From NCBI GenBank assembly GCA_963575645.1, contig OY754468.1:4030001-4094000 (forward strand): a stretch of 64,000 bases of DNA. Reading direction: 5' to 3'. Both the position numbers and the translations under genes were made by a program. The notes below the pieces were generated by a model, which made no database searches, was not told the origin of the DNA, and worked only from the letters and a program-made list of their open reading frames with translations. This document shows, one piece after another, positions 1 to 64,000 of this stretch; the first letter of the stretch is position 1, and every line of letters begins with the position of its first letter. This DNA comes from Xanthostigma xanthostigma (lineage: Eukaryota > Arthropoda > Insecta > Raphidioptera > Raphidiidae).

Positions 1-329
1 AATAATCGATTCATTGGATGTGAAAAAATGAATCATATCTATTCAATTTAAAGTCTGTTTGTAAGTAAAAGTAAATTCAACGTCTTATACGAAATTCATT
101 TAATAATGTTAATAATAAAGCCATAATGAAGGTGGAAACACGTCGATGTGTCGTTTATGGTACCGCATACTTCACTTTACTGTCTATCTCTCTCACACTC
201 ATTGCATTAATGGGTGAACCGGGCGAACGGATGGAAACGGATTTTTCAGACCACTTCCCCCACCACTTTTCGCCTTACATAGACTTACATAGACTTCAAT
301 CGCCTCAATACGATTTTTGAATGATTTCG
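1..329. other. AT-rich, no recognised feature
   Basis: I see no coding, RNA or repeat signature here. A 64-codon open frame at 126-320 has no recognisable domain and looks like chance. Confidence 0.4.
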
Positions 330-1000
330 GATTATCGAAAAGTTGTCTGATTAGTAAGGTGCTACACTGAATTTGTCTGATATAAATTTTTTCTATATCT
401 GGACAACTTATTTTATCACGTCTAACAATTTTCAGACGAATTGCTATGTTACCGATCGGTAAAATTTCTTAACGTTTTCAAAACGGTCTTAAAATTTAAT
501 GTGCTCACATTTTCTTCTGAAAAATGATTCTTTCGCATAAACTGACCCAAATTCACTCGTGAAAAGGATTTTCAGACGTTTTGCTATGATACTTTTTTTT
601 TTGTCTCATTTCTAATTTTTTTAAGTGGTCTCCCGGGTACACGCTACGCTAGTGGCGTCTGAAAAACGTGTTTTCCATATCTTAGACCTATCATTCAACT
701 ACATTCTGAAAATCAGACGGATTGCTATGATACAGTTTGGTAAAATTTATTGACATTTTTGAAAATTTGGTTAGGTCTGACGATACACGGAAAATTTCTG
801 ATATTGCGATTTTCGGGTTCAGGATAATCGAATCTATCAATTTGATGCGGTTTTCGTCGTATTGCTATGAGACAAAAATTTTGGTCGTGGGCTCTCGTAC
901 TAATAGTGTAAATTATAAAATGTATATGTTAATTAAAAAAAGAAACATCAGAGACGGTTTAGTTAGAAATACATCGATTGTATAACAAAGGTTTTCAAAG
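330..1000. repeat. Diverged 140-bp tandem array, about 4-5 units
   Basis: The box TTGCTATG occurs at 441, 581, 722 and 862, so the spacing is 140, 141 and 140 bp. It is usually preceded by TCAGACG or a close variant. Other words keep the same phase: GGTAAAATTT at 459 and 739, and GTCTGA...ATAT near 375 and 655. The units are otherwise strongly diverged, so this is an old array that only shows through spacing. An 82-codon open frame (737-985) lies inside it and is probably incidental. Confidence 0.6.
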
Positions 1001-1163
1001 TGTATTTTGCATTTGTCCGCTATCTTGACCAAAAGGTACTATCGCTTACTTCAATGTTTTCATATTTTCACTACACCTGCAGTAAAGTTCTAACAAAACT
1101 TCAGATATGGTTACCTTCATCCAATAATGAAATTTCGGAAAAACATTTGACTACGGCTAAAAG

Positions 1164-1437
1164 GTTTTAGCCCGTCGGCAAAAATTTTACTGACACATAC
1201 TCTCCCCAAACTTTGTATATGGCTTCATTAGGCCTAGTCTGACACCTATTTCCTAATTCCTTTATGACTTTCCTTGATTTTGGTGCGTTTTCCCTCTAAA
1301 TTTTCCGAAAGATGTCGTTTTGGCGACATGTAAAAATTTATAGATATACTGCTTGTTTTTTAATTGGGTAGCTTAAAAACTTCAACCAAAACGTTAAAAT
1401 AATGTTCTCTCACAATTAATAACATGAACCATTTAAA
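1164..1437 (+). repeat. Single arm of the foldback element seen at 33.6-34.2 kb
   Basis: This stretch matches the left arm at 33,610-33,880 almost throughout. Shared words include CCCGTCGGCAAAAATTTTA, ACTCTCCCCAAACTTTG and AACTTCAACCAAAACG. Only one arm is present, so it is a truncated copy or one that has lost its partner arm. Confidence 0.75.
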
Positions 1438-1700
1438 ATGTCTGTTACGCTTTTACGACCACACTACTGGGCGGCTGGGCCGATTGTGATAAAATTTAAT
1501 ATGGAGATAGTTTTAACTCTGGGGTAGGACGTAATCTACTTTTTTCCCCAAAAAATTATCTGTAAGATGGTTAATTAAACGTGGGTGTTCCGGTACTTTT
1601 AATGCGAAATCTTGTTGCGTGCAAATTGTGTAATGGTGTGGATTAAAATATTGTTAGGGCTATTATAATTAGTAATTACTATGAATGTCATTCATGTACT
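1438..1700 (+). mobile_element. Helitron-like fragment (TGTCTGTTACGC family)
   Basis: This is similar to 3,228-3,500 and 53,628-53,880. Shared words include CCGATTGTGAT-AAATTTAATATGGAGATAG and ATATTGTTAGGGCTATTATAATTAG. The 5' start and the helicase part seen in the other copies are missing here. Confidence 0.6.
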
Positions 1701-1876
1701 AGGAAGATACTTTGAATTGAATTGGATTGTAAATTATAGACGCTCAACATTTGAGGTCATCAGCGTCTATATAGTAAAACGAAAATAAAAGAAAACAGTA
1801 AAAAAACAATGGTATATACGTTTCTATACCTCGAGACATGTGATCAGCAGTACTACCATTTTTCATTGCAAAAAAA

Positions 1877-2093
1877 ATTGGTTGTCTGTAAAGTCGGTTT
1901 ACGGACGATAGTTTTACGTGATAACGTATTCCGTAATACATAACCTAAATTTTAGTAGCTGTCAAACTATATTTTTACCGACTCTCTATCGCTTATACTG
2001 CGCTCTCGCTTGCACGCACAGGGTCAGGCGGAACGTTACACTTTTTCGTGCGTGCAGCTGGTGTTTTATCAATTTATAAGACGTTATCACGTC
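1877..2093 (-). mobile_element. Family A element, short form (copy 1)
   Basis: The right end (reverse strand) is GACGTGATAACGTCTTATAA. The left end starts ATTGGTTGTCTGTAAAGTCG. Both ends carry ACGTGATAACGT near the tip in opposite orientation. This copy is about 217 bp, with almost no core between the two end modules. The flanks are A/T-rich. The family is not classified. Confidence 0.75.
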
Positions 2094-3227
2094 AAAATGA
2101 AGATCATTCACAAAGAATTCAGTTAATTTTATCATAAGCGATATTGCTTTTTGGACACAGATATATTTAGCTAAAAAAAACTAAAAAGTTTATTCTATCG
2201 ATTTAATTATCTTAAAATTTTGTTTGTTAATTAATTTTACATCACTGTTTTAGTTTTATGAGTCTAATTTGTAACTTTGAAAACATATTTTTAGTTCTGT
2301 GAACTATATATTAATAAATTTTATGGGAAAAGTAATATTCGATGTTTTTCATTTTTCTTTTTTGATAAAATACAGAGCTGAATTAGTCTTAAGGCAACAA
2401 TAAAAGAAGACAGCTATAGCAATGGTATCAGGACGATAAAAACAGCACGGAACCGGCACGGTCGTAAAACAGTAAGCAACCCTTTTGTTATAAATACAAT
2501 ACGAAAAAACTCTCTTTTATCTAATAGAAATCATAATAGAATTACATTTTTCACCCCTTTTTATACTAAAAGTTATACCGATTATCGTCAAATATTACCG
2601 TCCATAATTGACAATATATTGCTGTTATTTAGATAACAACTGTTCGATTTTTTGGAATTATAATAAAAATGCTGTATTTTGATAGCAATCTAGAATAATT
2701 TCACGTTTAGTATGTTTGACCTTTTAACTGTTTTAAACCAACTGGGAACGTTTTATTGTATTTTAGACAAAAATGTCCAAAAGAATAATAATGTCCATAT
2801 TTTGTGCCACTGCAATGATTTTCTCATAGGTTTTGAAATCAATTTCCAATCTGAAAAAATCGTTAATAAATCAATAGACGCGATTTATTAAATGTTTTCT
2901 TTTAAAAATTAATTACGTTTGTGAAAAAATCATTTCCCGTTTCTTGAAATTATTAACAGATGCCATTTGTGCTAGTTGTAGTACATTCATTTCTTTATTA
3001 TTATTAAAAAAAAAAAACGTTCATAAACCAAGAAACAAGGTTCACTGGAGTAATCCTTAAAAAAATAACAAGGTTTGTGAAAAATTCATTGAGACAAAGA
3101 CATTTTCATTAAAAAAAAACAATTTCTTTGTAAATATATGGTCATAGCCTGTGTTCTCAGAATTTTGGTCAGGGGAAAAGAACAGAGTTAGAGTATACAG
3201 GGACATTGGGTTAAGATACTGTAATAA
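2094..3227. other. AT-rich, no recognised feature
   Basis: No open frame of note, tRNA or repeat end is recognised. An A-run at about 3,006 is simple sequence. Confidence 0.4.
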
Positions 3228-3660
3228 TCCATACTAATATTATAAATGCAAAAGTAACTTTGTCTGTCTGTTGCGCTATCACGGCCAAACCGCTGTGCCG
3301 ATTGTGATGAAATTTAATATGGAGATGGAGATAGTTTATGCTCTGAGGAAGGACATAAACTACTTTTTTTCAAACATTAACCCCTAATTAAAGTTAAAAG
3401 TGGGTGTTTCGGTGCGAAATCATGATACGTTCAAATTGTGAAATGATATACACGTTTACAAGTTTCTTATCTGGGTCGAAATATTGTTAGGGCTATTATA
3501 ATTAGCGGCAAATCTAAAGGAGACAGTGTTTTAATATCACAAATACCAATTATGTCAACGGATTTGCTTTTTCAATTTAAAAGATTACAATTTCCAAATA
3601 GGTATTTGGAAAAAATTCCGTGGCATAAGGATCGAAAATGCAGCAATACTGAAAATTTTT
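3228..3660 (+). mobile_element. Helitron, internally deleted, with helicase remnant
   Basis: It begins TCCATACTAATATTATAAAT after an A, as Helitron 5' ends (5'-TC) do. It then runs through the family's CCGATTGTGATGAAATTTAA leader. From about 3,507 a frame reads KSKGDSVL, then PIMSTDL and FQFKRLQFP, the region before motif V/VI of Helitron (PIF1-like) helicases. The frame decays after that. A near neighbour of the same family is at 53.6-54.2 kb. Confidence 0.7.
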
Positions 3661-4698
3661 AAACTTGCATTTAATGCTGACGTTTCTATTAAATTTTGTA
3701 TCATCTTCAGAGTTTTCTGTAATTATATTTTCTTTGTTATAAAATTGTTTTAAATGTTTTAGTTATATTAGTTATTTTATGTAACAGAAAGTAAATTTTT
3801 ATTTGATTCGTTTAATTTGAATCTGATTATTAATAAATGTATAAAACGAAACATTTCACTACCGTTATAAATTTAAATCGTTCAAAGTGAGTAGCGCTAT
3901 ACCGGTTGTCAAAAATACATTTGAAATTAATGAATTTGCAAAGAATCAATATCAGATAAGCAGGGGGTCTACCCAAAACCGAAAAACATGGCAAGTGGTC
4001 TACGAGACAAAAAAGTTTGGGAACCTCTGCTCTAGACCCTAGGCCGCAACAACTGTCCTCTGCGTATGTCCATAGCTACTGCCTTAAAAAGTTTGGACAT
4101 TTTCCTTTTATTACAACACGTTTTTTAATCATAATTAAGATAAGGTAGGAAACATTTGATGTGATATAATTTGGGCAAATAATCGACAGTATATATCATA
4201 TCTTCTCTTTAGCTTACTTGAAAGTCTGCATGTGTCCAAGAGAAACAACGTGGGAGAAATTGCAAGGCGGTGTAAACATTGTATTTAAAAACATTTTACC
4301 TACTGTTTTTCAACAAACTAAAGGCCACTGCACACGAGGCTAGAAACGCTGCTAGATTCTTTGCTAGATTTGCCTACTAGTTTTCTAGCCCTGTTTTTCT
4401 CGATTGCTGTTAAGTGCTCACTTCACACGAGACTATTTTTCAAGCTTGATTTGTAGATAGATCTGGTGCGCGCGCAGTGACAGTTCGAATATAAACACAA
4501 AGCAAAACGTGTCTGTTGTCTGACTCTAAACAGAATGCGACACCATGTTGGTTTGTGGGTGTTTGTTCAAGTGCCCACGTGACAAGATACTGCTTCCTGA
4601 TTGGTTCTTGCTCATACCTAGCAGCAAATCTTGCAAGGAAACTAGCCCTTGTTCTAATTTTAAAACCTATCTTGTGCCCTAGCAGGACAGCCCGCAGT

Positions 4699-5800
4699 CA
4701 GTGCCGGATTAAGACTTCTTGATGCCCTAAGCATTTCTTGCTTATGGCCCCATCTCTAATATGTTTAGTTTATAAAAAAATTCAAATTGATGGAAAAAAG
4801 TTAAAAAGCCTAGATTTTTAAGAAGAAAATTGAATTTTACAATCCATGCACCCATTGAAAATTTGGCTGTCTATAAAATCGGGCATTTTTATACAATTAA
4901 TAGAAAAAAAGTTTCAAAACTAACTAGAAAAATTGAACTAATTGAAAAAAATTTTTTTCGTTTTCATTTTGAAAAATAAATTATTATTTATTTTTAACTT
5001 TTTTGACGTGATAACGTCTTATAAATTGATGAATCACCAATCTTATAAATTGATAAAACACCGGCTGCATGCACGAAAAAGTGTAACGGTCCTAACGTAA
5101 CGTTCCTAACGTTCGTAACGCGTAACGCGTAACGTTCCGCCTGACCGTGTGCGTGCTTTTCTCGAAAACGGCCCTAACGATTTGGATGAAATTTACTGAA
5201 AAGGGATTTTGGGGGGCAAAAAATCGTTTTAGCTAGGTCTCATCTCTCGAAAAAATCGTTTTCTTACAAATTTTATCATTATAAAAATCAATTTTTTGAC
5301 GTATGAAAATACTTAAATATTGTAAGTAGGTTTTGGAATTTTATATAAACAGTGAAACAATTGTTTTATAAATAGTATGACAGTTAATCTTTGAGACTTA
5401 AATAAATACGAAAGAAAGAAAGTTAATAAAAAAAATTATTTTTATAGGTGGTGAGTAATTTAATAAATAAAATTAACCTAAATTTGAAGCGAAAGATGCA
5501 ATATCATAGATTCGAATTATTATAATTATTATATGTAGAATTTAGGTTATGTATTACGGAATACGTTATCACGTAAAACTATCGTCCGTAAACCGACTTT
5601 ACAGACAACCAATTTTTTTTTTACTTCTAAAGTCAGTTTTATATCAGTAAATAAAATTTTTGAGAACATGACAAGAAGAAAAAAAATTGTTGACACGGTT
5701 TAGTGAGGTACTTTTCAGTTCTGAGTGGTGCTTCTTGGTGCCCCTGAGACGTGATGCCCTAAGTAATTGTTTAATTTACTTATAGGCTAATGCGGCACTG
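4699..5800. mobile_element. Non-autonomous hAT-type element with 8-bp TSD
   Basis: It is flanked on both sides by the identical 8-mer CCCGCAGT (4,691-4,698 and 5,801-5,808). The ends are CAGTGCCGGATTAAG and, reversed, CAGTGCCGCATTAGCC. An 8-bp target-site duplication with CAGTGCCG-type ends fits the hAT superfamily. It contains a family A copy at 5,005-5,613; no transposase frame is left. Confidence 0.85.
5005..5613 (+). mobile_element. Family A element, core type 2 (copy 2), inside the hAT element
   Basis: It starts GACGTGATAACGTCTTATAA and ends CTTTACAGACAACCAAT. After the left end module is an array of TAACGTTCC-like 9-mers with a variable number of units. The core is the type shared with copy 4 (16,061-16,667), recognisable by GAAAACGGCCCTAACGATTT. 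It must be the youngest layer of the nest at 4.3-5.9 kb. Confidence 0.85.
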
Positions 5801-5889
5801 CCCGCAGTAACGTCATTTCTAGCTTCGTACCCAGCCTACCGGCTAGCAGAACTCCTAACAGCATTTCTAGCCTCGTGTGCAGCGGCCTT

Positions 5890-6330
5890 AAGTCGTTTTG
5901 TCTTTGATCACAGATGTGAAAGAAAATGCGTGATTATTCTACCTCTAAAATTATTTTACCAGACTTTTACTTGTTAGCATAAAAAGAAACAACCCTATAA
6001 CGTTTAAGAAAAATAATAAATTATAAAATTAATATTGTAGTGTAAAAATGCAAGGGATGAACTGGATGTATTATTTCAATCTTTGGAACGAATTGACAAC
6101 TAATAGTTTTTAGAAAGGAGGGGTCTTAACAGGGTTAAAATGTAAAACACATGTTAAAATATTGCGTAATATGCACAACGTGCCGACATAATGTGTTCCG
6201 TGACAAAGTAACATGTTAACATCATTTTATTAACACTCATATATCATTCACATTAACAAATTAACCCGTCACCGTTGACTGTCTTTGCGTAAAACCTTCT
6301 TTAGATATAATACAATATTAGCAAAAAATT
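5890..6330. other. AT-rich, no recognised feature
   Basis: Nothing is supported here. Confidence 0.4.
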
Positions 6331-6610
6331 TAAGTTTAAAAACTAAAAAAACACGCTTTAATATAGCGAACCTAACTAAAAAGTAGAAAATAATTTTTAA
6401 GTATGAAGAGTTTGTGTTACAGCAATAGAAAGTCCAACAATCACACCCCACGCTTTTTTACTATAATTGAATTATTTTGTTGATAACTCAATACTTATTT
6501 TAATCTTATTCCAAATTAATTAGTCATAATTATTAATTGTCGGACTTTCAATTGCTACTTTTTAGTTCGGTTTGCTATTAAAGCGTGTTTTTTAAACTAT
6601 AATTTATTTT
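6331..6610. repeat. Foldback repeat ending in AAAACACGCTTTA (diverged copy)
   Basis: The left part carries AAAAAAACACGCTTTAATAT and CTAAAAAGTAGAAAATAATTT. The right part (6,555-6,600) carries the complements. The same words form a cleaner palindrome at 11,559-11,765, so this is an older copy of the same inverted-repeat element. Confidence 0.6.
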
Positions 6611-6734
6611 CTTAATTTTTAGTCGTACAACGACAAAAAAGTAATTTTTTTCAAAATTCTCAAATTCAAATTTTTTTCAAAATTTTTAAATTCAAATTTA
6701 TTTTTAGGAAATAATTGTATTGTTGTGCAACAAA

Positions 6735-7292
6735 TCAACAAATAAAAGAAGTATCCAGCGCCTATATAAACCACGGGATAGCCTAGTGGAGACACAGTCA
6801 CACAGGGACTGTTATACATACAAAGTCATATAGTGTCCCCTCATTCGACATAAATTAACAGTCAGTGAACAATGCTGAGGTAACTGCTGAAATAAATAGT
6901 TTAACATAAATAATCTCCTCTAGATAAATAAATAAATGAACTGTGTCAATAATGGTGTACGAAATAAACAGAACTGTATATAGTTAATAAATAACTGTGC
7001 TAGATAAATTTTGGTGTGCTTCTGTGTTGTAAATAATCTTGTGTATATAGTTGTATAGTGACTTTGTATTCTTCATTACTTGTTATTTCATTAGTTGGAA
7101 CTGTTTGTTTCTATTACTTTATAGAGAAGTGTTTTTTTAGTTTATTTATTCTGTTAAAGCTTCACTATTGTAAATAAATATTTTCCTCCACGAAATAGAA
7201 CAGTTTTGTTACAATTATATATCCGACTGTGCAACTCCCCGATATCACACATTTGACACAGCTTTCTGTTCGGGTCGTTACAGCACCCCTTA
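6735..7292 (+). mobile_element. LTR-like retroelement promoter/R-U5 region
   Basis: CTATATAAAC at 6,762-6,771 is a good TATA box, followed by repeated AATAAA signals and a T-rich tract. It stops near GGTCGTTACA at about 7,280, which could be the CA end of an LTR. The start could be TGTTGTGCAAC near 6,721. I find no target-site duplication or internal retroelement sequence next to it, so a solo LTR is only a suggestion. Confidence 0.35.
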
Positions 7293-7697
7293 GCTACGGC
7301 CCTGGTTTACGTAACCAGAATAAGTTCTTTGAAAAAGTAGCTTTACAAGGCGTGACATTTTATATAATATTAATCTAGCTCCTCTGACTGATGTAATGGA
7401 GTAGAGAAGGGTTGTTCATTTGGCAATCAAACCCGTAACTTGCGCTTTTTACACAATTCACATCAATTGTGTTAAAATCATCGACTCAGTGAACTGTTAA
7501 CAGATTCACTCGACTGTTATTGATGCAATTTTACAATTTTAAAATTTCACATACGTACAACTAATATGTTCGAGTCATGGTAAATGAAAGGGTTTAAAAA
7601 TGTTCGTTCTTTTCCGGGACCGCACATGCTGCTTCGTTCTGTAATTGATATGGCTTCATATTCTTTTCGAGCTATTGTCATATTTGAACAATAATTA

Positions 7698-8312
7698 TCT
7701 ATAGGTACTAATAATATATAAAGCAGAAGAGTTTGTATGTTTGTTTGAACGCGCTAATCTCAGGAACTACTGGTTCAAATTGAAAAAAAAAATTGTTGGA
7801 TAGCCCATTTATCGAGGAAGGCTATAGGCTATATAATATCACGCTACGACCATTAGGAGCGGAGCATTAATGAAAAATGTTGCAAATCTAACTCAAAAAT
7901 AAGCTTCTATTCAGGTGAAATTCACTAACTAAATATACTCATATTAGCGTTGTGAGTACACAACCCCTGCTGGCTCAATCGGCAGAGCATGCGACTGTCA
8001 ATATCAGGGTCGTGGGTTCGAGCCCCACGTTGGGCGAATATACTTTTATTTTTTTTTTATTTTCTACATTGCTTTTTCTAAGGCTTACATTTAAATTTAT
8101 TTTAATTTTATTTAATTAATTAAAAAAAAATTATTAGTTTAAAAAAGTATAAGTACTGCTTTTTATCGACAAAAACTTTTGAACGGTAACTCCGATTATC
8201 ATGAAATTTGGAGACATTCATTTCGGTAAAATAAGATGAATGTGTGTACTCACGTTCCTCCCTTCCCCATTCGTTCTTTTTACACCCGGGTGAAACCGGA
8301 CGGGACCGCTAG
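7698..8312 (+). mobile_element. Helitron-like element with tRNA-Lys-like cassette (copy H1)
   Basis: It starts TCTATAGGTACTAATAATA and ends with the hairpin CACCCGGGTG followed by GGACCGCTAG. It sits between A (7,697) and T (8,313), the border expected for Helitron insertion (5'-TC, 3'-CTRR, A/T target). The middle holds a 73-bp tRNA-Lys-like segment. There is no Rep/helicase frame, so it is non-autonomous. Other copies are at 9,318, 34,634, 61,560 and, as a 3' fragment, 25,979. Confidence 0.85.
7964..8036 (+). other. tRNA-Lys-like segment within Helitron H1
   Basis: The A-box region reads TGGCTCAATCGGCAGAGC. The T-arm reads CGTGGGTTCGAGCCCCACG and is perfectly paired. The length is 73 bp, as for tRNA-Lys. 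The anticodon position reads GTC instead of CTT and the acceptor 5' strand is degenerate. It is therefore a tRNA-derived module rather than a working tRNA gene, although A- and B-boxes for Pol III remain. Confidence 0.75.
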
Positions 8313-8493
8313 TATCTTATAATTTGCACTGATTTTTCACTCGGCACATGGTAGAACATAATTAATAACAAACAATAAAAATACACTTGAAAATTCTACA
8401 AAATATTTTCTCTCTCTTGACGATCGTTTCGAACAATCAGGAATACAGACATATACTGAAATGTTTAAATAATATGCAACTGTTTATAAAGGA

Positions 8494-8824
8494 TAGAGTT
8501 GTAACAAACCGTATGTATTCGTTACTGAGTACCGGGTACATCGTCTGACTCGAAGTAACGAATCGTTACTTACAAATTCATTTCGTTACTCTATCCATGT
8601 CAGTTCGACTCGTTTGATGCGGTTATACGTTTTACGAACGAAGTCATACCGTATCATGTATGCGACGCGGCTTGATGCGATGGTACATGCTTGATATGTT
8701 AGTATACGATTGTATGTCGTATGAAAAGTAACGAGTAACGTAACGATACGAAAGTAACGGGTACTGGTTCTTTAAGTAACGAATACATATGGGTACACAA
8801 TTTCTCGTTACTTTTACAGCTCTA
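8494..8824. mobile_element. hAT-type MITE with 8-bp TSD
   Basis: ATAAAGGA flanks both sides (8,486-8,493 and 8,825-8,832). The ends are TAGAGTTGTAA and, reversed, TAGAGCTGTAA. The interior is rich in GTAACG and its complement. No coding sequence is present. Confidence 0.85.
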
Positions 8825-8832
8825 ATAAAGGA

Positions 8833-9317
8833 TAACCGAATAATTAGCTGGGTTAATCATAGACTTAATTACAGATTAATTGTAGGAGGGGTGATAAACT
8901 AAAATCTACTTGGTCATTTGTTATGTTTTTGTTTATTCTAATGGCTTTTTGAACTTCAATATTTTCAAGTAACGTGAGATTTTTACCTTTAATACATATG
9001 TGTAGAGGTTTAAAATTGTCCTGATTAAAATTATGATTATTATTTATGCAGTGAGTCGTGATACCCGGTATTATGGCTAAAATATATCTTATGCATAATA
9101 TTACTTGCGGGTATGCGCGTTAGAAGTTTTACTTCTTTGGTGTGATTAATTTGCATGAACATAATTTATTGACCCCCCCCCCCCCACTTGCCTACTTTTA
9201 CGTTTGTTTAGATCATTTTTGCTCCCATATACTTTTGTACCGCCATCAAGTTTTTAATTAAATACTCAAGTTAATACATTGCTGTCTCTAATAATATTTT
9301 AATATTATTATAAGTTA
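8833..9317. other. AT-rich spacer with a C-run
   Basis: Nothing is recognised apart from a run of about 12 C at 9,174-9,185. Confidence 0.4.
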
Positions 9318-9865
9318 CTAGCGGTCCTGTCCGGTTTCACCCAGGTGTAAAAGAACGAACGGGGAAGGGAGGACCATGAGTACACACATTCATCTTAGTT
9401 TACCGAGATGAATGTTGTGTCCAAATTTCATGATGATCGGAGTTACCGTTCAAAAGTTTTTAAATTTAAGCCTTAGAAGAAAGCAATGTAAAAAATAAAA
9501 AAAAAATAAGAATACATTCGCCCAACGTGGGGCTCGAACACACGACCCCGATATTGACAGTCGCATGCTCTACCGATTGATTCACCTGAGGTTGTGTAAG
9601 TGTTCTCACAACGCTAATATGAGTATATCTAGTTAGTGCATTTCACATGAATAGAAGCTTATTTTTGAGATACATTTTGCAACATTTTTCATTAAAGCTC
9701 CGCTCCTAATGGTCGTAGCGTAATATTATATAGCCTATAGCCTTCCTCAATAAATGGGCTAACCAAAAAAATTTTTTTTTTCAATTTGAACCAGTAGTTC
9801 CTGAGATTAGCGCGTTCAAACAAACAAATAAACAAACACTCTTCAGCTCTATATATTAGTATAGA
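9318..9865 (-). mobile_element. Helitron-like element with tRNA-Lys-like cassette (copy H2)
   Basis: This is the reverse-strand copy. It starts TCTATACTAATATATAGAG and ends ACCGCTAG. The flanking bases are A and T in element orientation, as for H1. The tRNA-like part is 9,519-9,591 (-), with anticodon position GTC. It faces H1 at a distance of about 1 kb. Confidence 0.85.
9519..9591 (-). other. tRNA-Lys-like segment within Helitron H2
   Basis: It has the same 73-bp module as H1. The T-arm loop reads GTTCGAG, but the stem has a substitution (ACACGA on the plus strand). It is decayed. Confidence 0.7.
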
Positions 9866-9906
9866 TTTATTGGGTAGTTAAAACACTTTATTTTTTAAAT
9901 TGCTAC

Positions 9907-9936
9907 GTTTCGTCCTATACTTTGGACTTCATCTGG
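9907..9936 (-). ncRNA. Hammerhead-like core motif (left arm)
   Basis: On the minus strand it reads CAGATGA, A, GTCC, an 8-base loop, GGAC, GAAAC. The first core box has one change from CTGATGA. The GTCC/GGAC stem is intact. Confidence 0.4.
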
Positions 9937-10049
9937 CTCAAAAATATAAAAATGTTATTAATAACATATTGTTGTTTCATTATCATAAAATTTACATGGA
10001 TTCCATTGTTATTAATAACATATTGTTGTATATTATTTTATTTTAGAGC

Positions 10050-10078
10050 CTGATGAAGTCCAAAGTTTAGGACGAAAC
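10050..10078 (+). ncRNA. Hammerhead-like core motif (right arm)
   Basis: It reads CTGATGA, one extra A, GTCC, loop AAAGTTTA, GGAC, GAAAC. This is the CUGANGA / stem II / GAAA order of a type I hammerhead core, except for one additional base before the stem. Whether it can cleave is unknown. Confidence 0.5.
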
Positions 10079-10130
10079 GTAGCAATTTAAAAAATAAAGT
10101 GTTTTAACTTAATCGTCCAATAAATAACTT

Positions 10131-10690
10131 ATACCTACTCATATACCAAGGACAATAGATAGGTATTAACAATATTGCAATATTAGGTATGTCAAGTAAT
10201 AAAAATATATATTTTACTATATTCTTTAATAAATTCAATATTGTATAGGTAATTTGATGTGTAATACGACATACGTTACCAACAACGTATGACAATGCCT
10301 TTAATCCGTTTATTGTGTTTTATACAGGCATGTTTTATAAACATGTCCTGCAGCCTTATTATTTACGTGTCAACACACCGTATAATATTTCCTTCTTGAA
10401 TTGGTAAATGCTAGGTAAATAATAACCGTTTCTCAAATTACTAACCGTGTATATAAATATTTGATAGATTATCCAGTGCGTGTATTTTTCAACCATATAT
10501 ACGGATTATCTTACACGCGATATAAACAGAAAGTGAAATTATTTTTTAATAAACTATTATCTGTGCTATTATACCTAACACCTTTTTGCACTATACCTCC
10601 CATAAAATAGTTGCTTCGCATGCATGAATACGGGTTTGTAAAGTAACACATTACGCATTAGTTCGGTATACTAAAATTACATTCTTTAGA
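10131..10690. other. AT-rich, no recognised feature
   Basis: Nothing is supported here. Confidence 0.4.
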
Positions 10691-10859
10691 CTAGGCGCGC
10701 ACTACGATTTATTGTCGCGCGACAATCGCGTCGTCATTTAAATAGGACCGGTTCTATATTTAGTCGCCGCGATTATTTGATCACATATTCATTAAAATGT
10801 TAATGTTTCAGTTTTGCGACTAAACAATCGCGCGACAATAAATCGTAGTGCGCGCCTAG
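10691..10859. mobile_element. Short TIR MITE with GC-rich ends
   Basis: Inverted ends of about 35 bp start CTAGGCGCGCACTACGATTT. The inner part repeats GTCGCGCGACAAT. There is no coding sequence and no clear target-site duplication. The next 60 bp (10,884-10,950) contain loose echoes of the same CGACAAT words. Confidence 0.75.
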
Positions 10860-11129
10860 CCTTATACATATTATGGTACTTCATCGAGCGACAATACGTC
10901 GCACGACAATTCACCGCAGCAGCAATTAATCGCTACGACAGTTTATCGCGAGTCAATTAATTATTTATCGGAACAAGAATTTAGTGCAAAATCATATCCA
11001 TAACTATTTTAATACCATATTTAAGGCTAAAGAATTTAAGGCTATGGCATGACAGATGTAGTTGAATTTTAAATATGGATAAGTTTAAAAAAACAGCACA
11101 GGTAATAATTAAAAAAATATATTAATTAA

Positions 11130-11546
11130 GAGTATTCGTCCCTGCAAATACCCCTTGCACCCTTCATCTCAAATCTTTTCCCCTCGCCTAAAAACGGTTC
11201 GCGCTCTCCCGACGCTATTTTTAAAGCTAGAGGGTTCTGGTAAACGCCAAATGAAAGACAAAGAATCAGACTACAGATCCTACAGGCGAATTTTTTGAAA
11301 AAATTCCTGAAAAACTTATAACCTTTTGAAAAAAATAATAAGTTACGTAATATTTCACACGTAGGCGAAACTGTTTTTCAAAAAATTCGCATGAAGGATC
11401 TGTAGTCCGATTCTTTGTCTTTCATTTGGCGTTTACTAGAACCCTCTAGCTTTAAAAATAGCGTCGGGAGAGCGCGAACCGTTTTTAGGCGAGGGGAAAA
11501 GATTTGAGATGAAGGGTGCAGGGGGTATTTGCAGAGACGAATACTC
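11130..11546. mobile_element. Long-TIR MITE flanked by TTAA
   Basis: TTAA stands on both sides (11,126-11,129 and 11,547-11,550). The arms start GAGTATTCGTC and pair over about 160 bp, including CGCGCTCTCCCGACGCTATT. A TTAA duplication is the piggyBac signature, but the tip GAGT is not the usual one. The superfamily is a suggestion only. Confidence 0.75.
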
Positions 11547-11558
11547 TTAAAAAAAATA

Positions 11559-11765
11559 TAGTTTAAAAAAAACTAAAAAACACGCTTTATATCGAACTAA
11601 AAAGTAAAAAATAATTTTTTTAAAATAAGCTTAAAAAGCGTGGGGCGCTTTGTTCCACATTTTCGTACATCGAGCGCCCAACGCTTTTTAAGCTTATTTT
11701 AAAAAAATTATTTTTTACTTTTTAGTTCGATATAAAGCGTGTTTTTTAGTTTTTTTTAAACTATA
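11559..11765. repeat. Palindromic element, AAAACACGCTTTATATCG arms
   Basis: Arms of about 80 bp run from AAAACACGCTTTATATCGAA to CTTAAAAAGCGTGGGGCGCT on the left and to the complement on the right. The loop is about 25 bp. It is related to 6,331-6,610. Confidence 0.75.
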
Positions 11766-11984
11766 TTTTATTTTTCACTTTTTAGTTTGAGGATCTATAA
11801 AAGAATTTATTAATCCTGGGGGTCCTAATAAGGATAATGGGAAACTGTTATCAAATTATTGCATTGTCATCGGTCCTTGATACGTATGCAAAGTTTCAAG
11901 TTAATCAGACTTCGGGAAATTGGTGAAAATTATGCTCAAAGATTCCGTTACATGCATACATACATAGTTACAACCCAAACTAAT

Positions 11985-12625
11985 ATAAAGCGTTTAAAAA
12001 TTATAAAAATTGTACATGTATCAAAAATACATAATGAACAATAGTCCAGTCAAAACAAACATTTCAATTTACTATAATTCGCATAGAGCTGAAAATTGGT
12101 ACAGGGCTAAGTACGCACTATTACAAATAAAATATCAAAAGTCCCCACCGATCCTGCATCTGCTAAAAAAATTATTCAAGGTCAAAAGTTAAAGTTAAAC
12201 GGTAAATGTTATCTAGAAATAGATCAGACAAAAGATGTAAATTATATGCAATAATTGTCTACAAAAACTGTTTTTATATTTTTTTCCTACGAATCACTAT
12301 TCTCGAGATATGGGACCAAAATATTCATATGCATATTAGTATTTTCGATGTACGAAATCACCATTTCAAAAGAATGGCGATTCGTAGGAAAAAAAGTATA
12401 AGAACAATTCTTGTAGAAAACATTATCTACAACTTTTGTTTGACCTATTTTTAGATAACATTTACCGTTTACGAGAATAATTTTTTTAACAAAAATGTAG
12501 ATCGATGGGGACTTTTGATATTTCATTTGTAATAGTGTACCTAAGACCTGTACCAATTTTCAGCTCTATGCGAATTATTGTAAACCTACCAATATTTTTT
12601 TGTCTATTTTGACCGGACTACAAGT
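11985..12625. repeat. Foldback repeat, arms of about 300 bp
   Basis: The stretch 12,030-12,300 is inverted in 12,310-12,610. Paired words include CATAGAGCTGAAAATTGGTA and CCTACGAATC. Several short open frames on both strands here mirror each other because of this symmetry and are not genes. Confidence 0.7.
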
Positions 12626-12757
12626 AAGGTAAATAGTATATATTACATCACAAAGGCCGAAAGCATGAAGCCTGTAACCAGGAGACATAGCTTTCTATGC
12701 TTGTCATGTTTCGAGATGGATCGCTTTCTGACGCACGCGAGATGGCGCTGTTATCAC
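12470..12757 (+). repeat. Direct repeat unit 1 (flanks the hAT-like element)
   Basis: It matches 13,275-13,557 with few changes: both run from GAATAATTTTT through AGCTCTATGCGAATTATTGT to GAGATGGCGCTGTTATCACT. Confidence 0.8.
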
Positions 12758-13259
12758 TAGTGATGTGCCGGATATCCGTATCCATATCCGCGGATATCCG
12801 ACGGAGAAAAAAGATCCGTATCCGTTAGTTTTTGGCGGATCTTTTACGAATCTTTTACCTTATTAATTTTCAATTCATAGATGAAATTTTATATAGGTAT
12901 ATAGGTGATTAGGTAATAATGAAAAACTGTTAAATTCCATTCAGATTATTTTTTATTTTTTAAAATCGTATTTGGTACCTTTATATTGCGAACATTTATC
13001 GTAGTGAGTACTATACCAATAGTACATAACTCAAAGGTACTAAAAAACTATCTTTATAATGAGATATTGCACATCGATCTTTGGAAAGAGACAATCTGTT
13101 ATGAGAGTTAACTCTTAAAGAGGTCAATAACTTTTTCCCATGACAGATAGTCTCTTTCCAAAGGTCGATGTGCAATATTTACCGCCGCGTACTCTAAGAA
13201 AGTTAAGATCCGTATCCGTATCCGCGGATATACATTTTTAACGATCCGGCACATCACTA
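12758..13259. mobile_element. hAT-like MITE, TAGTGATGTGCCGGAT ends
   Basis: It starts TAGTGATGTGCCGGATATCC and ends with the complement GATCCGGCACATCACTA. The interior is rich in GGATATCCG words. The flanks GTTATCAC and CTTTTAAC do not match as an 8-bp duplication, so the flank has probably been rearranged. Confidence 0.7.
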
Positions 13260-13274
13260 CTTTTAACCTATGAC

Positions 13275-13557
13275 CTTGAATAATTTTTATAGAAAATGTA
13301 GGATCGATGGAGACTTTTGATATTTCATTTGTAATAGTGTACCTAAGACCTGTACGAATTTTCAGCTCTATGCGAATTATTGTAAATCTACCAATATTTT
13401 TTTGTCTATTTTGACCGGACTACAAGTAAGGTAAATAGTATATTACATCACAAGGGCCGAAATCATGAAGCCTGTAACCAGGAGACCTAGCTTTCTATGC
13501 TTGTCATGTTTCGAGATGGATCGTTTTCTGGCGCACGCGAGATGGCGCTGTTATCAC
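13275..13557 (+). repeat. Direct repeat unit 2
   Basis: This is the second copy of 12,470-12,757. It continues past TTATCACTA into unrelated sequence, so it shows what that position looks like without the hAT-like element. Confidence 0.8.
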
Positions 13558-14025
13558 TACTTGGGAAAATTTCGGCTCTTTTCACCTGTTTTCGCCATAG
13601 TTACCAAAGTTGTTGACACTACACACATGTAAGCCATGAACGTCTATGCGTTGCCCAGTAGCTGATGCCATATCGATTCAAGCGATAGATATCGGTCCAC
13701 CGCTACGCTCGAGCTGGATGTCCTGGTTACAACATTTTACGATAAATTGTCTCGCGAGAAATTGTCGTAGCGATGAATTGACGGGATACCTTTATATGTG
13801 TGTTAATTCGCACACATTGTGATGAAACATACATCGTTCTCTTTGTTTTAATGAGGAGAAGTAATTATAATAATAATTTATTTGTGGTGCCTTATTGGAT
13901 ACAAACTGTCAATTGTGAGTCCATCAAGAACGTTAGTAGGTCCATCACAAAGTCATTCATGACTCAACAGAAATTCATCTAATTTATAGAAAGAGTTTGT
14001 TAGCAAACATTCTTTAAAATATTTT
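13558..14025. other. No recognised feature
   Basis: Mixed composition. A 60-codon frame at 13,800 has no recognisable domain. Confidence 0.35.
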
Positions 14026-14216
14026 TGAAGTGAATACTTCTTTAAAAACGGGGGTAAACTCATTTCCCTATGTAACGAAATTGTACTACTAGTAAACCTA
14101 TATAAACAATAATTTTTGTAAGCATTGGTAGCTCAGTGGTAGCCGGTAGGATGCTGCTAGCATATCACACGGCTGGCCCGGGTTCGATTACCGTCAAGTG
14201 CGCGCAACAATTTGTT
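14026..14216 (+). mobile_element. SINE-like repeat with tRNA-Gly-like segment (copy 1)
   Basis: It shares GAAGTGAATACTTCTTTAAAAACGG, the middle CTATATAAACAAT and a tRNA-like part with 62,473-62,690. The tRNA-like part (14,122-14,202) begins GCATTGGTAGCTCAGTGGTA and has GGCCCGGGTTCGATTACCG, close to tRNA-Gly. The anticodon arm is expanded, so it is not a functional tRNA. The tRNA part is at the 3' side, unlike a standard SINE head. Confidence 0.6.
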
Positions 14217-14393
14217 AGTTTATCTTTTTTTTATTATGTTTAAGTATACCTATTAGATATAAAATTTTCGATTTATTTATCAGAATAATACTTGAGCTAA
14301 AAAAACAATAATTGCAGTAAACCTGCGAAAATTTTCGGTTCTGCTTGTATTTTCTTATTTATTATTTGCAGTAAACCTGCGAAAAAAATAAAA

Positions 14394-14608
14394 ATGTGTT
14401 ACGAGAACGCATTACAGAAGTGAAACTTCTAGTAGCAAATCATACGATTGCATTTGGGTAAGTGGAAAAAATGTGTTATATATTTCGTCTGTACAAGTTA
14501 ATCTGAACGTGAAACCATCTCGTAACATATTTTTTCCACTTGTCCAAATGCAATCGTATAATTTGCAGCTAGAAGTTTCACTTCTGTAATGCCTTCTCGT
14601 AACACATT
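14394..14608. mobile_element. TIR MITE, TGTGTTACGAGAA ends
   Basis: Inverted arms of about 90 bp include TGTGTTACGAGAACGCATTA, GAAGTGAAACTTCTAG and CGATTGCATTTGG. The loop is about 40 bp. There is no coding sequence. Confidence 0.75.
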
Positions 14609-15071
14609 TAAAATTTTTTTAATTCTCAGTTGCCGAGCATCTATAATCTACAATCTCTCTCTCTCTCTGACACACACACTTAAATTGCATTTTACAGAAA
14701 TTCTGACATAAGTCAACTAGTTTGTTCTAGGGTATATAAAATTATATTTTAAGCGTAAAAGAATGTCCCTCCCTGATTTGAGCTTTGACACCGAACGAGC
14801 TTTTAGTAAAAGGCGTTTAAAGATGCACCGCTTTAGTGTCGCTTAAGAACCCTCTTTAATGTACATAGTACACTGCGAGTGTGTTACCATGACAACGCAT
14901 TAGGGCAAAATGGCTTCTTCATCGCATTCCGGACGACTGTACCTTCAGGGATATTGATCGTCTTTATCCCTATTATACAAAACTGTAAACTGTAAAGCGT
15001 TATCACTGTATAAACGACGCAAGAGTATTAAATTCGTAGAAATTAACAGTGACATTTAAATTTTTCTTATA
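14609..15071. other. No gene; CT and CA microsatellite
   Basis: A (CT)n/(CA)n tract lies at about 14,652-14,680. The last 25 bp belong to the repeat interrupted by the Tc1-like element (see 43.7-44.1 kb). Confidence 0.4.
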
Positions 15072-15124
15072 CAGTATGTAAACACGTAAGGTGCACATAG
15101 GGAAATTAACATTGGGAAAAAAAA

Positions 15125-15767
15125 ATTGGTTGTCTGTAAAGTCGGTTTACGGACGATAGTTTTACGTGATAACGTATTCCGTAATACATAACCTAAACCT
15201 CTCAAAATTTGGTTTCAATCCGCTTATCCTTGGTGTCGGAATGATAAGAAATGTCAAAAGTGACGTTTGCAACTGTCAAAGTATTATGTTCTAATAATAA
15301 TTAGTTATTCCAATACTTAACTTAGAAGGCGTTGCATTTCACAAAATACTAATGTCAAAAAATTGATTTAAATATTAGAAATGCAGCCGTTTTCATGTTA
15401 AGACAAGACATACGTTATCTTCTAATTTCCATGTACGGCAAACAAAGACGACCGACCGCGTCGCGCCATGCATTAGACAACATTGCATTTATACAGCTAT
15501 TTTTCTATATAAATTTGTATAAAAAAACTGTTTAGGCAAATTCTGTTATACGAAATCTATGTAAAATGTTCTCCTCTTTCGTTTAAGACTGGTTTCAAAC
15601 CGATCTGATTTAAATTGAGCGAGAAATTAGCAAAAAGCACGCACAGGGTCAGGCGGAACGTTACGCGTTACGAACGTTAGGAACGTTACACTTTTTCGTG
15701 CATGCAGCCGGTGTTTTATCAATTTATAAGATTGGTGATTCATCAATTTATAAGACGTTATCACGTC
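15125..15767 (-). mobile_element. Family A element, core type 1 (copy 3)
   Basis: It begins ATTGGTTGTCTGTAAAGTCG and ends with the reverse of GACGTGATAACGTCTTATAA. The core is the type shared with copies 5 and 6, containing GACTGGTTTCAAACCGATCT and a GCGCCATGCATTAGACAACA segment. It has a short TAACG/CGTTA array. Confidence 0.85.
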
Positions 15768-16060
15768 AAAATGACTGGAGCCTTGAAATCTTGTTTTTCA
15801 ATTTGACAGATAATATTCTTTTGCAAAATGAATGTGTATACTACCAAAGAAAATATTCAAATGACTACAACATAATCGGACTTTTTTTATTAATGGAACA
15901 TTAAATTCCCAAAAATACTTAAATATGGTGCGAGATCAAATATCTCCGTCTATTCGTGTTGAACCTAAAGACATTGAGTCACTGATTTACCAACGCGCAT
16001 ACGTCATACCAGTCAGACAATTTTTGAATGAAATGTTTCCAAACAGTGGAGTTGTTTTTT

Positions 16061-16667
16061 GACGTGATAACGTCTTATAAATTGATGAATCACCAATCTT
16101 ATAAATTGATAAAACACCGGCTGCATGCACGAAAAAGTGTAACGTTCCCAACGTTCCTAACGTTCCTAGCGTTCCTAACGTTCCTAACGTTCCGCCTGAC
16201 CCTGTGCGTGCTTTTCTCGAAAACGGCCCTAACGATTTGGATGAAATTTACTGAAAAGGGATTTTGGGGGGCAAAAAATCGTTTTAGCTAGGTCTCATCT
16301 CTCGAAAAAATCGTTTTCATACAAATTTTATCATTATAAAAATCAATTTTTTGACGTATGAAAATACTTAAATATTGTAAGTAGGTTTTGTAATTTTATA
16401 TAAACAGTGAAACAATTGTTTTCAAAATATTATGACAATTAATCTTTGAGACTTAAAATAAATACGAAAGAAAGAAAGTTAAAAAAAAACAATTATATTG
16501 TAGGTGGTAAGTAATTTTAATAAATAAAATTAACCTAAATTTGAAGCAAAAGATGCAATATCATAGATTCGAATTATTATAATTATTATATAAATTTAGG
16601 TTATGTATTACGGAATACGTTATCACGTAAAACTATCGTCCGTAAACCGACTTTACAGACAACCAAT
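16061..16667 (+). mobile_element. Family A element, core type 2 (copy 4)
   Basis: Both ends are as in copy 2 and the core matches copy 2 closely. The 9-mer array reads AACGTTCCT about six times. It lies head-to-head with copy 3, about 290 bp away. Confidence 0.85.
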
Positions 16668-17030
16668 TTTTTTTTTTGTTTTATTTTTGTACAAAAAAAT
16701 TAAAATAAAGATTTATAAGAGCTTTTTATTATTAAAAAAGCCAAGTAAAATACAAATAAATAAAAATAAAGTAGAAATCCTCAAGATTACCACGATAATT
16801 CAATAGAAATAACAATTAATGCAGTCATGGCTAACTCTGATCCAAGTATTTTTTCCCAATGCTAATTTCCCTATGTGAACTTTACGCGTGTACATACTGT
16901 ATAAGCCTTCTAAAAAAATAATATTATGATGATAATCGTTTAATATTATTATGCTTTCACTAATTCAGTGAAAAAATTTGCTTAACTGGATTCTGGAATC
17001 TAATCGTAATGATTAATTATTATTAAACAA

Positions 17031-17706
17031 ACAGTGACTTGTTCGGAGTGTAGGCACCTGATGAATCTCCCGTGAACTTTCGTCGCTCCAAATCCGGCAA
17101 TTTTGTTGTTTATGAAGCCACTTAACCAGAAATGAGCCTCATAGTCGCTACTGAAGATGTTTTTTTTTTCTGAAAGCAGGGTCAGTCGCCAAATGCTCTA
17201 AAGCCCAATCAGCAAATACACGGCGGTCGTTGGGCTTTAGCTTTTGAGTATGGATGAAAATTCAAGTTTCGACGCAAAATCTGTTGATGTCGTAGAAAGC
17301 CCCAGCTCTTGCGTACGACGCGGAATGGACTGTCTGCGATATTCTCCAATGATCTTGCGTTTCTTTGACGTACAGACTCTGCTTCATCGACCGCTGGTCT
17401 CAAATTAATGCAGGAAATGACGGATTCTGGACCAAGAATGCCATAAATTGGACGCACCGCACGGAACGTTAGGTGAACGGAGCACTGATTTTGATAATAA
17501 ATTTTAACAATTTCAACGCGTTGTTGAAGCGAGTAGCGTTCCATAGTAATATGTCCATAGTAATATTTTTCACCTGTAATTTTCTCAATTACCTTCCCAT
17601 TGACCTTTGAAAAATTTGATTTTGACAGCCCGGTAACGTGATCAGATTTGCATTTTCGAAAAAAAAGTTTACAGCGAAAGTTGTATTTTTTTGCCAACTC
17701 AATCAA
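17031..17706 (-). pseudogene. Mariner-type transposase relic
   Basis: The minus-strand frame 17,706-17,209 contains, from M at about 17,544, ERYSLQQRVEIVKIYY, a helix-turn-helix start found in mariner-type transposases. Further on it reads RRNLNFHPYSKAKAQ. After a frame shift near 17,205 the reading continues FADWALEHLATDP, then SDYEAHFWLSGFINNK, which corresponds to the catalytic-core 'FSDEAHFWLNGFVNKQN' region. It is cut off at about 17,031 and has several frame breaks. The 55 codons before M are probably untranslated. Confidence 0.75.
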
Positions 17707-18115
17707 AATACGTCATAAAAAATGAGGCCTGCTATTTAAAAAATTCGACTTACCCCCCCTCCCCGAGGAGGGTTAGGGGTAAGGGAGATGATTGTGCCCC
17801 CGAACTATGTCTCCCTAACAACTGTACAAGTTTTGTTGGAAACTTTTTTTAACACATTGAAATCTTTCACCGCACGAAGCCTATTTAAAATGGGCCTAAT
17901 CGGGCTATTTTAAGGGTGGGTTTTAGGGGTTGACAAATATTTTTGGGCCCAAAAATACCGAAATAATTCTCCGAATCGTTTCAAAATTGAAATTTAACCC
18001 ATCAGTTAAGATAAAACTGTGCTGCCAAAATTTTATTAAAATCAGCCCGACAGGAAAAACGTTAGTTTGTATATAGATTTAATTACATAGTGAAGGGTGA
18101 ATTTAATATGGTAAA
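17707..18115. other. Non-coding, possibly the end of the mariner-type element
   Basis: It contains an imperfect palindrome CCCCTCCCCGAGGAGGG and G-rich text. No open frame or tRNA is seen. Confidence 0.3.
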
Positions 18116-18259
18116 TTGATAATACCTACTATTGAAATTAAAAAAAATAAATATTATTTTAAGAGACGTATTAAGGGGTTAATTTTTTTATTTTATCCAA
18201 AAACAAAAGAGTTAAGTTCATATAATAAAGCCACACGGCCTGTATTAGCAAATATTGTC

Positions 18260-18862
18260 GGCAGGGTTTCGCACTGCCACTCGAGTTTTCTTGCTTGAGG
18301 AAGGAACGAAACTGCTGTAGTCCGTGGTGGAAATTATTTATTTACAATAATAAATGTTTAACAAAACAGTAAAACACCACAAACGAAAGCGTACTTCTTT
18401 AACTTAACAGAAACAAAACTAATAGTTCTAGATAATAAAATAAAGACTAAGTAACAGAGAATAAAGAGTCAATAAATTATGTACACGAAATATTTACTAC
18501 ACCAAGGAACACAACACAAAGTTTATCAGCACACTTGTCTATTAACTATAAATCATTTATGTAAAACCACTCACTAAAGTTTATTTATTTTCACAGTATA
18601 ACTGAATAATTTATGTCGTAATGCCAGAGCACTGTGTCAACACATGAACAACACGAATAACTGACTGACTGACTTGCCCACTCTGCTAGCCTTTTATAGT
18701 TTCGGCCCACGCTCTAGAATGTTCTCCAAAATCGAGATTTCTTCCTTTACATGCATTGTTCTCTCCAAGCGATTGTCTAAAGGTCGCGTGTTTTTTACCT
18801 GTTTCCATTGTTGTTGTTTCTAGTAGTTTCTACCGATTCCATAGTCATCCCATCAAGGGACA
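18260..18862 (-). mobile_element. Possible solo LTR
   Basis: On the minus strand it starts TGTCCCTTGATGGG. It then has CTATAAAAGG (18,690-18,699) followed by GTCAGTCAGTCAGTTATTCG, then several AATAAA signals, and ends near CTGCCGACA. This TG...CA layout with TATA box and poly(A) signal is that of an LTR. The flanks show no matching short duplication, so the limits are uncertain. Confidence 0.45.
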
Positions 18863-19890
18863 CGCAAAAATATTTTTAACCGCTTAGAACTTGAAAATAG
18901 CCGGAAGTTTCAGGGATGGTCTGCAGGCTCAAACTTCCTTTCAAATTTTACAGAATGTTTCCGAAACTGAGAAATACAAATTTTAAAAATTTCTTAGAAA
19001 AATAAATAGAATAATGAATCGTTATAAAAAGTAAGACATAATAGAAAAAAAAGTTATAATTGCGGATGAGCAATTTTTCTTCAAAAACAATAGGAATCTC
19101 CATGTTTACATGTCAACAATCTTACCAAAAGATTTCGAGCCGCTCAATCGTTTGACTGACAGACAAACAGACTAATAGACTTTTTCCAGAAATATGTTGA
19201 GCTTATTTATTTACTTATGTGTGTGGTGTATTAAAATCAGTATCATGAATATATTTTCTATGATTCTATCTATACAAAAACATAGCTGAGCGCGACTGAA
19301 CTAACAGAAATTAAAAAAAAACTTATAGGTGCAAGTTTTAAAAATGCTATTTAAAAATTGTCGACTACCAGGAATATTCAATAAATTGTTAATTATTCAT
19401 AAGCGTGTCATGATGATTTCTGATGTATCTCAATTGAACGAAACTTGTTGAAGCGAAGTTGCAGTCTTACAGAGTTCACGTGACCGCCCACCAAGCCACG
19501 TGCAAGTTGAGCCGGGGGTCGCATTGCAATCGCCAGATAATCCTAGGTTAATTGACAATCCGTAGCTGGATAATCCAGGATCATCCTCGTGATACACGAA
19601 AAAAACTGACAATTAACTAGAGACTACCGGTTAAAAATTGGGGTGTTTATTGTTAAAATGTTGGCATCGCTTGAATCAATCAAGAAATACAAAAAGACAA
19701 GCGTGAAAAAGGGAAAATATTTCATGTGTAACATCGACCACCTGATTTTTACTGTAGAATGGATTCGGATTAAAATTGGCTGCATCCAAAGAAGGAAAAC
19801 GAATATGCGGGACAGTATATTAATTTATTAATTATATATTTTAAGGAGCAGAAAACCCTAAGAATTTAAGAATATTTACAAATTATCAAT
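18863..19890. other. No recognised gene
   Basis: Several 60-codon frames lack any recognised domain. Confidence 0.35.
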
Positions 19891-20235
19891 AAATACCGCT
19901 GCACATGAGGCTGGAAACAATGCTTGGACTTCTGCTGGTCGACAGGCTGGGTATGAGGCTGGGAATTACGTCACTGCGGGTTCGACTGCTAGCTTACAAG
20001 ATAGATTTTAAAGTTAGAACAGGTACAAGTACCAGTCAGAAAACAGTATCTTGTCACATGGGCGACATGAACAAACGCCCACAAATCAACACGGCGTCAT
20101 TCTGCGCAGAGTCAGACAAGAGACACATTTTGCTCTGTTTTTATATTTGAACTGTCACTGCATGTGCACTAGATCCATTCACAATACAAGCTTGTAAAGA
20201 CGTATCGTGTGAAGCGAGCACATAAAAGCAATTAA
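19891..20235 (+). mobile_element. AAGGCC-family TIR element, 3'-truncated copy
   Basis: It starts ACCGCTGCACATGAGGCTGG and follows 47,271-47,640 through CACATGGGCGACATGAACAA and GTGTGAAGCGAGCACATAAA. The right TIR is missing. Confidence 0.75.
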
Positions 20236-20241
20236 GAAAAC

Positions 20242-20700
20242 CAGGATGTTTGGTATGCAAATATGAAGAGCCTTATTGTTTTTGGAGAAAATCGGCGCAT
20301 GCGCAGAGGAGATATATGCTATAACGTTGTTTTTATATAATAATGGTATACTTTTCATAACAGATTATTATTCTATTTATTTTTTAAGAAAGTTTCGTAA
20401 AAATACTTTCTTTCTAGACTTTATAGTTTTGGAAATATTTTGAAAATAAAAAAATCATCTGCTAGCCTGCTACTCTTTTGTTTTGTAGATCTGTCAGAAA
20501 TAAATTAGTTAAGCATGCTTTGATCATTTTTTCATGACGTGGAACACAGGTATAGGTAACAATGGCAACGAATAGCAAATGTCATATTGAATACTAGCCA
20601 TTACCCGCGTCACCTCACGCGATATCTAAAATTTTATATAAATGACAACATTTTGAAGTTGCCCAATTAGCTGGAATTTTTTTTCTATACAAATCAGTCA
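20242..20700 (+). repeat. Interspersed repeat B (copy 1)
   Basis: It shares GTATGCAAATATGAAGAGCC, AAGAAAGTTTCGT and CATTACCCGCGTCACCTCAC with 38,885-39,340, and in reverse with 23,640-23,884. Nature unknown. Confidence 0.6.
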
Positions 20701-21450
20701 TTTGTTTTAAGAAAGTTTGGATTAAAAAACAAAGAAGTGGCCTTAAAACAGGTATAGTCTTGCAAGGCAACGCGACTGTATCAACATGAAACCATAAATA
20801 ATTTTACTGCACTAATGGTATATTGATATGCTCCTATCGGTTACCGAAAGCACTGATGTGTAAAATTTGCTTCAGCATTTGTTGCACTTCAAGATATCAA
20901 ATCGCTAATAAAACGCGACTTGAATCTGTAACTAGCTACATAACTTATATATCTACTCACATAAATTTGATATTGCCAAAAACATAAATGTGCAAAAATG
21001 AGCCAAGTTATCTTTTATCAGTTTAGTTGATCACCAAAAAAGAGAAATCTATAACAGTGGCAAGTTCCAATAGATCTTTTCATAGTTGAAATTTTCTTGT
21101 GCGCATGCCCCAACTTACGCTATATTTTTCGTGCACTTGTATTTTATAGACATATTCGATGACTCTAACGTCTAATTCAAATATGAAAAGTAGTCGGGTA
21201 AATAGCTTTTGTTAAGGTGTCATCTCATTTCCAGATCTTTTGCCCGACTATTTTTCATATTTAAATTGGACGCAAATAACCAAAGTTATTAAATGTCTAT
21301 AATATACAATAACTAACTAGCTTTTATATTATGTCAACAAACCATAAAAATATATATACTTTTGGTATTTCCGCAAAATTTTCTTTCATTTTCTTCTTGT
21401 ATTGTAATGGTGCAGGAACGTATGATTATTAAATTGATCTAAATATTTTC
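20701..21450. other. AT-rich, a short inverted repeat only
   Basis: CAAATATGAAAAGTAGTCGGG (21,178) is inverted at about 21,242. Nothing else is recognised. Confidence 0.35.
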
Positions 21451-22125
21451 GACGTGATAACGTCTTATAAATTGATGAATCACCAATATTATAAATTGAT
21501 AAAACACCGGCTGCATGTTCGAAAAAGTGTAACGTAACGTTCCTAACGTTCCTAACGCGTAACGTTCCGCCTGGCCCTGTGCGTGCTTTTTGCTAATTTC
21601 TCGCTCAATTTAAATCAGATCGGTTTGAAACCAGTCTTAAACGAAAGAGGAGAACATTTTACATAGATTTCGTATAACAGAATTTGCCTAAACAGTTTTT
21701 TTATACAAATTTATATAGAAAAATATTTTATACAAATTTATATAGAGAAATAGCTGTATAAATGCAATGTTGTGTAATGCATGGCACGACGCGGTCGGTT
21801 GTCTTTGTTTGCCGTACATGGAAATTAGAAGCAAACGTATGTCTTGTCTTAACATGAAAACAGCTGCATTTCTAATGTTTAATTCAATTTTTTGACATTA
21901 GTATATTGTGAAATGCAAAGCCTGCTAAGTTAAGTATTGGAATAACTAATTATTATTAGAACATAATACTTTGTAAGTTGCAAACGTCACTTTTGACATT
22001 TCTTATCATTCCGACACCAAGGATAAGCGGATTGAAACCAAATTTTGGGAGGTTTAGGTTATGTATTACGGAATACGTTATCACGTAAAATTATCGTCCG
22101 TAAACCGACTTTACAGACAACCAAT
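21451..22125 (+). mobile_element. Family A element, core type 1 (copy 5)
   Basis: The ends are as in the other copies. The core matches copies 3 and 6, with an extra duplicated ATACAAATTTATATAGA segment at about 21,705-21,745. It abuts a Jockey-type reverse transcriptase fragment at its right end. Confidence 0.85.
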
Positions 22126-22590
22126 TTTTTTTTAACAAATATCAAACAGTTATGAATATACTGAGCTGGCAAAGTTAAAATATTTAAAATAAATAATGGC
22201 TTACAACTATCGAGTGGCTTTGCGTTGCAAATAATTCTTATTGCCTTTTTTTGTAGAGTAAATAGCCTTGTATATAGACGCAGCATTGCCCCAAATTTCA
22301 AGATCATATAGCAATTTTTAATGAAATAGTGTAAAATAGGCTAATTTTAAAACATTCTGATTTATATTCATAGACAACTGTTTTCTCATCAGGTAAAGTA
22401 TCTAAGAGAGTTTATTTTGCAGATTTTCTATATGATTTCTCCATAAACATTTACTGTCGATAGTTAAACCTAGTTGATTAATACATGGAATGGCATTTTC
22501 ATTACTAAAAAAAACTAATTTTTGTGTTTTTTTCGTATTTATTGTTAGCTTATTTGCCGTGAACCAATATAAATAGTAGGTGTGTTATTA
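22126..22590 (-). pseudogene. Jockey-type non-LTR reverse transcriptase fragment
   Basis: Read on the minus strand from 22,590: YLYWFTANKLTINTKKTQKL, then INQLGLTIDSKCLWRNHIEN, then YDLEIWGN, then FTLQKKAIRIICNAKPLDSC and KPLF. These are the palm-to-thumb motifs of Jockey/CR1-like elements (NTKKT, IENL, YGIxLWGN, LQKKAIRI). Stops and frame shifts break it. Its 3' side is cut by family A copy 5. Confidence 0.8.
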
Positions 22591-23639
22591 ATATTATACC
22601 ACTGTTATAATGAATTATTATACGAGTGTCTATTGGATTGGTTAGCTATTGGTTGGCTATTTGTGTTCGCTATTGGGAGTTCGTTGTATTTGGCAAAATA
22701 TATGACGTTCAAGGCAAACATGCAAATACGACCATGACAGTCAAATAACAAGCACACAAACATTTGGCAGCAGAACGCAAGGTTCAAAATTCCAGGAATT
22801 ATAGCACTGTTTCATTGTCCCAATTCATTTTCAATAGTAATTGTTCCAGTTCTCGCTCACAACACAGACACATAAACAAGTTAGTATCTAGACTCAACAG
22901 TGATCCACTAAAACAAAGAGTTTTTAGCATCGGATAATAATTTTGAGTTAAGACTGTCATAACAGAGGAATTTTCATCGGGTGCAAAATTTGAGTCAAAG
23001 CCATCAATATTAGATAATGAACTATTCCAACTTTATTTGTGCTTCTTTCAAATAAATGCTGTGCAAATACTAACAGAGGCCACACGTGCGTCTGTTGAAG
23101 ATCATTCAGGTGTGATATTATTGTTATGAGTCATCTGATATCTTCACATTTGATGGTCTTCACCTATATCGCATCACTAGTGATACGGTGATATTGATAT
23201 ACACCACACGGTACAGACTACAGTCCGGTTGTCATTTCAACATGCTTGTTTACGACGTCCCGCTAACTTCAACCTTAATTAAAAACTCGTAAGTATTGTA
23301 TTACTTACCAGTCAACAGCGAGTTCCGATAGACGTCTTGTATAAATAAATTCGTTGAAATTTCTCCATTTTAACCGAATTCAAATTAAGATTTATTCAAC
23401 TCTGATCCTTTTAAACCCTATACAAAGGGGCAGGTTCAAAATCGAGCTTTAGAGACCTATGAAGTATCGATTAGTGAAATTTCTCCACAAAACGAATATT
23501 TTAGGTTAAAGTAAGTCAATCATTTCAAATTTAAATATTTATTGTACAGAGCCTATTTATAGGTCTTTCATAGGGGCTCTACAAAAGACCCGAGGGTTAA
23601 AAAAATACTAAGCCGTATTCGTATGGAAAATTCTCCCCA
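22591..23639. other. No recognised feature
   Basis: Nothing is supported. Confidence 0.35.
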
Positions 23640-23884
23640 GAATCCGAAATTGAAATAAAAAATTCCAGCCAATTGGGCGACGGGACCATACCAACTTCAA
23701 AAATATTGACGTTTGTTATATAGTATAATGAAGAAAAGAGAATTTCTGATATTGCGTGAGGTCACGCGGATAATGGCTAGTATTTAATATGCATGCTAAC
23801 TAGTTTATTTCTGACATCTACAAAAAAAATGTTTCCGAAACTATAAAGGTAAAAAATGTTTTTTAACGAAACTTTCTTGAAAAA
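23640..23884 (-). repeat. Interspersed repeat B (copy 2, reverse), site of a Penelope insertion
   Basis: It reads as the complement of 39,040-39,330, including GTGAGGTCACGCGGATAATG. The match stops where Penelope coding sequence begins at about 23,885. Confidence 0.6.
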
Positions 23885-24140
23885 GTATAGCTAGACCAGT
23901 TTTTTGTAAATAAGTTACAGAGTTACACACAAAGAAGTTTTGAGAAACAACTAAATTAGTTAGAGTCATAATGTCTTGTATTATGTAAGGATAGATTTTT
24001 GATTTATGTACAATTTTATAAAGAACAGACAGACAAACCTCAGTTGATACTGACGGAAATAAATTAACAACATCGAAGCTAACCAAAATAGAATTATTAG
24101 GAATATCTAGTAATATTTTTAATTTTAATCTTAATAGACA
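23885..24140 (-). pseudogene. Penelope-type reverse transcriptase, inverted 5' part
   Basis: On the minus strand it reads LLRLKLKILLDIPNNSIL, VSFDVVNLFPSV, then NFFVCNSVTYLQKTGLA. VSFDVVxLF holds the first catalytic Asp block, and QKTGLA corresponds to the QTDGVAMGS-type block of Penelope reverse transcriptases. It ends abruptly at repeat B and is joined head-to-head with the plus-strand part at about 24,140. Confidence 0.8.
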
Positions 24141-24692
24141 AATCCATGAACCAACATAGCTTTTCTATCTATAGAAAACCATGCTATACTGACAACTTAA
24201 TTAATTTCAATTCATGGCATCCCTTATCTCAGAAATTAGCATCGTTTAATTGTTTACTCCAAAGACTTTTTACTTATAATTTAGATACTCAGAATTTCAA
24301 CAAAGAGTATAAAATTATACAACAGTTAGCACTCAATAATGACTTTCCATTAACGATGATTCATTCTCTGTTTAATAAATTTAAAAAAAGATTCAATTTA
24401 CGCTCAAACACTACTCTCTCTCTTTTTAAAGGCTCAATAAATCAAAAATTCGGATCCCTTACTTATTGTGGAAAATGGTTGTATTTTTTAAAAGAGATCT
24501 CTAAATATAATATAACAATTGCATTTAAATCAAAAGGCAGCTTGGGACAACTATTGGTCAGAAACAAAGACACGGTTGTAGTGGTGTTTACAAACTTACT
24601 TGTAAAAATTGTGACTCTTATTACATAGGGAAAACTCAAAGAAAGTTTAAAGAAAGACTAAGAGGGCACTTACACAATCTACCCAACACTAA

Positions 24693-24902
24693 GGCCTAGT
24701 TTATATGAGAGGCGTTCAACGCGCGTTGGCCCAACGCGCGTTTACAGTTTCTATACAATTGTATAGAACTGTTTATATGATAACGCGCGTTCAACGCGCC
24801 ACCAACGCGCGTTATCATATAAACAGTCCTATACAATTGTATAGAAACTGTAAACGCGCGTTGGGCTAACGCGCGTTGAACGCCTCTCATATAAACTAGG
24901 CC
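24693..24902. mobile_element. Palindromic MITE, GGCCTAGTTTATATGAGAGG family
   Basis: It is almost fully self-complementary. The ends are GGCCTAGTTTATATGAGAGG and its complement, and the inside repeats GTTCAACGCGCG and CTATACAATTGTATAG. It sits inside the endonuclease frame of the Penelope element. A tandemly amplified relative is at 58,829-59,226. Confidence 0.85.
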
Positions 24903-25443
24903 AATCAAATTTTGGCAAACATCTGTTTGAACTAGACCATAACTTTGACATTGACACTTGTTTTAAAATATTACACCGCATTGATTCATACATCTTAATT
25001 GATGTTTGTGAATTGTTTGAGATTAAGAGCGCCTTTAAGTTAAACACAAATAATTTTTGTTTAAATACCATAACAGACATAGCCGAATCTACTGTATTTG
25101 ATTTTTTGTTTAAATAACTCTGCTCATGACCTAGTGTTATATAATTTTTAACTAATTTTTTCAACCATTACTTTGTTTGAAATCTACTTGTGTCATTTTA
25201 TTGTGTTTTAATTACTTTCAATAGTTAATATTTTTTAATGTATTCATTTTTATTCTTGCTAGTGTATTATGTTTTGCTCCGTGAGGTAAACCTTTATTGA
25301 GTTTTTTCTATTTGTTTTAATACCATAATTCTTATTTTAACTGGGATTGTTTTATTTTTATTTTTTAGACACATCTATGATCTTAATAATCTTTTAATTT
25401 TATATAATCTTTTACATATATCGACAATTTTTTGAATTATCAC

Positions 25444-25471
25444 CTGATGATGACAACCATGTTGTCGAAAC
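25444..25471 (+). ncRNA. Hammerhead-like core motif in the Penelope tail
   Basis: CTGATGA, one T, GACAAC, loop CAT, GTTGTC, GAAAC: a six-pair stem between the two core boxes. It lies about 325 bp after the end of the endonuclease frame and shortly before AATAAA. Hammerhead motifs in Penelope-like elements are described in the literature; activity here is not shown. Confidence 0.55.
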
Positions 25472-25500
25472 ATGTTGTGTATTTTTGAATAAAGACTTTT

Positions 25501-25978
25501 ATCAATCTATCTTGTGTAAGGATTAATTGAAATATTGTGATATCTAGTTCAATTAGGCTCGTTCTAAATTGACTTCGTTCGATAATGAAGTCAAATATGT
25601 GTATCAAATTTCACTCAAAACCATTAAGTTTTCTGACCAACTTTTTTATCGTATTTTAAAAACAAACGAACAAACCTTCCTTCCTGATTAGTTATGAGTA
25701 AAAATAATAATCTGTGTATATCGGAAGTACAAAACGGTTTAACAGAGCACAAGAGAAGTTTAGAGTGGGACACAGAAAAAAATGCAATAGCTGAGCACAC
25801 ACATTGACGCTGGACAACCACAAGATCTTTTTCGGGGACAACCAAGTTATAGACAGAACATCATGTTACTATCCGCGTACATACAGGCAGGCCATAGAAA
25901 TACACAACCACACATAATTTCAACCGAAAGGATGAAGGACCTAAAGTAAAGTACGACATACAAAAGCACTGAGCGCAT
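25501..25978. other. No recognised feature
   Basis: Nothing is supported. Confidence 0.35.
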
Positions 25979-26124
25979 GCAACGACAAAAAATTTTGAAC
26001 GGTAACTCCGATCATCATGGAATTTGGACACTATCCATTTCGGTAAACTAAAATGAGTATGCGTACTCTTCCCACCACCACATTCGTTCTTTTGCACCCG
26101 GATGAAACCGGGACAAACCGATAA
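25979..26124 (+). mobile_element. Helitron H-family 3' fragment (copy H5)
   Basis: It matches the last 145 bp of H1: GAACGGTAACTCCGATCATC, TTCGGTAAACTAA, CATTCGTTCTTTTGCACCC. The terminal CTAG has decayed to CGATAA. Confidence 0.7.
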
Positions 26125-26867
26125 TACATTATTTTCTGCACGTACTTACCTTTTATAAAATAGCTGGTTTCAATTAATTTCTAATAGTTGGTTACCAAAA
26201 AAATTTGAAAAGAAGGTTGAACCTGCAGGTTATCCCTGAAACTTCCTGATCAAAAATATATAAAATATAGCAAGAAGTCTATTTTTTAGCTCTTCGAGCT
26301 CAAAAAAAACAATTTTTGTTCACGAGATATCGTGAACAAATGAATCAATTTTGATGCGGTTTGCGGCAATCGACGCAGTTTTTGGAAGAAAAGAGCTGAG
26401 TAGATTTTGAAATTAATCGGTTTAGTAGTTTAGAAAATATTCTAAAAAAACAAATTTCTTAAAATTTTTGAAACTTGTAGTTTTGAGATTTCTCAAAATC
26501 TATTGGGCTGAATCATACCAAATTTTCAGGAAATCTAAGTTCACCAAAGTAAATAACTTCTCGATTTTTTCTAATCTTTGATTGATGTCTGATTAGTACT
26601 CTTCAATAAATCAAATTATCGAACAATTTTTCAGACAATATATTGACGAAATATATAATTATAATTAAAAAAAAAATAACGTTTCGGTCCGGATTTAACA
26701 TAAAAATTAATTAGTAATTAGTTTCTAAGAGAATTCAGTTTGAGTTTTTTTATAATATCGAATTATTAAGATTAAATTTTTATAATATTATTTCGATATT
26801 ATAAAAAAAACTCTAACTGAATTTTGTTAGAAACTAATTAATAATTACCTATACTAATAGCACGAGA
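26125..26867. other. AT-rich; a decayed Penelope-type tail and small inverted repeats
   Basis: GACAATATATTGAC (26,633) and AACGTTTCGGTCCGG (26,680) match the tail repeats at 36.6 and 49.7 kb. The arms GAATTCAGTTTGAG and its complement pair across about 26,730-26,830. Confidence 0.4.
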
Positions 26868-27145
26868 GCCCAACACACTCAAACCCTAAGGATCTCCGAA
26901 TAGGCCAGTTCATGGATATTTGGAAAATTTAAACACTACTTAAAAGAAAAATACAATGGTTGGCAGGCTGGAGTGGGCCGGACCGTGAAAAAGGGATAAA
27001 TTTCGGTGACCCAAAAAAACGGTTTTCCTATTCATCTTCGAATAGAACGTTGTTTATTATATTTTGCAGTTAACGTTAGGTTGGCGGGTTCCGGTGAGCC
27101 GAAACCCCCGGCAATCGCAATTGAAAGTTTGAAAGAAAATTTTTT

Positions 27146-27795
27146 GACGTGATAACGTCTTATAAATTGATGAATCACCAATCTTATAAATTGATAAAAC
27201 ACCGGCTGCATGCACGAAAAAGTGTAACGTTCCTAACGCGTAACGTTCCTAACGCGTAACGTTCCGCCTGACCCTGTGCGTGCTTTTTGCTAATTTATTG
27301 CTCAATTTAAATCAGATCGGTTTGAAACCAGTCTTAAACGAAAGAGGAGAACATTTTACATAGATTTTGTATAACAGAATTTGCCTAAACAGTTTTTTTA
27401 TACAAATTTATATAGAAAAATAGCTGTATAAATGCAATGTTGTCTAATGCATGGCGCGACGCGGTCGGTCGTCTTTGTTTGCCGTACATGGAAATTAGAA
27501 AATAACGTATGTCTTGTCTTAACATGAAAACGGCTGCATTTCTAATGTTTAATTCAATTTTTTGACATTAGTATTTTGTGAAATGCAACGCCTTCTAAGT
27601 TAACTATTGGAATAACTAATTATTATTAGAACATAATACTTTGACAGTTGCAAACGTCACTTTTGACATTTCTTATCATTCCGACACCAAGGATAAGCGG
27701 ATTGAAACCAAATTTTGGGAGGTTTAGGTTATGTATTACGGAATACGTTATCACGTAAAACTATCGTCCGTAAACCGACTTTACAGACAACCAAT
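27146..27795 (+). mobile_element. Family A element, core type 1 (copy 6)
   Basis: Both ends are complete. The 9-mer array is short (AACGTTCCTAACGCGTAACG). The core is nearly identical to copies 3 and 5. Confidence 0.85.
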
Positions 27796-27918
27796 TTTAT
27801 TTCATAAATGGAAAGATCACATACAAGTTTTATAGCAAAACTACGTTTATTTTAATTTTTTCTTTATAATAAAAAAGTTATATGGATTTAGAAATATTTT
27901 TAACTATAAGTTTATTTT

Positions 27919-28075
27919 AGGTTCGTTCCAAGCAGCCAGTGAACGGTTTCGGAACTGCCAGCCGCATGCGCACTAGGTAAAACGAAGCTGTTAGTGGCGA
28001 TTTTAGAACACGTTTTACCTAGTGCGCATGCGGCTGGCAGTTCCGAAACCGTTCACTGGCTGCTTGGAACGAACC
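27919..28075. mobile_element. Perfect hairpin MITE, 66-bp arms
   Basis: Left arm from AGGTTCGTTCCAAGCAGCC to GCGCACTAGGTAAAACG. The right arm is its exact complement over 66 bp, with a 25-bp loop. Perfect arms point to a recent insertion or arm homogenisation. Confidence 0.85.
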
Positions 28076-28697
28076 TTTTGTGTACATGTATATTATGAAA
28101 CTCGCCATGGATACAAATCCATAAAAACATTACGACGACATCGGAACTTAGCTAAAAAGTATTTTTAATTCCATAAAACTTTTTAATTATATGAGGCTAA
28201 AAAATAAAGTAAACGTAGTTTTGCTATAAAACTTTGTATATAATCTTTCCATTTATGTACCTAAGTAAAAAAATTTCATTAAAAAATTCAATTGCTTTTT
28301 TTCAATGAAGGGCCCGCCAACCCACCACGAAACGATTTTAAAAGTTAAAACCTTTCATTTAAATTTCATTTCAACCTATTCGGTAATGAGGTAACAATAC
28401 CTATTTAGCGAATCAACTTTAGACTCGCTTGGTGGGGGTTTCGGCCCACCGGAACCTGCCAACCTACCGAGTTTAAGTACGTTAAGAACGTAAATTTCAA
28501 AATAAATTAAACAACATTCTATTCGGAGATGCATAGAATAACCGTTTTTTGGGTGACCGAAAGTGACCCCTTTTTTACGGTCCGGTCCACTCCAGCCTGT
28601 CAACAATTGTATTTTTTGTTAAGCAGGGTTTAACTTTTCCAAATATCCGGGGAACTGGCCTATTCGGAGATCCATAGGATTTTAGTGGCACTTGGGC

Positions 28698-29284
28698 TAT
28701 ATAAGACATCTTATAGTCGAAGTCTGGTATAATCGATTAGAATTAAAAATATAAATGGCAAGTGTGAATTATGCAAAATAGATCTTACATATATGTAGGT
28801 GCACATTTTGTGAGTATGGAACAGGTGCAGGGGCGTGAATAATTAATTAATATTCAAAGTCAGTGTGTCAAGCATTGACTAAAATGTTATCGCTCTATAA
28901 ACTAAGCTCATCTACTAGCAGATTTTGTTTTATAATCGCTCGAACGAGGGCGTCTTTATTTAAAAACATGGGTTGATACGGCCATAGCAAAGTAATATAC
29001 TTCACAGCAGTGTTGTTCTTTAACGGACTTGAAAATGTAATAATAATAATTAATAAGAAAACTCGCAGGATAGTGGACCAATTAGATTTCTTAATGTCCG
29101 ACGTTTCGTCTATAGATTTAGAATTTTTCAAGTACAATAAAAAATCTAAAACAATAATTATGAAAATAAACATTAATTACTATAGCCATAGCAATTAACA
29201 AAAGATAAGGTACATAAGACAAAAACATGGCAACACGTTTATGTATAAATTTTTAAACAATAAAAAATAATAAAAATTCGAAAG
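28698..29284. other. No recognised gene
   Basis: Overlapping open frames on both strands (62 and 92 codons) show no known domain. GACGTTTCGTCTATAG (29,100) may be a decayed tail motif like that at 10,050, read on the minus strand. Confidence 0.3.
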
Positions 29285-29570
29285 TTACTTCAATTTCATA
29301 ACATAGTTGTACTGACTACTTAAATTTTGAGTGTCTGTTCTATAATTAATAGCATTGTTTTTTCTAATAAAACACATTTCACTAATATTACGTTTCTTCC
29401 AATTTGACTCTTTATCTAATATTTGAACTTCATTAAATAGAAATTTATGTCCAGTGTCGAAATGATGAGATGATAATGCGGTCTTATTATCACTTAATAA
29501 ATTTATGTTTCTACAGTCCATTCTGTGTTGGTAAATTCTATGTTTTAGTAACTGTTTTGTGGCGCAAACA
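29285..29570 (-). pseudogene. Penelope-type GIY-YIG endonuclease C-terminal fragment
   Basis: On the minus strand it reads KQLLKHRIYQHRMDCRN, then KTALSSHHFDTGHKFLF, then VQILDKESNWKKRNISEMCF. These are the R..QH.DC, KTAL..HHF.TGH and ILD.E.N..KR..SEM blocks that end Penelope endonuclease domains. Its 5' end runs into an inverted repeat (29,519-29,612). Confidence 0.8.
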
Positions 29571-29612
29571 AAACAGTTACTAAAACATAGAATTTATCAA
29601 CTCAGAATGGAT
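29519..29612. repeat. Inverted duplication at the Penelope breakpoint
   Basis: CAAAACAGTTACTAAAACAT and the following GAATTTA-CAACTCAGAATGGA are present on both strands around a centre at 29,562-29,567. The same coding block (KQLLKHRIYQ) is therefore present head-to-head. Confidence 0.75.
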
Positions 29613-30957
29613 ATTGATTTACAAAATGAAAATATAAATAATAATCTATAAATTGATCCAATACTGTATAATAAATGCCAAATCCAACCCTTTTTAATAG
29701 TTTAATGTAAAATAGTGCGCCTATGCAAATTTAAAATATTATGCAAACAAGTGTGTTAAATACAGCTGCACTACAGTGAGATCTTACTTCACATCCCCCC
29801 GTTTCACTGTGCAGATCTGCTATACAAGGTGTCCAAAGTTGAATCTGAACCATTGCTAACTTTGTTTATATTGGAACTACGAGTTCACTTAAATGGATAT
29901 TTTTATAATATTTTTTTACGTAGGTTACGATGAAAAAAATAGTTAAGTGCCGACTGCTTGAGTTATTCGCAAAAATAGCTTTTTTATGGACAGTCTATAT
30001 ATTTTCCATTTTTTGAACGGGAAAACAACTCTGGACGCAAACGTTCTAATGCATAGTAAAAAATAATGGTGTTTATTCACTTTCAAATAATTCTTAAATT
30101 TTACCTTTTTATAAAACAGTAGAACAGCTTTAAGTCGAAAACCTTATAACGGTTAAAATTGTGTATAAAAAAAATAAAAATAAAAGTATGGACGCCTATG
30201 TCGATTCTATTAAAATTAATGATTATGTAACTTCCTAGAGTAAGATTACGACAGATGCTAGAAATAACTTAAATGTAGAATTTTTGCTGAAAAAAAAAGA
30301 TAAAGAGTTCAATTTGAGATCTGAAGCAGCAACTTTAAAATAACGACCTGCTGTAAATTGTCTATTTGATTATAACTTTTGCGACTGAATTTATTGGATT
30401 TCCTGGTGGAGAAATTCTTAGTTTGTCTCCACTGGGCAACCGAAAATACGTTTTTGTGGCGCCCATTGTGAATTTGAAGTTATGTATGTGTGATGAAAAT
30501 ATATCGAAAATAAAATACACTATCAGCATTTTCATTTATGTTCCTTGGTGAGATGTACTAGGCGATCAATCCACGCCCAAGACGACTGATCAAACCGAAA
30601 TTAAAAAAAAGAATTAAAAGTATACGTTATAACCTCCAAAACTCGAAAAAATGTTTTTTTCCATTCCCTTCAAGCCCTAAAACCTCCTTTACTCGAAATC
30701 TCAACCCTCTATAGATTGAAACAATCAGTGAGTCCCTACAAAGCATTTCGGTATATATATTTCCTCCATAACTCCAAAAAATAGATTGGACCTCTGTGTC
30801 TCGAACATAACAACTTAAAATTTGTAGGAATGAATTTTAATCCCTGCAAGTCCTTACAAAATACGCCTAAGACGAAATCCTTCATAAGTCGAAAACTCAG
30901 TAACTCGAATTTTTGGCGTCTCCCTTGAAGTTCGACTTACAGAAGTTCTACTGTATT
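29613..30957. other. AT-rich, no recognised feature
   Basis: Nothing is supported. Confidence 0.35.
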
Positions 30958-31425
30958 CAGGGCCAGATTTAGGGGGGGGGGGCAACCGGGGCTGAAGCCC
31001 CGGGGCCTCCACAATAGAAATTTATAGATAAATTTTCCAACAAATAACGAGTAATATGCAAAATTATAAAAAACAAGAGGGTGCGTGAAAAGTCACGCGG
31101 TACAAGTGAAACTTCTATGTGATGTTTAAAAGATGTTTAAGACACTTAATTTCTCAATGTCAGTAGGTAAAATCGAAATGGTCAATGTGGTTTAAATTTT
31201 GGGAATAGGTACAAGAAGTGTTCGTCTACAAAATTTCAAAAACTCAAGTCCGAAAGTTGGATTCAACGTTATGATAGCACTTCCTTAAGAAAAGTACGAA
31301 TTCTATTCTATAAATTATTGGAACACTTAAAAGAAAAAATGGTTTAACTTGTTTGGAAAATAATTAGGGACATCCACTCCTTCGTTGCCCCAGGGCCGCC
31401 CTCCACACCTTTAAATCCGGCCCTG
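30958..31425. mobile_element. hAT-type element with perfect 8-bp TSD
   Basis: ACTGTATT is present on both sides (30,950-30,957 and 31,426-31,433). The ends are CAGGGCCAGATTTA and, reversed, CAGGGCCGGATTTA. A G-run follows the left end. No transposase is present. Confidence 0.9.
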
Positions 31426-31433
31426 ACTGTATT

Positions 31434-32820
31434 CGTATAGATAAAGAACAATAATAATTATTAAAAAAAATGTCCTCATATAAAGTTTTAATTTCCCGTG
31501 CAAATCATGCACTCTCTTTTATGTAAAAATCTTAGGTGTTTATTTAATTTATCCAGTGCATAAAAATATTTTAAAATTTTCTCACGAATACTTTTGATTT
31601 TTTTCATACGATTTTTGTCATATAATCCCTCTCGATAATACAGGTAATATATGTGTATTATATACCATACCTCCTACACAACGCATACGGTTACCTGATC
31701 TGATCACTGAATAATCTTTGCATAATATGTAGTAGGTACCTGTGAAATATTCGATACCTTAACTTGTATTTTATAACAACAGGTTTTTTTGACGGTAGCT
31801 TTATTCATGTTTTTATTACAAATCTGGACTTCGGTCAAAGATTATATAAATCATATATCAAAACATTTCAGTGAACTGTATATTTATATAGATTTAGATT
31901 TTAAAAACTGATAAAAGTGACACCGATGAACTGCCAACAAAAATATTTTTTTACAAAAATTTTAAATTATAAAAGAAACATGATATAAAAATAAGTTCAA
32001 AAAAACTAATAGACCAGTGCAGTTAGCCCAAAATCAAGTGAAAAAGGGACAAAATTAGTAACAGAAAACGAATGATAAGGAAGGGAAGAAACTGCCGTCA
32101 GAAATATAGAAACCAAAAATTCAAATGCGTAAAGGGCCGTGGGCTGCGGGGGGGCGCGTTTTAGGGGTCAAACTCGGTTTTTCGTTATTTTCGGCGAAAG
32201 TTGACCTCCAATCAAAAAATGTTGTATGGCAGTGTTGTAGGTTTTAAAAGGATCTACTACTTTTATGAATATAATTTTTTCACATAACCTCAAAGATTCA
32301 GAGATATATCGAAAAAACTGTGTTTTTCGTTTTTAATGTTTTTCTCCTGCAAAAATGTTTTTTTTTTCATGAAATTTTCAGGAGACACCTTTTTGTGTCT
32401 TAAATAAGCTGTAATTTTTTTGAATAAAAAAATTAATTTGCCAGTGTAATGTTACCTAACAAAAAACTGAAAAATTACCCCTAAATTCTACCTAAAAAAG
32501 TAATGCAAAAATTTCAGATTTTCAAAAATCGTAGTCTAGGGTTTTCTTCGTTAAAATGTCTACTTTCAGATGGTGTCTGGATATCCATACACCATCTGAA
32601 AGTAGACGGTGGAACATCCGTAAATACAAACATACATAGACTGTTAAACTCATAACCCTTCCTTTTGGCTTCGTCGCAGTCGGGTAAAAAAACGATATGT
32701 TAAATAGAAAAAGATTAATCAAAATCGATTCATAAATTCGGGAGATATGAGGTAACATAGGTATATAAAAAATCTCCTTTTTAAAGTCAGTTAAAAACGA
32801 CTTATAGTTCAGGGAATAAA
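31434..32820. other. No gene recognised
   Basis: The region is AT-rich. A local inverted repeat of about 40 bp around ACCATCTGAAAGTAGAC (32,550-32,610) is the only structure seen. Confidence 0.35.
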
Positions 32821-33510
32821 GACGAAAACTTCGAAAAAATTAGTGGAAAGCTAGATTTTCGTATGAACCTTCCTTTCGTGGTTCTAAACAATATTCCAAA
32901 AGTCCCTACCAATACATGTGCTGCTTAAAATGTTACGCGGGCCAAAGTTCACAAAGAACGGGTTTTCGAGAAAATCTCGTTAAGGTTGACTTTTATAGAA
33001 AAATAATAGCTATCAAAATTGTAGCTTAAAAAATTGCTTCCAAAAACATGATATTACTTCTTTCCGTAAGTCTAAAATTTCGTACGACGCACGACGCATG
33101 CTGTATGATGCTCTTTCTCTTACCTCGCATTCATTAAACCGTTTAGTGAACCATTCCAGTTCGTCGTATGTATTCGTTCGTATAACACCATTAAACGAAT
33201 CGAAATTGACATAAGAAACATAAATGTTACAACTCTTTAAATCAAATTTTATCGAAAACCGTTAGTCTTACGAAAAAAAGTAATACTGTGTTTTTTGCAG
33301 GCAATTTTCTAAGCTGCAAAATGATGACCACTTTTTTCATAAAAGTCGCCATTATAACGAGATTTTTGAGAAAAACCTTTTTGTGACCTTTCATCTCGTG
33401 TAACGTGTATCGACGTGGACTTTTGGTATATTGTTTGGAACCACGAAACGAAGGTTCATGGAAAAAATCCAACTTTCTCCTAATTTTTCTACTCGGAAAT
33501 GTCTCCATTC
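32820..33510. repeat. Diverged foldback repeat
   Basis: The left arm (32,835-33,060) and right arm (33,290-33,490) are complementary with scattered changes, e.g. TGAACCTTC-TTTCGTGGTTC and CCAAAAGTCC. The loop holds CGTACGACGCACGACGCATG. Confidence 0.65.
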
Positions 33511-33602
33511 TCTGTATTACTATAGGTTCAAGAGATAAAATTAAATTTAAGCCGAATATGTAACACCGGCCCTAAATGATTTTACAGTTCAAATTAAACT
33601 TA

Positions 33603-34184
33603 CAGTCAAAGTGCCCGTCGGCAAAAATTTTATTGATACATACTCTCCCCAAACTTTGTATATGGCTTCATTAGACCTAGTCTAACACCTATTTCCTCTA
33701 TGACTTTTCTTGATTTTGGGGCGTTTTCCCTCTAAAGTTTCCGAAAGATGTCGTTTTGACGACATGTAAAAATTTATAGATACTGTTTGTTTTTTTAATT
33801 GGATAGCTTAAAAACTTCAACCAAAACGCTAAAATAATGTTCTCTGGCAAATAACATGAACCAATTAAAATGTTTGACACCTCGAATATGTTCGACATAT
33901 TCAAGGTGTCAGACATTTTAAATGTTATTTGTCAGAGAACATTATTTTAGCGTTTTGATTGAAGTTTTTAAGCTATCCAATTAAAAAAACAAACAGTAGG
34001 TATCTATAAATTTTTACATGTTGTCAAAACGACATCTTTCGGAAACTTTAGAGGAAAAACGCCCCAAAATCAAGAAAAGTCATATAGAGGGAATAAGTGT
34101 CAGACTAGGCCTAATGAAGCCGCATATACAAAGTTTGGGGAGAGTATGTATCAATAAAATTTTTGCCGACGGGCACTCTGACTA
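33603..34184. mobile_element. Near-complete palindrome, arms of about 280 bp
   Basis: It starts CAGTCAAAGTGCCCGTCGGC and ends with GCCGACGGGCACTCTGACTA. The arms pair almost to the centre, around 33,890. A single arm is present at 1,164-1,437. The open frame at 33,698-33,916 is just one arm. Confidence 0.8.
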
Positions 34185-34633
34185 TTAGACCAGTTTTAAG
34201 ATAATTACAATCGTTTTCCATAGAGATCATTAAATACGTATATAGCCGATACAAATTGTCTTATTTCTCTGTCACTCTACCAATACGAATTACATATATA
34301 TATGGAGAAAGATAGTTGGAGACATAAGGTTTCATCATTTATTGACGTAGGTTTGAGGCATTGAACCGTGAGGTTCTGTCAATATCACTGGCTCCCGTAT
34401 ATTAAAACATAAAACACAGCTGGCTGTAAAGAAGTTGTGATACAAGGGTGCCAGGTTCAAATCCCTGTCCACACATACTGATACTTCTGTACAATAGTCA
34501 TGTTCAACACTCGTCATTCAGGAACTGCATAGTGAACAGCTAGGCACTGGTATGCAAATGTTAGTTGTGTTTACTGTTTAGTTGCGTCATGCGTGAGTCA
34601 CTACAAAAGGCCAAATTTAGTTTCTAGAGACAT
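34185..34633. other. No gene; a possible tRNA B-box
   Basis: CAGGTTCAAATCCCTG at about 34,450 resembles a tRNA T-arm, but no A-box or acceptor stem is convincing. Confidence 0.3.
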
Positions 34634-34979
34634 TGACGGCTGGCTCAATCGGTAGAGCATGCGACTGTAAATATCAGGGTCGTGGGTTCAAGCCCCACGT
34701 TGGGCGAATATATTTTTTTTATTTTCTACATTGCTTTCTTCTAAGGCTTATATTTAAATTTATTTTAATTTTATTTAATTAATTAAAAAAAAAAAGTATT
34801 AGTTAAAAAAAGTATAAATACTGCTTTTTATCGACAAAAACTTTTGAATGGTATCTCCGATCATCATGAAATTTGGACACAACATTCATCTCGGTAAACT
34901 AAGAAGAATGTGTGTACTCATGCTCCTCCCTTCCCCATTCGTTCTTTTACACCCGGGTGAAACCGGACGAGACCGCTAG
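34634..34979 (+). mobile_element. Helitron H-family, 5'-truncated (copy H3)
   Basis: It begins at the tRNA-Lys-like segment (34,634-34,706; anticodon position GTA) and runs to the terminal hairpin CACCCGGGTG and ACCGCTAG, followed by T. The part upstream of the tRNA-like module in H1 is absent, so the truncation point is about at the module's 5' edge. Confidence 0.8.
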
Positions 34980-35422
34980 TATTATATAAATTGGAGTTTT
35001 GCCATCTCGTTTCGTCTCAGCAAGAAATGACTCTTCTCGTTCTCGTCTAGAATTTCTGAACGAGATAATTTGCAACCCACGTGAAATTCTCGGAGATGCC
35101 TTTCTCGTCACGGTAACCAAATTTCTCGGAATATCTTGTCTCAATAATTCAATATCCCATCTTTTGAGTAACGAGAACCTCAAATAGGGAAAATATTAAA
35201 TAATTTTGGAAACTGACTTGTTTAAATTTTATTGGAAGCGTTGTTTGAACTTCAATTATTGCAAATAATTTTATTTTATTAAATAAAAAAATTTTTTTTT
35301 TAATAATAATATTTTAGTTTACATAATTATAAATTCATCTTTTGAAAGATATTGATCCAGTACCAGTTTTGATTTTAATTTTGATACGATTTTAATTTTA
35401 ATATCATTTTTATTTCAATACA
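34980..35422. other. No recognised feature
   Basis: Two antisense 60-80 codon frames (34,947-35,187) share composition but no domain. Confidence 0.3.
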
Positions 35423-35430
35423 ACTTTAAT

Positions 35431-35434
<4 letters not shown>

Positions 35435-35468
<34 letters not shown>

Positions 35469-35692
35469 GTATATCCAATTGTATATATCCACATATATAG
35501 AGCATATGCACATATACAAGAGAATATCACTTGGGGGGGTGGCACTACCTCTTAGTATCTGGCCAGTATAATTAAATTTCAAAGCTGGGTCTAAACGACA
35601 AACACAAAATATCCATGAGCAGAGGTGGGATTCGAACCCACGACAGTGCGATCCAAAGGCCAGCACGCTGACCATTACACCACGCTGTCCTC
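35435..35692 (-). mobile_element. tRNA-derived SINE with 12-bp TSD
   Basis: ACTTTAATAGAT flanks both sides (35,423-35,434 and 35,693-35,704). On the minus strand the head (35,690-35,617) has TGGTGTAATGGTCAGCG as A-box region and CGTGGGTTCGAATCCCACC as T-arm. The anticodon position reads TTG, as in tRNA-Gln. The body ends in a run of about 30 A (T on plus, 35,435-35,464). Confidence 0.9.
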
Positions 35693-35704
35693 ACTTTAAT
35701 AGAT

Positions 35705-36540
35705 GAGAAGTCTTATTTTTAGTTATTTAAACCGATTTATATAATAGCGTTTGTGACATAATGACGTTATACACTAAAATAATTATGTGCAGGGCCGGCA
35801 TTGTCACAATATTATTCTCTACTTGTACAGTCAAAGTGGTAAAATGTAGACAGGCCCCTGAGTGCGAGTGGCGGATCCACGGGTCCAAACCCCCCCTTCC
35901 AGAGAATCAAAAATCCCAAATTAAAATCTTACTGCGCGATAAAAAAAAGCTTTTCATGTTTTTCATGAATTCTCCGCAAAAGGAGTAAAAATTTTTCAAG
36001 ACTCCCCCCTTGTCGTAATCCTGGATCCGCCACTGGGCCCCTCTTTCCCACTGGGCACTCTGGGCACGTGCCTCACGATCGATAGAGGCCCTCTGCAAGA
36101 TCACCAAACGATAACCGATATAATTATTACCGAAAAACATATTTATTTCGAAAAAATCAAACGATAATGACTGACTACAATACCTTCTTGCTTATTAGCT
36201 TTTACATACGTGAAGCTACTCTACTCTCGCTCGAAAATCAGGCATTCCGATTTCAGCATGTTTAGGTAAATTTAAATATATAAAAATACAATTTAAGTAC
36301 AATGCTTCAAGAGAGATTAACCAGTTTATTGTCGCTGATGTCCATGGAATGTGATATGGTCAAAAACAGACTTTGTAGAAGTGATTAATGATTTTGCCCA
36401 TCTCAAATCTAGAAGGGTACCTCTTCAAACAACATAGATTTTTACGCATTAACCTGTAAATGCCAAAAGAGTTACTTTTGTGAATTTATAATATTATCTA
36501 TTCATTTAATGTGACTGTAAAGAAATATAAATAAATAAAA
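35705..36540. other. No gene; a local inverted repeat
   Basis: GTGCGAGTGGCGGATCCACG...ACCCCCCCTTCC and GACTCCCCCCTTGTCG...GGATCCGCCAC (35,868-36,033) pair as a short inverted repeat. AATTTATAATATTA near 36,480 is also seen near other repeats. Confidence 0.35.
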
Positions 36541-36870
36541 TTGTCGACCAATTTGTTTTTGACTATATATTGACACAAATAAAATTATAAATCAATAATA
36601 CAAAATATGACGTTTCGATCTGGGTTTATATCTTCTTCAGAAATATCTAAAAATATAAAAAAATAATTAGTAAAATCTACTTATTTTATAATAGAACGCA
36701 AAATTATGAAAAATTATGAAAAATTAATAAAACGTCATATTTTGTATTATTGATTTATAATTTTATTTGTGTCAATATATATTATATATAGTCTGAAAAA
36801 AATTGGTCGGCAATTTTATTTATTTGAAGAGTTTTATTCAGACGTTAATCAAAGATTTAAATAAAAATAA
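36541..36870. repeat. Inverted pair of Penelope-type tails (second locus)
   Basis: The left arm 36,541-36,620 (-) and right arm 36,728-36,815 (+) both carry AAACGTCATATTTTGTATTA and TATAATTTTATTTGTGTCAA. The right arm continues into ATTGGTCGGCAATTTTATTT and CAGACGTTAATCAAAGATTT, which also occur at 44,470, 45,930 and 49,700. Confidence 0.6.
36612..36640 (-). ncRNA. Hammerhead-like core motif
   Basis: On the minus strand: CTGAAGA, A, GAT, a 10-base loop, ATC, GAAAC. The stem is three pairs. Confidence 0.4.
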
Positions 36871-38251
36871 ATCTTGAACCTTGCTTATCTACTTTCTTTG
36901 TCAACGTCATAGGAGCCCCATTATCCTAATGTGCCTAGAGCCTCATTATATTGTGGAAATATTGTGGCTATATCTTTTCGGCTATAGTCTTCTGTGTGAA
37001 GTTTGGCCAGGCCTTGTTTATCTCCAATGGTTACGTGTACATAGCATACAGGCTGAAGAGCTTCACAGGGTGCCTATGACTTTCCATTCAATACTATGTA
37101 TAAAACAACCCCTAGAAGCGCATTTGCACCCTGTCATACATAATATGCATCCAGCTAGGCTCGCATAACATACAATTGTATTCCTGAATATGTATTTATT
37201 TTATAAGTGTCAACATCTCAATTTAGTTTTTTTTTATTTGAATTGACAAAATATGCGTACCTACTTAAAATATATAAAGTGTTGTATATCTATTATCATA
37301 ATATATAATATTACGTATGCAAAGGGCTGCGTATTATCCTCAAGTATATAAACATGATCAAACTGTACCTACTAGAATAAAGTTCGCTTAAGGCTCAATT
37401 ACATTGAGCGAGTTTACAAGCTGCTTGTTGGCAAATTTGCTAGTGTCTAGTAAACTCGCTCAGTGTAATCAGTTTACTAGCCAAGTAGCAGATTGTAAAC
37501 TATCTGCGGGTAAAGTTGAATGCCGGTTAGCTTTACTCGCTACTCGCTGGCGTTTGGGATTGTTAGCTAGTAAACTAGCCGTGTGTCATCATAGTCACTA
37601 GTGAACTAGAGGCGCCTTGGTAGTTTCTGGTTTCAGTGTCTACATGTTGTCGATGGAAGTAGTTCGTGCAATGCTGCATGATGCCATCTGACGGCTTAGC
37701 TCAACGCTTTTGCTACTTGCGCCTCTATATGACAATTTTAGTAAAATATTTCTTCGATCTGTCATCTGAGCTTCATATTGTAATACAACGAAAAGAAGAA
37801 CGTTATAAGCAGTGTGCAAAATTAGAAACGAATTGAATACCTGCAATCATATTTAAAAAATAATTTTGTAAAATGATAATTATTATACCTACTTATTTAA
37901 TGCGAATAAATCGCACAGGTCACTCTATAGTAATCTTTATTTCGATTAAAAAATTGTGCTTGTAGAACTTTTTCAAGTGTTTTTGTTGAATGAGAACCAA
38001 AAATATATTATATAATTACTGTAAATTATTATGTAAAGCAGTTGTGGTTAATTATTGAATAATTAGTTTAGTATTTTATCTTTCTGAAGTCTCAATATAA
38101 AATTCATTTATCTAACGCCTGTTTTATTAAAACGTGTGTAAGCAATATTATAAATTTCTATTCTAAGTTTTATTAAAACGTGTGTAAGCAATTATAAATT
38201 TCTAGGTATTCTAAATTTTTTTATTATTTTACCAAAACTATATTGTCTTAA
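36871..38251. other. No recognised gene; possible small TIR-like repeat
   Basis: A 95-codon frame at 36,881 has no known domain. At 37,390-37,600, GAGCGAGTTTAC and GTAAACTCGCTC words recur in both directions, as in a degenerate MITE, but the limits are unclear. Confidence 0.3.
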
Positions 38252-38588
38252 GACCGCTGCACACGTCGCTGGTTTGCCGCTAGATTCCTCGATGGATTTG
38301 ACTGCTAAGTTTAAATGGTGCTGTGGGGCTGGGTATATAACTTTTATGTGTTCGCTTCACACGATGCGTGTATTGAAGAACACACACACTTGTTAGTTTA
38401 TGTGCTCAAAACAAGCACGAAAAAGAGCCTCGGTTCTAATTTTGAAATCCATTTTGGTACCACGCACGCGAGACTGCGGTGACGTTATTTCCATCTTCGC
38501 AGTCAGCGCGACAGCCAGCGCGGCAGGCAACACAGTTGCCAGCAGTGATTCCAGCGACAAAACCAGCCTCGTGTGCAGCGGTCTTAAT
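38252..38588. mobile_element. AAGGCC-family TIR element (copy 3, full length)
   Basis: It runs from AAGACCGCTGCACACG to the complement CGTGTGCAGCGGTCTT. It contains GTGTTCGCTTCACACGATGC, the same region as in the 47.3-kb copy but reversed. The 76-codon frame inside is incidental. Confidence 0.75.
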
Positions 38589-38884
38589 TATAATCAATCA
38601 TTATTGATGAATAAATATATATCCAACTAATTAACGTTTTTAAAATACAGTGTAAACTCTATATAGCGACCTTCAAGGGACTGTGCACTTTATGGCGTTA
38701 TTGATAGTTGTCGTTAAACGGAGAGAAGAAATAAGCCATTACTATTTTACCATTCTAACCCACAAGTGTTGAATGATGCTAGTTTAGGTCAAAATTCACT
38801 TTTCAAAATATTACAATAATAATTAATCAATCCAAGAAACATATTTTTGGGAAAATTTGTCTGTTAGTCTGTAAGCACGATACT

Positions 38885-39340
38885 GATCAAACGGATGAGC
38901 AGATTGAAACCAAATTTTGGGAGGATGTTGGGTATGCAAATATGAAGAGCCCTATTGTGTTTGAGGAAAATCGACGCATGCTATAACGGTGTTTTTTATA
39001 TAATAATAGTATACTTTTCATAACGGATTATTATTCTATTTATTATTTCAAGAAAGTTTCGTTAAAACATTTTTTTTCTATATAGGTACCTAGTTCCGAA
39101 AATATTGTGAAAAAAAAACAGCTGTTCTATTGTTTTTCCCTGACGTGAACATATTATTATGTAGGAAACCATGGCAGCGAATAGCAAATATAATATTGAA
39201 TACTAGCCATTACCCGCGTCACCTCACGCAAGATCAGAAATTTTATTTTCTTTATTATACTATATCAAATGTCAACATTTTGAAGTTGGAATGGTCCCGT
39301 CGCCCAATTTGCAAGAATTTTTTTACTATAATATATGTAT
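38885..39340 (+). repeat. Interspersed repeat B (copy 3)
   Basis: It matches 20,242-20,700 (GGTATGCAAATATGAAGAGC, CAAGAAAGTTTCGTTAAAA, CATTACCCGCGTCACCTCAC). It is preceded by CAGATTGAAACCAAATTTTGGG, also seen in family A cores. Confidence 0.6.
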
Positions 39341-39926
39341 TTACTCATAGTCATAAATCATAATATATAAAATTTACAACTGACCAACAAACATTCATTT
39401 TATTACAAATTACAACGCTGGGTATAGTTTGTTATCTTTGTCTAACGTTTTCCGCTACTCCAGTATTTTAATGGTATTTTCTTATACATTTTATTCATAT
39501 CTTGAGATACTGTGGGATAAATTTGGTTATACAACATGACCTTTTCGAGTAATTTCGCTGCATCGAGTGCTTGTTTAAGATTTTCTTTTACTCGCCATAT
39601 TCACAGTTTGCAAGTTTGTGGACAACTAAGAATATGATACCTTATAGATAAGCATGATGCCGACAACAAAGCAACAAAATAACAAACAAATACTGTTTAT
39701 TGCTTAATGATGACGTATTGTTGTCGTTATTTAGAGTATGAGTATGAGCAACAAGGTTAAGTAATTTCGACGTTTTAAGGAGTTTGTCGTTATATCTAGT
39801 GACGTTAAATGGACTGTATAAACCTAGCAATGGTTTTAGTATTATAAAGGTTCTTGATTTATGCATAAAACTGTTTTCGTTAAAAATGGATTAAATAAAA
39901 ATTTATTTGTGTTGCAATTTCAGATT
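39341..39926. promoter_or_regulatory. Upstream region of the SIAH-like gene
   Basis: It is non-coding. A good splice acceptor (GTTGCAATTTCAG, ending 39,923) precedes the ATG by three bases, so an upstream non-coding exon may exist here or further left. I cannot place a promoter. Confidence 0.35.
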
Positions 39927-41819
39927 ATGGACAATTCAACCACAAATGCGAAAGGTAGTATTACCGAACACTTTAAGTGCAACAAGTGTCAAGACTATTT
40001 AACACCACCGATATCTTTTTGTCTTGAAGGCCACATTATATGCAAGCATTGTGCAAATGAAAACGTGTGTCCACAATGTGGGAACGAATTATCAACGAAA
40101 CTAAATCAATTCATCGGCTGCTTTGCAAAAAATTTAAAAATTCCTTGTAAAAATATCAAAAACGGATGTCCACACGTTTACAAATGGAATGAAGAATTTG
40201 ATCATCTTAAAAAATGTGATTTTAGTACTTTTAAATGTCCTCTTAGTATTCAAACTGATTGCGACGTTTCTGAACGTGTCAACTGTGAATGGGAAGGCAC
40301 TTTAATTGATATGAAAAAACATATTATAGAAGAAACCCATAACGGCTTAATAAAAAGTGATGGTAAAAACTGCATGGTCTTATTTGACGTTAATTTGTCA
40401 AAAAAAATTGTTGTATATATCCAATATTAGTGGTTGATCAACTTTATTTAATACATCTAAAGCATACACCAGAAGAAATAGCAATAAGCGTGAACTACGT
40501 TGGGATTTTTGAAAATGCGGACAACTATGAAGTAGAACTTAAGATTAATAATTGCGATAATAGTTTGGCATTAACTTATAAATTAGAATGTAAACATCTT
40601 TCAAACAATGATACAAACTACGTAAAAGTAATACCAAACAGTGTTTTGGAATTTTTCAATAATGAAGATTCGATTTTAAACTGTTCTCTAAAACCAATAG
40701 CTCGGAATTCGATATTGAAAAGTTGCGATTCAATATTGATCGAAGCAGAGTGTCCAGTCTGTTCCGAATACATGGTATCCCATATTTATGTCTGCCAAAC
40801 GGGACACAGCATCTGTGAAAGTTGTAAATCAAGAGTTACTTATTGTCCAATATGCCACAGTATACTGGGAATTATAAGAAACTACAAACTGGAATCACTT
40901 ATTTCTAAGTTGCAGTTTCCGTGTGCTTTCAAATCAAAGGGTTGTACTGATTTACTAACGGCGAATCAACTTAAAGAGTACGAAGCGGCATGTAGTTTTG
41001 AAAAATATCGATGTCCAATTACACCTTGTATTTGGGAAGGCACACAAAATGAAATGCTCGTCCATGCCAAGGAGATTCATTACAGTTGGCTTACAAATAA
41101 ACTGAATATGACTATAACTCTTTTGACTGATTGGGAAACAACTGAAATTGCTAATGTCCAAGAGAAACCTTTCATATGTCATTACGTGAGAAATGTCGAT
41201 GAAAATCTGTTTTGTATCGCTGTTCAAACCTACGAAAACAACGCTTCAGACTATTACTATACCTTTGAAATTGGCAATAGAGAAAATAAGTATGACAGCA
41301 TACTATTTTTAGGTATTTTTTATTTTATCTGTACACAGATGGTTTTTTTAATTTTCAAATTCTGGATCGATAATACGCAACCTATGACCCGCGGGCCATA
41401 AGCGTCTCATACATTAACTTTTTGTCTACTTCTTACGCCGTTTGCGAATGTCAAATTAAAATGCAGATATGTTTATCTTGTTACTCACAACGACTGATTT
41501 ATTTTTTTAATTTTGTCTTTGAAAGCTGAACTTGTAAAATTTTGAAATTGTTTTTGCATCTATTTTTTGTTTCTGAACTAGTATAGAATTTAAATTCTTA
41601 ACTTTAATGCTTTTTTGAGCATAGCAAAGCTAACAAACAATTTTATTTTTAAGGTTCATTTCGGTACATGAAGTTTGCACAAACTACAAGGAACCCATAT
41701 CTGAAGTGATTAACAAAAAATGCTGTATTGTATTGAACATGGACTATGTAATGAAATTTTCGGATTATGAAGGCATATTATTTTGTAGCGGCAGAATTGA
41801 AAAAAATAATAATGCATAA
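39927..41819 (+). CDS. SIAH/SINA-like E3 ubiquitin ligase with two tandem domain units, frame broken
   Basis: The ATG is at 39,927 (IMDNSTTN). Unit 1 has a C3HC4 RING (C18, C21, C32, H36, C39, C42, C48, C51), then a SIAH zinc-finger region (IPCKNIKNGC ... CEWEGTLIDMKKH) and the start of a TRAF-like domain. Unit 2 repeats this: CPVC...VCQTGHSICESC...CPIC, then FPCAFKSKGC ... CIWEGTQNEM and a TRAF-like domain. SIAH family proteins bind substrates through this C-terminal part and an E2 through the RING. A GTATGA donor at 41,290 and an AG acceptor at 41,653 remove 364 bp; joining restores FISVHEVCTNYKEPISEVIN and a stop at 41,817. The frame breaks in A8 at 40,398-40,405, where one base is missing. 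Family proteins have one unit; this has two (about 510 residues). It may be a recent pseudogene, an assembly error or a real fusion. Confidence 0.8.
41290..41653 (+). other. Intron of the SIAH-like gene
   Basis: Donor AATAA/GTATGA and acceptor TTTTATTTTTAAG/GTTC join in phase 2 and restore a TRAF-like reading. If unspliced, the frame runs on to 41,401 with a hydrophobic, unrelated tail, which argues for splicing here. Confidence 0.65.
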
Positions 41820-42638
41820 AATAAAAACTGCTTTGAGTGTCAAATTGTGCTGACAAAATAGAATATTTACTGAAAGTCGAGTCAGCAATGTGATACGTAT
41901 TTTTATCTTTACAATATTAGGTAATTTAACATTAATACTTATATTATGTTCACAATATAAATAAATAAAATATATTTTACTGGATTTTCATTGATTTTTT
42001 TATAGAATGAATATTTTTTTTTTATATATAACAGACCTTATAGCTTATCCAGCCCCGTTTTATTGGGTAGATTTAGGTTTAGCTACTGAAAATCAAGTAC
42101 AAAAAATTTTTCATATGTATCATTTTATGTATCTCTTAAGCACATTAATTTTGATTACAATTTACAGACAAACAGACAAAGGTTGAAACTTACCACCATT
42201 TTTGCATCGTGGGTTAAATAATTAATTACACCACAAAGGCCGAAAGTTTTATATTTTTGCACTGCGCGCCATTATGGCCTGGTCATAAGTACCTACGCTT
42301 ATTAAATACATTTATGAGTTAATTACTTATTAATTAATATATAAAAACACATAAAAATTCCAAGCAAGCAGCCTTGAGGTTACTTATATGTAAAAACACG
42401 AATGACAGCTGATCGCGACTATTAGCTAAAATGTAATAGGGCTGCTATGAAAACGACATCTAAACAACAGTTGATAGGTTACTTTTTCTTTATTGTCACC
42501 CGAACGTACGTATTTCTCGAATCAGTGCGTGTAAGACTTTCTACCTTACAATTGATGCCAAAAGTATGTACTTTCGATCGAGGTATGAAGAAAATTTTTT
42601 TTTCCTTTTTAGTACATTTCAATAAAAGCTTAGGTTGC
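41820..42638. other. 3' flank of the SIAH-like gene
   Basis: AATAAA motifs lie just after the stop (about 41,823) and near 41,960. The rest shows nothing recognised. Confidence 0.4.
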
Positions 42639-43206
42639 GGTCTAGTATCTGGCTGCACGATTTGAGGGGTGGAAAGGGGTGTAGAGGATAGAAAAGGGTT
42701 GTAGAACCATCCCCTTAAATTGTGGAGGTGCAGAAATCTCTATTCACCCCGGAATTACAATTCGCATACCGTTTATCGTTCACCCCGGAATTGTTTTTTT
42801 AAAAACTCCACATTTGCCCCTTCCCGTTTCACTGCGAGACAATTCGCATACCCCTTTATCGTTCACCCCGAAATTACAGTTCGCATACCCGTTTATCGTT
42901 CACCCCGGAATTGTTTTTTTAAAAACTCCACATTTGCCCCTTCCCGTTTCACTGCAAGACAATTCGCATACCCCTTTATACAATGTCTAAGGTTGTTTTG
43001 GAACACACTCATATTCACTGTGCACATAACCACAATATGTGACATTAGGCCTACCTGTTACATCGTTACGTTGAAAAGTTTATTTATTTATTTTGCAAAA
43101 TATAGACATTTCCGCACCTCCACAATTTAAGAGGATGCTTCTACAACCCTTTTCTATCCTCTACACCCCTTTCCACCCGTCAAATCGTGCAGCCAGATAC
43201 TAGACC
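42639..43206. mobile_element. Long-TIR MITE with an internal 120-bp tandem duplication
   Basis: Ends of about 95 bp start GGTCTAGTATCTGGCTGCAC and end with its complement. Paired words include GGGGTGTAGAGGATAGAAAA. The inner part repeats TCGTTCACCCCGGAATTG...CCCTTTATC twice with period 120 (42,779 and 42,899). A 136-codon frame crosses it (NCFFKNSTFAPSRFTARQFA twice) because 120 is divisible by three; I doubt that it is a protein. Confidence 0.8.
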
Positions 43207-43379
43207 AGAGCCAAAGTTTATCATTAAAAAATTTTTTTCTAATTTTTATTTTGTTCTTTTCAGTTTTTAAAAATGATTACTATTTAAAAATTGATTTATT
43301 AAAATCAATTGATTATTTATTTCTACAAACTATTGAATCGTGTGTTGTCATCGAGAATACATATGTGTACAAAATTTCA

Positions 43380-43640
43380 AATTGACCGGATATGTGGCGA
43401 CCGCCATATTGGATTTACACGACCTCACATAACTTATCGTATTCTACTCGTCAAACTCTTTCATTTGATATTCATATCAAGAGAGTTGTGAATAAAAAGG
43501 TAATTCGCCATCTTGGGGCGTCCATCATATTGGAATTATACATTGTCACTGGATGTATATGTACACGTGTCCGAAATTTCAAAGCTCTACCATAATAAGA
43601 TAGTCTAAATTTTTATTGCAATTTTGATCCAAACTGACAG
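43380..43640 (+). repeat. 120-bp CCATATTGG repeat, two units
   Basis: GACCGCCATATTGGATTTAC (43,399) and GTCCATCATATTGGAATTAT (43,521) are about 120 bp apart. Between them is CAAACTCTTTCATTTGATAT. Relatives are at 44,390-44,600 (reverse) and 52,746-52,925. Confidence 0.65.
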
Positions 43641-43714
43641 ACTACCAACGTGGTAAGTTAAATAAAAGATTGTTAATAAAATATATACATATGCCAAAGC
43701 CAGGGCACATCTTG

Positions 43715-44109
43715 TAATGGATATAATAATAATAATCATTACGATTAGATTCCAAATACAGCATATTTTCACTGAATTAGTGAAAGCATAATAATATTAA
43801 ACGATTATCGTCATAATATTTTTTTAGAAGGCTTATATATAAGAAAAATTTAAATGTCACTGTCGGAACTTGAACCCGAAACAACCAATTTCGCGTTGGC
43901 TGAGTTACATTACTCTACAGTGCTCACGACGCGAAATTGGTTGTTTCGGGTTCAAGTTCCGACAGTGACATTTAAATTTTTCTTATATATAAGCCTTCTA
44001 AAAAAATATTATGACGATAATCGTTTAATATTATTATGCTTTCACTAATTCAGTGAAAATATGCTGTATTTGGAATCTAATCGTAATGATTATTATTATT
44101 ATATCCATT
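43715..44109. mobile_element. Palindrome of about 395 bp with a tRNA-like T-arm in each arm
   Basis: The arms of about 180 bp are nearly perfect: AATCATTACGATTAGATTCC outside, GTGACATTTAAATTTTTCTT, then TTTCGGGTTCAAGTTCCGAC near the centre. The centre (about 43,895-43,935) reads TTGGCTGAGTTACATTACTC. The same outer words surround the Tc1-like element at 15.05 and 16.9 kb. GGGTTCAAGTTCC resembles a Pol III B-box. Confidence 0.75.
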
Positions 44110-44389
44110 GTAATAATACAGTAATTAAAAATCTTTCTCTTGGTTTATTAGTTTTTCACATCTTGTAGCTGAGATACTCTTGTATCTTAGAAAAGTCTTG
44201 TATCTAAGATACTTGTATGTTTAAACGATTTTATTTATCTACTGTTTACCCTTTGTTTAATTTGTCATGTTTGTCAGTCAATCAGTCTGTCAGTTTGGGT
44301 CAAAACTTACAATAAATATTTTGACCATATCTTATTTAGCTAGAATTTTGAAATATTGCTCACATATTTGAGTTCAATGACAATGCATG

Positions 44390-44600
44390 CATTCAATATG
44401 GCGGACGTCCAAAAATGGCGGAATACGTTTTCTTTACAATTCTCCTGATATGGGTATCAAATGGTCGATAATTTTATTTATTGAAGAGTTCTAATCAGAC
44501 GTTAATCAAAGATTTGAATCAAATGAAAGAGTTTGATGAGTGGAGTACGCTAAGCTATGTGACGTCATTGTAAACCCAATATGGCGGACGCTACAATTTC
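44390..44600 (-). repeat. 120-bp CCATATTGG repeat, interrupted
   Basis: CAATATGGCGGACG occurs at 44,395 and 44,576. Removing a 61-bp piece (44,461-44,521, carrying the CAGACGTTAATCAAAGATTT tail sequence) brings the spacing back to 120. Confidence 0.55.
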
Positions 44601-45069
44601 AATTACAAAAGGTTGGGTGGGTTCTCTACAACAAAGCAAAAAGTTACAGTGGCTTATAGACCGATTTGATGAAACAAAAGTCCGAAATAAAGAAATTCTT
44701 AGGAAATTTTTAATTTCGTATTTAAATATCAACATGATAACAAATGATTTTACTCTAGTCAACATTATGCGTCCACATCGAAGTTTTCAACAAAATATAT
44801 GTTGCCAACATTTTTTTATCTTTACCGACTACTGCAGATGGGAAAAAATTATGTTGGCAACAACACTAAGAATACGTATTCAAAACATTTTTAAAGCTAT
44901 GTCCAGATCAAAAATTGTCAACAATGTTTATAACACGTCATTTTTGGGATTAAATTCAATTTTGTTGACAAAATTGTTGAAAACACATGTTTCTAACAAT
45001 GTTTTCTTTGGTCTGTACAAAAATGACCGGAAAAGACGTCAGTATCTATCCCATGATTCCACAGAATAA
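44581..45069 (+). CDS. Open frame of 162 codons, unknown
   Basis: It starts MADATISITKGWVGSL inside the CCATATTGG repeat. I recognise no domain. The sequence has internal inverted words (ATGTTGCCAAC/ATGTTGGCAAC, TTGTCAACAATG/TTGTTGACAA). It is more likely a non-coding repeat with a chance open frame than a gene. Confidence 0.15.
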   Translation: MADATISITKGWVGSLQQSKKLQWLIDRFDETKVRNKEILRKFLISYLNINMITNDFTLVNIMRPHRSFQQNICCQHFFIFTDYCRWEKIMLATTLRIRIQNIFKAMSRSKIVNNVYNTSFLGLNSILLTKLLKTHVSNNVFFGLYKNDRKRRQYLSHDSTE

Positions 45070-46090
45070 AAATAATCATAAGTGTGGCCCATTATTATTT
45101 GTCTGCTTCAATATTAGCTATCGCAGATAAAGTTTGTGAAATCTGACGGCGGGCTCTCGGCCTAATAGTTTCTTAATCTACTTTCGGATTATTTTTTATA
45201 AGTATATATACATTGTCAGTTTTTTTTTAAATACTGTATAAAACTTGTAAATAATAATGCATTATTATTTAGCATATCATATTTATTCTGCGTCAAAAAA
45301 TGCAGATAATAGAAAAAAATAAATAAAAGCTACTTCAAATCCCCCATTCGTTGTTCAGAGCTGTAGGCGTGTTGTCTACAGAGAACATATTATAAAAACT
45401 GTTTATTTAAAGATACGAGTGTTCGTATTTTCTGTTGAAGAAAAGCATAATAATCTTGTTTCTTATGTAAACAAACTAGCTACTTACGAGCTTACTTATA
45501 TAAATAATGTACCTTGTTACACGGAATGCACCACCCTAGATTAAAGTTTCAATGTTTTGTATGTTTTCTTGAGATTTAATAATGTGTTTGGAAACTTCAA
45601 AGTGTCAGCAAAAGAAATAGATGCAACAATCCGTAATCCATTAATGTTTTGTATTGTGATGAATTATAGTATCATTGAAAATATACAAACAAATCTATTG
45701 AAAATTATGACATACTATCAATAAATGTGTATCAAAAAAGATAAACAGAACATATTCGCTGGGTGCGTGACGGCAACACTGGCTACCATCCGCAATTTTT
45801 CATGCTTTTATAACGTTGCACGTAGTGTCAAATGAGTATCTTTCAAATAACTAATATTAATTAAACGAATCCTTTAATTATCAAAATTTTTATACCCGGT
45901 TAAGGAGACATAGTGTTTAATTAATAAAATTATTGACCAACTTTATTTATTAAAGAGTTCTAATCAGACGTTAATCAAAGATTTAGACATACTGTTTATG
46001 TTGTACTGAAAAAAAAACATATAAATAGCATAGATATTGTTTAAAGGGATAGGGATAGTCAAGATTTTGAAAAAATCGATTTCTTTTTTT
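45070..46090. other. Mostly unrecognised; repeat C copy
   Basis: 45,753-45,868 resembles the sequence around the RTE insertion at 50.7/51.4 kb. 45,925-45,990 carries the GACCAACTTTATTTATTAAAG...CAGACGTTAATCAAAGATTT tail sequence. Confidence 0.45.
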
Positions 46091-46690
46091 GCATTTTCTT
46101 GTAGTAGGCAAGACGGCGAGGAGTTTTGGGTGTATTTTTCGGGCACAGGCGAGATTTAACTCAAAGATGACATGGCATAGAATTGTGGGGAAATTCGACT
46201 TTCGCAAATAGGGTTTTCTTGGTGCAAAAAAAGGCAGTTAGAATACTGTCAAATGCTGAGTTTAATGAAAGTTGCAGACCTTTAATTAAAAAGCTAAATA
46301 TTCTAACCTTTTACGACCAATATATTTACTCATGTTTAGTATAATATGTTAAAAAAAATCTTAGCAAATTTAACCAACAGTCAAGCGTACATCGTCATGA
46401 CACGAGATATAAGTGTAACCTTTGTTTGCCTCTAAAAAAATTTACTCATACTAGCTATGGTCCCAATTATATTGTATTACAATTTTTCAACAAATTAACA
46501 CCTGAGATAAGAGACTTGCCCATAGCAAAATTCAAGAAAACCATAAAGGGTTCTTAAAAAAATCTTTTTATAACTATAATGACTTTCTAAATAATGATAT
46601 ATTAATCTAAATATGTATAACTGACTTGTATTTTGACCATCTTGGTGTAACTGATACAAATAAACATTTATTTATTTATTTATTTGTTTA
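46091..46690 (+). pseudogene. Jockey/CR1-like reverse transcriptase C-terminus and tail
   Basis: The plus-strand text reads GIELWGNSTFANRVFLVQKK, AVRILSNAEFNESCRPLIKK, then YDQYIYSCLV and TPEIRDLPIAKFKKTIK before a stop at about 46,556. GIELWG, QKKAVRIL and SCRPLIKKL are typical of this clade. A 3' tail with AATAAA and (TTTA)n follows to about 46,690. There are stops upstream; it is a 5'-truncated dead copy. Confidence 0.75.
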
Positions 46691-47270
46691 TTATTGTTGG
46701 AATCGCTTCGTTTTAGGGTGTAGTTCAACCCCCTAAGTTTGCTTACAAATTGTTGGTGTGCTTGATTTTATAATTGACAATTAGTGACGAAAATAGTGCT
46801 TTTTTCTTTATTTCCTTTAATATCTCCGTTCCTCTTGACTTTTAGTATAGCATATGCATTGAGAAAGTTGTTCCTAAAAAATGAGCACCGACAGAGGTCG
46901 CTAAGTGCAATTGTTAACTTGCAAATAGCCCCGAAAGTTAAAAAAACGTTTTTTTCATTATTTTTTTACTAAAAAATGACCGCACATAGATGGCTGAAAA
47001 TTTTCAAAAATGATGTCTATGTTGACCCAAACATGCATGAATAATTTTAGCGTCATCGGTCAATTACTTCTTGAGTAATTGCCGATCACTTTTTTTTTGT
47101 TTCTTTAATTGCAAATTGCGCCATTTTTTTCACAAACGGGTTTCGCTGGTCGGACCAAGCCAGAAAAATCACAAATTCATTCGACTTTAGTATCCCGTTG
47201 GAATTTTTGGAAAAAAATAATTTAACCGATTTTATAATCGCGTGGTTCTATTAGAGTACTAGGTAAAGGC
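46691..47270. other. No recognised feature
   Basis: Nothing is supported. Confidence 0.35.
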
Positions 47271-47726
47271 CGCTGCACACGAGGCTGGAAACACTGCCTG
47301 GACTCCTGCTGGCCGGCAGGCTGTGTACGAGGCTGGAAATGACGTCACTTCGGGCTAGCCTGCTAGCTCACAAGATAGGTTTTAAAATTAGAACAGGGGC
47401 TATTTTCCTTGCTAGGCCCGCTGCTAGGTATGAGCACGAACCAATCAAGAAGCAGTATCTTGTCACGTGGGCGACATGAACAAACGCCCACAAACCAACA
47501 TGGCGTCATTCTGCTCAGAGTCAGACAACATACACGTTTTGCTCTGTGTTTATATTTGAACTGTCAGTGCGCGCGCACCAGATCCATGCACAATACAAGC
47601 TTGAAAGGACGTCTCGTGTGAAGCGAGCACATAAAAGCAATTAAGAAAACAAGCGCTAGAAAACTAGTAGTCAAATCTAGCAAGGAATCTAGCGGAAAAT
47701 CTAGCCTCGTGTTCAGCGGCCTTATG
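47271..47726. mobile_element. AAGGCC-family TIR element (copy 4, full length)
   Basis: It runs from AAAGGCCGCTGCACACGAGG to CCTCGTGTTCAGCGGCCTTA. It is the best-preserved uninterrupted copy (about 456 bp) and gives the reference for the others. There is no coding potential. Confidence 0.85.
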
Positions 47727-48537
47727 ATAAAACAAAATCAAGATGTATTTTATTTTGTTTCCTTTGTTTTATTACTTCCTTCGGTTCCGACAAGAACTAT
47801 TCATGTAGCATGTCAATCTGAAAGCCTGTCAATAAGCCATGATCTCAGTTAGGCAGAACAAAAGGTCAGTTAAAAAAGGGAGAAGGAGATATAGAAAGAG
47901 ACTCTTCCACCCTCGCCTTTTATATCAATCAATCACTGTCGTATATATTATAGGTACAAACAACACAATACAATAAATATTACCCGTGAAATGGTTGTTG
48001 AATGAGAGAGAATGTTTACAAAAATCACTATAATTACGAAGACTAAATCTTACGAAGAACGCTCAATCAACTTCGTTAGGGTTTCGATTGATGAGTGATT
48101 ATGATCCGAAAGAAATCTTATCAAATTCGGTTCAGCCTGTTTTTATTTTCTGTTCAAACAAATAAGACTGCGAAAAAGTGGATTTTACGGGAAATTTCGC
48201 GAATAAGAAATAATTTCGAATTCGTTAAAATGCCAATCGAAGCGTATTAATCTCAGTATGATCCGAAATAAGATTTATCAAAATTGGTCAGGCCGTTTTT
48301 TTTGTTTAAACAAAATGACTGAAAAAAAGTTAAGAAGGAGAATATTCCACTCGCGTGTTACCGCACTCGCTACGCTCGTGGGGCAAATTTCACGCTCATG
48401 GAATGTTCTCCTTCTCTCACTAGTCGCACAATATACTATTTTTAATTATTAAAATGCTCACTGTTTACTGTTAATATTATCATTACTATATTCAATATTT
48501 AGATGAGTTTAGTTACAGCTAGTAATTATAATATATT
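47727..48537. other. No recognised gene
   Basis: Only short frames without domains. Confidence 0.35.
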
Positions 48538-48727
48538 GTTTATAGTAGCTACTGTTTGCTACAATTGTTAAGAAACACCCATTGTTACAATGCTATCAAC
48601 ATAGAAAAATTTAAACTAATTTTTCTATGTTGATACATAGAAAAATTTAAACTAATTTTTCTATGTTGATAGCATTGTAACAATGGGTGTTTCTTAACAA
48701 TTGTAGCAAACAGTAGCTACTATAAAC
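48538..48727. repeat. Near-perfect 190-bp hairpin
   Basis: The arms GTTTATAGTAGCTACTG...CAATGCTATCAACATAG and the complement pair over about 90 bp. The centre holds CATAGAAAAATTTAAACTAA twice. No target-site duplication is identified. Confidence 0.85.
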
Positions 48728-49734
48728 ACTATATTCAATATTAAACTGAATGAACCTTGGAGCCGTTTGTTCTAAAGTCAGCTTTGGTATACGCAGCCGT
48801 ATTAATTAAACAACCCTAGTATATTTGTCCAAATATTGTAGATGCTCCCTTATCGATAGTACCGCCAACTCGCATTATGAGCTATATAAAGGTGCTGTCC
48901 ACCCACGTAATGACTGTTAATACATCCTTTTCATAAACCGGCAATTATTTTAATCACAAATTAACTTGACTTGTACATATCTACAGGCTGTTCCATTTTG
49001 CTTATTTAATGGCCATATTCACCAAACACTATTAAAGATAGAAGTTACTAATCTTGGAACAAATTAAATTCATTCGTTAGAATAAAATTTACTCTCAATT
49101 CACCAAGCAAAATATCAGGTAGAAAAGTTAGTTAAACTATAAATATACACTACACTATACTCCTTGCTATTTTTTACTGAATATTTTGACGTTCACCCAA
49201 AAATCCGACCGATGGCGTTAGTGTAAACGTAAAAAAAAATCACAAAATAATAATGTTTTATCCTAACCCAATTGAACACAAAACTCCCACTAACTTTAAT
49301 GTTTTACAACTATACACGTCACAAAATTTTAATAAACTACACATAAATAAATTCACAAGAACAAAATGTAGATATAATACTCTACGTTTATAGGTTCTAC
49401 TAGGTATTATGATTTATGTGGCGGCCATTATTATTTTATCACGTGAATAAATATTTATACCCTCGAAATAAGACCGAATAGATTTATACCTGTAGTAAAC
49501 ATAATTATGTTTGGTGTATTGAATTATTGCTATTTATTCGGAGGAATAGCTATCTGAAGAACAAATGAACCAAATAAATAACTACTTACATTCGGTGAAT
49601 AAGACCATCAGTAAGGTAAATCAAGCGTGCACTTATATAAACTGTTTTGAAACCAATTCATTTGCGAAATAAAGATTTTCTATAGGTACTTAAATTTTTG
49701 ATTACCGTCTGATAATTTTCAATAAATTAAATTA
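48728..49734. other. AT-rich, no recognised feature
   Basis: Nothing is supported. Confidence 0.35.
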
Positions 49735-49915
49735 CCGACCAATTTTTCAGACAATATATTGACAAAATATAAAATTATAATTCAATATATTAATCTATTG
49801 AATTATAATTTTTCAGACAATATATTGACAAAATATAATAAAATTATAATTCATTAGATTATAATCTATTTAATTATAAATTTATATTTTGTCAATATAT
49901 TGTCTGAAAAATTGG
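49735..49915. repeat. Inverted tail repeats (third locus)
   Basis: CCAATTTTTCAGACAATATA (49,740) faces its complement TATATTGTCTGAAAAATTGG (49,896). An additional direct copy of TTTTTCAGACAATATATTGAC is at 49,808. The same words occur at 26.6 and 59.4 kb. Confidence 0.6.
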
Positions 49916-50140
49916 TCCATATAATTTTATTTATTTTATCTATTTAACTGAAGAATAAAATTTACACGATTTCCGTATAGCTTTGCTGTTATTAAAAAAA
50001 TTATCTCTGTCACAAATCATTACGCACCGAGTGCGCCGGCCAAGTTCTCTCAAAGCACTCTGCTATATTTTATAAGATATATAAAATTATTTATTTACTT
50101 TTGTTAATAAAAATGTCTTCTTTAAAACCTATAAACTTGC

Positions 50141-50170
50141 CCGAAGAAGTAGCTAAACAATCTACGAAAC
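50141..50170 (+). ncRNA. Hammerhead-like core motif
   Basis: CCGAAGA, A, GTAG, loop CTAAACAAT, CTAC, GAAAC: a four-pair stem. The first core box has one change (CTGAAGA expected). It is followed by GTTGCG and an AT-rich tail. Confidence 0.4.
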
Positions 50171-50705
50171 GTTGCGTAAAATTTAGCATTTACTTTATTT
50201 AGTGACTTAATCCAAGAATTCCCATTATCCTACTATTCAATCTTTATAATATTAATGTCAAGTAAACCCCATTTTTGAAGAAGAAATATTGTCTGTCTGT
50301 CTATTGTTTGCTTATAACACGAGAACTACTATATCAATTTCGATAAATTATGTATCTAGAACGTGAACGATGTTATTATACGAGTAAATGACAATATTTT
50401 GAAATGAGAGTCAGTGTGTTTTAACAACAACATGGGTCACAATATCGTTACACTCGAGATACATACTTTATTTTTTGCACGTACCTCCTTTAAAATAACT
50501 GGTTTTACTTTATTTTCAAAATTGCTGGCAGTTCAATTTTGAGCAAAGTTCAGTCCTAACAATAGACTGCGTTGCAATCGCATGCGGTTGCATGAAATGA
50601 TAAAACGATTATGTTTCTTTCACTTTACGCAGCTTTACAGTAACTATTAACAGTGATGTGTCATTTTATAACCGCTATTCGTTGTCTGCGTCACGGCAGC
50701 ACCGC

Positions 50706-51418
50706 TTAATAATAATAATAATAAATTCCTTTAACTCCTAAATGTAGCGTAGGGCCTCTACAAAAATTTTGAATCTAGTCCTATCTTTTGCCATATTTTT
50801 TACTTGAAGCCAGGTAGTTCCTTGTTCCATAACTTCTTCACGAACAGTTCTTCTCCAAGATATTTTTGGTCTTCCTCTTTTTCGGTATCCCAGTGGGTTC
50901 CAATCCAAGGCCCTCTTCGCTATGTCGTCATCTGTCTTTCGCAGCGTGTGTCCTATCCAATTCCATTTCCTACGTTTTATAGTTATACAGATTTGTTCAA
51001 GACATGCACGTTTCGTTGTTCGAGACGTGTTCGTACCATTTCACCTTGAGGATTGCTCTGAGACATTTGTTTATGAAGATTTGCAGTTTAGTTGTTATGA
51101 CTTTCAGGTTTCAGATCCATATAGAAGGACCGATTTTACATTCGAGTTAAAAATACGTAACTTCGTTTTTTCAAAAATCATGCTTGAATGCCAAATACGA
51201 TTTAAACTTCCGAACGCTTGGGATGCTTTTTTGATTCTACTGTCTATATCTACTTCTGCTCCTTCATAATTGCTAATTATACTGCCCAGATAACAAAATT
51301 CTTCCACTTCTTTAACAGGTATATCTTTTATTACCAGCTGCTGTCGACTCACCTTACCGACTTTCATAGCGACTGTCTTACCTATATTGATACGAAGACC
51401 TGCGACTTCTGCCTGTTT
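50706..51418 (-). pseudogene. RTE-type non-LTR retrotransposon, 5'-truncated
   Basis: On the minus strand from 51,421: AEVAGLRINIGKTVAMKVGK, EEFCYLGSIISNYEGAEVDI, SRIKKASQAFGSLNRIW, then RIFNSNVKSVLLYGSET. After frame breaks it continues as RKWNWIGHTLRKTDDDIAKR, ALDWNPLGYRKRGRPK and WRRTVREEV. These are the C-terminal blocks of RTE-clade reverse transcriptases. It ends with (TTA)n (plus 50,707-50,723), as RTE elements do. CACCGC on both sides (50,700-50,705 and 51,419-51,424) is a possible short duplication. Confidence 0.85.
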
Positions 51419-51507
51419 CACCGCCTACCGACCACAATTTCTCATACTCTTATAACATTGTGTAAAATGAGCATTTTTCAAATAACTGTTTACTGTAATA
51501 ATAATTA

Positions 51508-51950
51508 AACGAAAAAGTGTATTCGTATCATAGCGGGTGTGGCACCTAGAGAACATTGTAAAAATTTATTTATTCAGTATAACATACTAACACTAGTAGA
51601 TCTTTATATTCTAAATTGTGCAAATTTTGTACAAAACTATCCATCTTTGTTTAATGAAAATCATAATAAACATGAATATACCATAAGAAATAAAAATAAT
51701 TTAAAAACTACTAATTGTACATTAGCAGTGACTCATAAAGGTGTCCGCAACGCTATGATAAGAATACACAATAAGATACCTACTGAAATAACTGTAACAA
51801 ATTCTAAACAAAAGTTTAGGAAGAATTTAAAAAAATATTTATTAAGTAAGGCTCACTACAGATTGAACGAGTTTTTATAATTAATTTTTTTTGTGTTGAC
51901 GCTATTTATGTACATTAATTGTACCAACAAAATAAAGATCTCTATCTATT
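51508..51950 (+). pseudogene. Jockey/CR1-like reverse transcriptase C-terminus
   Basis: The plus-strand frame reads CIRIIAGVAPREHCKNLFIQ, YNILTLVDLYILNCANFVQN, EYTIRNKNNLK, IRIHNKIPTEI and KFRKNLKKYLLSKAHYRLNE, stopping at 51,880. The order (RIIxGV, REHCKxLF, YxxRNK, NKxP, FKxxLKxYLL, YxxxEF) is that of the last 120 residues in this clade. A 3' UTR ends with AATAAAGATCTCTATC. It is a 5'-truncated copy with an intact last frame. Confidence 0.8.
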
Positions 51951-52550
51951 TAATCTGAAAAACCCAGCAGAGGCCACAGAGGCACTCTGTAAATGTGCGA
52001 ATGCAACAGTACAGAACAGCTCAGCACAGAGAAATGGCGCTCGGAGTGAGTCATTCACAAAAAAAAGAGCGACTCGCTCCGCTCCGAAAAGGGAGTCGTT
52101 CATTATATGAACGACTCGCTCAGGAGCGACACATCACTAGACGCGGGTAACGGCTATAGTTTAATGTAGATTTGATGATATGATTCGCCTGTTCGTTCAA
52201 AGTCGATTACGACTCACGACGCAACCGACGGACGTCGCGTCGGTTAATCATTCCAATAGAAGAGTGCCAAGATAGAAGAATATAATATTATGATGACGTA
52301 TTACACGCGCATTTTTTATATCAGATCAGTAAACATGTCACGCCGCTTTGAATTGTAAACCTTAAATACCGTAAAATATTGCCATGAGAGCTGCTTTAAA
52401 CTGTTTGCACAGTATACAATATCAGAAGGGTTAAAACACGATGGAAAAATATGTAAGGGTTTCCGCGTACAACTAAACCCGTCGTGGGCCGTATTGAGAA
52501 ATATTTCGGCGTTGTTCAGAGAAAAGATGTCTCTTGAAATTTGATAAAAA
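51951..52550. other. No recognised feature
   Basis: A GAGTGAGTCATTC/GAATGACTC-like short inverted repeat at about 52,040-52,135 is the only structure noted. Confidence 0.35.
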
Positions 52551-52741
52551 ATTGGTTGTCTGTAAAGTCGGTTTACGGACGATAGTTTTACGTGATAACG
52601 TATTCCGCTCGAATATCATATTTAATAATACATTACTGCGCTCTCGCTTGCACGCACAAGGTCAGACGGAACTTTACGGAACGTTACACTTTTTCGTGCG
52701 TGCAGCTGGTGTTTCATCAATTTATAAGACGTTATCACGTC
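52551..52741 (-). mobile_element. Family A element, short form (copy 7)
   Basis: It has the same end modules as copy 1 and almost no core; ACTGCGCTCTCGCTTGCACG and GCGTGCAGCTGGTGTTT are shared with copy 1. Confidence 0.8.
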
Positions 52742-52925
52742 AAAAACTTAGTCCGCCATCTTTAGAAGTTCGCCATATTGGATTTAGAGTGACGTCACTT
52801 TATTTTTCGAGTTATTCTCAGCAAGCCCTTTCATTTGATACCCATATTGTAGGAAAGCATAATAAAATTAGTCCGCCATCTTTAGAAGTCCGCCATATTG
52901 GATTTAGAGTGACGTCACATAGCTA
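52742..52925 (+). repeat. 120-bp CCATATTGG repeat, two units
   Basis: TTAGTCCGCCATCTTTAGAA begins at 52,749 and again at 52,869 (period 120). Each is followed by GCCATATTGGATTTAGAGTG and ACGTCAC. Confidence 0.8.
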
Positions 52926-53029
52926 ACCATGCATTGTCATTCAAACTAAACGTGTATACAAATTTTCATCTCAATCGGTTGATGATATCTGCTTCAAAAT
53001 TACCGAAGGCATTCTAGTCGCTCACTTAG

Positions 53030-53142
53030 TAACGTTAGGAACGCTAGGAACGTTAGGAACGTTACACTTTTTCGTGCATGCAGCCGGTGTTTCATCTTTT
53101 TATTTTGACGTGATTCATCAATTTATAAGACGTTATCACGTC
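53030..53142 (-). mobile_element. Family A end fragment (copy 8), rearranged
   Basis: It has the 9-mer array (AACGTTAGG, AACGCTAGG, AACGTTAGG), the GCATGCAGCCGGTGTTTCAT block and the terminal module. ATTTTGACGTGATTCATCAA is inserted, so a piece of the terminus is present twice and inverted. Confidence 0.7.
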
Positions 53143-53162
53143 AAAATGCAGGGCTACTTACA

Positions 53163-53627
53163 ATGACCTCAGAATGTGCTAATACATTATTTAATACAGG
53201 TTTTATCCACACGAATGTAGGAGGGAATTTGCCAGTGTACAAATTATTTCATGGATCCATTGACAGTAGTAATTTGTTATCACAGTTCAATATTGTTGTA
53301 CCAGTCATAAATACAAGAAGAAAGAACAGGACCTTCCCGACTAAAATAAAATCATCAACCTTTGCTCATGATAGCTCACCTGTAGCACGAATGTTCAATT
53401 TGTTAAACAGACATTTGGAAAGATATCCAAATATTGATTTTTTTAGTATTACCTTCAGTCAGTAATTATCCAGTCTTTAACGTTAATTAAGGAAGTAATG
53501 TATCTTTTGTTTTCTCTTTAATATGTTTTTTAATTTGTAATATTGTATGTATGCGCACTTGCATTGTTATGTTACTTACTCTGTAATTGGGCTTTTAGCC
53601 TGTAGGGTTAAATCAATAAATAAATGC
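53163..53627 (+). pseudogene. Non-LTR retrotransposon C-terminus and 3' UTR
   Basis: The frame of 100 codons contains LPVYKLFHGSIDSSNLLSQF, NIVVPVINTRRKNRTFP and SSPVARMFNLLNRHLERYPN. This matches the layout that ends many Jockey/R1-type polymerases (xxYKLLNGxIDSxxLL, FxVPxxxTR, SPIxRMxxxFN). After the stop at 53,463 a 3' UTR reads GGGCTTTTAGCCTGTAGGGT and ends with AATAAATAAA. Its 5' end abuts family A copy 8. Confidence 0.65.
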
Positions 53628-54170
53628 GAAAGTAACTCTATCTGTCTGTCTGTTATACTCTCACGGCCGAACCGCTGGACCGATTGTGATGAAATTTAAT
53701 ACGGAGATTGTTTAAGGACGTAAGCTACTTTTTTTTCTAAAAATAAACCTTAAGGGGGTTTAATGCCTTCTCATAAATTAAGGTGTTCGGATATTTTTAA
53801 TACGAAACCTTGATACGCCCAAATTGTGTTATGGTACACGCTTACAAGTTTCTGATCTGGGTAGAAATATTGTTAGGGCTATTTTAATTAGGGGCAAATC
53901 TAAAGGAGACAGTGTTTTAAGACCACAAATACCAATTGAACCAACGGATTTTAACTTTTAAATTTTTAACATAACAATTTCCATTGAAAACTACTTTCGG
54001 AATAACTATAAACAAAGCCCAGGGAAAACTCTTAAGGTAGCTGGCATTAATTTAAAAAAAAACATGTTTTTCGCACTGCCACGTGTATTGAATCCACAAA
54101 AACTTTATGCTTTTGCAAAAGATGGTAAAACAAAAAACATTGTGTATAGCGCCGGCTTGAATTAGTGTCT
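53628..54170 (+). mobile_element. Helitron with helicase C-terminal remnant
   Basis: The leader (TGCGAAAGTAACTCTATCTG, CCGATTGTGATGAAATTTAA) is followed from about 53,897 by KSKGDSVLRPQIPIEPTDF and then, after breaks, NNYKQSPGKTLKVAGINLKK and GKTKNIVYSAGLN. It ends with a stop at about 54,165. These correspond to the region around motifs V and VI (TINKSQGQTL...VGI) of Helitron PIF1-like helicases. The key Gln/Gly of that motif are partly kept. Confidence 0.75.
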
Positions 54171-54233
54171 TGATTGAATTTATTATTTTTTTAAATAATT
54201 ATATCACCACCTTGATTCCACGCGGGTAAAATA

Positions 54234-54387
54234 AATATATATGTTACGATTAATACAAGAAAGTAGTTTATTCGCGAATTAACCGGCTATTACCCGAATT
54301 AACCAACGTCAAGGATTGGTTAATTCGGGTAATTAGCCGATTAATTCGCGAATTAACTACTTTCTTGTATTAACCGTAACATATATA
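54234..54387. repeat. Palindrome of about 154 bp
   Basis: The arms TATATATGTTACGATTAATA...CCCGAATTAACCA and the complement pair over about 70 bp with few mismatches. Confidence 0.8.
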
Positions 54388-56869
54388 CAGAAAAAAGTCT
54401 AACGTCATTGTCAATTTTTTTGCCTAAAATACTGAAACTAAAAACTGTTTAAAAATAAAAAAAAGCGATTATAAAAGTATAGAAAGTGACTACGATTATC
54501 AAAAACGTACAAAACAAACTTTTAATATAAAAAGTAGTCGAGTAAAATGCTTGGTAGGGAAGGTTATTTATATCTATTTTATGATTTTATTTTTACTAAT
54601 AGATTGTTTCGCATACATTTTGATACATCTTTTATAATCATAAATATGTTACGAATTTTGAATAACATTTTTACTACGTTCCCAAACTAGTCACCAGTAA
54701 TTTATCCAGCAGCTGTTTATTATTTTTTTTTTTTTTTTTTGTCAGGAAGAGGCTATTTATTCACTTTTATTTAACAGAAACTTTAAAAAATACCGACATT
54801 AATTTAGTGTTAGAAGTGACTATAGTGACTATAGTTAGAATATCGACGGCAGAGTACAAGAATCGAATGCATATGGCGCATGTATATTATGAGCTAATAT
54901 ATTGAAATTGATAAAATAAATTAAAGTAATTGAAATCAGTAGGTACTTGTTTTGTTGTGAGAACCCTTAAAGTCGTACATCAAAATGTACGTGAACTTGG
55001 AATGACCCCTCAGAATGCCACATCCATCATTTTCGAATCTGTTTATTGTGGATAGTTTTATTGAAGTGAAACTTCTTATGCGGCACATGACCGATTAGGA
55101 GAGAAGGTGAAATAAATTAAATGTAAAGCATTGTCACAAATGAGTAACACAAATGAGTGACAACAAAGCCATTTTAAAAACATTCATTACAATGAAGAAT
55201 AAAAATGAAATAAAATGAATTGCAAAAGTTTGTGTTATTCATCAATAAGAAAATTCAATTCGATTGTGTGTGCCGCAACACGCCTTTTTTATTATTAATA
55301 ATGCAGTAGACAGAATTTCTGTTAAAAATTATGTTTATTAACCATAAGCCGGGACTGTACAATACATGTATATAATAGAAATTATTTAAATATAAACGCA
55401 AATAGAACCTGAAGATATATCTCCGTATTCATAATTTTAATTTTGCATAAATATGCCTATTGCTATTTTGAAATTTTCTTAATATTATATGTAAATAAAA
55501 AACCTTTTTTGATGCATTTATTTTGAAAAACACGTCACAAAATAACTTTTGTAAAGTTCTTAGAATAAATTGAAATATTATATATATTTTTTAAAATTAT
55601 AGCTTATTACTCAAAGACTTTTTTATGCAAAACATTAAAAAATAACAATATTAAAAATTATATTAAAAAATCGCTTTTACATTTGATTACAAGTTTTAAT
55701 AAAAAACAATTACCCCGATCGATAGATTTTATAATAATAAAATAGAATTAAATTTTCCACAAAATATGTCTTATACATGTTTTCTCTTAACTAAATAGTT
55801 CCGATGCGGTAGCTGAGTTTCAAGTATTTTTGACAAAATTACGATCTTCTGCAATTTATCGCTAAATATTCAATTTTTACTGAATTTTGCACGCTTATTT
55901 GAGACGTATTGACATTTTCAGTCTTCCAAGTTTAATATTTTTCATTCTAGAGCAGTTTGCCTTCAGATTTTTCGCGTTTTAGTGATACTTTTATAGCAAA
56001 TAGCGTTATCACTGTTGAAAATATTTATTGAATATTGATAAAATATAGCAAAACTGTTCGTAATAGGCATATGTACCAATACAACAACGTTAAACACGTT
56101 ATTTATATTATTTTCCGTTTTACCGCAAATTTTTCTTCGAGATTTTCTACACACTCGCGTCCGGAGAAGATTGAATAATTATTGGTAATTGCAAAAAAAT
56201 AATAATTTTGACAATAATACTTCGCTTCGCGCACGGCTGCTGCACCGAAACTATCCAGCTTAGAAAAAAAATGTTTGATACATATTTTGTAGAAAATTTA
56301 ATTCCGGTTTATTTTCATGACAAGATTTTTTTCCTATCAGGCACCTGAAACAAGATATTAAAAAAAAAATGTTTTTTGTGCCAATTTTCCCTTATGGCGA
56401 CCCCGGCGTTTGCGATCATATTTTGTAGTTTTTCTCATATTTTATTCAGAACATCGTTTATTTCGATTAAACCCCGTATGTTATCCTATTTTACTGTTTG
56501 TCAAAAACTATTATTACACATTTTATTAAAAACAATTATAAAATCCACTCTATTTTTTTTTAAATGTATAAAATTTAAAAACCTTATAACTTAAATAATT
56601 TCGAAGAAAAAAAACTTTTATTGTTGAAACTTCAAAATAAATACTTCAAAATAAGTTACGTGTGAAATAAAAGTTTTCATTCTTCGAGATATTTTAATTT
56701 TAACGCTTTTGCTACATAAAAATCTCTCTGGAACTTCAAAATAGAAGACCTTATCCGCAGTAAAACAATTTTCGAAGAGAAATTTAAAACCTCAAAATTA
56801 GATACCATTTGATATGAAATTTTTTTTGATGAAGACAGTAGGGAAGCCAAAGAGGCTCAAAAGATAATA
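54388..56869. other. AT-rich, no gene recognised
   Basis: A T-run at 54,724-54,740 and several chance frames below 75 codons. The last 250 bp are the likely 3' UTR of the minus-strand gene, with AATAAA (complement) at 56,617-56,622. Confidence 0.4.
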
Positions 56870-59602
56870 TCACTCGAGATCTGAAGATGAATCACTATGA
56901 GTAGAACTTACATTTTCCAACAATGGATCGATTCCTGGATTTAGGAGCTGTTGTTCCGGCAAAGAGCTTGAACCTGCAACATTTCTAGTCGTAGCAGATG
57001 TTTGTAAATATTTTAAAATATATCCTTCAAAGACATGTGTAACATCAGTTAATTCCAAAAGATACATATTGTTTCTTAATGCCCTTTCTTGAATATCTCT
57101 GTCCATTCTGTGGAGTTTAAGTTCTTTCATACATTTTCGAATATTTTCGATAGTCAACGTTTTATACTGCTTGAAATACAATACCACTTTCTTTCTTAGT
57201 TCCTCAGCAATATCAACATTATCGCTACTATGTTCTTCGCTATCTTGAAGATGTTCAATTTCTTCTGTATGAGTAGCCAAGCTGTTCATTATACCTTGTT
57301 GCACATCAGGACTTAATACTGATTCAGAAGACTCTGTAGACACACGGCGTTCGTTTGCTTGGCCGTACAGATCAGGTGTGAAAATTATATTAGCTCTATA
57401 TTTCGGAAAATCGACATTTCTATTTAAGATATCATCTTCTGATGATTGAATCTGTTGATTTTGTGTGCCACTACTATCAGATCGAGGATCACCGCTAGTA
57501 CCAGGTCGAGGACCACCGATTTTACCAGGTCGAGGACCACCGATTTTACCGGGCTGAGGTGCACCGCTAGTACCGGGCCGAGAATCATCGTCAGCACTAG
57601 GTCGAGAATCTCCACTAGTACCAGGTCGAGGATCACCGCTTTTACCAGGACTATCACTACTAATACCAGCTGGAGGATCATTGCTAGTACGAGATCGAGT
57701 ATCACCGCTTTTACCAGGCCGATGGTCACTGCTAATACCAGGTGGAGGATCACCAGATTGAGTATCATCGGTAGTACCAGTATCTCCGCTATTATCAGGC
57801 CGAGGATCTCTGCTAGTACCAGGCTGAAGTTCTGTAGTTGAATCAGACAGCATCGCACGCTTAGGGAAACTTAAATGAGCTTTTTGATTGCTTTCAGTTT
57901 TTCTTTTTCTGCGAGGCTCTGTAACTTCTTGAGCATTTCTGTGTCGTTCAGGCGCTAATTGATTAATTTGTTCTACGTTCGCATTCTGATCTTGTTGCGG
58001 TAAGTTTTCCGTAATTTCAATTGGCTCACCGAGAATGTTCTGCGAATCGCTTTGAGTAGGCTTGGCACGTGGTACACTTCCAGCTGTCTCATCCTGTTCA
58101 CTACTCTCTTCTACTTTACTACTACCATCCTCAGGAGTACATTGATCAATAGGTTCTCCTTGTCGATTAGTCCCGTCATTATCGACATTTTGTACGGCTT
58201 GGTTATTTTCATCGGGTTGTTCTAATGGGAGAGAACTATTTCCACCACCGTCACCAAAATAATCCGGTTCATTATCATTTCGATTATCAGGTACAGGTTG
58301 CTGGAGATATGGATTTATCAATAGATTGATGTGCTCTTCAACAATTCTTACAAATTCGATATATTTTTGTAAATGATTGCTGCGAATAAGTCTAATTTCG
58401 GGACTAATCTTCAAATTTGTAGTGTCTGTAGTGGAGTATGGTATATTTAAAAAATTCAATAAGTTCTCAAAACTTTCATTCAGAATTATATCTGGTAGTA
58501 AGATGCCATTTTCTACTCCACGCGCATTTTTATGAATCGCTCCCGTTACACAGGGACGAAAGTAATATTCGAATTGAACTGGAGTTCTTACGGATGAAAA
58601 ACCTAATTAAAAACAAAAATATATGAGTATTCATAGCCGTATACTAATATTATGAGCAGAGAGTGCGAATTTGGTTTGTGTATATGCGGAGGGCAATCTC
58701 CAAAATGACGATTTCAAAATTTTTTCATCAATATTTCTAATGAACCTTCAAGATTGACATCGGTCATAGGCTATATTATATAATCGCGTTAAAATACTTA
58801 AAATAAAATCGCTTGTCGTGGAGACAAAGGCCTAGTTTATATGAGAGGCGTTCAACGCGCCACCAACGCGCGTTATCATATAAACAGTTCTATACAATTG
58901 TATAGAAACTGTAAACGCGCGTTGGGCCAACGCGCGTTGAACGCCTCTCTTGAACGCGCGGTTATCATATAAACAGTTCTATACAATTGTATAGAAACTG
59001 TAAACGCGCGTTGGGCCAACGCGCGTTGAACGCCTCTCTTGAACGCGCGTTATCATATAAACAGTTCTATACAATTGTATAGAAACTGTAAACGCGCGTT
59101 GGGCCAACGCGCGTTGAACGCCTCTCTTGAACGCGCGTTATCATATAAACAGTTCTATACAATTGTATAGAAACTGTAAACGCGCGTTGGGCCAACGCGC
59201 GTTGAACGCCTCTCATGTAAACTAGTTTTTTTTTAATTTTTTACTTTATAAATCTCCTAATGATTTTGGATTTTTTACAGAAAATTTTCTCATACAAAAA
59301 TCTATTAAAAAAACTTTATTTCAGATTTTTTTCATTATCTTCGTAAAACGGCTCAACCTCCTTAAATTATAATTAAATATTTATGTAATATATTGTCTGA
59401 AAAATTGGTCTATAATTTTATTTATTAAAATCTATTATTTATACTATAAATACGTACCAAGTGTTCGTCGTGTATTGTTGTACCAGAAAAAAGGAAGGGT
59501 TGGAACAATATCCTGGATCCTGAGAGTCTCTTGATCAACCAATTCAACATCTACATCACCCTGCCCCGGTGATGCATCTTCATTCTCATTTTCAATGTCC
59601 AT
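56870..59602 (-). CDS. Two-exon gene, unknown acidic low-complexity protein (625 aa)
   Basis: Exon 1 is 59,602-59,458: ATG in a good context (AACATGG), reading MDIENENEDASPGQGDVDVE. Exon 2 is 58,602-56,870 with TGA at 56,872-56,870. The donor G/GTACGT and acceptor TTTTTAATTAG/G join in phase 1; total coding length 1,878 nt, an exact multiple of three. Across the junction it reads NNTRRTLGFSSVRTPVQFEY. Features: a more ordered N-terminus (about 1-150), then a Gln/Asn/Glu/Asp-rich disordered part and a basic stretch (EPRRKRKTESNQK). A tract of about 120 residues follows, with PGTSGDPR/PGKSGDPR-like 9-residue repeats and collagen-like composition. A helical C-terminus (EELRKKVVLYFKQY) and a Ser/Asp/Glu tail close it. 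No signal peptide or membrane segment. I do not recognise the family; the basic stretch could serve nuclear import. Confidence 0.65.
57446..57858 (-). repeat. 27-bp-type coding minisatellite in the two-exon gene
   Basis: The 9-codon unit (roughly CCTGGTACTAGCGGTGATCC on the minus strand) recurs about 13 times with substitutions and some length changes. It stays open in the other frames too, which explains the long antisense and shifted frames at this spot (57,424-57,858); those are shadows. Confidence 0.75.
58603..59457 (-). other. Intron of the two-exon gene
   Basis: 855 bp, GT...AG. It contains the amplified MITE at 58,829-59,226 and a tail sequence TATATTGTCTGAAAAATTGG (59,390-59,410). 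Confidence 0.6.
58829..59226. mobile_element. GGCCTAGTTTATATGAGAGG MITE, internally amplified 88-bp tandem x4
   Basis: The left end is the same as at 24,693. TTATCATATAAACAG occurs at 58,873, 58,962, 59,050 and 59,138, a period of 88-89 bp. Each unit holds CTATACAATTGTATAG and GTTGGGCCAACGCGCGTTG. It ends CTCTCATGTAAACTAGT. It lies in the intron of the two-exon gene. Confidence 0.85.
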
Positions 59603-60167
59603 GTTATCTATATCAAAATTGTCAGTTAGTGTCCAATCGATAAGCCAGATATCGATTCAAATAAGTAGGGAAGTTTTGATATTTGGGAATTTTTAGATTT
59701 CGATGATCTGAATGAAGTGAGAAAAAAATGCCAAAATAAAGTACTTTAAATGCATTTTCTACAAAATTTGTATTATACATTTTTCCCTGAATTGAATACT
59801 TTCGGTGCTAAAGCTAAGCGAAGTGAAGCATTTGTGACAAAATTATCATCTGCAATTTACCAATAACAAAAAAAAAATTCGAGATCTGACACCATTCCTG
59901 CTGATTCTTATATAATATGACCCCCGTTTTTCCCCATCACCCAACGTTTTCGGGGAAGCCCCCCCCCCACTTATTTTTATCACTTATTGATAATTTGGGG
60001 AAATGAAAAGAATTATTTTATCCTAATTATTTCTGAAGGGCTAGAGAGACGAAAAGTCCAAAAGCATGAACATTTGTAGCAAGAAGGTATGGATGGAGAT
60101 TTGTCCCCTTAAATTGTAAAAAAAATAATGAAGAATTATCGATTTTTTTCTGCTTGGAATTATTATT
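59603..60167. promoter_or_regulatory. Upstream region of the two-exon gene
   Basis: The frame stays open to about 59,655 upstream of the ATG and then stops; I see no acceptor there, so the 5' UTR probably starts in this region. No TATA box is evident. A short C-run lies at 59,960-59,970. Confidence 0.3.
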
Positions 60168-60827
60168 ACATAAATGGAAAGATCACATACAAAGTTTTAT
60201 AGCAAAACTACGTTTATTTTATTTTTTTACCTCATAACTAAAAAGTTATACGAAATTTAAAAATGCTTTTTAACTAAGTTTATTTTGGGTTTGTATATTA
60301 TACGTACTGTCAAACTTACCATGTTAAATGCCATACAACTTTTTAATTATGACGTAAAAAAATAAAAGAAACGCATTTTTGTTATAAAACGTTTATATGA
60401 TGTCAATTTATGTAAAAAAAATCATTTCAAATTCAATTTCTTTTTTTTCAATGAAGTTAAAGTTAGAACATTTCATTTAAATGTTATTTCAACCTATTCG
60501 GTTATGAGGTAGGAATAACCTATTTCGCGAATCAACTTTAGATGCGGTTGACGGGGGCGTCGGCCCACGGAATTCGCCAACCTACCGAGTTTGGGCACGT
60601 TAAAGACGTAAACTTCAAAATAAAGAATACAACATCCTATTCGAAGATGCATAGGACAACCATTTTTTTTTTTTTTGGGTGAGTAGAAGTTACCCCTTTT
60701 TCACGGTCCGGCTCACTCCAGCCTGCCAACCATTGTATTTTTCTTTTAAGCAGGGCTTACATTTCCCAAATATATTCATGAACTGGCCTATTTAGAGATC
60801 CATAGGGTTTGACTGTTACGGGCTCTT
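60168..60827. mobile_element. Half of the long-TIR element (relative of 27.8-28.7 kb)
   Basis: From ATAAATGGAAAGATCACATA through GCAAAACTACGTTTATTTTA to CACTCCAGCCTGCCAACCAT and GGATCC-like ends, it follows 27,805-27,910 and 28,080-28,697. The 157-bp perfect hairpin at 27,919 is absent here, so this shows the site without it. Confidence 0.75.
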
Positions 60828-61559
60828 GGCCTATTACTAATTATTATTGGTGATGGACACTGAATACTGAATTGCATTGTTAAAAAAAACGCCTAATGTA
60901 ACAGCTCATTCGTATGAATAGATTAGGTAGATGAAACTTATAAAATTATAGGAACGGAAATTGAATTATATTTCTTAGCGATTTTCTTTTTTATATAATT
61001 AACGATATTCTAGTAGTTGTGTTCTAATGACTGTTTTTATATAACCACAGTAATTACAAAATTTATAAAGCACTATTTGTAATCACTAATATGACATACT
61101 ATTTAGAAAATCACTTTGCTTAGCAGAATGAAAACCAACAAAAGTGAGTACCCAAAGTATTTATTTTGCTAAGCATTTGGTAATTACTGTGGCTATCGTT
61201 AGCAAATAGGTCTAAATATATCGAATGATTTTGTCAACTTACCTCAATTATTATTATCTATCTTTCGTATATTTCTTTGGCAGGATGGTGCAAAACGTAT
61301 CGATGAAATAAATAAACGAAAATTAAAAAAACTATCCAGAAAAGTAGACTATAGATGTAATATTTCATATTAGTTCAACGATTAAAAGTGCTATACTAAA
61401 CTAAAAATCGATAGTTTTTTTTCCAAATTGAACAATTACGAAACAAGATTTGTCCTTTCTAATAACGTTGCAATTGTCAGTAAAGCCCAGTTCTCACGAC
61501 GCATTTTCAATCAACATTTTGCACGAAATAGTATAGTATGTATTTTAGTTTATAATGCA
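60828..61559. other. AT-rich, short inverted repeat
   Basis: CCACAGTAATTAC (61,044) and GTAATTACTGTGG (61,181) pair at the ends of a stretch of about 150 bp that may be a small MITE. Confidence 0.35.
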
Positions 61560-62331
61560 CTAGCGGTCCCGCCCGGTTTCACCCGGGTGCAAAAGAACGA
61601 ATGGGGAACGGAGGAACATGAGTAAGCACATTCATCTTAGCTTACCGAGATGAATGTTGGGTCCAAATTTTTTGCAGTTTTCGGCATTTCCCTGCTTTAT
61701 TACTTATTTTAAACTCAAACCTCCATTTTTGATGAAAATATTTTTTTAAGTAATAATTATTTCTTTTAAATCAATAATTACTGTATAATTAATAAAATAT
61801 AATAAATATTTAATTGAAAACACTGTAGGAAAATTATTTTTATATTTAGGTACTGTAATAGTTTTCAAATGAGCTATTATTTAGATTTATTTAATTTTAA
61901 TTAGTCGTAAATAAAATTAAAATAAATTTACATGATAGCCTTAGAAGAAAGCAATGTAGAAAATAAAAAAAAACCTTAAAAACATATTCGTCCAAGGTGG
62001 GGCTCGAACCCACGACCCTGATATTAAGAGTCGAGCGCTCTACCGACTGATCTAACCGAGCTTGTGTCGTGTGCCGCTAATATTGGGATATTCAGTTAGG
62101 GCATTTCACCTGAATATAAGTATATTGTGAAAAATTTTGACTGACATTCTGCAACATTTTTCATTGATTTTCCGCTCCTATTAGTCGTAGCGTGATATTA
62201 CATAGCCTATAGCCTTCCTCGATAAATGGGCTATCCAACAAAAAATTTTTTTTCAATTCGAACCAGTAGTTCCTGAGATTGGCGCGTTCAAACAAACAAA
62301 CAAACTCTTCTGCTTTATATATTAGTATAGA
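61560..62331 (-). mobile_element. Helitron-like element with tRNA-Lys-like cassette (copy H4)
   Basis: Ends as H1 and H2; A/T border kept (A 61,559; T 62,332). It is longer than H1 by an AT-rich stretch of about 250 bp (about 61,670-61,930) not seen in the others. The tRNA part is 61,989-62,061 (-). Confidence 0.85.
61989..62061 (-). other. tRNA-Lys-like segment with CTT anticodon (in H4)
   Basis: On the minus strand: GATCAGTCGGTAGAGCGC, GACTCTTAATATC with CTT at the anticodon position, GTGGGTTCGAGCCCCAC as perfect T-arm. This is the copy closest to a real tRNA-Lys(CTT) and identifies the source; the acceptor stem is imperfect. Confidence 0.8.
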
Positions 62332-62472
62332 TTATTTTGTCATAAGTTGTGACAATGTGTTAATAACGAGCGATCAACGAGTTTTAACAGTCACACGAGT
62401 CATAAAAACATGATACCTACAATCCAGGACCGTCTTTAACCTATCGAAGGCCATGGGCAAGGTTCTAGATTT

Positions 62473-62690
62473 ATTGAAGTGAATACTTCTTTAAAAACGG
62501 AGGAAACTCGTTTCGCTATATGTAACAGAATTTGTGACGAAATTGTAATATTATAATAACCCTATATAAACAATGATTATTATTTATTAGTAAGCATTGG
62601 TAGTTCAGTATCCTACCTATCCTACATAGGTAGGATATTGGCAAACCACGCGGCGGGGCTGGGTTATTACCGTCACGTGCGAGTAGGGAA
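62473..62690 (+). mobile_element. SINE-like repeat with tRNA-Gly-like segment (copy 2)
   Basis: It matches 14,026-14,216 (GAAGTGAATACTTCTTTAAA, CTATATAAACAAT, GCATTGGTAGTTCAG). The tRNA-like part is 62,594-62,680 and carries an inserted CCTACCTATCC/GGTAGGAT hairpin where the D-arm would end. Confidence 0.6.
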
Positions 62691-62790
62691 TGCAATCCCG
62701 CAAGATAATTTTAATCCAGGTATTTGCGGGCCTGAACCATCTTAATCCCGCTGGATCCAGGTATTTGCGGAATTCAGCAGGGTGGACTTA

Positions 62791-63444
62791 AGGTACGTCC
62801 AAGATGCAAGCTGGTAGTCAGATTCAGATTTTCGGCGTCTGACTGTCTGACTCCGAGCGGCGTTGGGTGTGGCCAATATGAAAGCTGGTTATCGGCGCAA
62901 ACAGAGCATTCATATTAAATAATTATGGAGCGAACAGTACCGATTGCAGCTTTGTTGCTGCTTGGTGACAATGTTACATCTAAATTAAAACCTGTTAAAA
63001 GTGAAATACATCCAATTAATAAATTAAGGTCGATTTACAGGGAGTACAAACACCTTTTTCCGCAATTACTTGCTGACGAAAACCGATTTTTGAATATTTC
63101 CGAATGAGTCCGGATGCTTTTTACTTTATTTTGTCAAAAATTGAACACAGGCTTACGAAGAATTGGGCGAATTTCTACAAAACCCCCTTTTGAAATACAA
63201 TCCTCGATATCCATATTTTATAGCACCTAAAAACAACACTGTCAGACGCGGGTTGTTTGAAACCAGAATGTACAATTCATACTGGTAAATATCTGAGTCA
63301 GAGAGCCGGTGCGCCGGAAAACTGGGCGCTGGTGCATTATGGCCAGTTCGATTTAGCAACAAAGGATTTTATGCACGCCGACTGTCTGACTCAGAAAACC
63401 AGCGTCTGACTACCTGACTACCAGCTTGCATCTTGGACGTACCT
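62791..63444 (+). mobile_element. PIF/Harbinger element, non-autonomous, with transposase remnant
   Basis: TTA flanks both sides (62,788-62,790 and 63,445-63,447), the 3-bp duplication typical of PIF/Harbinger. The TIRs start AGGTACGTCCAAGATGCAAG. The frame from 62,925 reads MERTVPIAALLLLGDN and YREYKHLFPQLLADENRF. After a one-base shift it continues FEYFRMSPDAFYFILSKIEH and TKNWANFYK, which fits the N-terminal 'FRMSxxxFxxIL' part of Harbinger-type nucleases. The DDE part is deleted. Confidence 0.8.
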
Positions 63445-63447
63445 TTA

Positions 63448-64000
63448 GACTTCTTAATTCAATCGTAATAAAGACCTAATAGACCTCGTTTTCATGGTTT
63501 TAATCTTAACCTATATTAAACAAGTTTTTTGATGCATATTAAATGGTTTATTAATACTTTTAGACATAAAGATTAAGACCTAAATTGACATAAAATAGAC
63601 CAAAAAATGTTGTTGTGAGTCGCCCATAAGGAAATGACCAGGAGTTAAAACGTTCAAGTCACAGAGATTGTCGGATATTTGAGTTATGGGTCGCGAATTC
63701 AAACAAACTTCAATTTGATTTAGGAGTGTATATACATTTCTTCAAACGTAAACAACGCATTTTTTAACTCGACGTAAATTATACTTATACAACTCTTTAC
63801 AGCCGCCTCCCACAAACCACCGAAATTGAACTATCAGATATAAAGTTTAAGTGTGTGCATGGGGGAGGGGAGTCGTCCAGAAGTGAACTTCTACAGATCA
63901 TAATTTTGGTCGGATCTCCTTGGTTTATATTCACTTTGTTTACTTTTAGACTAGAATCCTATTTAAATTCATTGAAATGCGTTCAGTAGTTTCATTTTTA
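63448..64000. other. No recognised feature
   Basis: Nothing is supported. Confidence 0.35.

Follow-up and report, generated by a model that had tools for sequence, protein, structure and literature searches.

Minimal hammerhead ribozymes of Penelope-like elements (PLEs) are a published class (Cervera & de la Pena 2014; Lunse, Weinberg & Breaker 2017, as described by papers that cite them). The PLE enzyme of Anolis cuts and extends both target strands in vitro (PMC11167929), and metazoan retrozymes are described, in the available text of PMC7229834, as direct tandem repeats of 150-450 bp with canonical cores. The plus-strand hammerhead of the viroid CChMVd has an extra A10 that moderately lowers cleavage, and at this insertion U is faster than A while C and G are very harmful (PMC3705267, available text). 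Stem II is said to allow at most one or two inserted nucleotides beside CUGANGA (PMC10085705, available text). A preliminary description of the DNA analysed here (the window: a 64,000-nt stretch of the 623-Mb genome of Xanthostigma xanthostigma, C5:4,030,001-4,094,000) proposed hammerhead-like motifs with covarying stems, and that reading is correct in kind, with PLEs carrying such ribozymes already in print. The motif belongs to this published class, the PLE minimal hammerheads. Judged by its sequence, it forms a genuine RNA fold, that of self-cleaving hammerheads, and is present in thousands of copies on Penelope-type elements. Our main reading, to which we assign a probability of roughly 0.86, is that these are PLE minimal type I hammerhead ribozymes residing in PLE repeats, predicted to cut as dimers and to be slowed by one extra base.

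At all five sites first reported in the window, the stems, the single extra base before stem II and GAAAC are present as described, but the first core box, CTGANGA, is intact at only three of them: 10,050(+), 25,444(+) and 36,640(-), the last with a stem II of just 3 bp. The claim of an intact box throughout overrated the core match at the other two, which each carry one core substitution, U4 to A at 9,907(-) and U4 to C at 50,141(+). The strict motif with one extra base (the +1 form) and a stem of at least 3 bp occurs three times in the window, compared with 0.025 on average over 200 dinucleotide shuffles, none of which reaches three. A covariance model, R2, built on 21 rows of which the 10,050 copy is one, recovers all five sites with E-values from 5.1e-11 to 9.6e-5, and finds two additional window copies below E 0.01 (Table 1); an eighth match, at 461-525(-) with E 0.55, was left out of the count. 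The Rfam hammerhead models gave no match in the window at gathering score and none in 10 loci up to E 10, where this permissive Rfam search returned mostly miRNA-hairpin matches to inverted pairs. In the sequences tried, the Rfam models miss an abundant +1 class.

Table 1. Hammerhead copies and Penelope-like coding pieces in the window
Feature	Position	Strand	Basis	Details
Complete +1 minimal type I hammerhead	10044..10091	+	R2, 47.6 bits (training row)	Stem I GC/GC (2 bp), core CTGATGA, extra A, stem II GTCC/GGAC, GAAA, then palindromic stem III ACGT, H17 = A
Inverted partner of the 10,050 copy	9894..9941	-	R2 and core reading	Stem II identical, core decayed to CAGATGA
Short inverted-pair element	9850..10145	.	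Arms of 86 and 96 nt	Hammerhead in each arm, 3' tails facing outward
Complete +1 hammerhead	25438..25486	+	R2 and stem I test	Stem I CAC/GTG, extra T, stem II GACAAC/GTTGTC, stem III ACATGT, H17 = T
Decayed copy, similar to the abundant GATCC family	36599..36646	-	R2	CTGAAGA, extra A, stem II shrunk to GAT/ATC
Decayed copy	50135..50183	+	R2 and core reading	Core CCGAAGA, extra A, stem II GTAG/CTAC, stem III ACGT, stem I paired in part
Additional decayed copy, absent from the preliminary description	3669..3716	-	R2, E 4.5e-6	
Additional strongly decayed copy, absent from the preliminary description	29090..29137	-	R2, E 0.0029	
Penelope-like ORF fragment	24101..24625	+	Pfam	Directly upstream of the endonuclease
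GIY-YIG endonuclease fragment of Penelope-like element	24532..24696	+	PF01541, 27.8 bits (cut-off 22.6)	
Open piece past the inserted fold-back element	24905..25117	+	Reading of frame	Stop about 330 nt 5' of the hammerhead; read as the putative C-terminal end of the same Penelope-like ORF

Across the genome, CTGANGAN{10,30}CGAAAC has 21,256 matches against 642 for the reversed control, the tight +1 pattern CTGANGAWGN{8,24}CGAAACGTH has 15,843 against 1, and CTGANGAGN{8,24}CGAAACGTH, a form able to hold the canonical core, has 235 against 5. The genome place lists begin at contig C1 and run to about 100 places each. Within the first 100 places of the CTGANGAN list, which fixes no register, stem II reaches 4 bp or more after one extra base at 75 and after zero extra bases at none, the remaining places having short stems or none; among 100 listed CTGANGAG places, pairing is best with one extra base (G) at 51 and without it at 13, and 36 have no 4-bp stem. 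When pairing was not required, 69 of 86 box pairs from the window and from loci chosen in part for different-looking stems paired 4/4 in the +1 register, as against none in registers 0, 2 and 3 and five in register 4. Counted by sequence cluster, 27 of 38 pair fully in the +1 register and one in register 4, with none in any other register and 11 lacking full +1 pairing. The strict consensus, in which stem II starts right after A9, is therefore found in 0/86 box pairs; pairing after exactly one inserted nucleotide, in the 69, lies within the limit described for stem II. Because one natural ribozyme, that of the viroid, carries this insertion too, the failure of the strict register lowers only the claim to a canonical core.

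Since 27 of the 38 clusters pair fully with the extra base and none without it, the extra base before stem II is, on this comparison, not decay. The preliminary description had left the choice between a structural variant and an inactive descendant; the former stands, and the latter suits individual degraded copies, 9,907 and 50,141 among them. It is not general, because three elements with long open frames (L311, L312 and L314) retain the +1 form. Among the first 100 places, an unselected list, the 75 with such a stem have A as the inserted base in 43, T in 31, G in one and C in none, in agreement with the viroid tolerances given in the available text of PMC3705267. The corresponding tally by family, T 10, A 9 and G 8 of 27, is not a frequency, as the list that supplied all eight G families was made with a pattern demanding G; L316, one of the eight, is also present in the CTGANGAN list. 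G does occur as the extra base in these eight families, though it is harmful in the viroid. G10.1 in 27/27 families is a consequence of how they were chosen, with C11.1 fixed by the search and full pairing asked, and is not independent evidence.

The 27 families were likewise chosen by full stem II pairing, so that stem II is no independent test of the fold, whereas stem I is one: it links the nucleotide 5' of C3 with the one 3' of H17, and these flanks were not used in finding the motif. A palindrome begins, in most copies, with the final A of GAAA; the base that follows it is A, C or T, and the bases after H17 pair with those directly 5' of CTGANGA. The palindrome is ACGT in most families and ACATGT, ACAATTGT, ACTAGT or ATGTACAT elsewhere; as a stem III with a half-length of at least 2 and little or no loop, which supplies the A15.1-U16.1 pair of type I hammerheads, it is found in 25 of 27 families. 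The two families whose representative had no usable stem III palindrome were omitted from the stem I test. In the 25 that entered it, 64 of 75 stem I cells are Watson-Crick at the predicted offset, against 11-25 of 75 when slid by 1-4, and none of 5000 shuffles reaches 64 cells (top shuffle 44). Contiguous stem I pairing spans at least 3 bp in 19 of the 25 family representatives and 0-2 bp in six (L001, L006, L016, L303, L320 and window 10050), and the largest cluster, GATCC, with 17 of 86 contexts, is among the latter. H17 is T in 13 families, C in eight, A in four and G in none, a count that, like the ACGT palindrome, is not independent for families first found in the G-type and tight +1 lists, where ACGTH was built into the patterns.

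An alignment of 21 family copies, which omits five families without ACGT in stem III and L316 with its long loop, pairs at 93.5% of cells and has a covariation of 0.844, against a shuffled mean of 0.191 and 0.129-0.197 for slid versions. Stem I alone pairs at 86.9% of cells in this alignment, with both-sided changes at all four pairs. The stem III columns are invariant and uninformative there, and the CUGANGA and GAAA boxes are invariant in 21/21 copies, but the boxes are the search key. Of the loci, L271-L290 were picked from the CTGANGAN list for variety, and L315-L328 by eye from the G-type and tight +1 lists for different-looking stems. The preliminary description had staked its fold on compensatory stem changes across the genome and on partners for stems I and III beside GAAAC. 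Both were looked for and both are present, in the covariation and in the 64 stem I cells, and the covarying pairing is confirmed between families in both stem II and stem I, the latter without any dependence on how the copies had been found. From these patterns of pairing, the copies are very probably minimal, dimer-type type I hammerheads.

The Penelope-like element that the preliminary description placed at the 25.4-kb copy is real, at 24.1-25.1 kb, with its GIY-YIG fragment about 750 nt upstream of the 25,444 copy. It is a relic that retains GIY-YIG only among the RT and GIY-YIG hallmarks. Its upstream ORF fragment, which we tentatively take to be the RT thumb region, matched no RT family in Pfam, and CAF1 alone appeared, below its cut-off. 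The endonuclease coding region is interrupted at 24696-24902 by a fold-back element with arms of about 99 nt that are 98% complementary; similar units recur in tandem at 58848-59225.

Beyond the window, 50 motif-centred loci yielded three more endonuclease fragments, each upstream of a same-strand motif, at 23.5 bits (L007), 22.0 bits (L008) and 18.5 bits (L287), two of the three falling below the 22.6 cut-off. A genome search with PF01541 returned at least 37 matches (150 of 521 candidates scored), of which 20 loci were taken, and 15 of these 20 have a same-strand R2 match (E ≤ 0.1) 3' of the endonuclease. Within the 15, the overlapping loci L300 and L302 have a single motif between them, the L295 and L296 matches are weak (E 0.035 and 0.013), and one family accounts for six loci, three of which (L307-L309) form a cluster. 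The other five comprise L292, with an opposite-strand match only, and four without a match.

One of these elements, L311, carries an 804-codon open frame with both RVT_1 (43.8 bits) and GIY-YIG (25.9 bits), flanked by a hammerhead 58 nt 5' and a second about 250 nt 3' of the frame. A 5'-truncated tandem copy accompanies it, as does an inverted 5'-truncated copy bearing its own hammerhead. Each outer end of the locus is a 3' tail, the two differing in length by about 34 nt, and a 13-bp sequence is common to the flanks. L311 thus has RT and GIY-YIG in one ORF, tandem pLTRs, an inverted truncated copy, an optional tail and a target-site duplication, as expected of a PLE, and similar layouts are described in the available text for Adineta (PMC3846280) and Anolis (PMC11167929). 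The pLTR location of the motif is borne out by the L311 copies that flank the long frame and by the 15 of 20 GIY-YIG loci. A search of a virus collection with the L311 protein found no PLE relatives.

Some of these hammerheads have neighbouring sequences that resemble splice signals. Between the 5' hammerhead and the ORF of L311, at 3840-3912(-) of that locus, GGTAAGAAG is followed within about 30 nt by a T-rich stretch with TTAG at its end, though introns are rarely as short as this gap would make one. In L001, L014, L273, L274, L298 and at window 10,030-10,049, a run of pyrimidines that closes with AG also lies about 1-7 nt 5' of the hammerhead. Counting stem groups in which over half of the copies have it, the stretch is found in 7/9 A-type vs 0/7 T-type groups, the exceptions being one T-type group with 7/14 copies and, by eye, the T-type locus L298. 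It looks like a 3' splice site, and splicing there would alter distal stem I.

Neighbouring copies have a marked preference in orientation. At distances under 1500 bp in the first CTGANGAN list, 20 neighbours are -+ (tail-out), none +- (tail-in), three ++ and two --, and in the later lists all 15/15 and 5/5 neighbours under 2000 bp are tail-out, the first of these lists having at least one pair in common with the CTGANGAN list. Chance resemblance among AT-rich repeats, which the shortness of the core boxes might invite, is next to impossible and is refuted by the 15,843 genome matches against one for the reversed pattern and by the window count that 0/200 shuffles match. That close neighbours almost always run (-) then (+), and that short elements are common, would also be expected if the outward pairs were ordinary foldback or MITE DNA transposons with the motif merely part of their terminal inverted repeats. 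We consider this very improbable, given that PLE endonuclease ORFs lie directly upstream on the same strand and that the ends of L273, L280, L290 and L311 differ by a tail of 27-34 nt. It would also leave the pairing of stems I, II and III unexplained. Flank repeats of 13-17 bp, as in PLEs according to the available text of PMC3846280, accompany 4 of 18 short pairs, three of these with tails differing by 27-33 nt, and among mismatched flank controls 23 of 283 reach 9 bp; the other 14 show no clear flank repeat, and the window element, one of them, no clear target-site duplication. On the strength of the upstream endonucleases, unequal tails and flank repeats we reject the DNA-transposon reading, and a metazoan retrozyme is rejected on the 20 tail-out inverted neighbours vs three ++ and two -- under 1500 bp. 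With the copies read as PLE hammerheads, we infer that the outward pairs could be integration products of an enzyme priming on both target strands.

Because stem III is self-complementary, it would pair two copies within a tandem transcript, and the resulting dimer would be cut. The +1 variant is compatible with a working, slowed ribozyme, and the extra base may slow cutting, which would keep most RNA whole long enough for translation and for copying by the PLE enzyme. In one family, a match extended through the cleavage site in 3-nt steps retains 838, 749, 677 and 638 copies, a loss of 9.6% across the site vs 10.6% and 5.8% at the neighbouring steps; in this family no excess of copies ends exactly at the cleavage site, and cleaved RNA has left no fossil trace. 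This leaves two options: RNA is seldom cleaved before it is copied, or the fold serves some other purpose. In the second case the PLE protein could recognise the folded structure, in template choice or RT start, with catalysis weak or irrelevant in vivo. The inserted copies of that family, which read through the cleavage site, are consistent with this, and so are two anole results, namely that PLE ribozyme mutants leave in vitro insertion unchanged and that RNA-seq showed no ends at the site; however, the anole ribozyme does cut once protein is added (PMC11167929). The copies in this genome keep the catalytic core and H17, and their stem I varies yet stays paired, whereas neither H17 nor U16.1 would have to be preserved in a signal that served binding alone. 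We therefore judge a purely structural role unlikely, if well short of negligible. If the copies are instead slowed ribozymes, the extra A or U between A9 and stem II might be a selected brake, fixed with rare exceptions in this genome's PLE hammerheads, in which a slow partner- or protein-gated ribozyme is kept so that whole RNA survives for copying, the same solution as in the viroid. We put this forward tentatively, at somewhat less than even odds. The 15,843 +1 matches in many families, together with the A/U preference, would allow a direct test of insertion as selected rate control.

Further matches and features were seen along the way. In the virus collection, among the matches listed, stem II reaches at least 4 bp in 37/127 canonical-pattern vs 11/120 +1-pattern matches, and one virus contig has a hammerhead-like sequence (L065 12754(+)) with the same one-base insertion and an apparently real stem III hairpin. 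Prokaryote contigs scanned with the pattern of one family gave five matching stretches. Within the window, 24-bp tandem repeats at 57439-57766 lie in a 578-codon minus-strand frame, and two adjacent frames at 39858-41401 have cysteine/histidine-rich RING-like stretches and presumably resemble seven-in-absentia type proteins. Matches to a tRNA model at 7964-8036 (34.7 bits) and 34641-34698 (30.5 bits), both near dispersed repeats, are perhaps SINE heads.

Set beside known systems, the motif comes closest to the PLE minimal hammerheads, which according to citing papers are likewise of type I with stem III reduced or absent, reside in PLE repeats, are dispersed in thousands and are thought to be dimeric; here the +1 register is the sole fully pairing one, bar one register-4 cluster, which may set these copies apart from that published form. 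To this class our analysis contributes a many-family test of stem I and of the palindromic stem III, and it documents the +1 register and its A/U preference in this genome, the occurrence of that form in a PLE whose reading frame is open and, for one family, the lack of a cleavage-end trace. The Poseidon hammerhead of Anolis carolinensis shares the setting, a PLE with the ribozyme at the start of the ORF/pLTR, as well as the cutting and extension of both target strands and the two RT start sites that give an optional tail (PMC11167929). From the wording of that paper, the anole core would also have an extra U (CUGANG-AUG). A conserved coding start at the core ATG (A9-T-G10.1) is rejected here, as its frame closes within 3-9 codons in L311, L312 and L314, and in this these elements differ from Poseidon. 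Metazoan retrozymes, in the available text of PMC7229834, also hold type I hammerheads in small repeated elements, but here most close pairs are inverted, their tails pointing outward, and an extra base is present in the cores. The CChMVd hammerhead, in the available text of PMC3705267, has the same single extra base between A9 and G10.1 and tolerates A or U there; in the viroid this is one ribozyme, whereas here the insertion recurs in many families within one genome.
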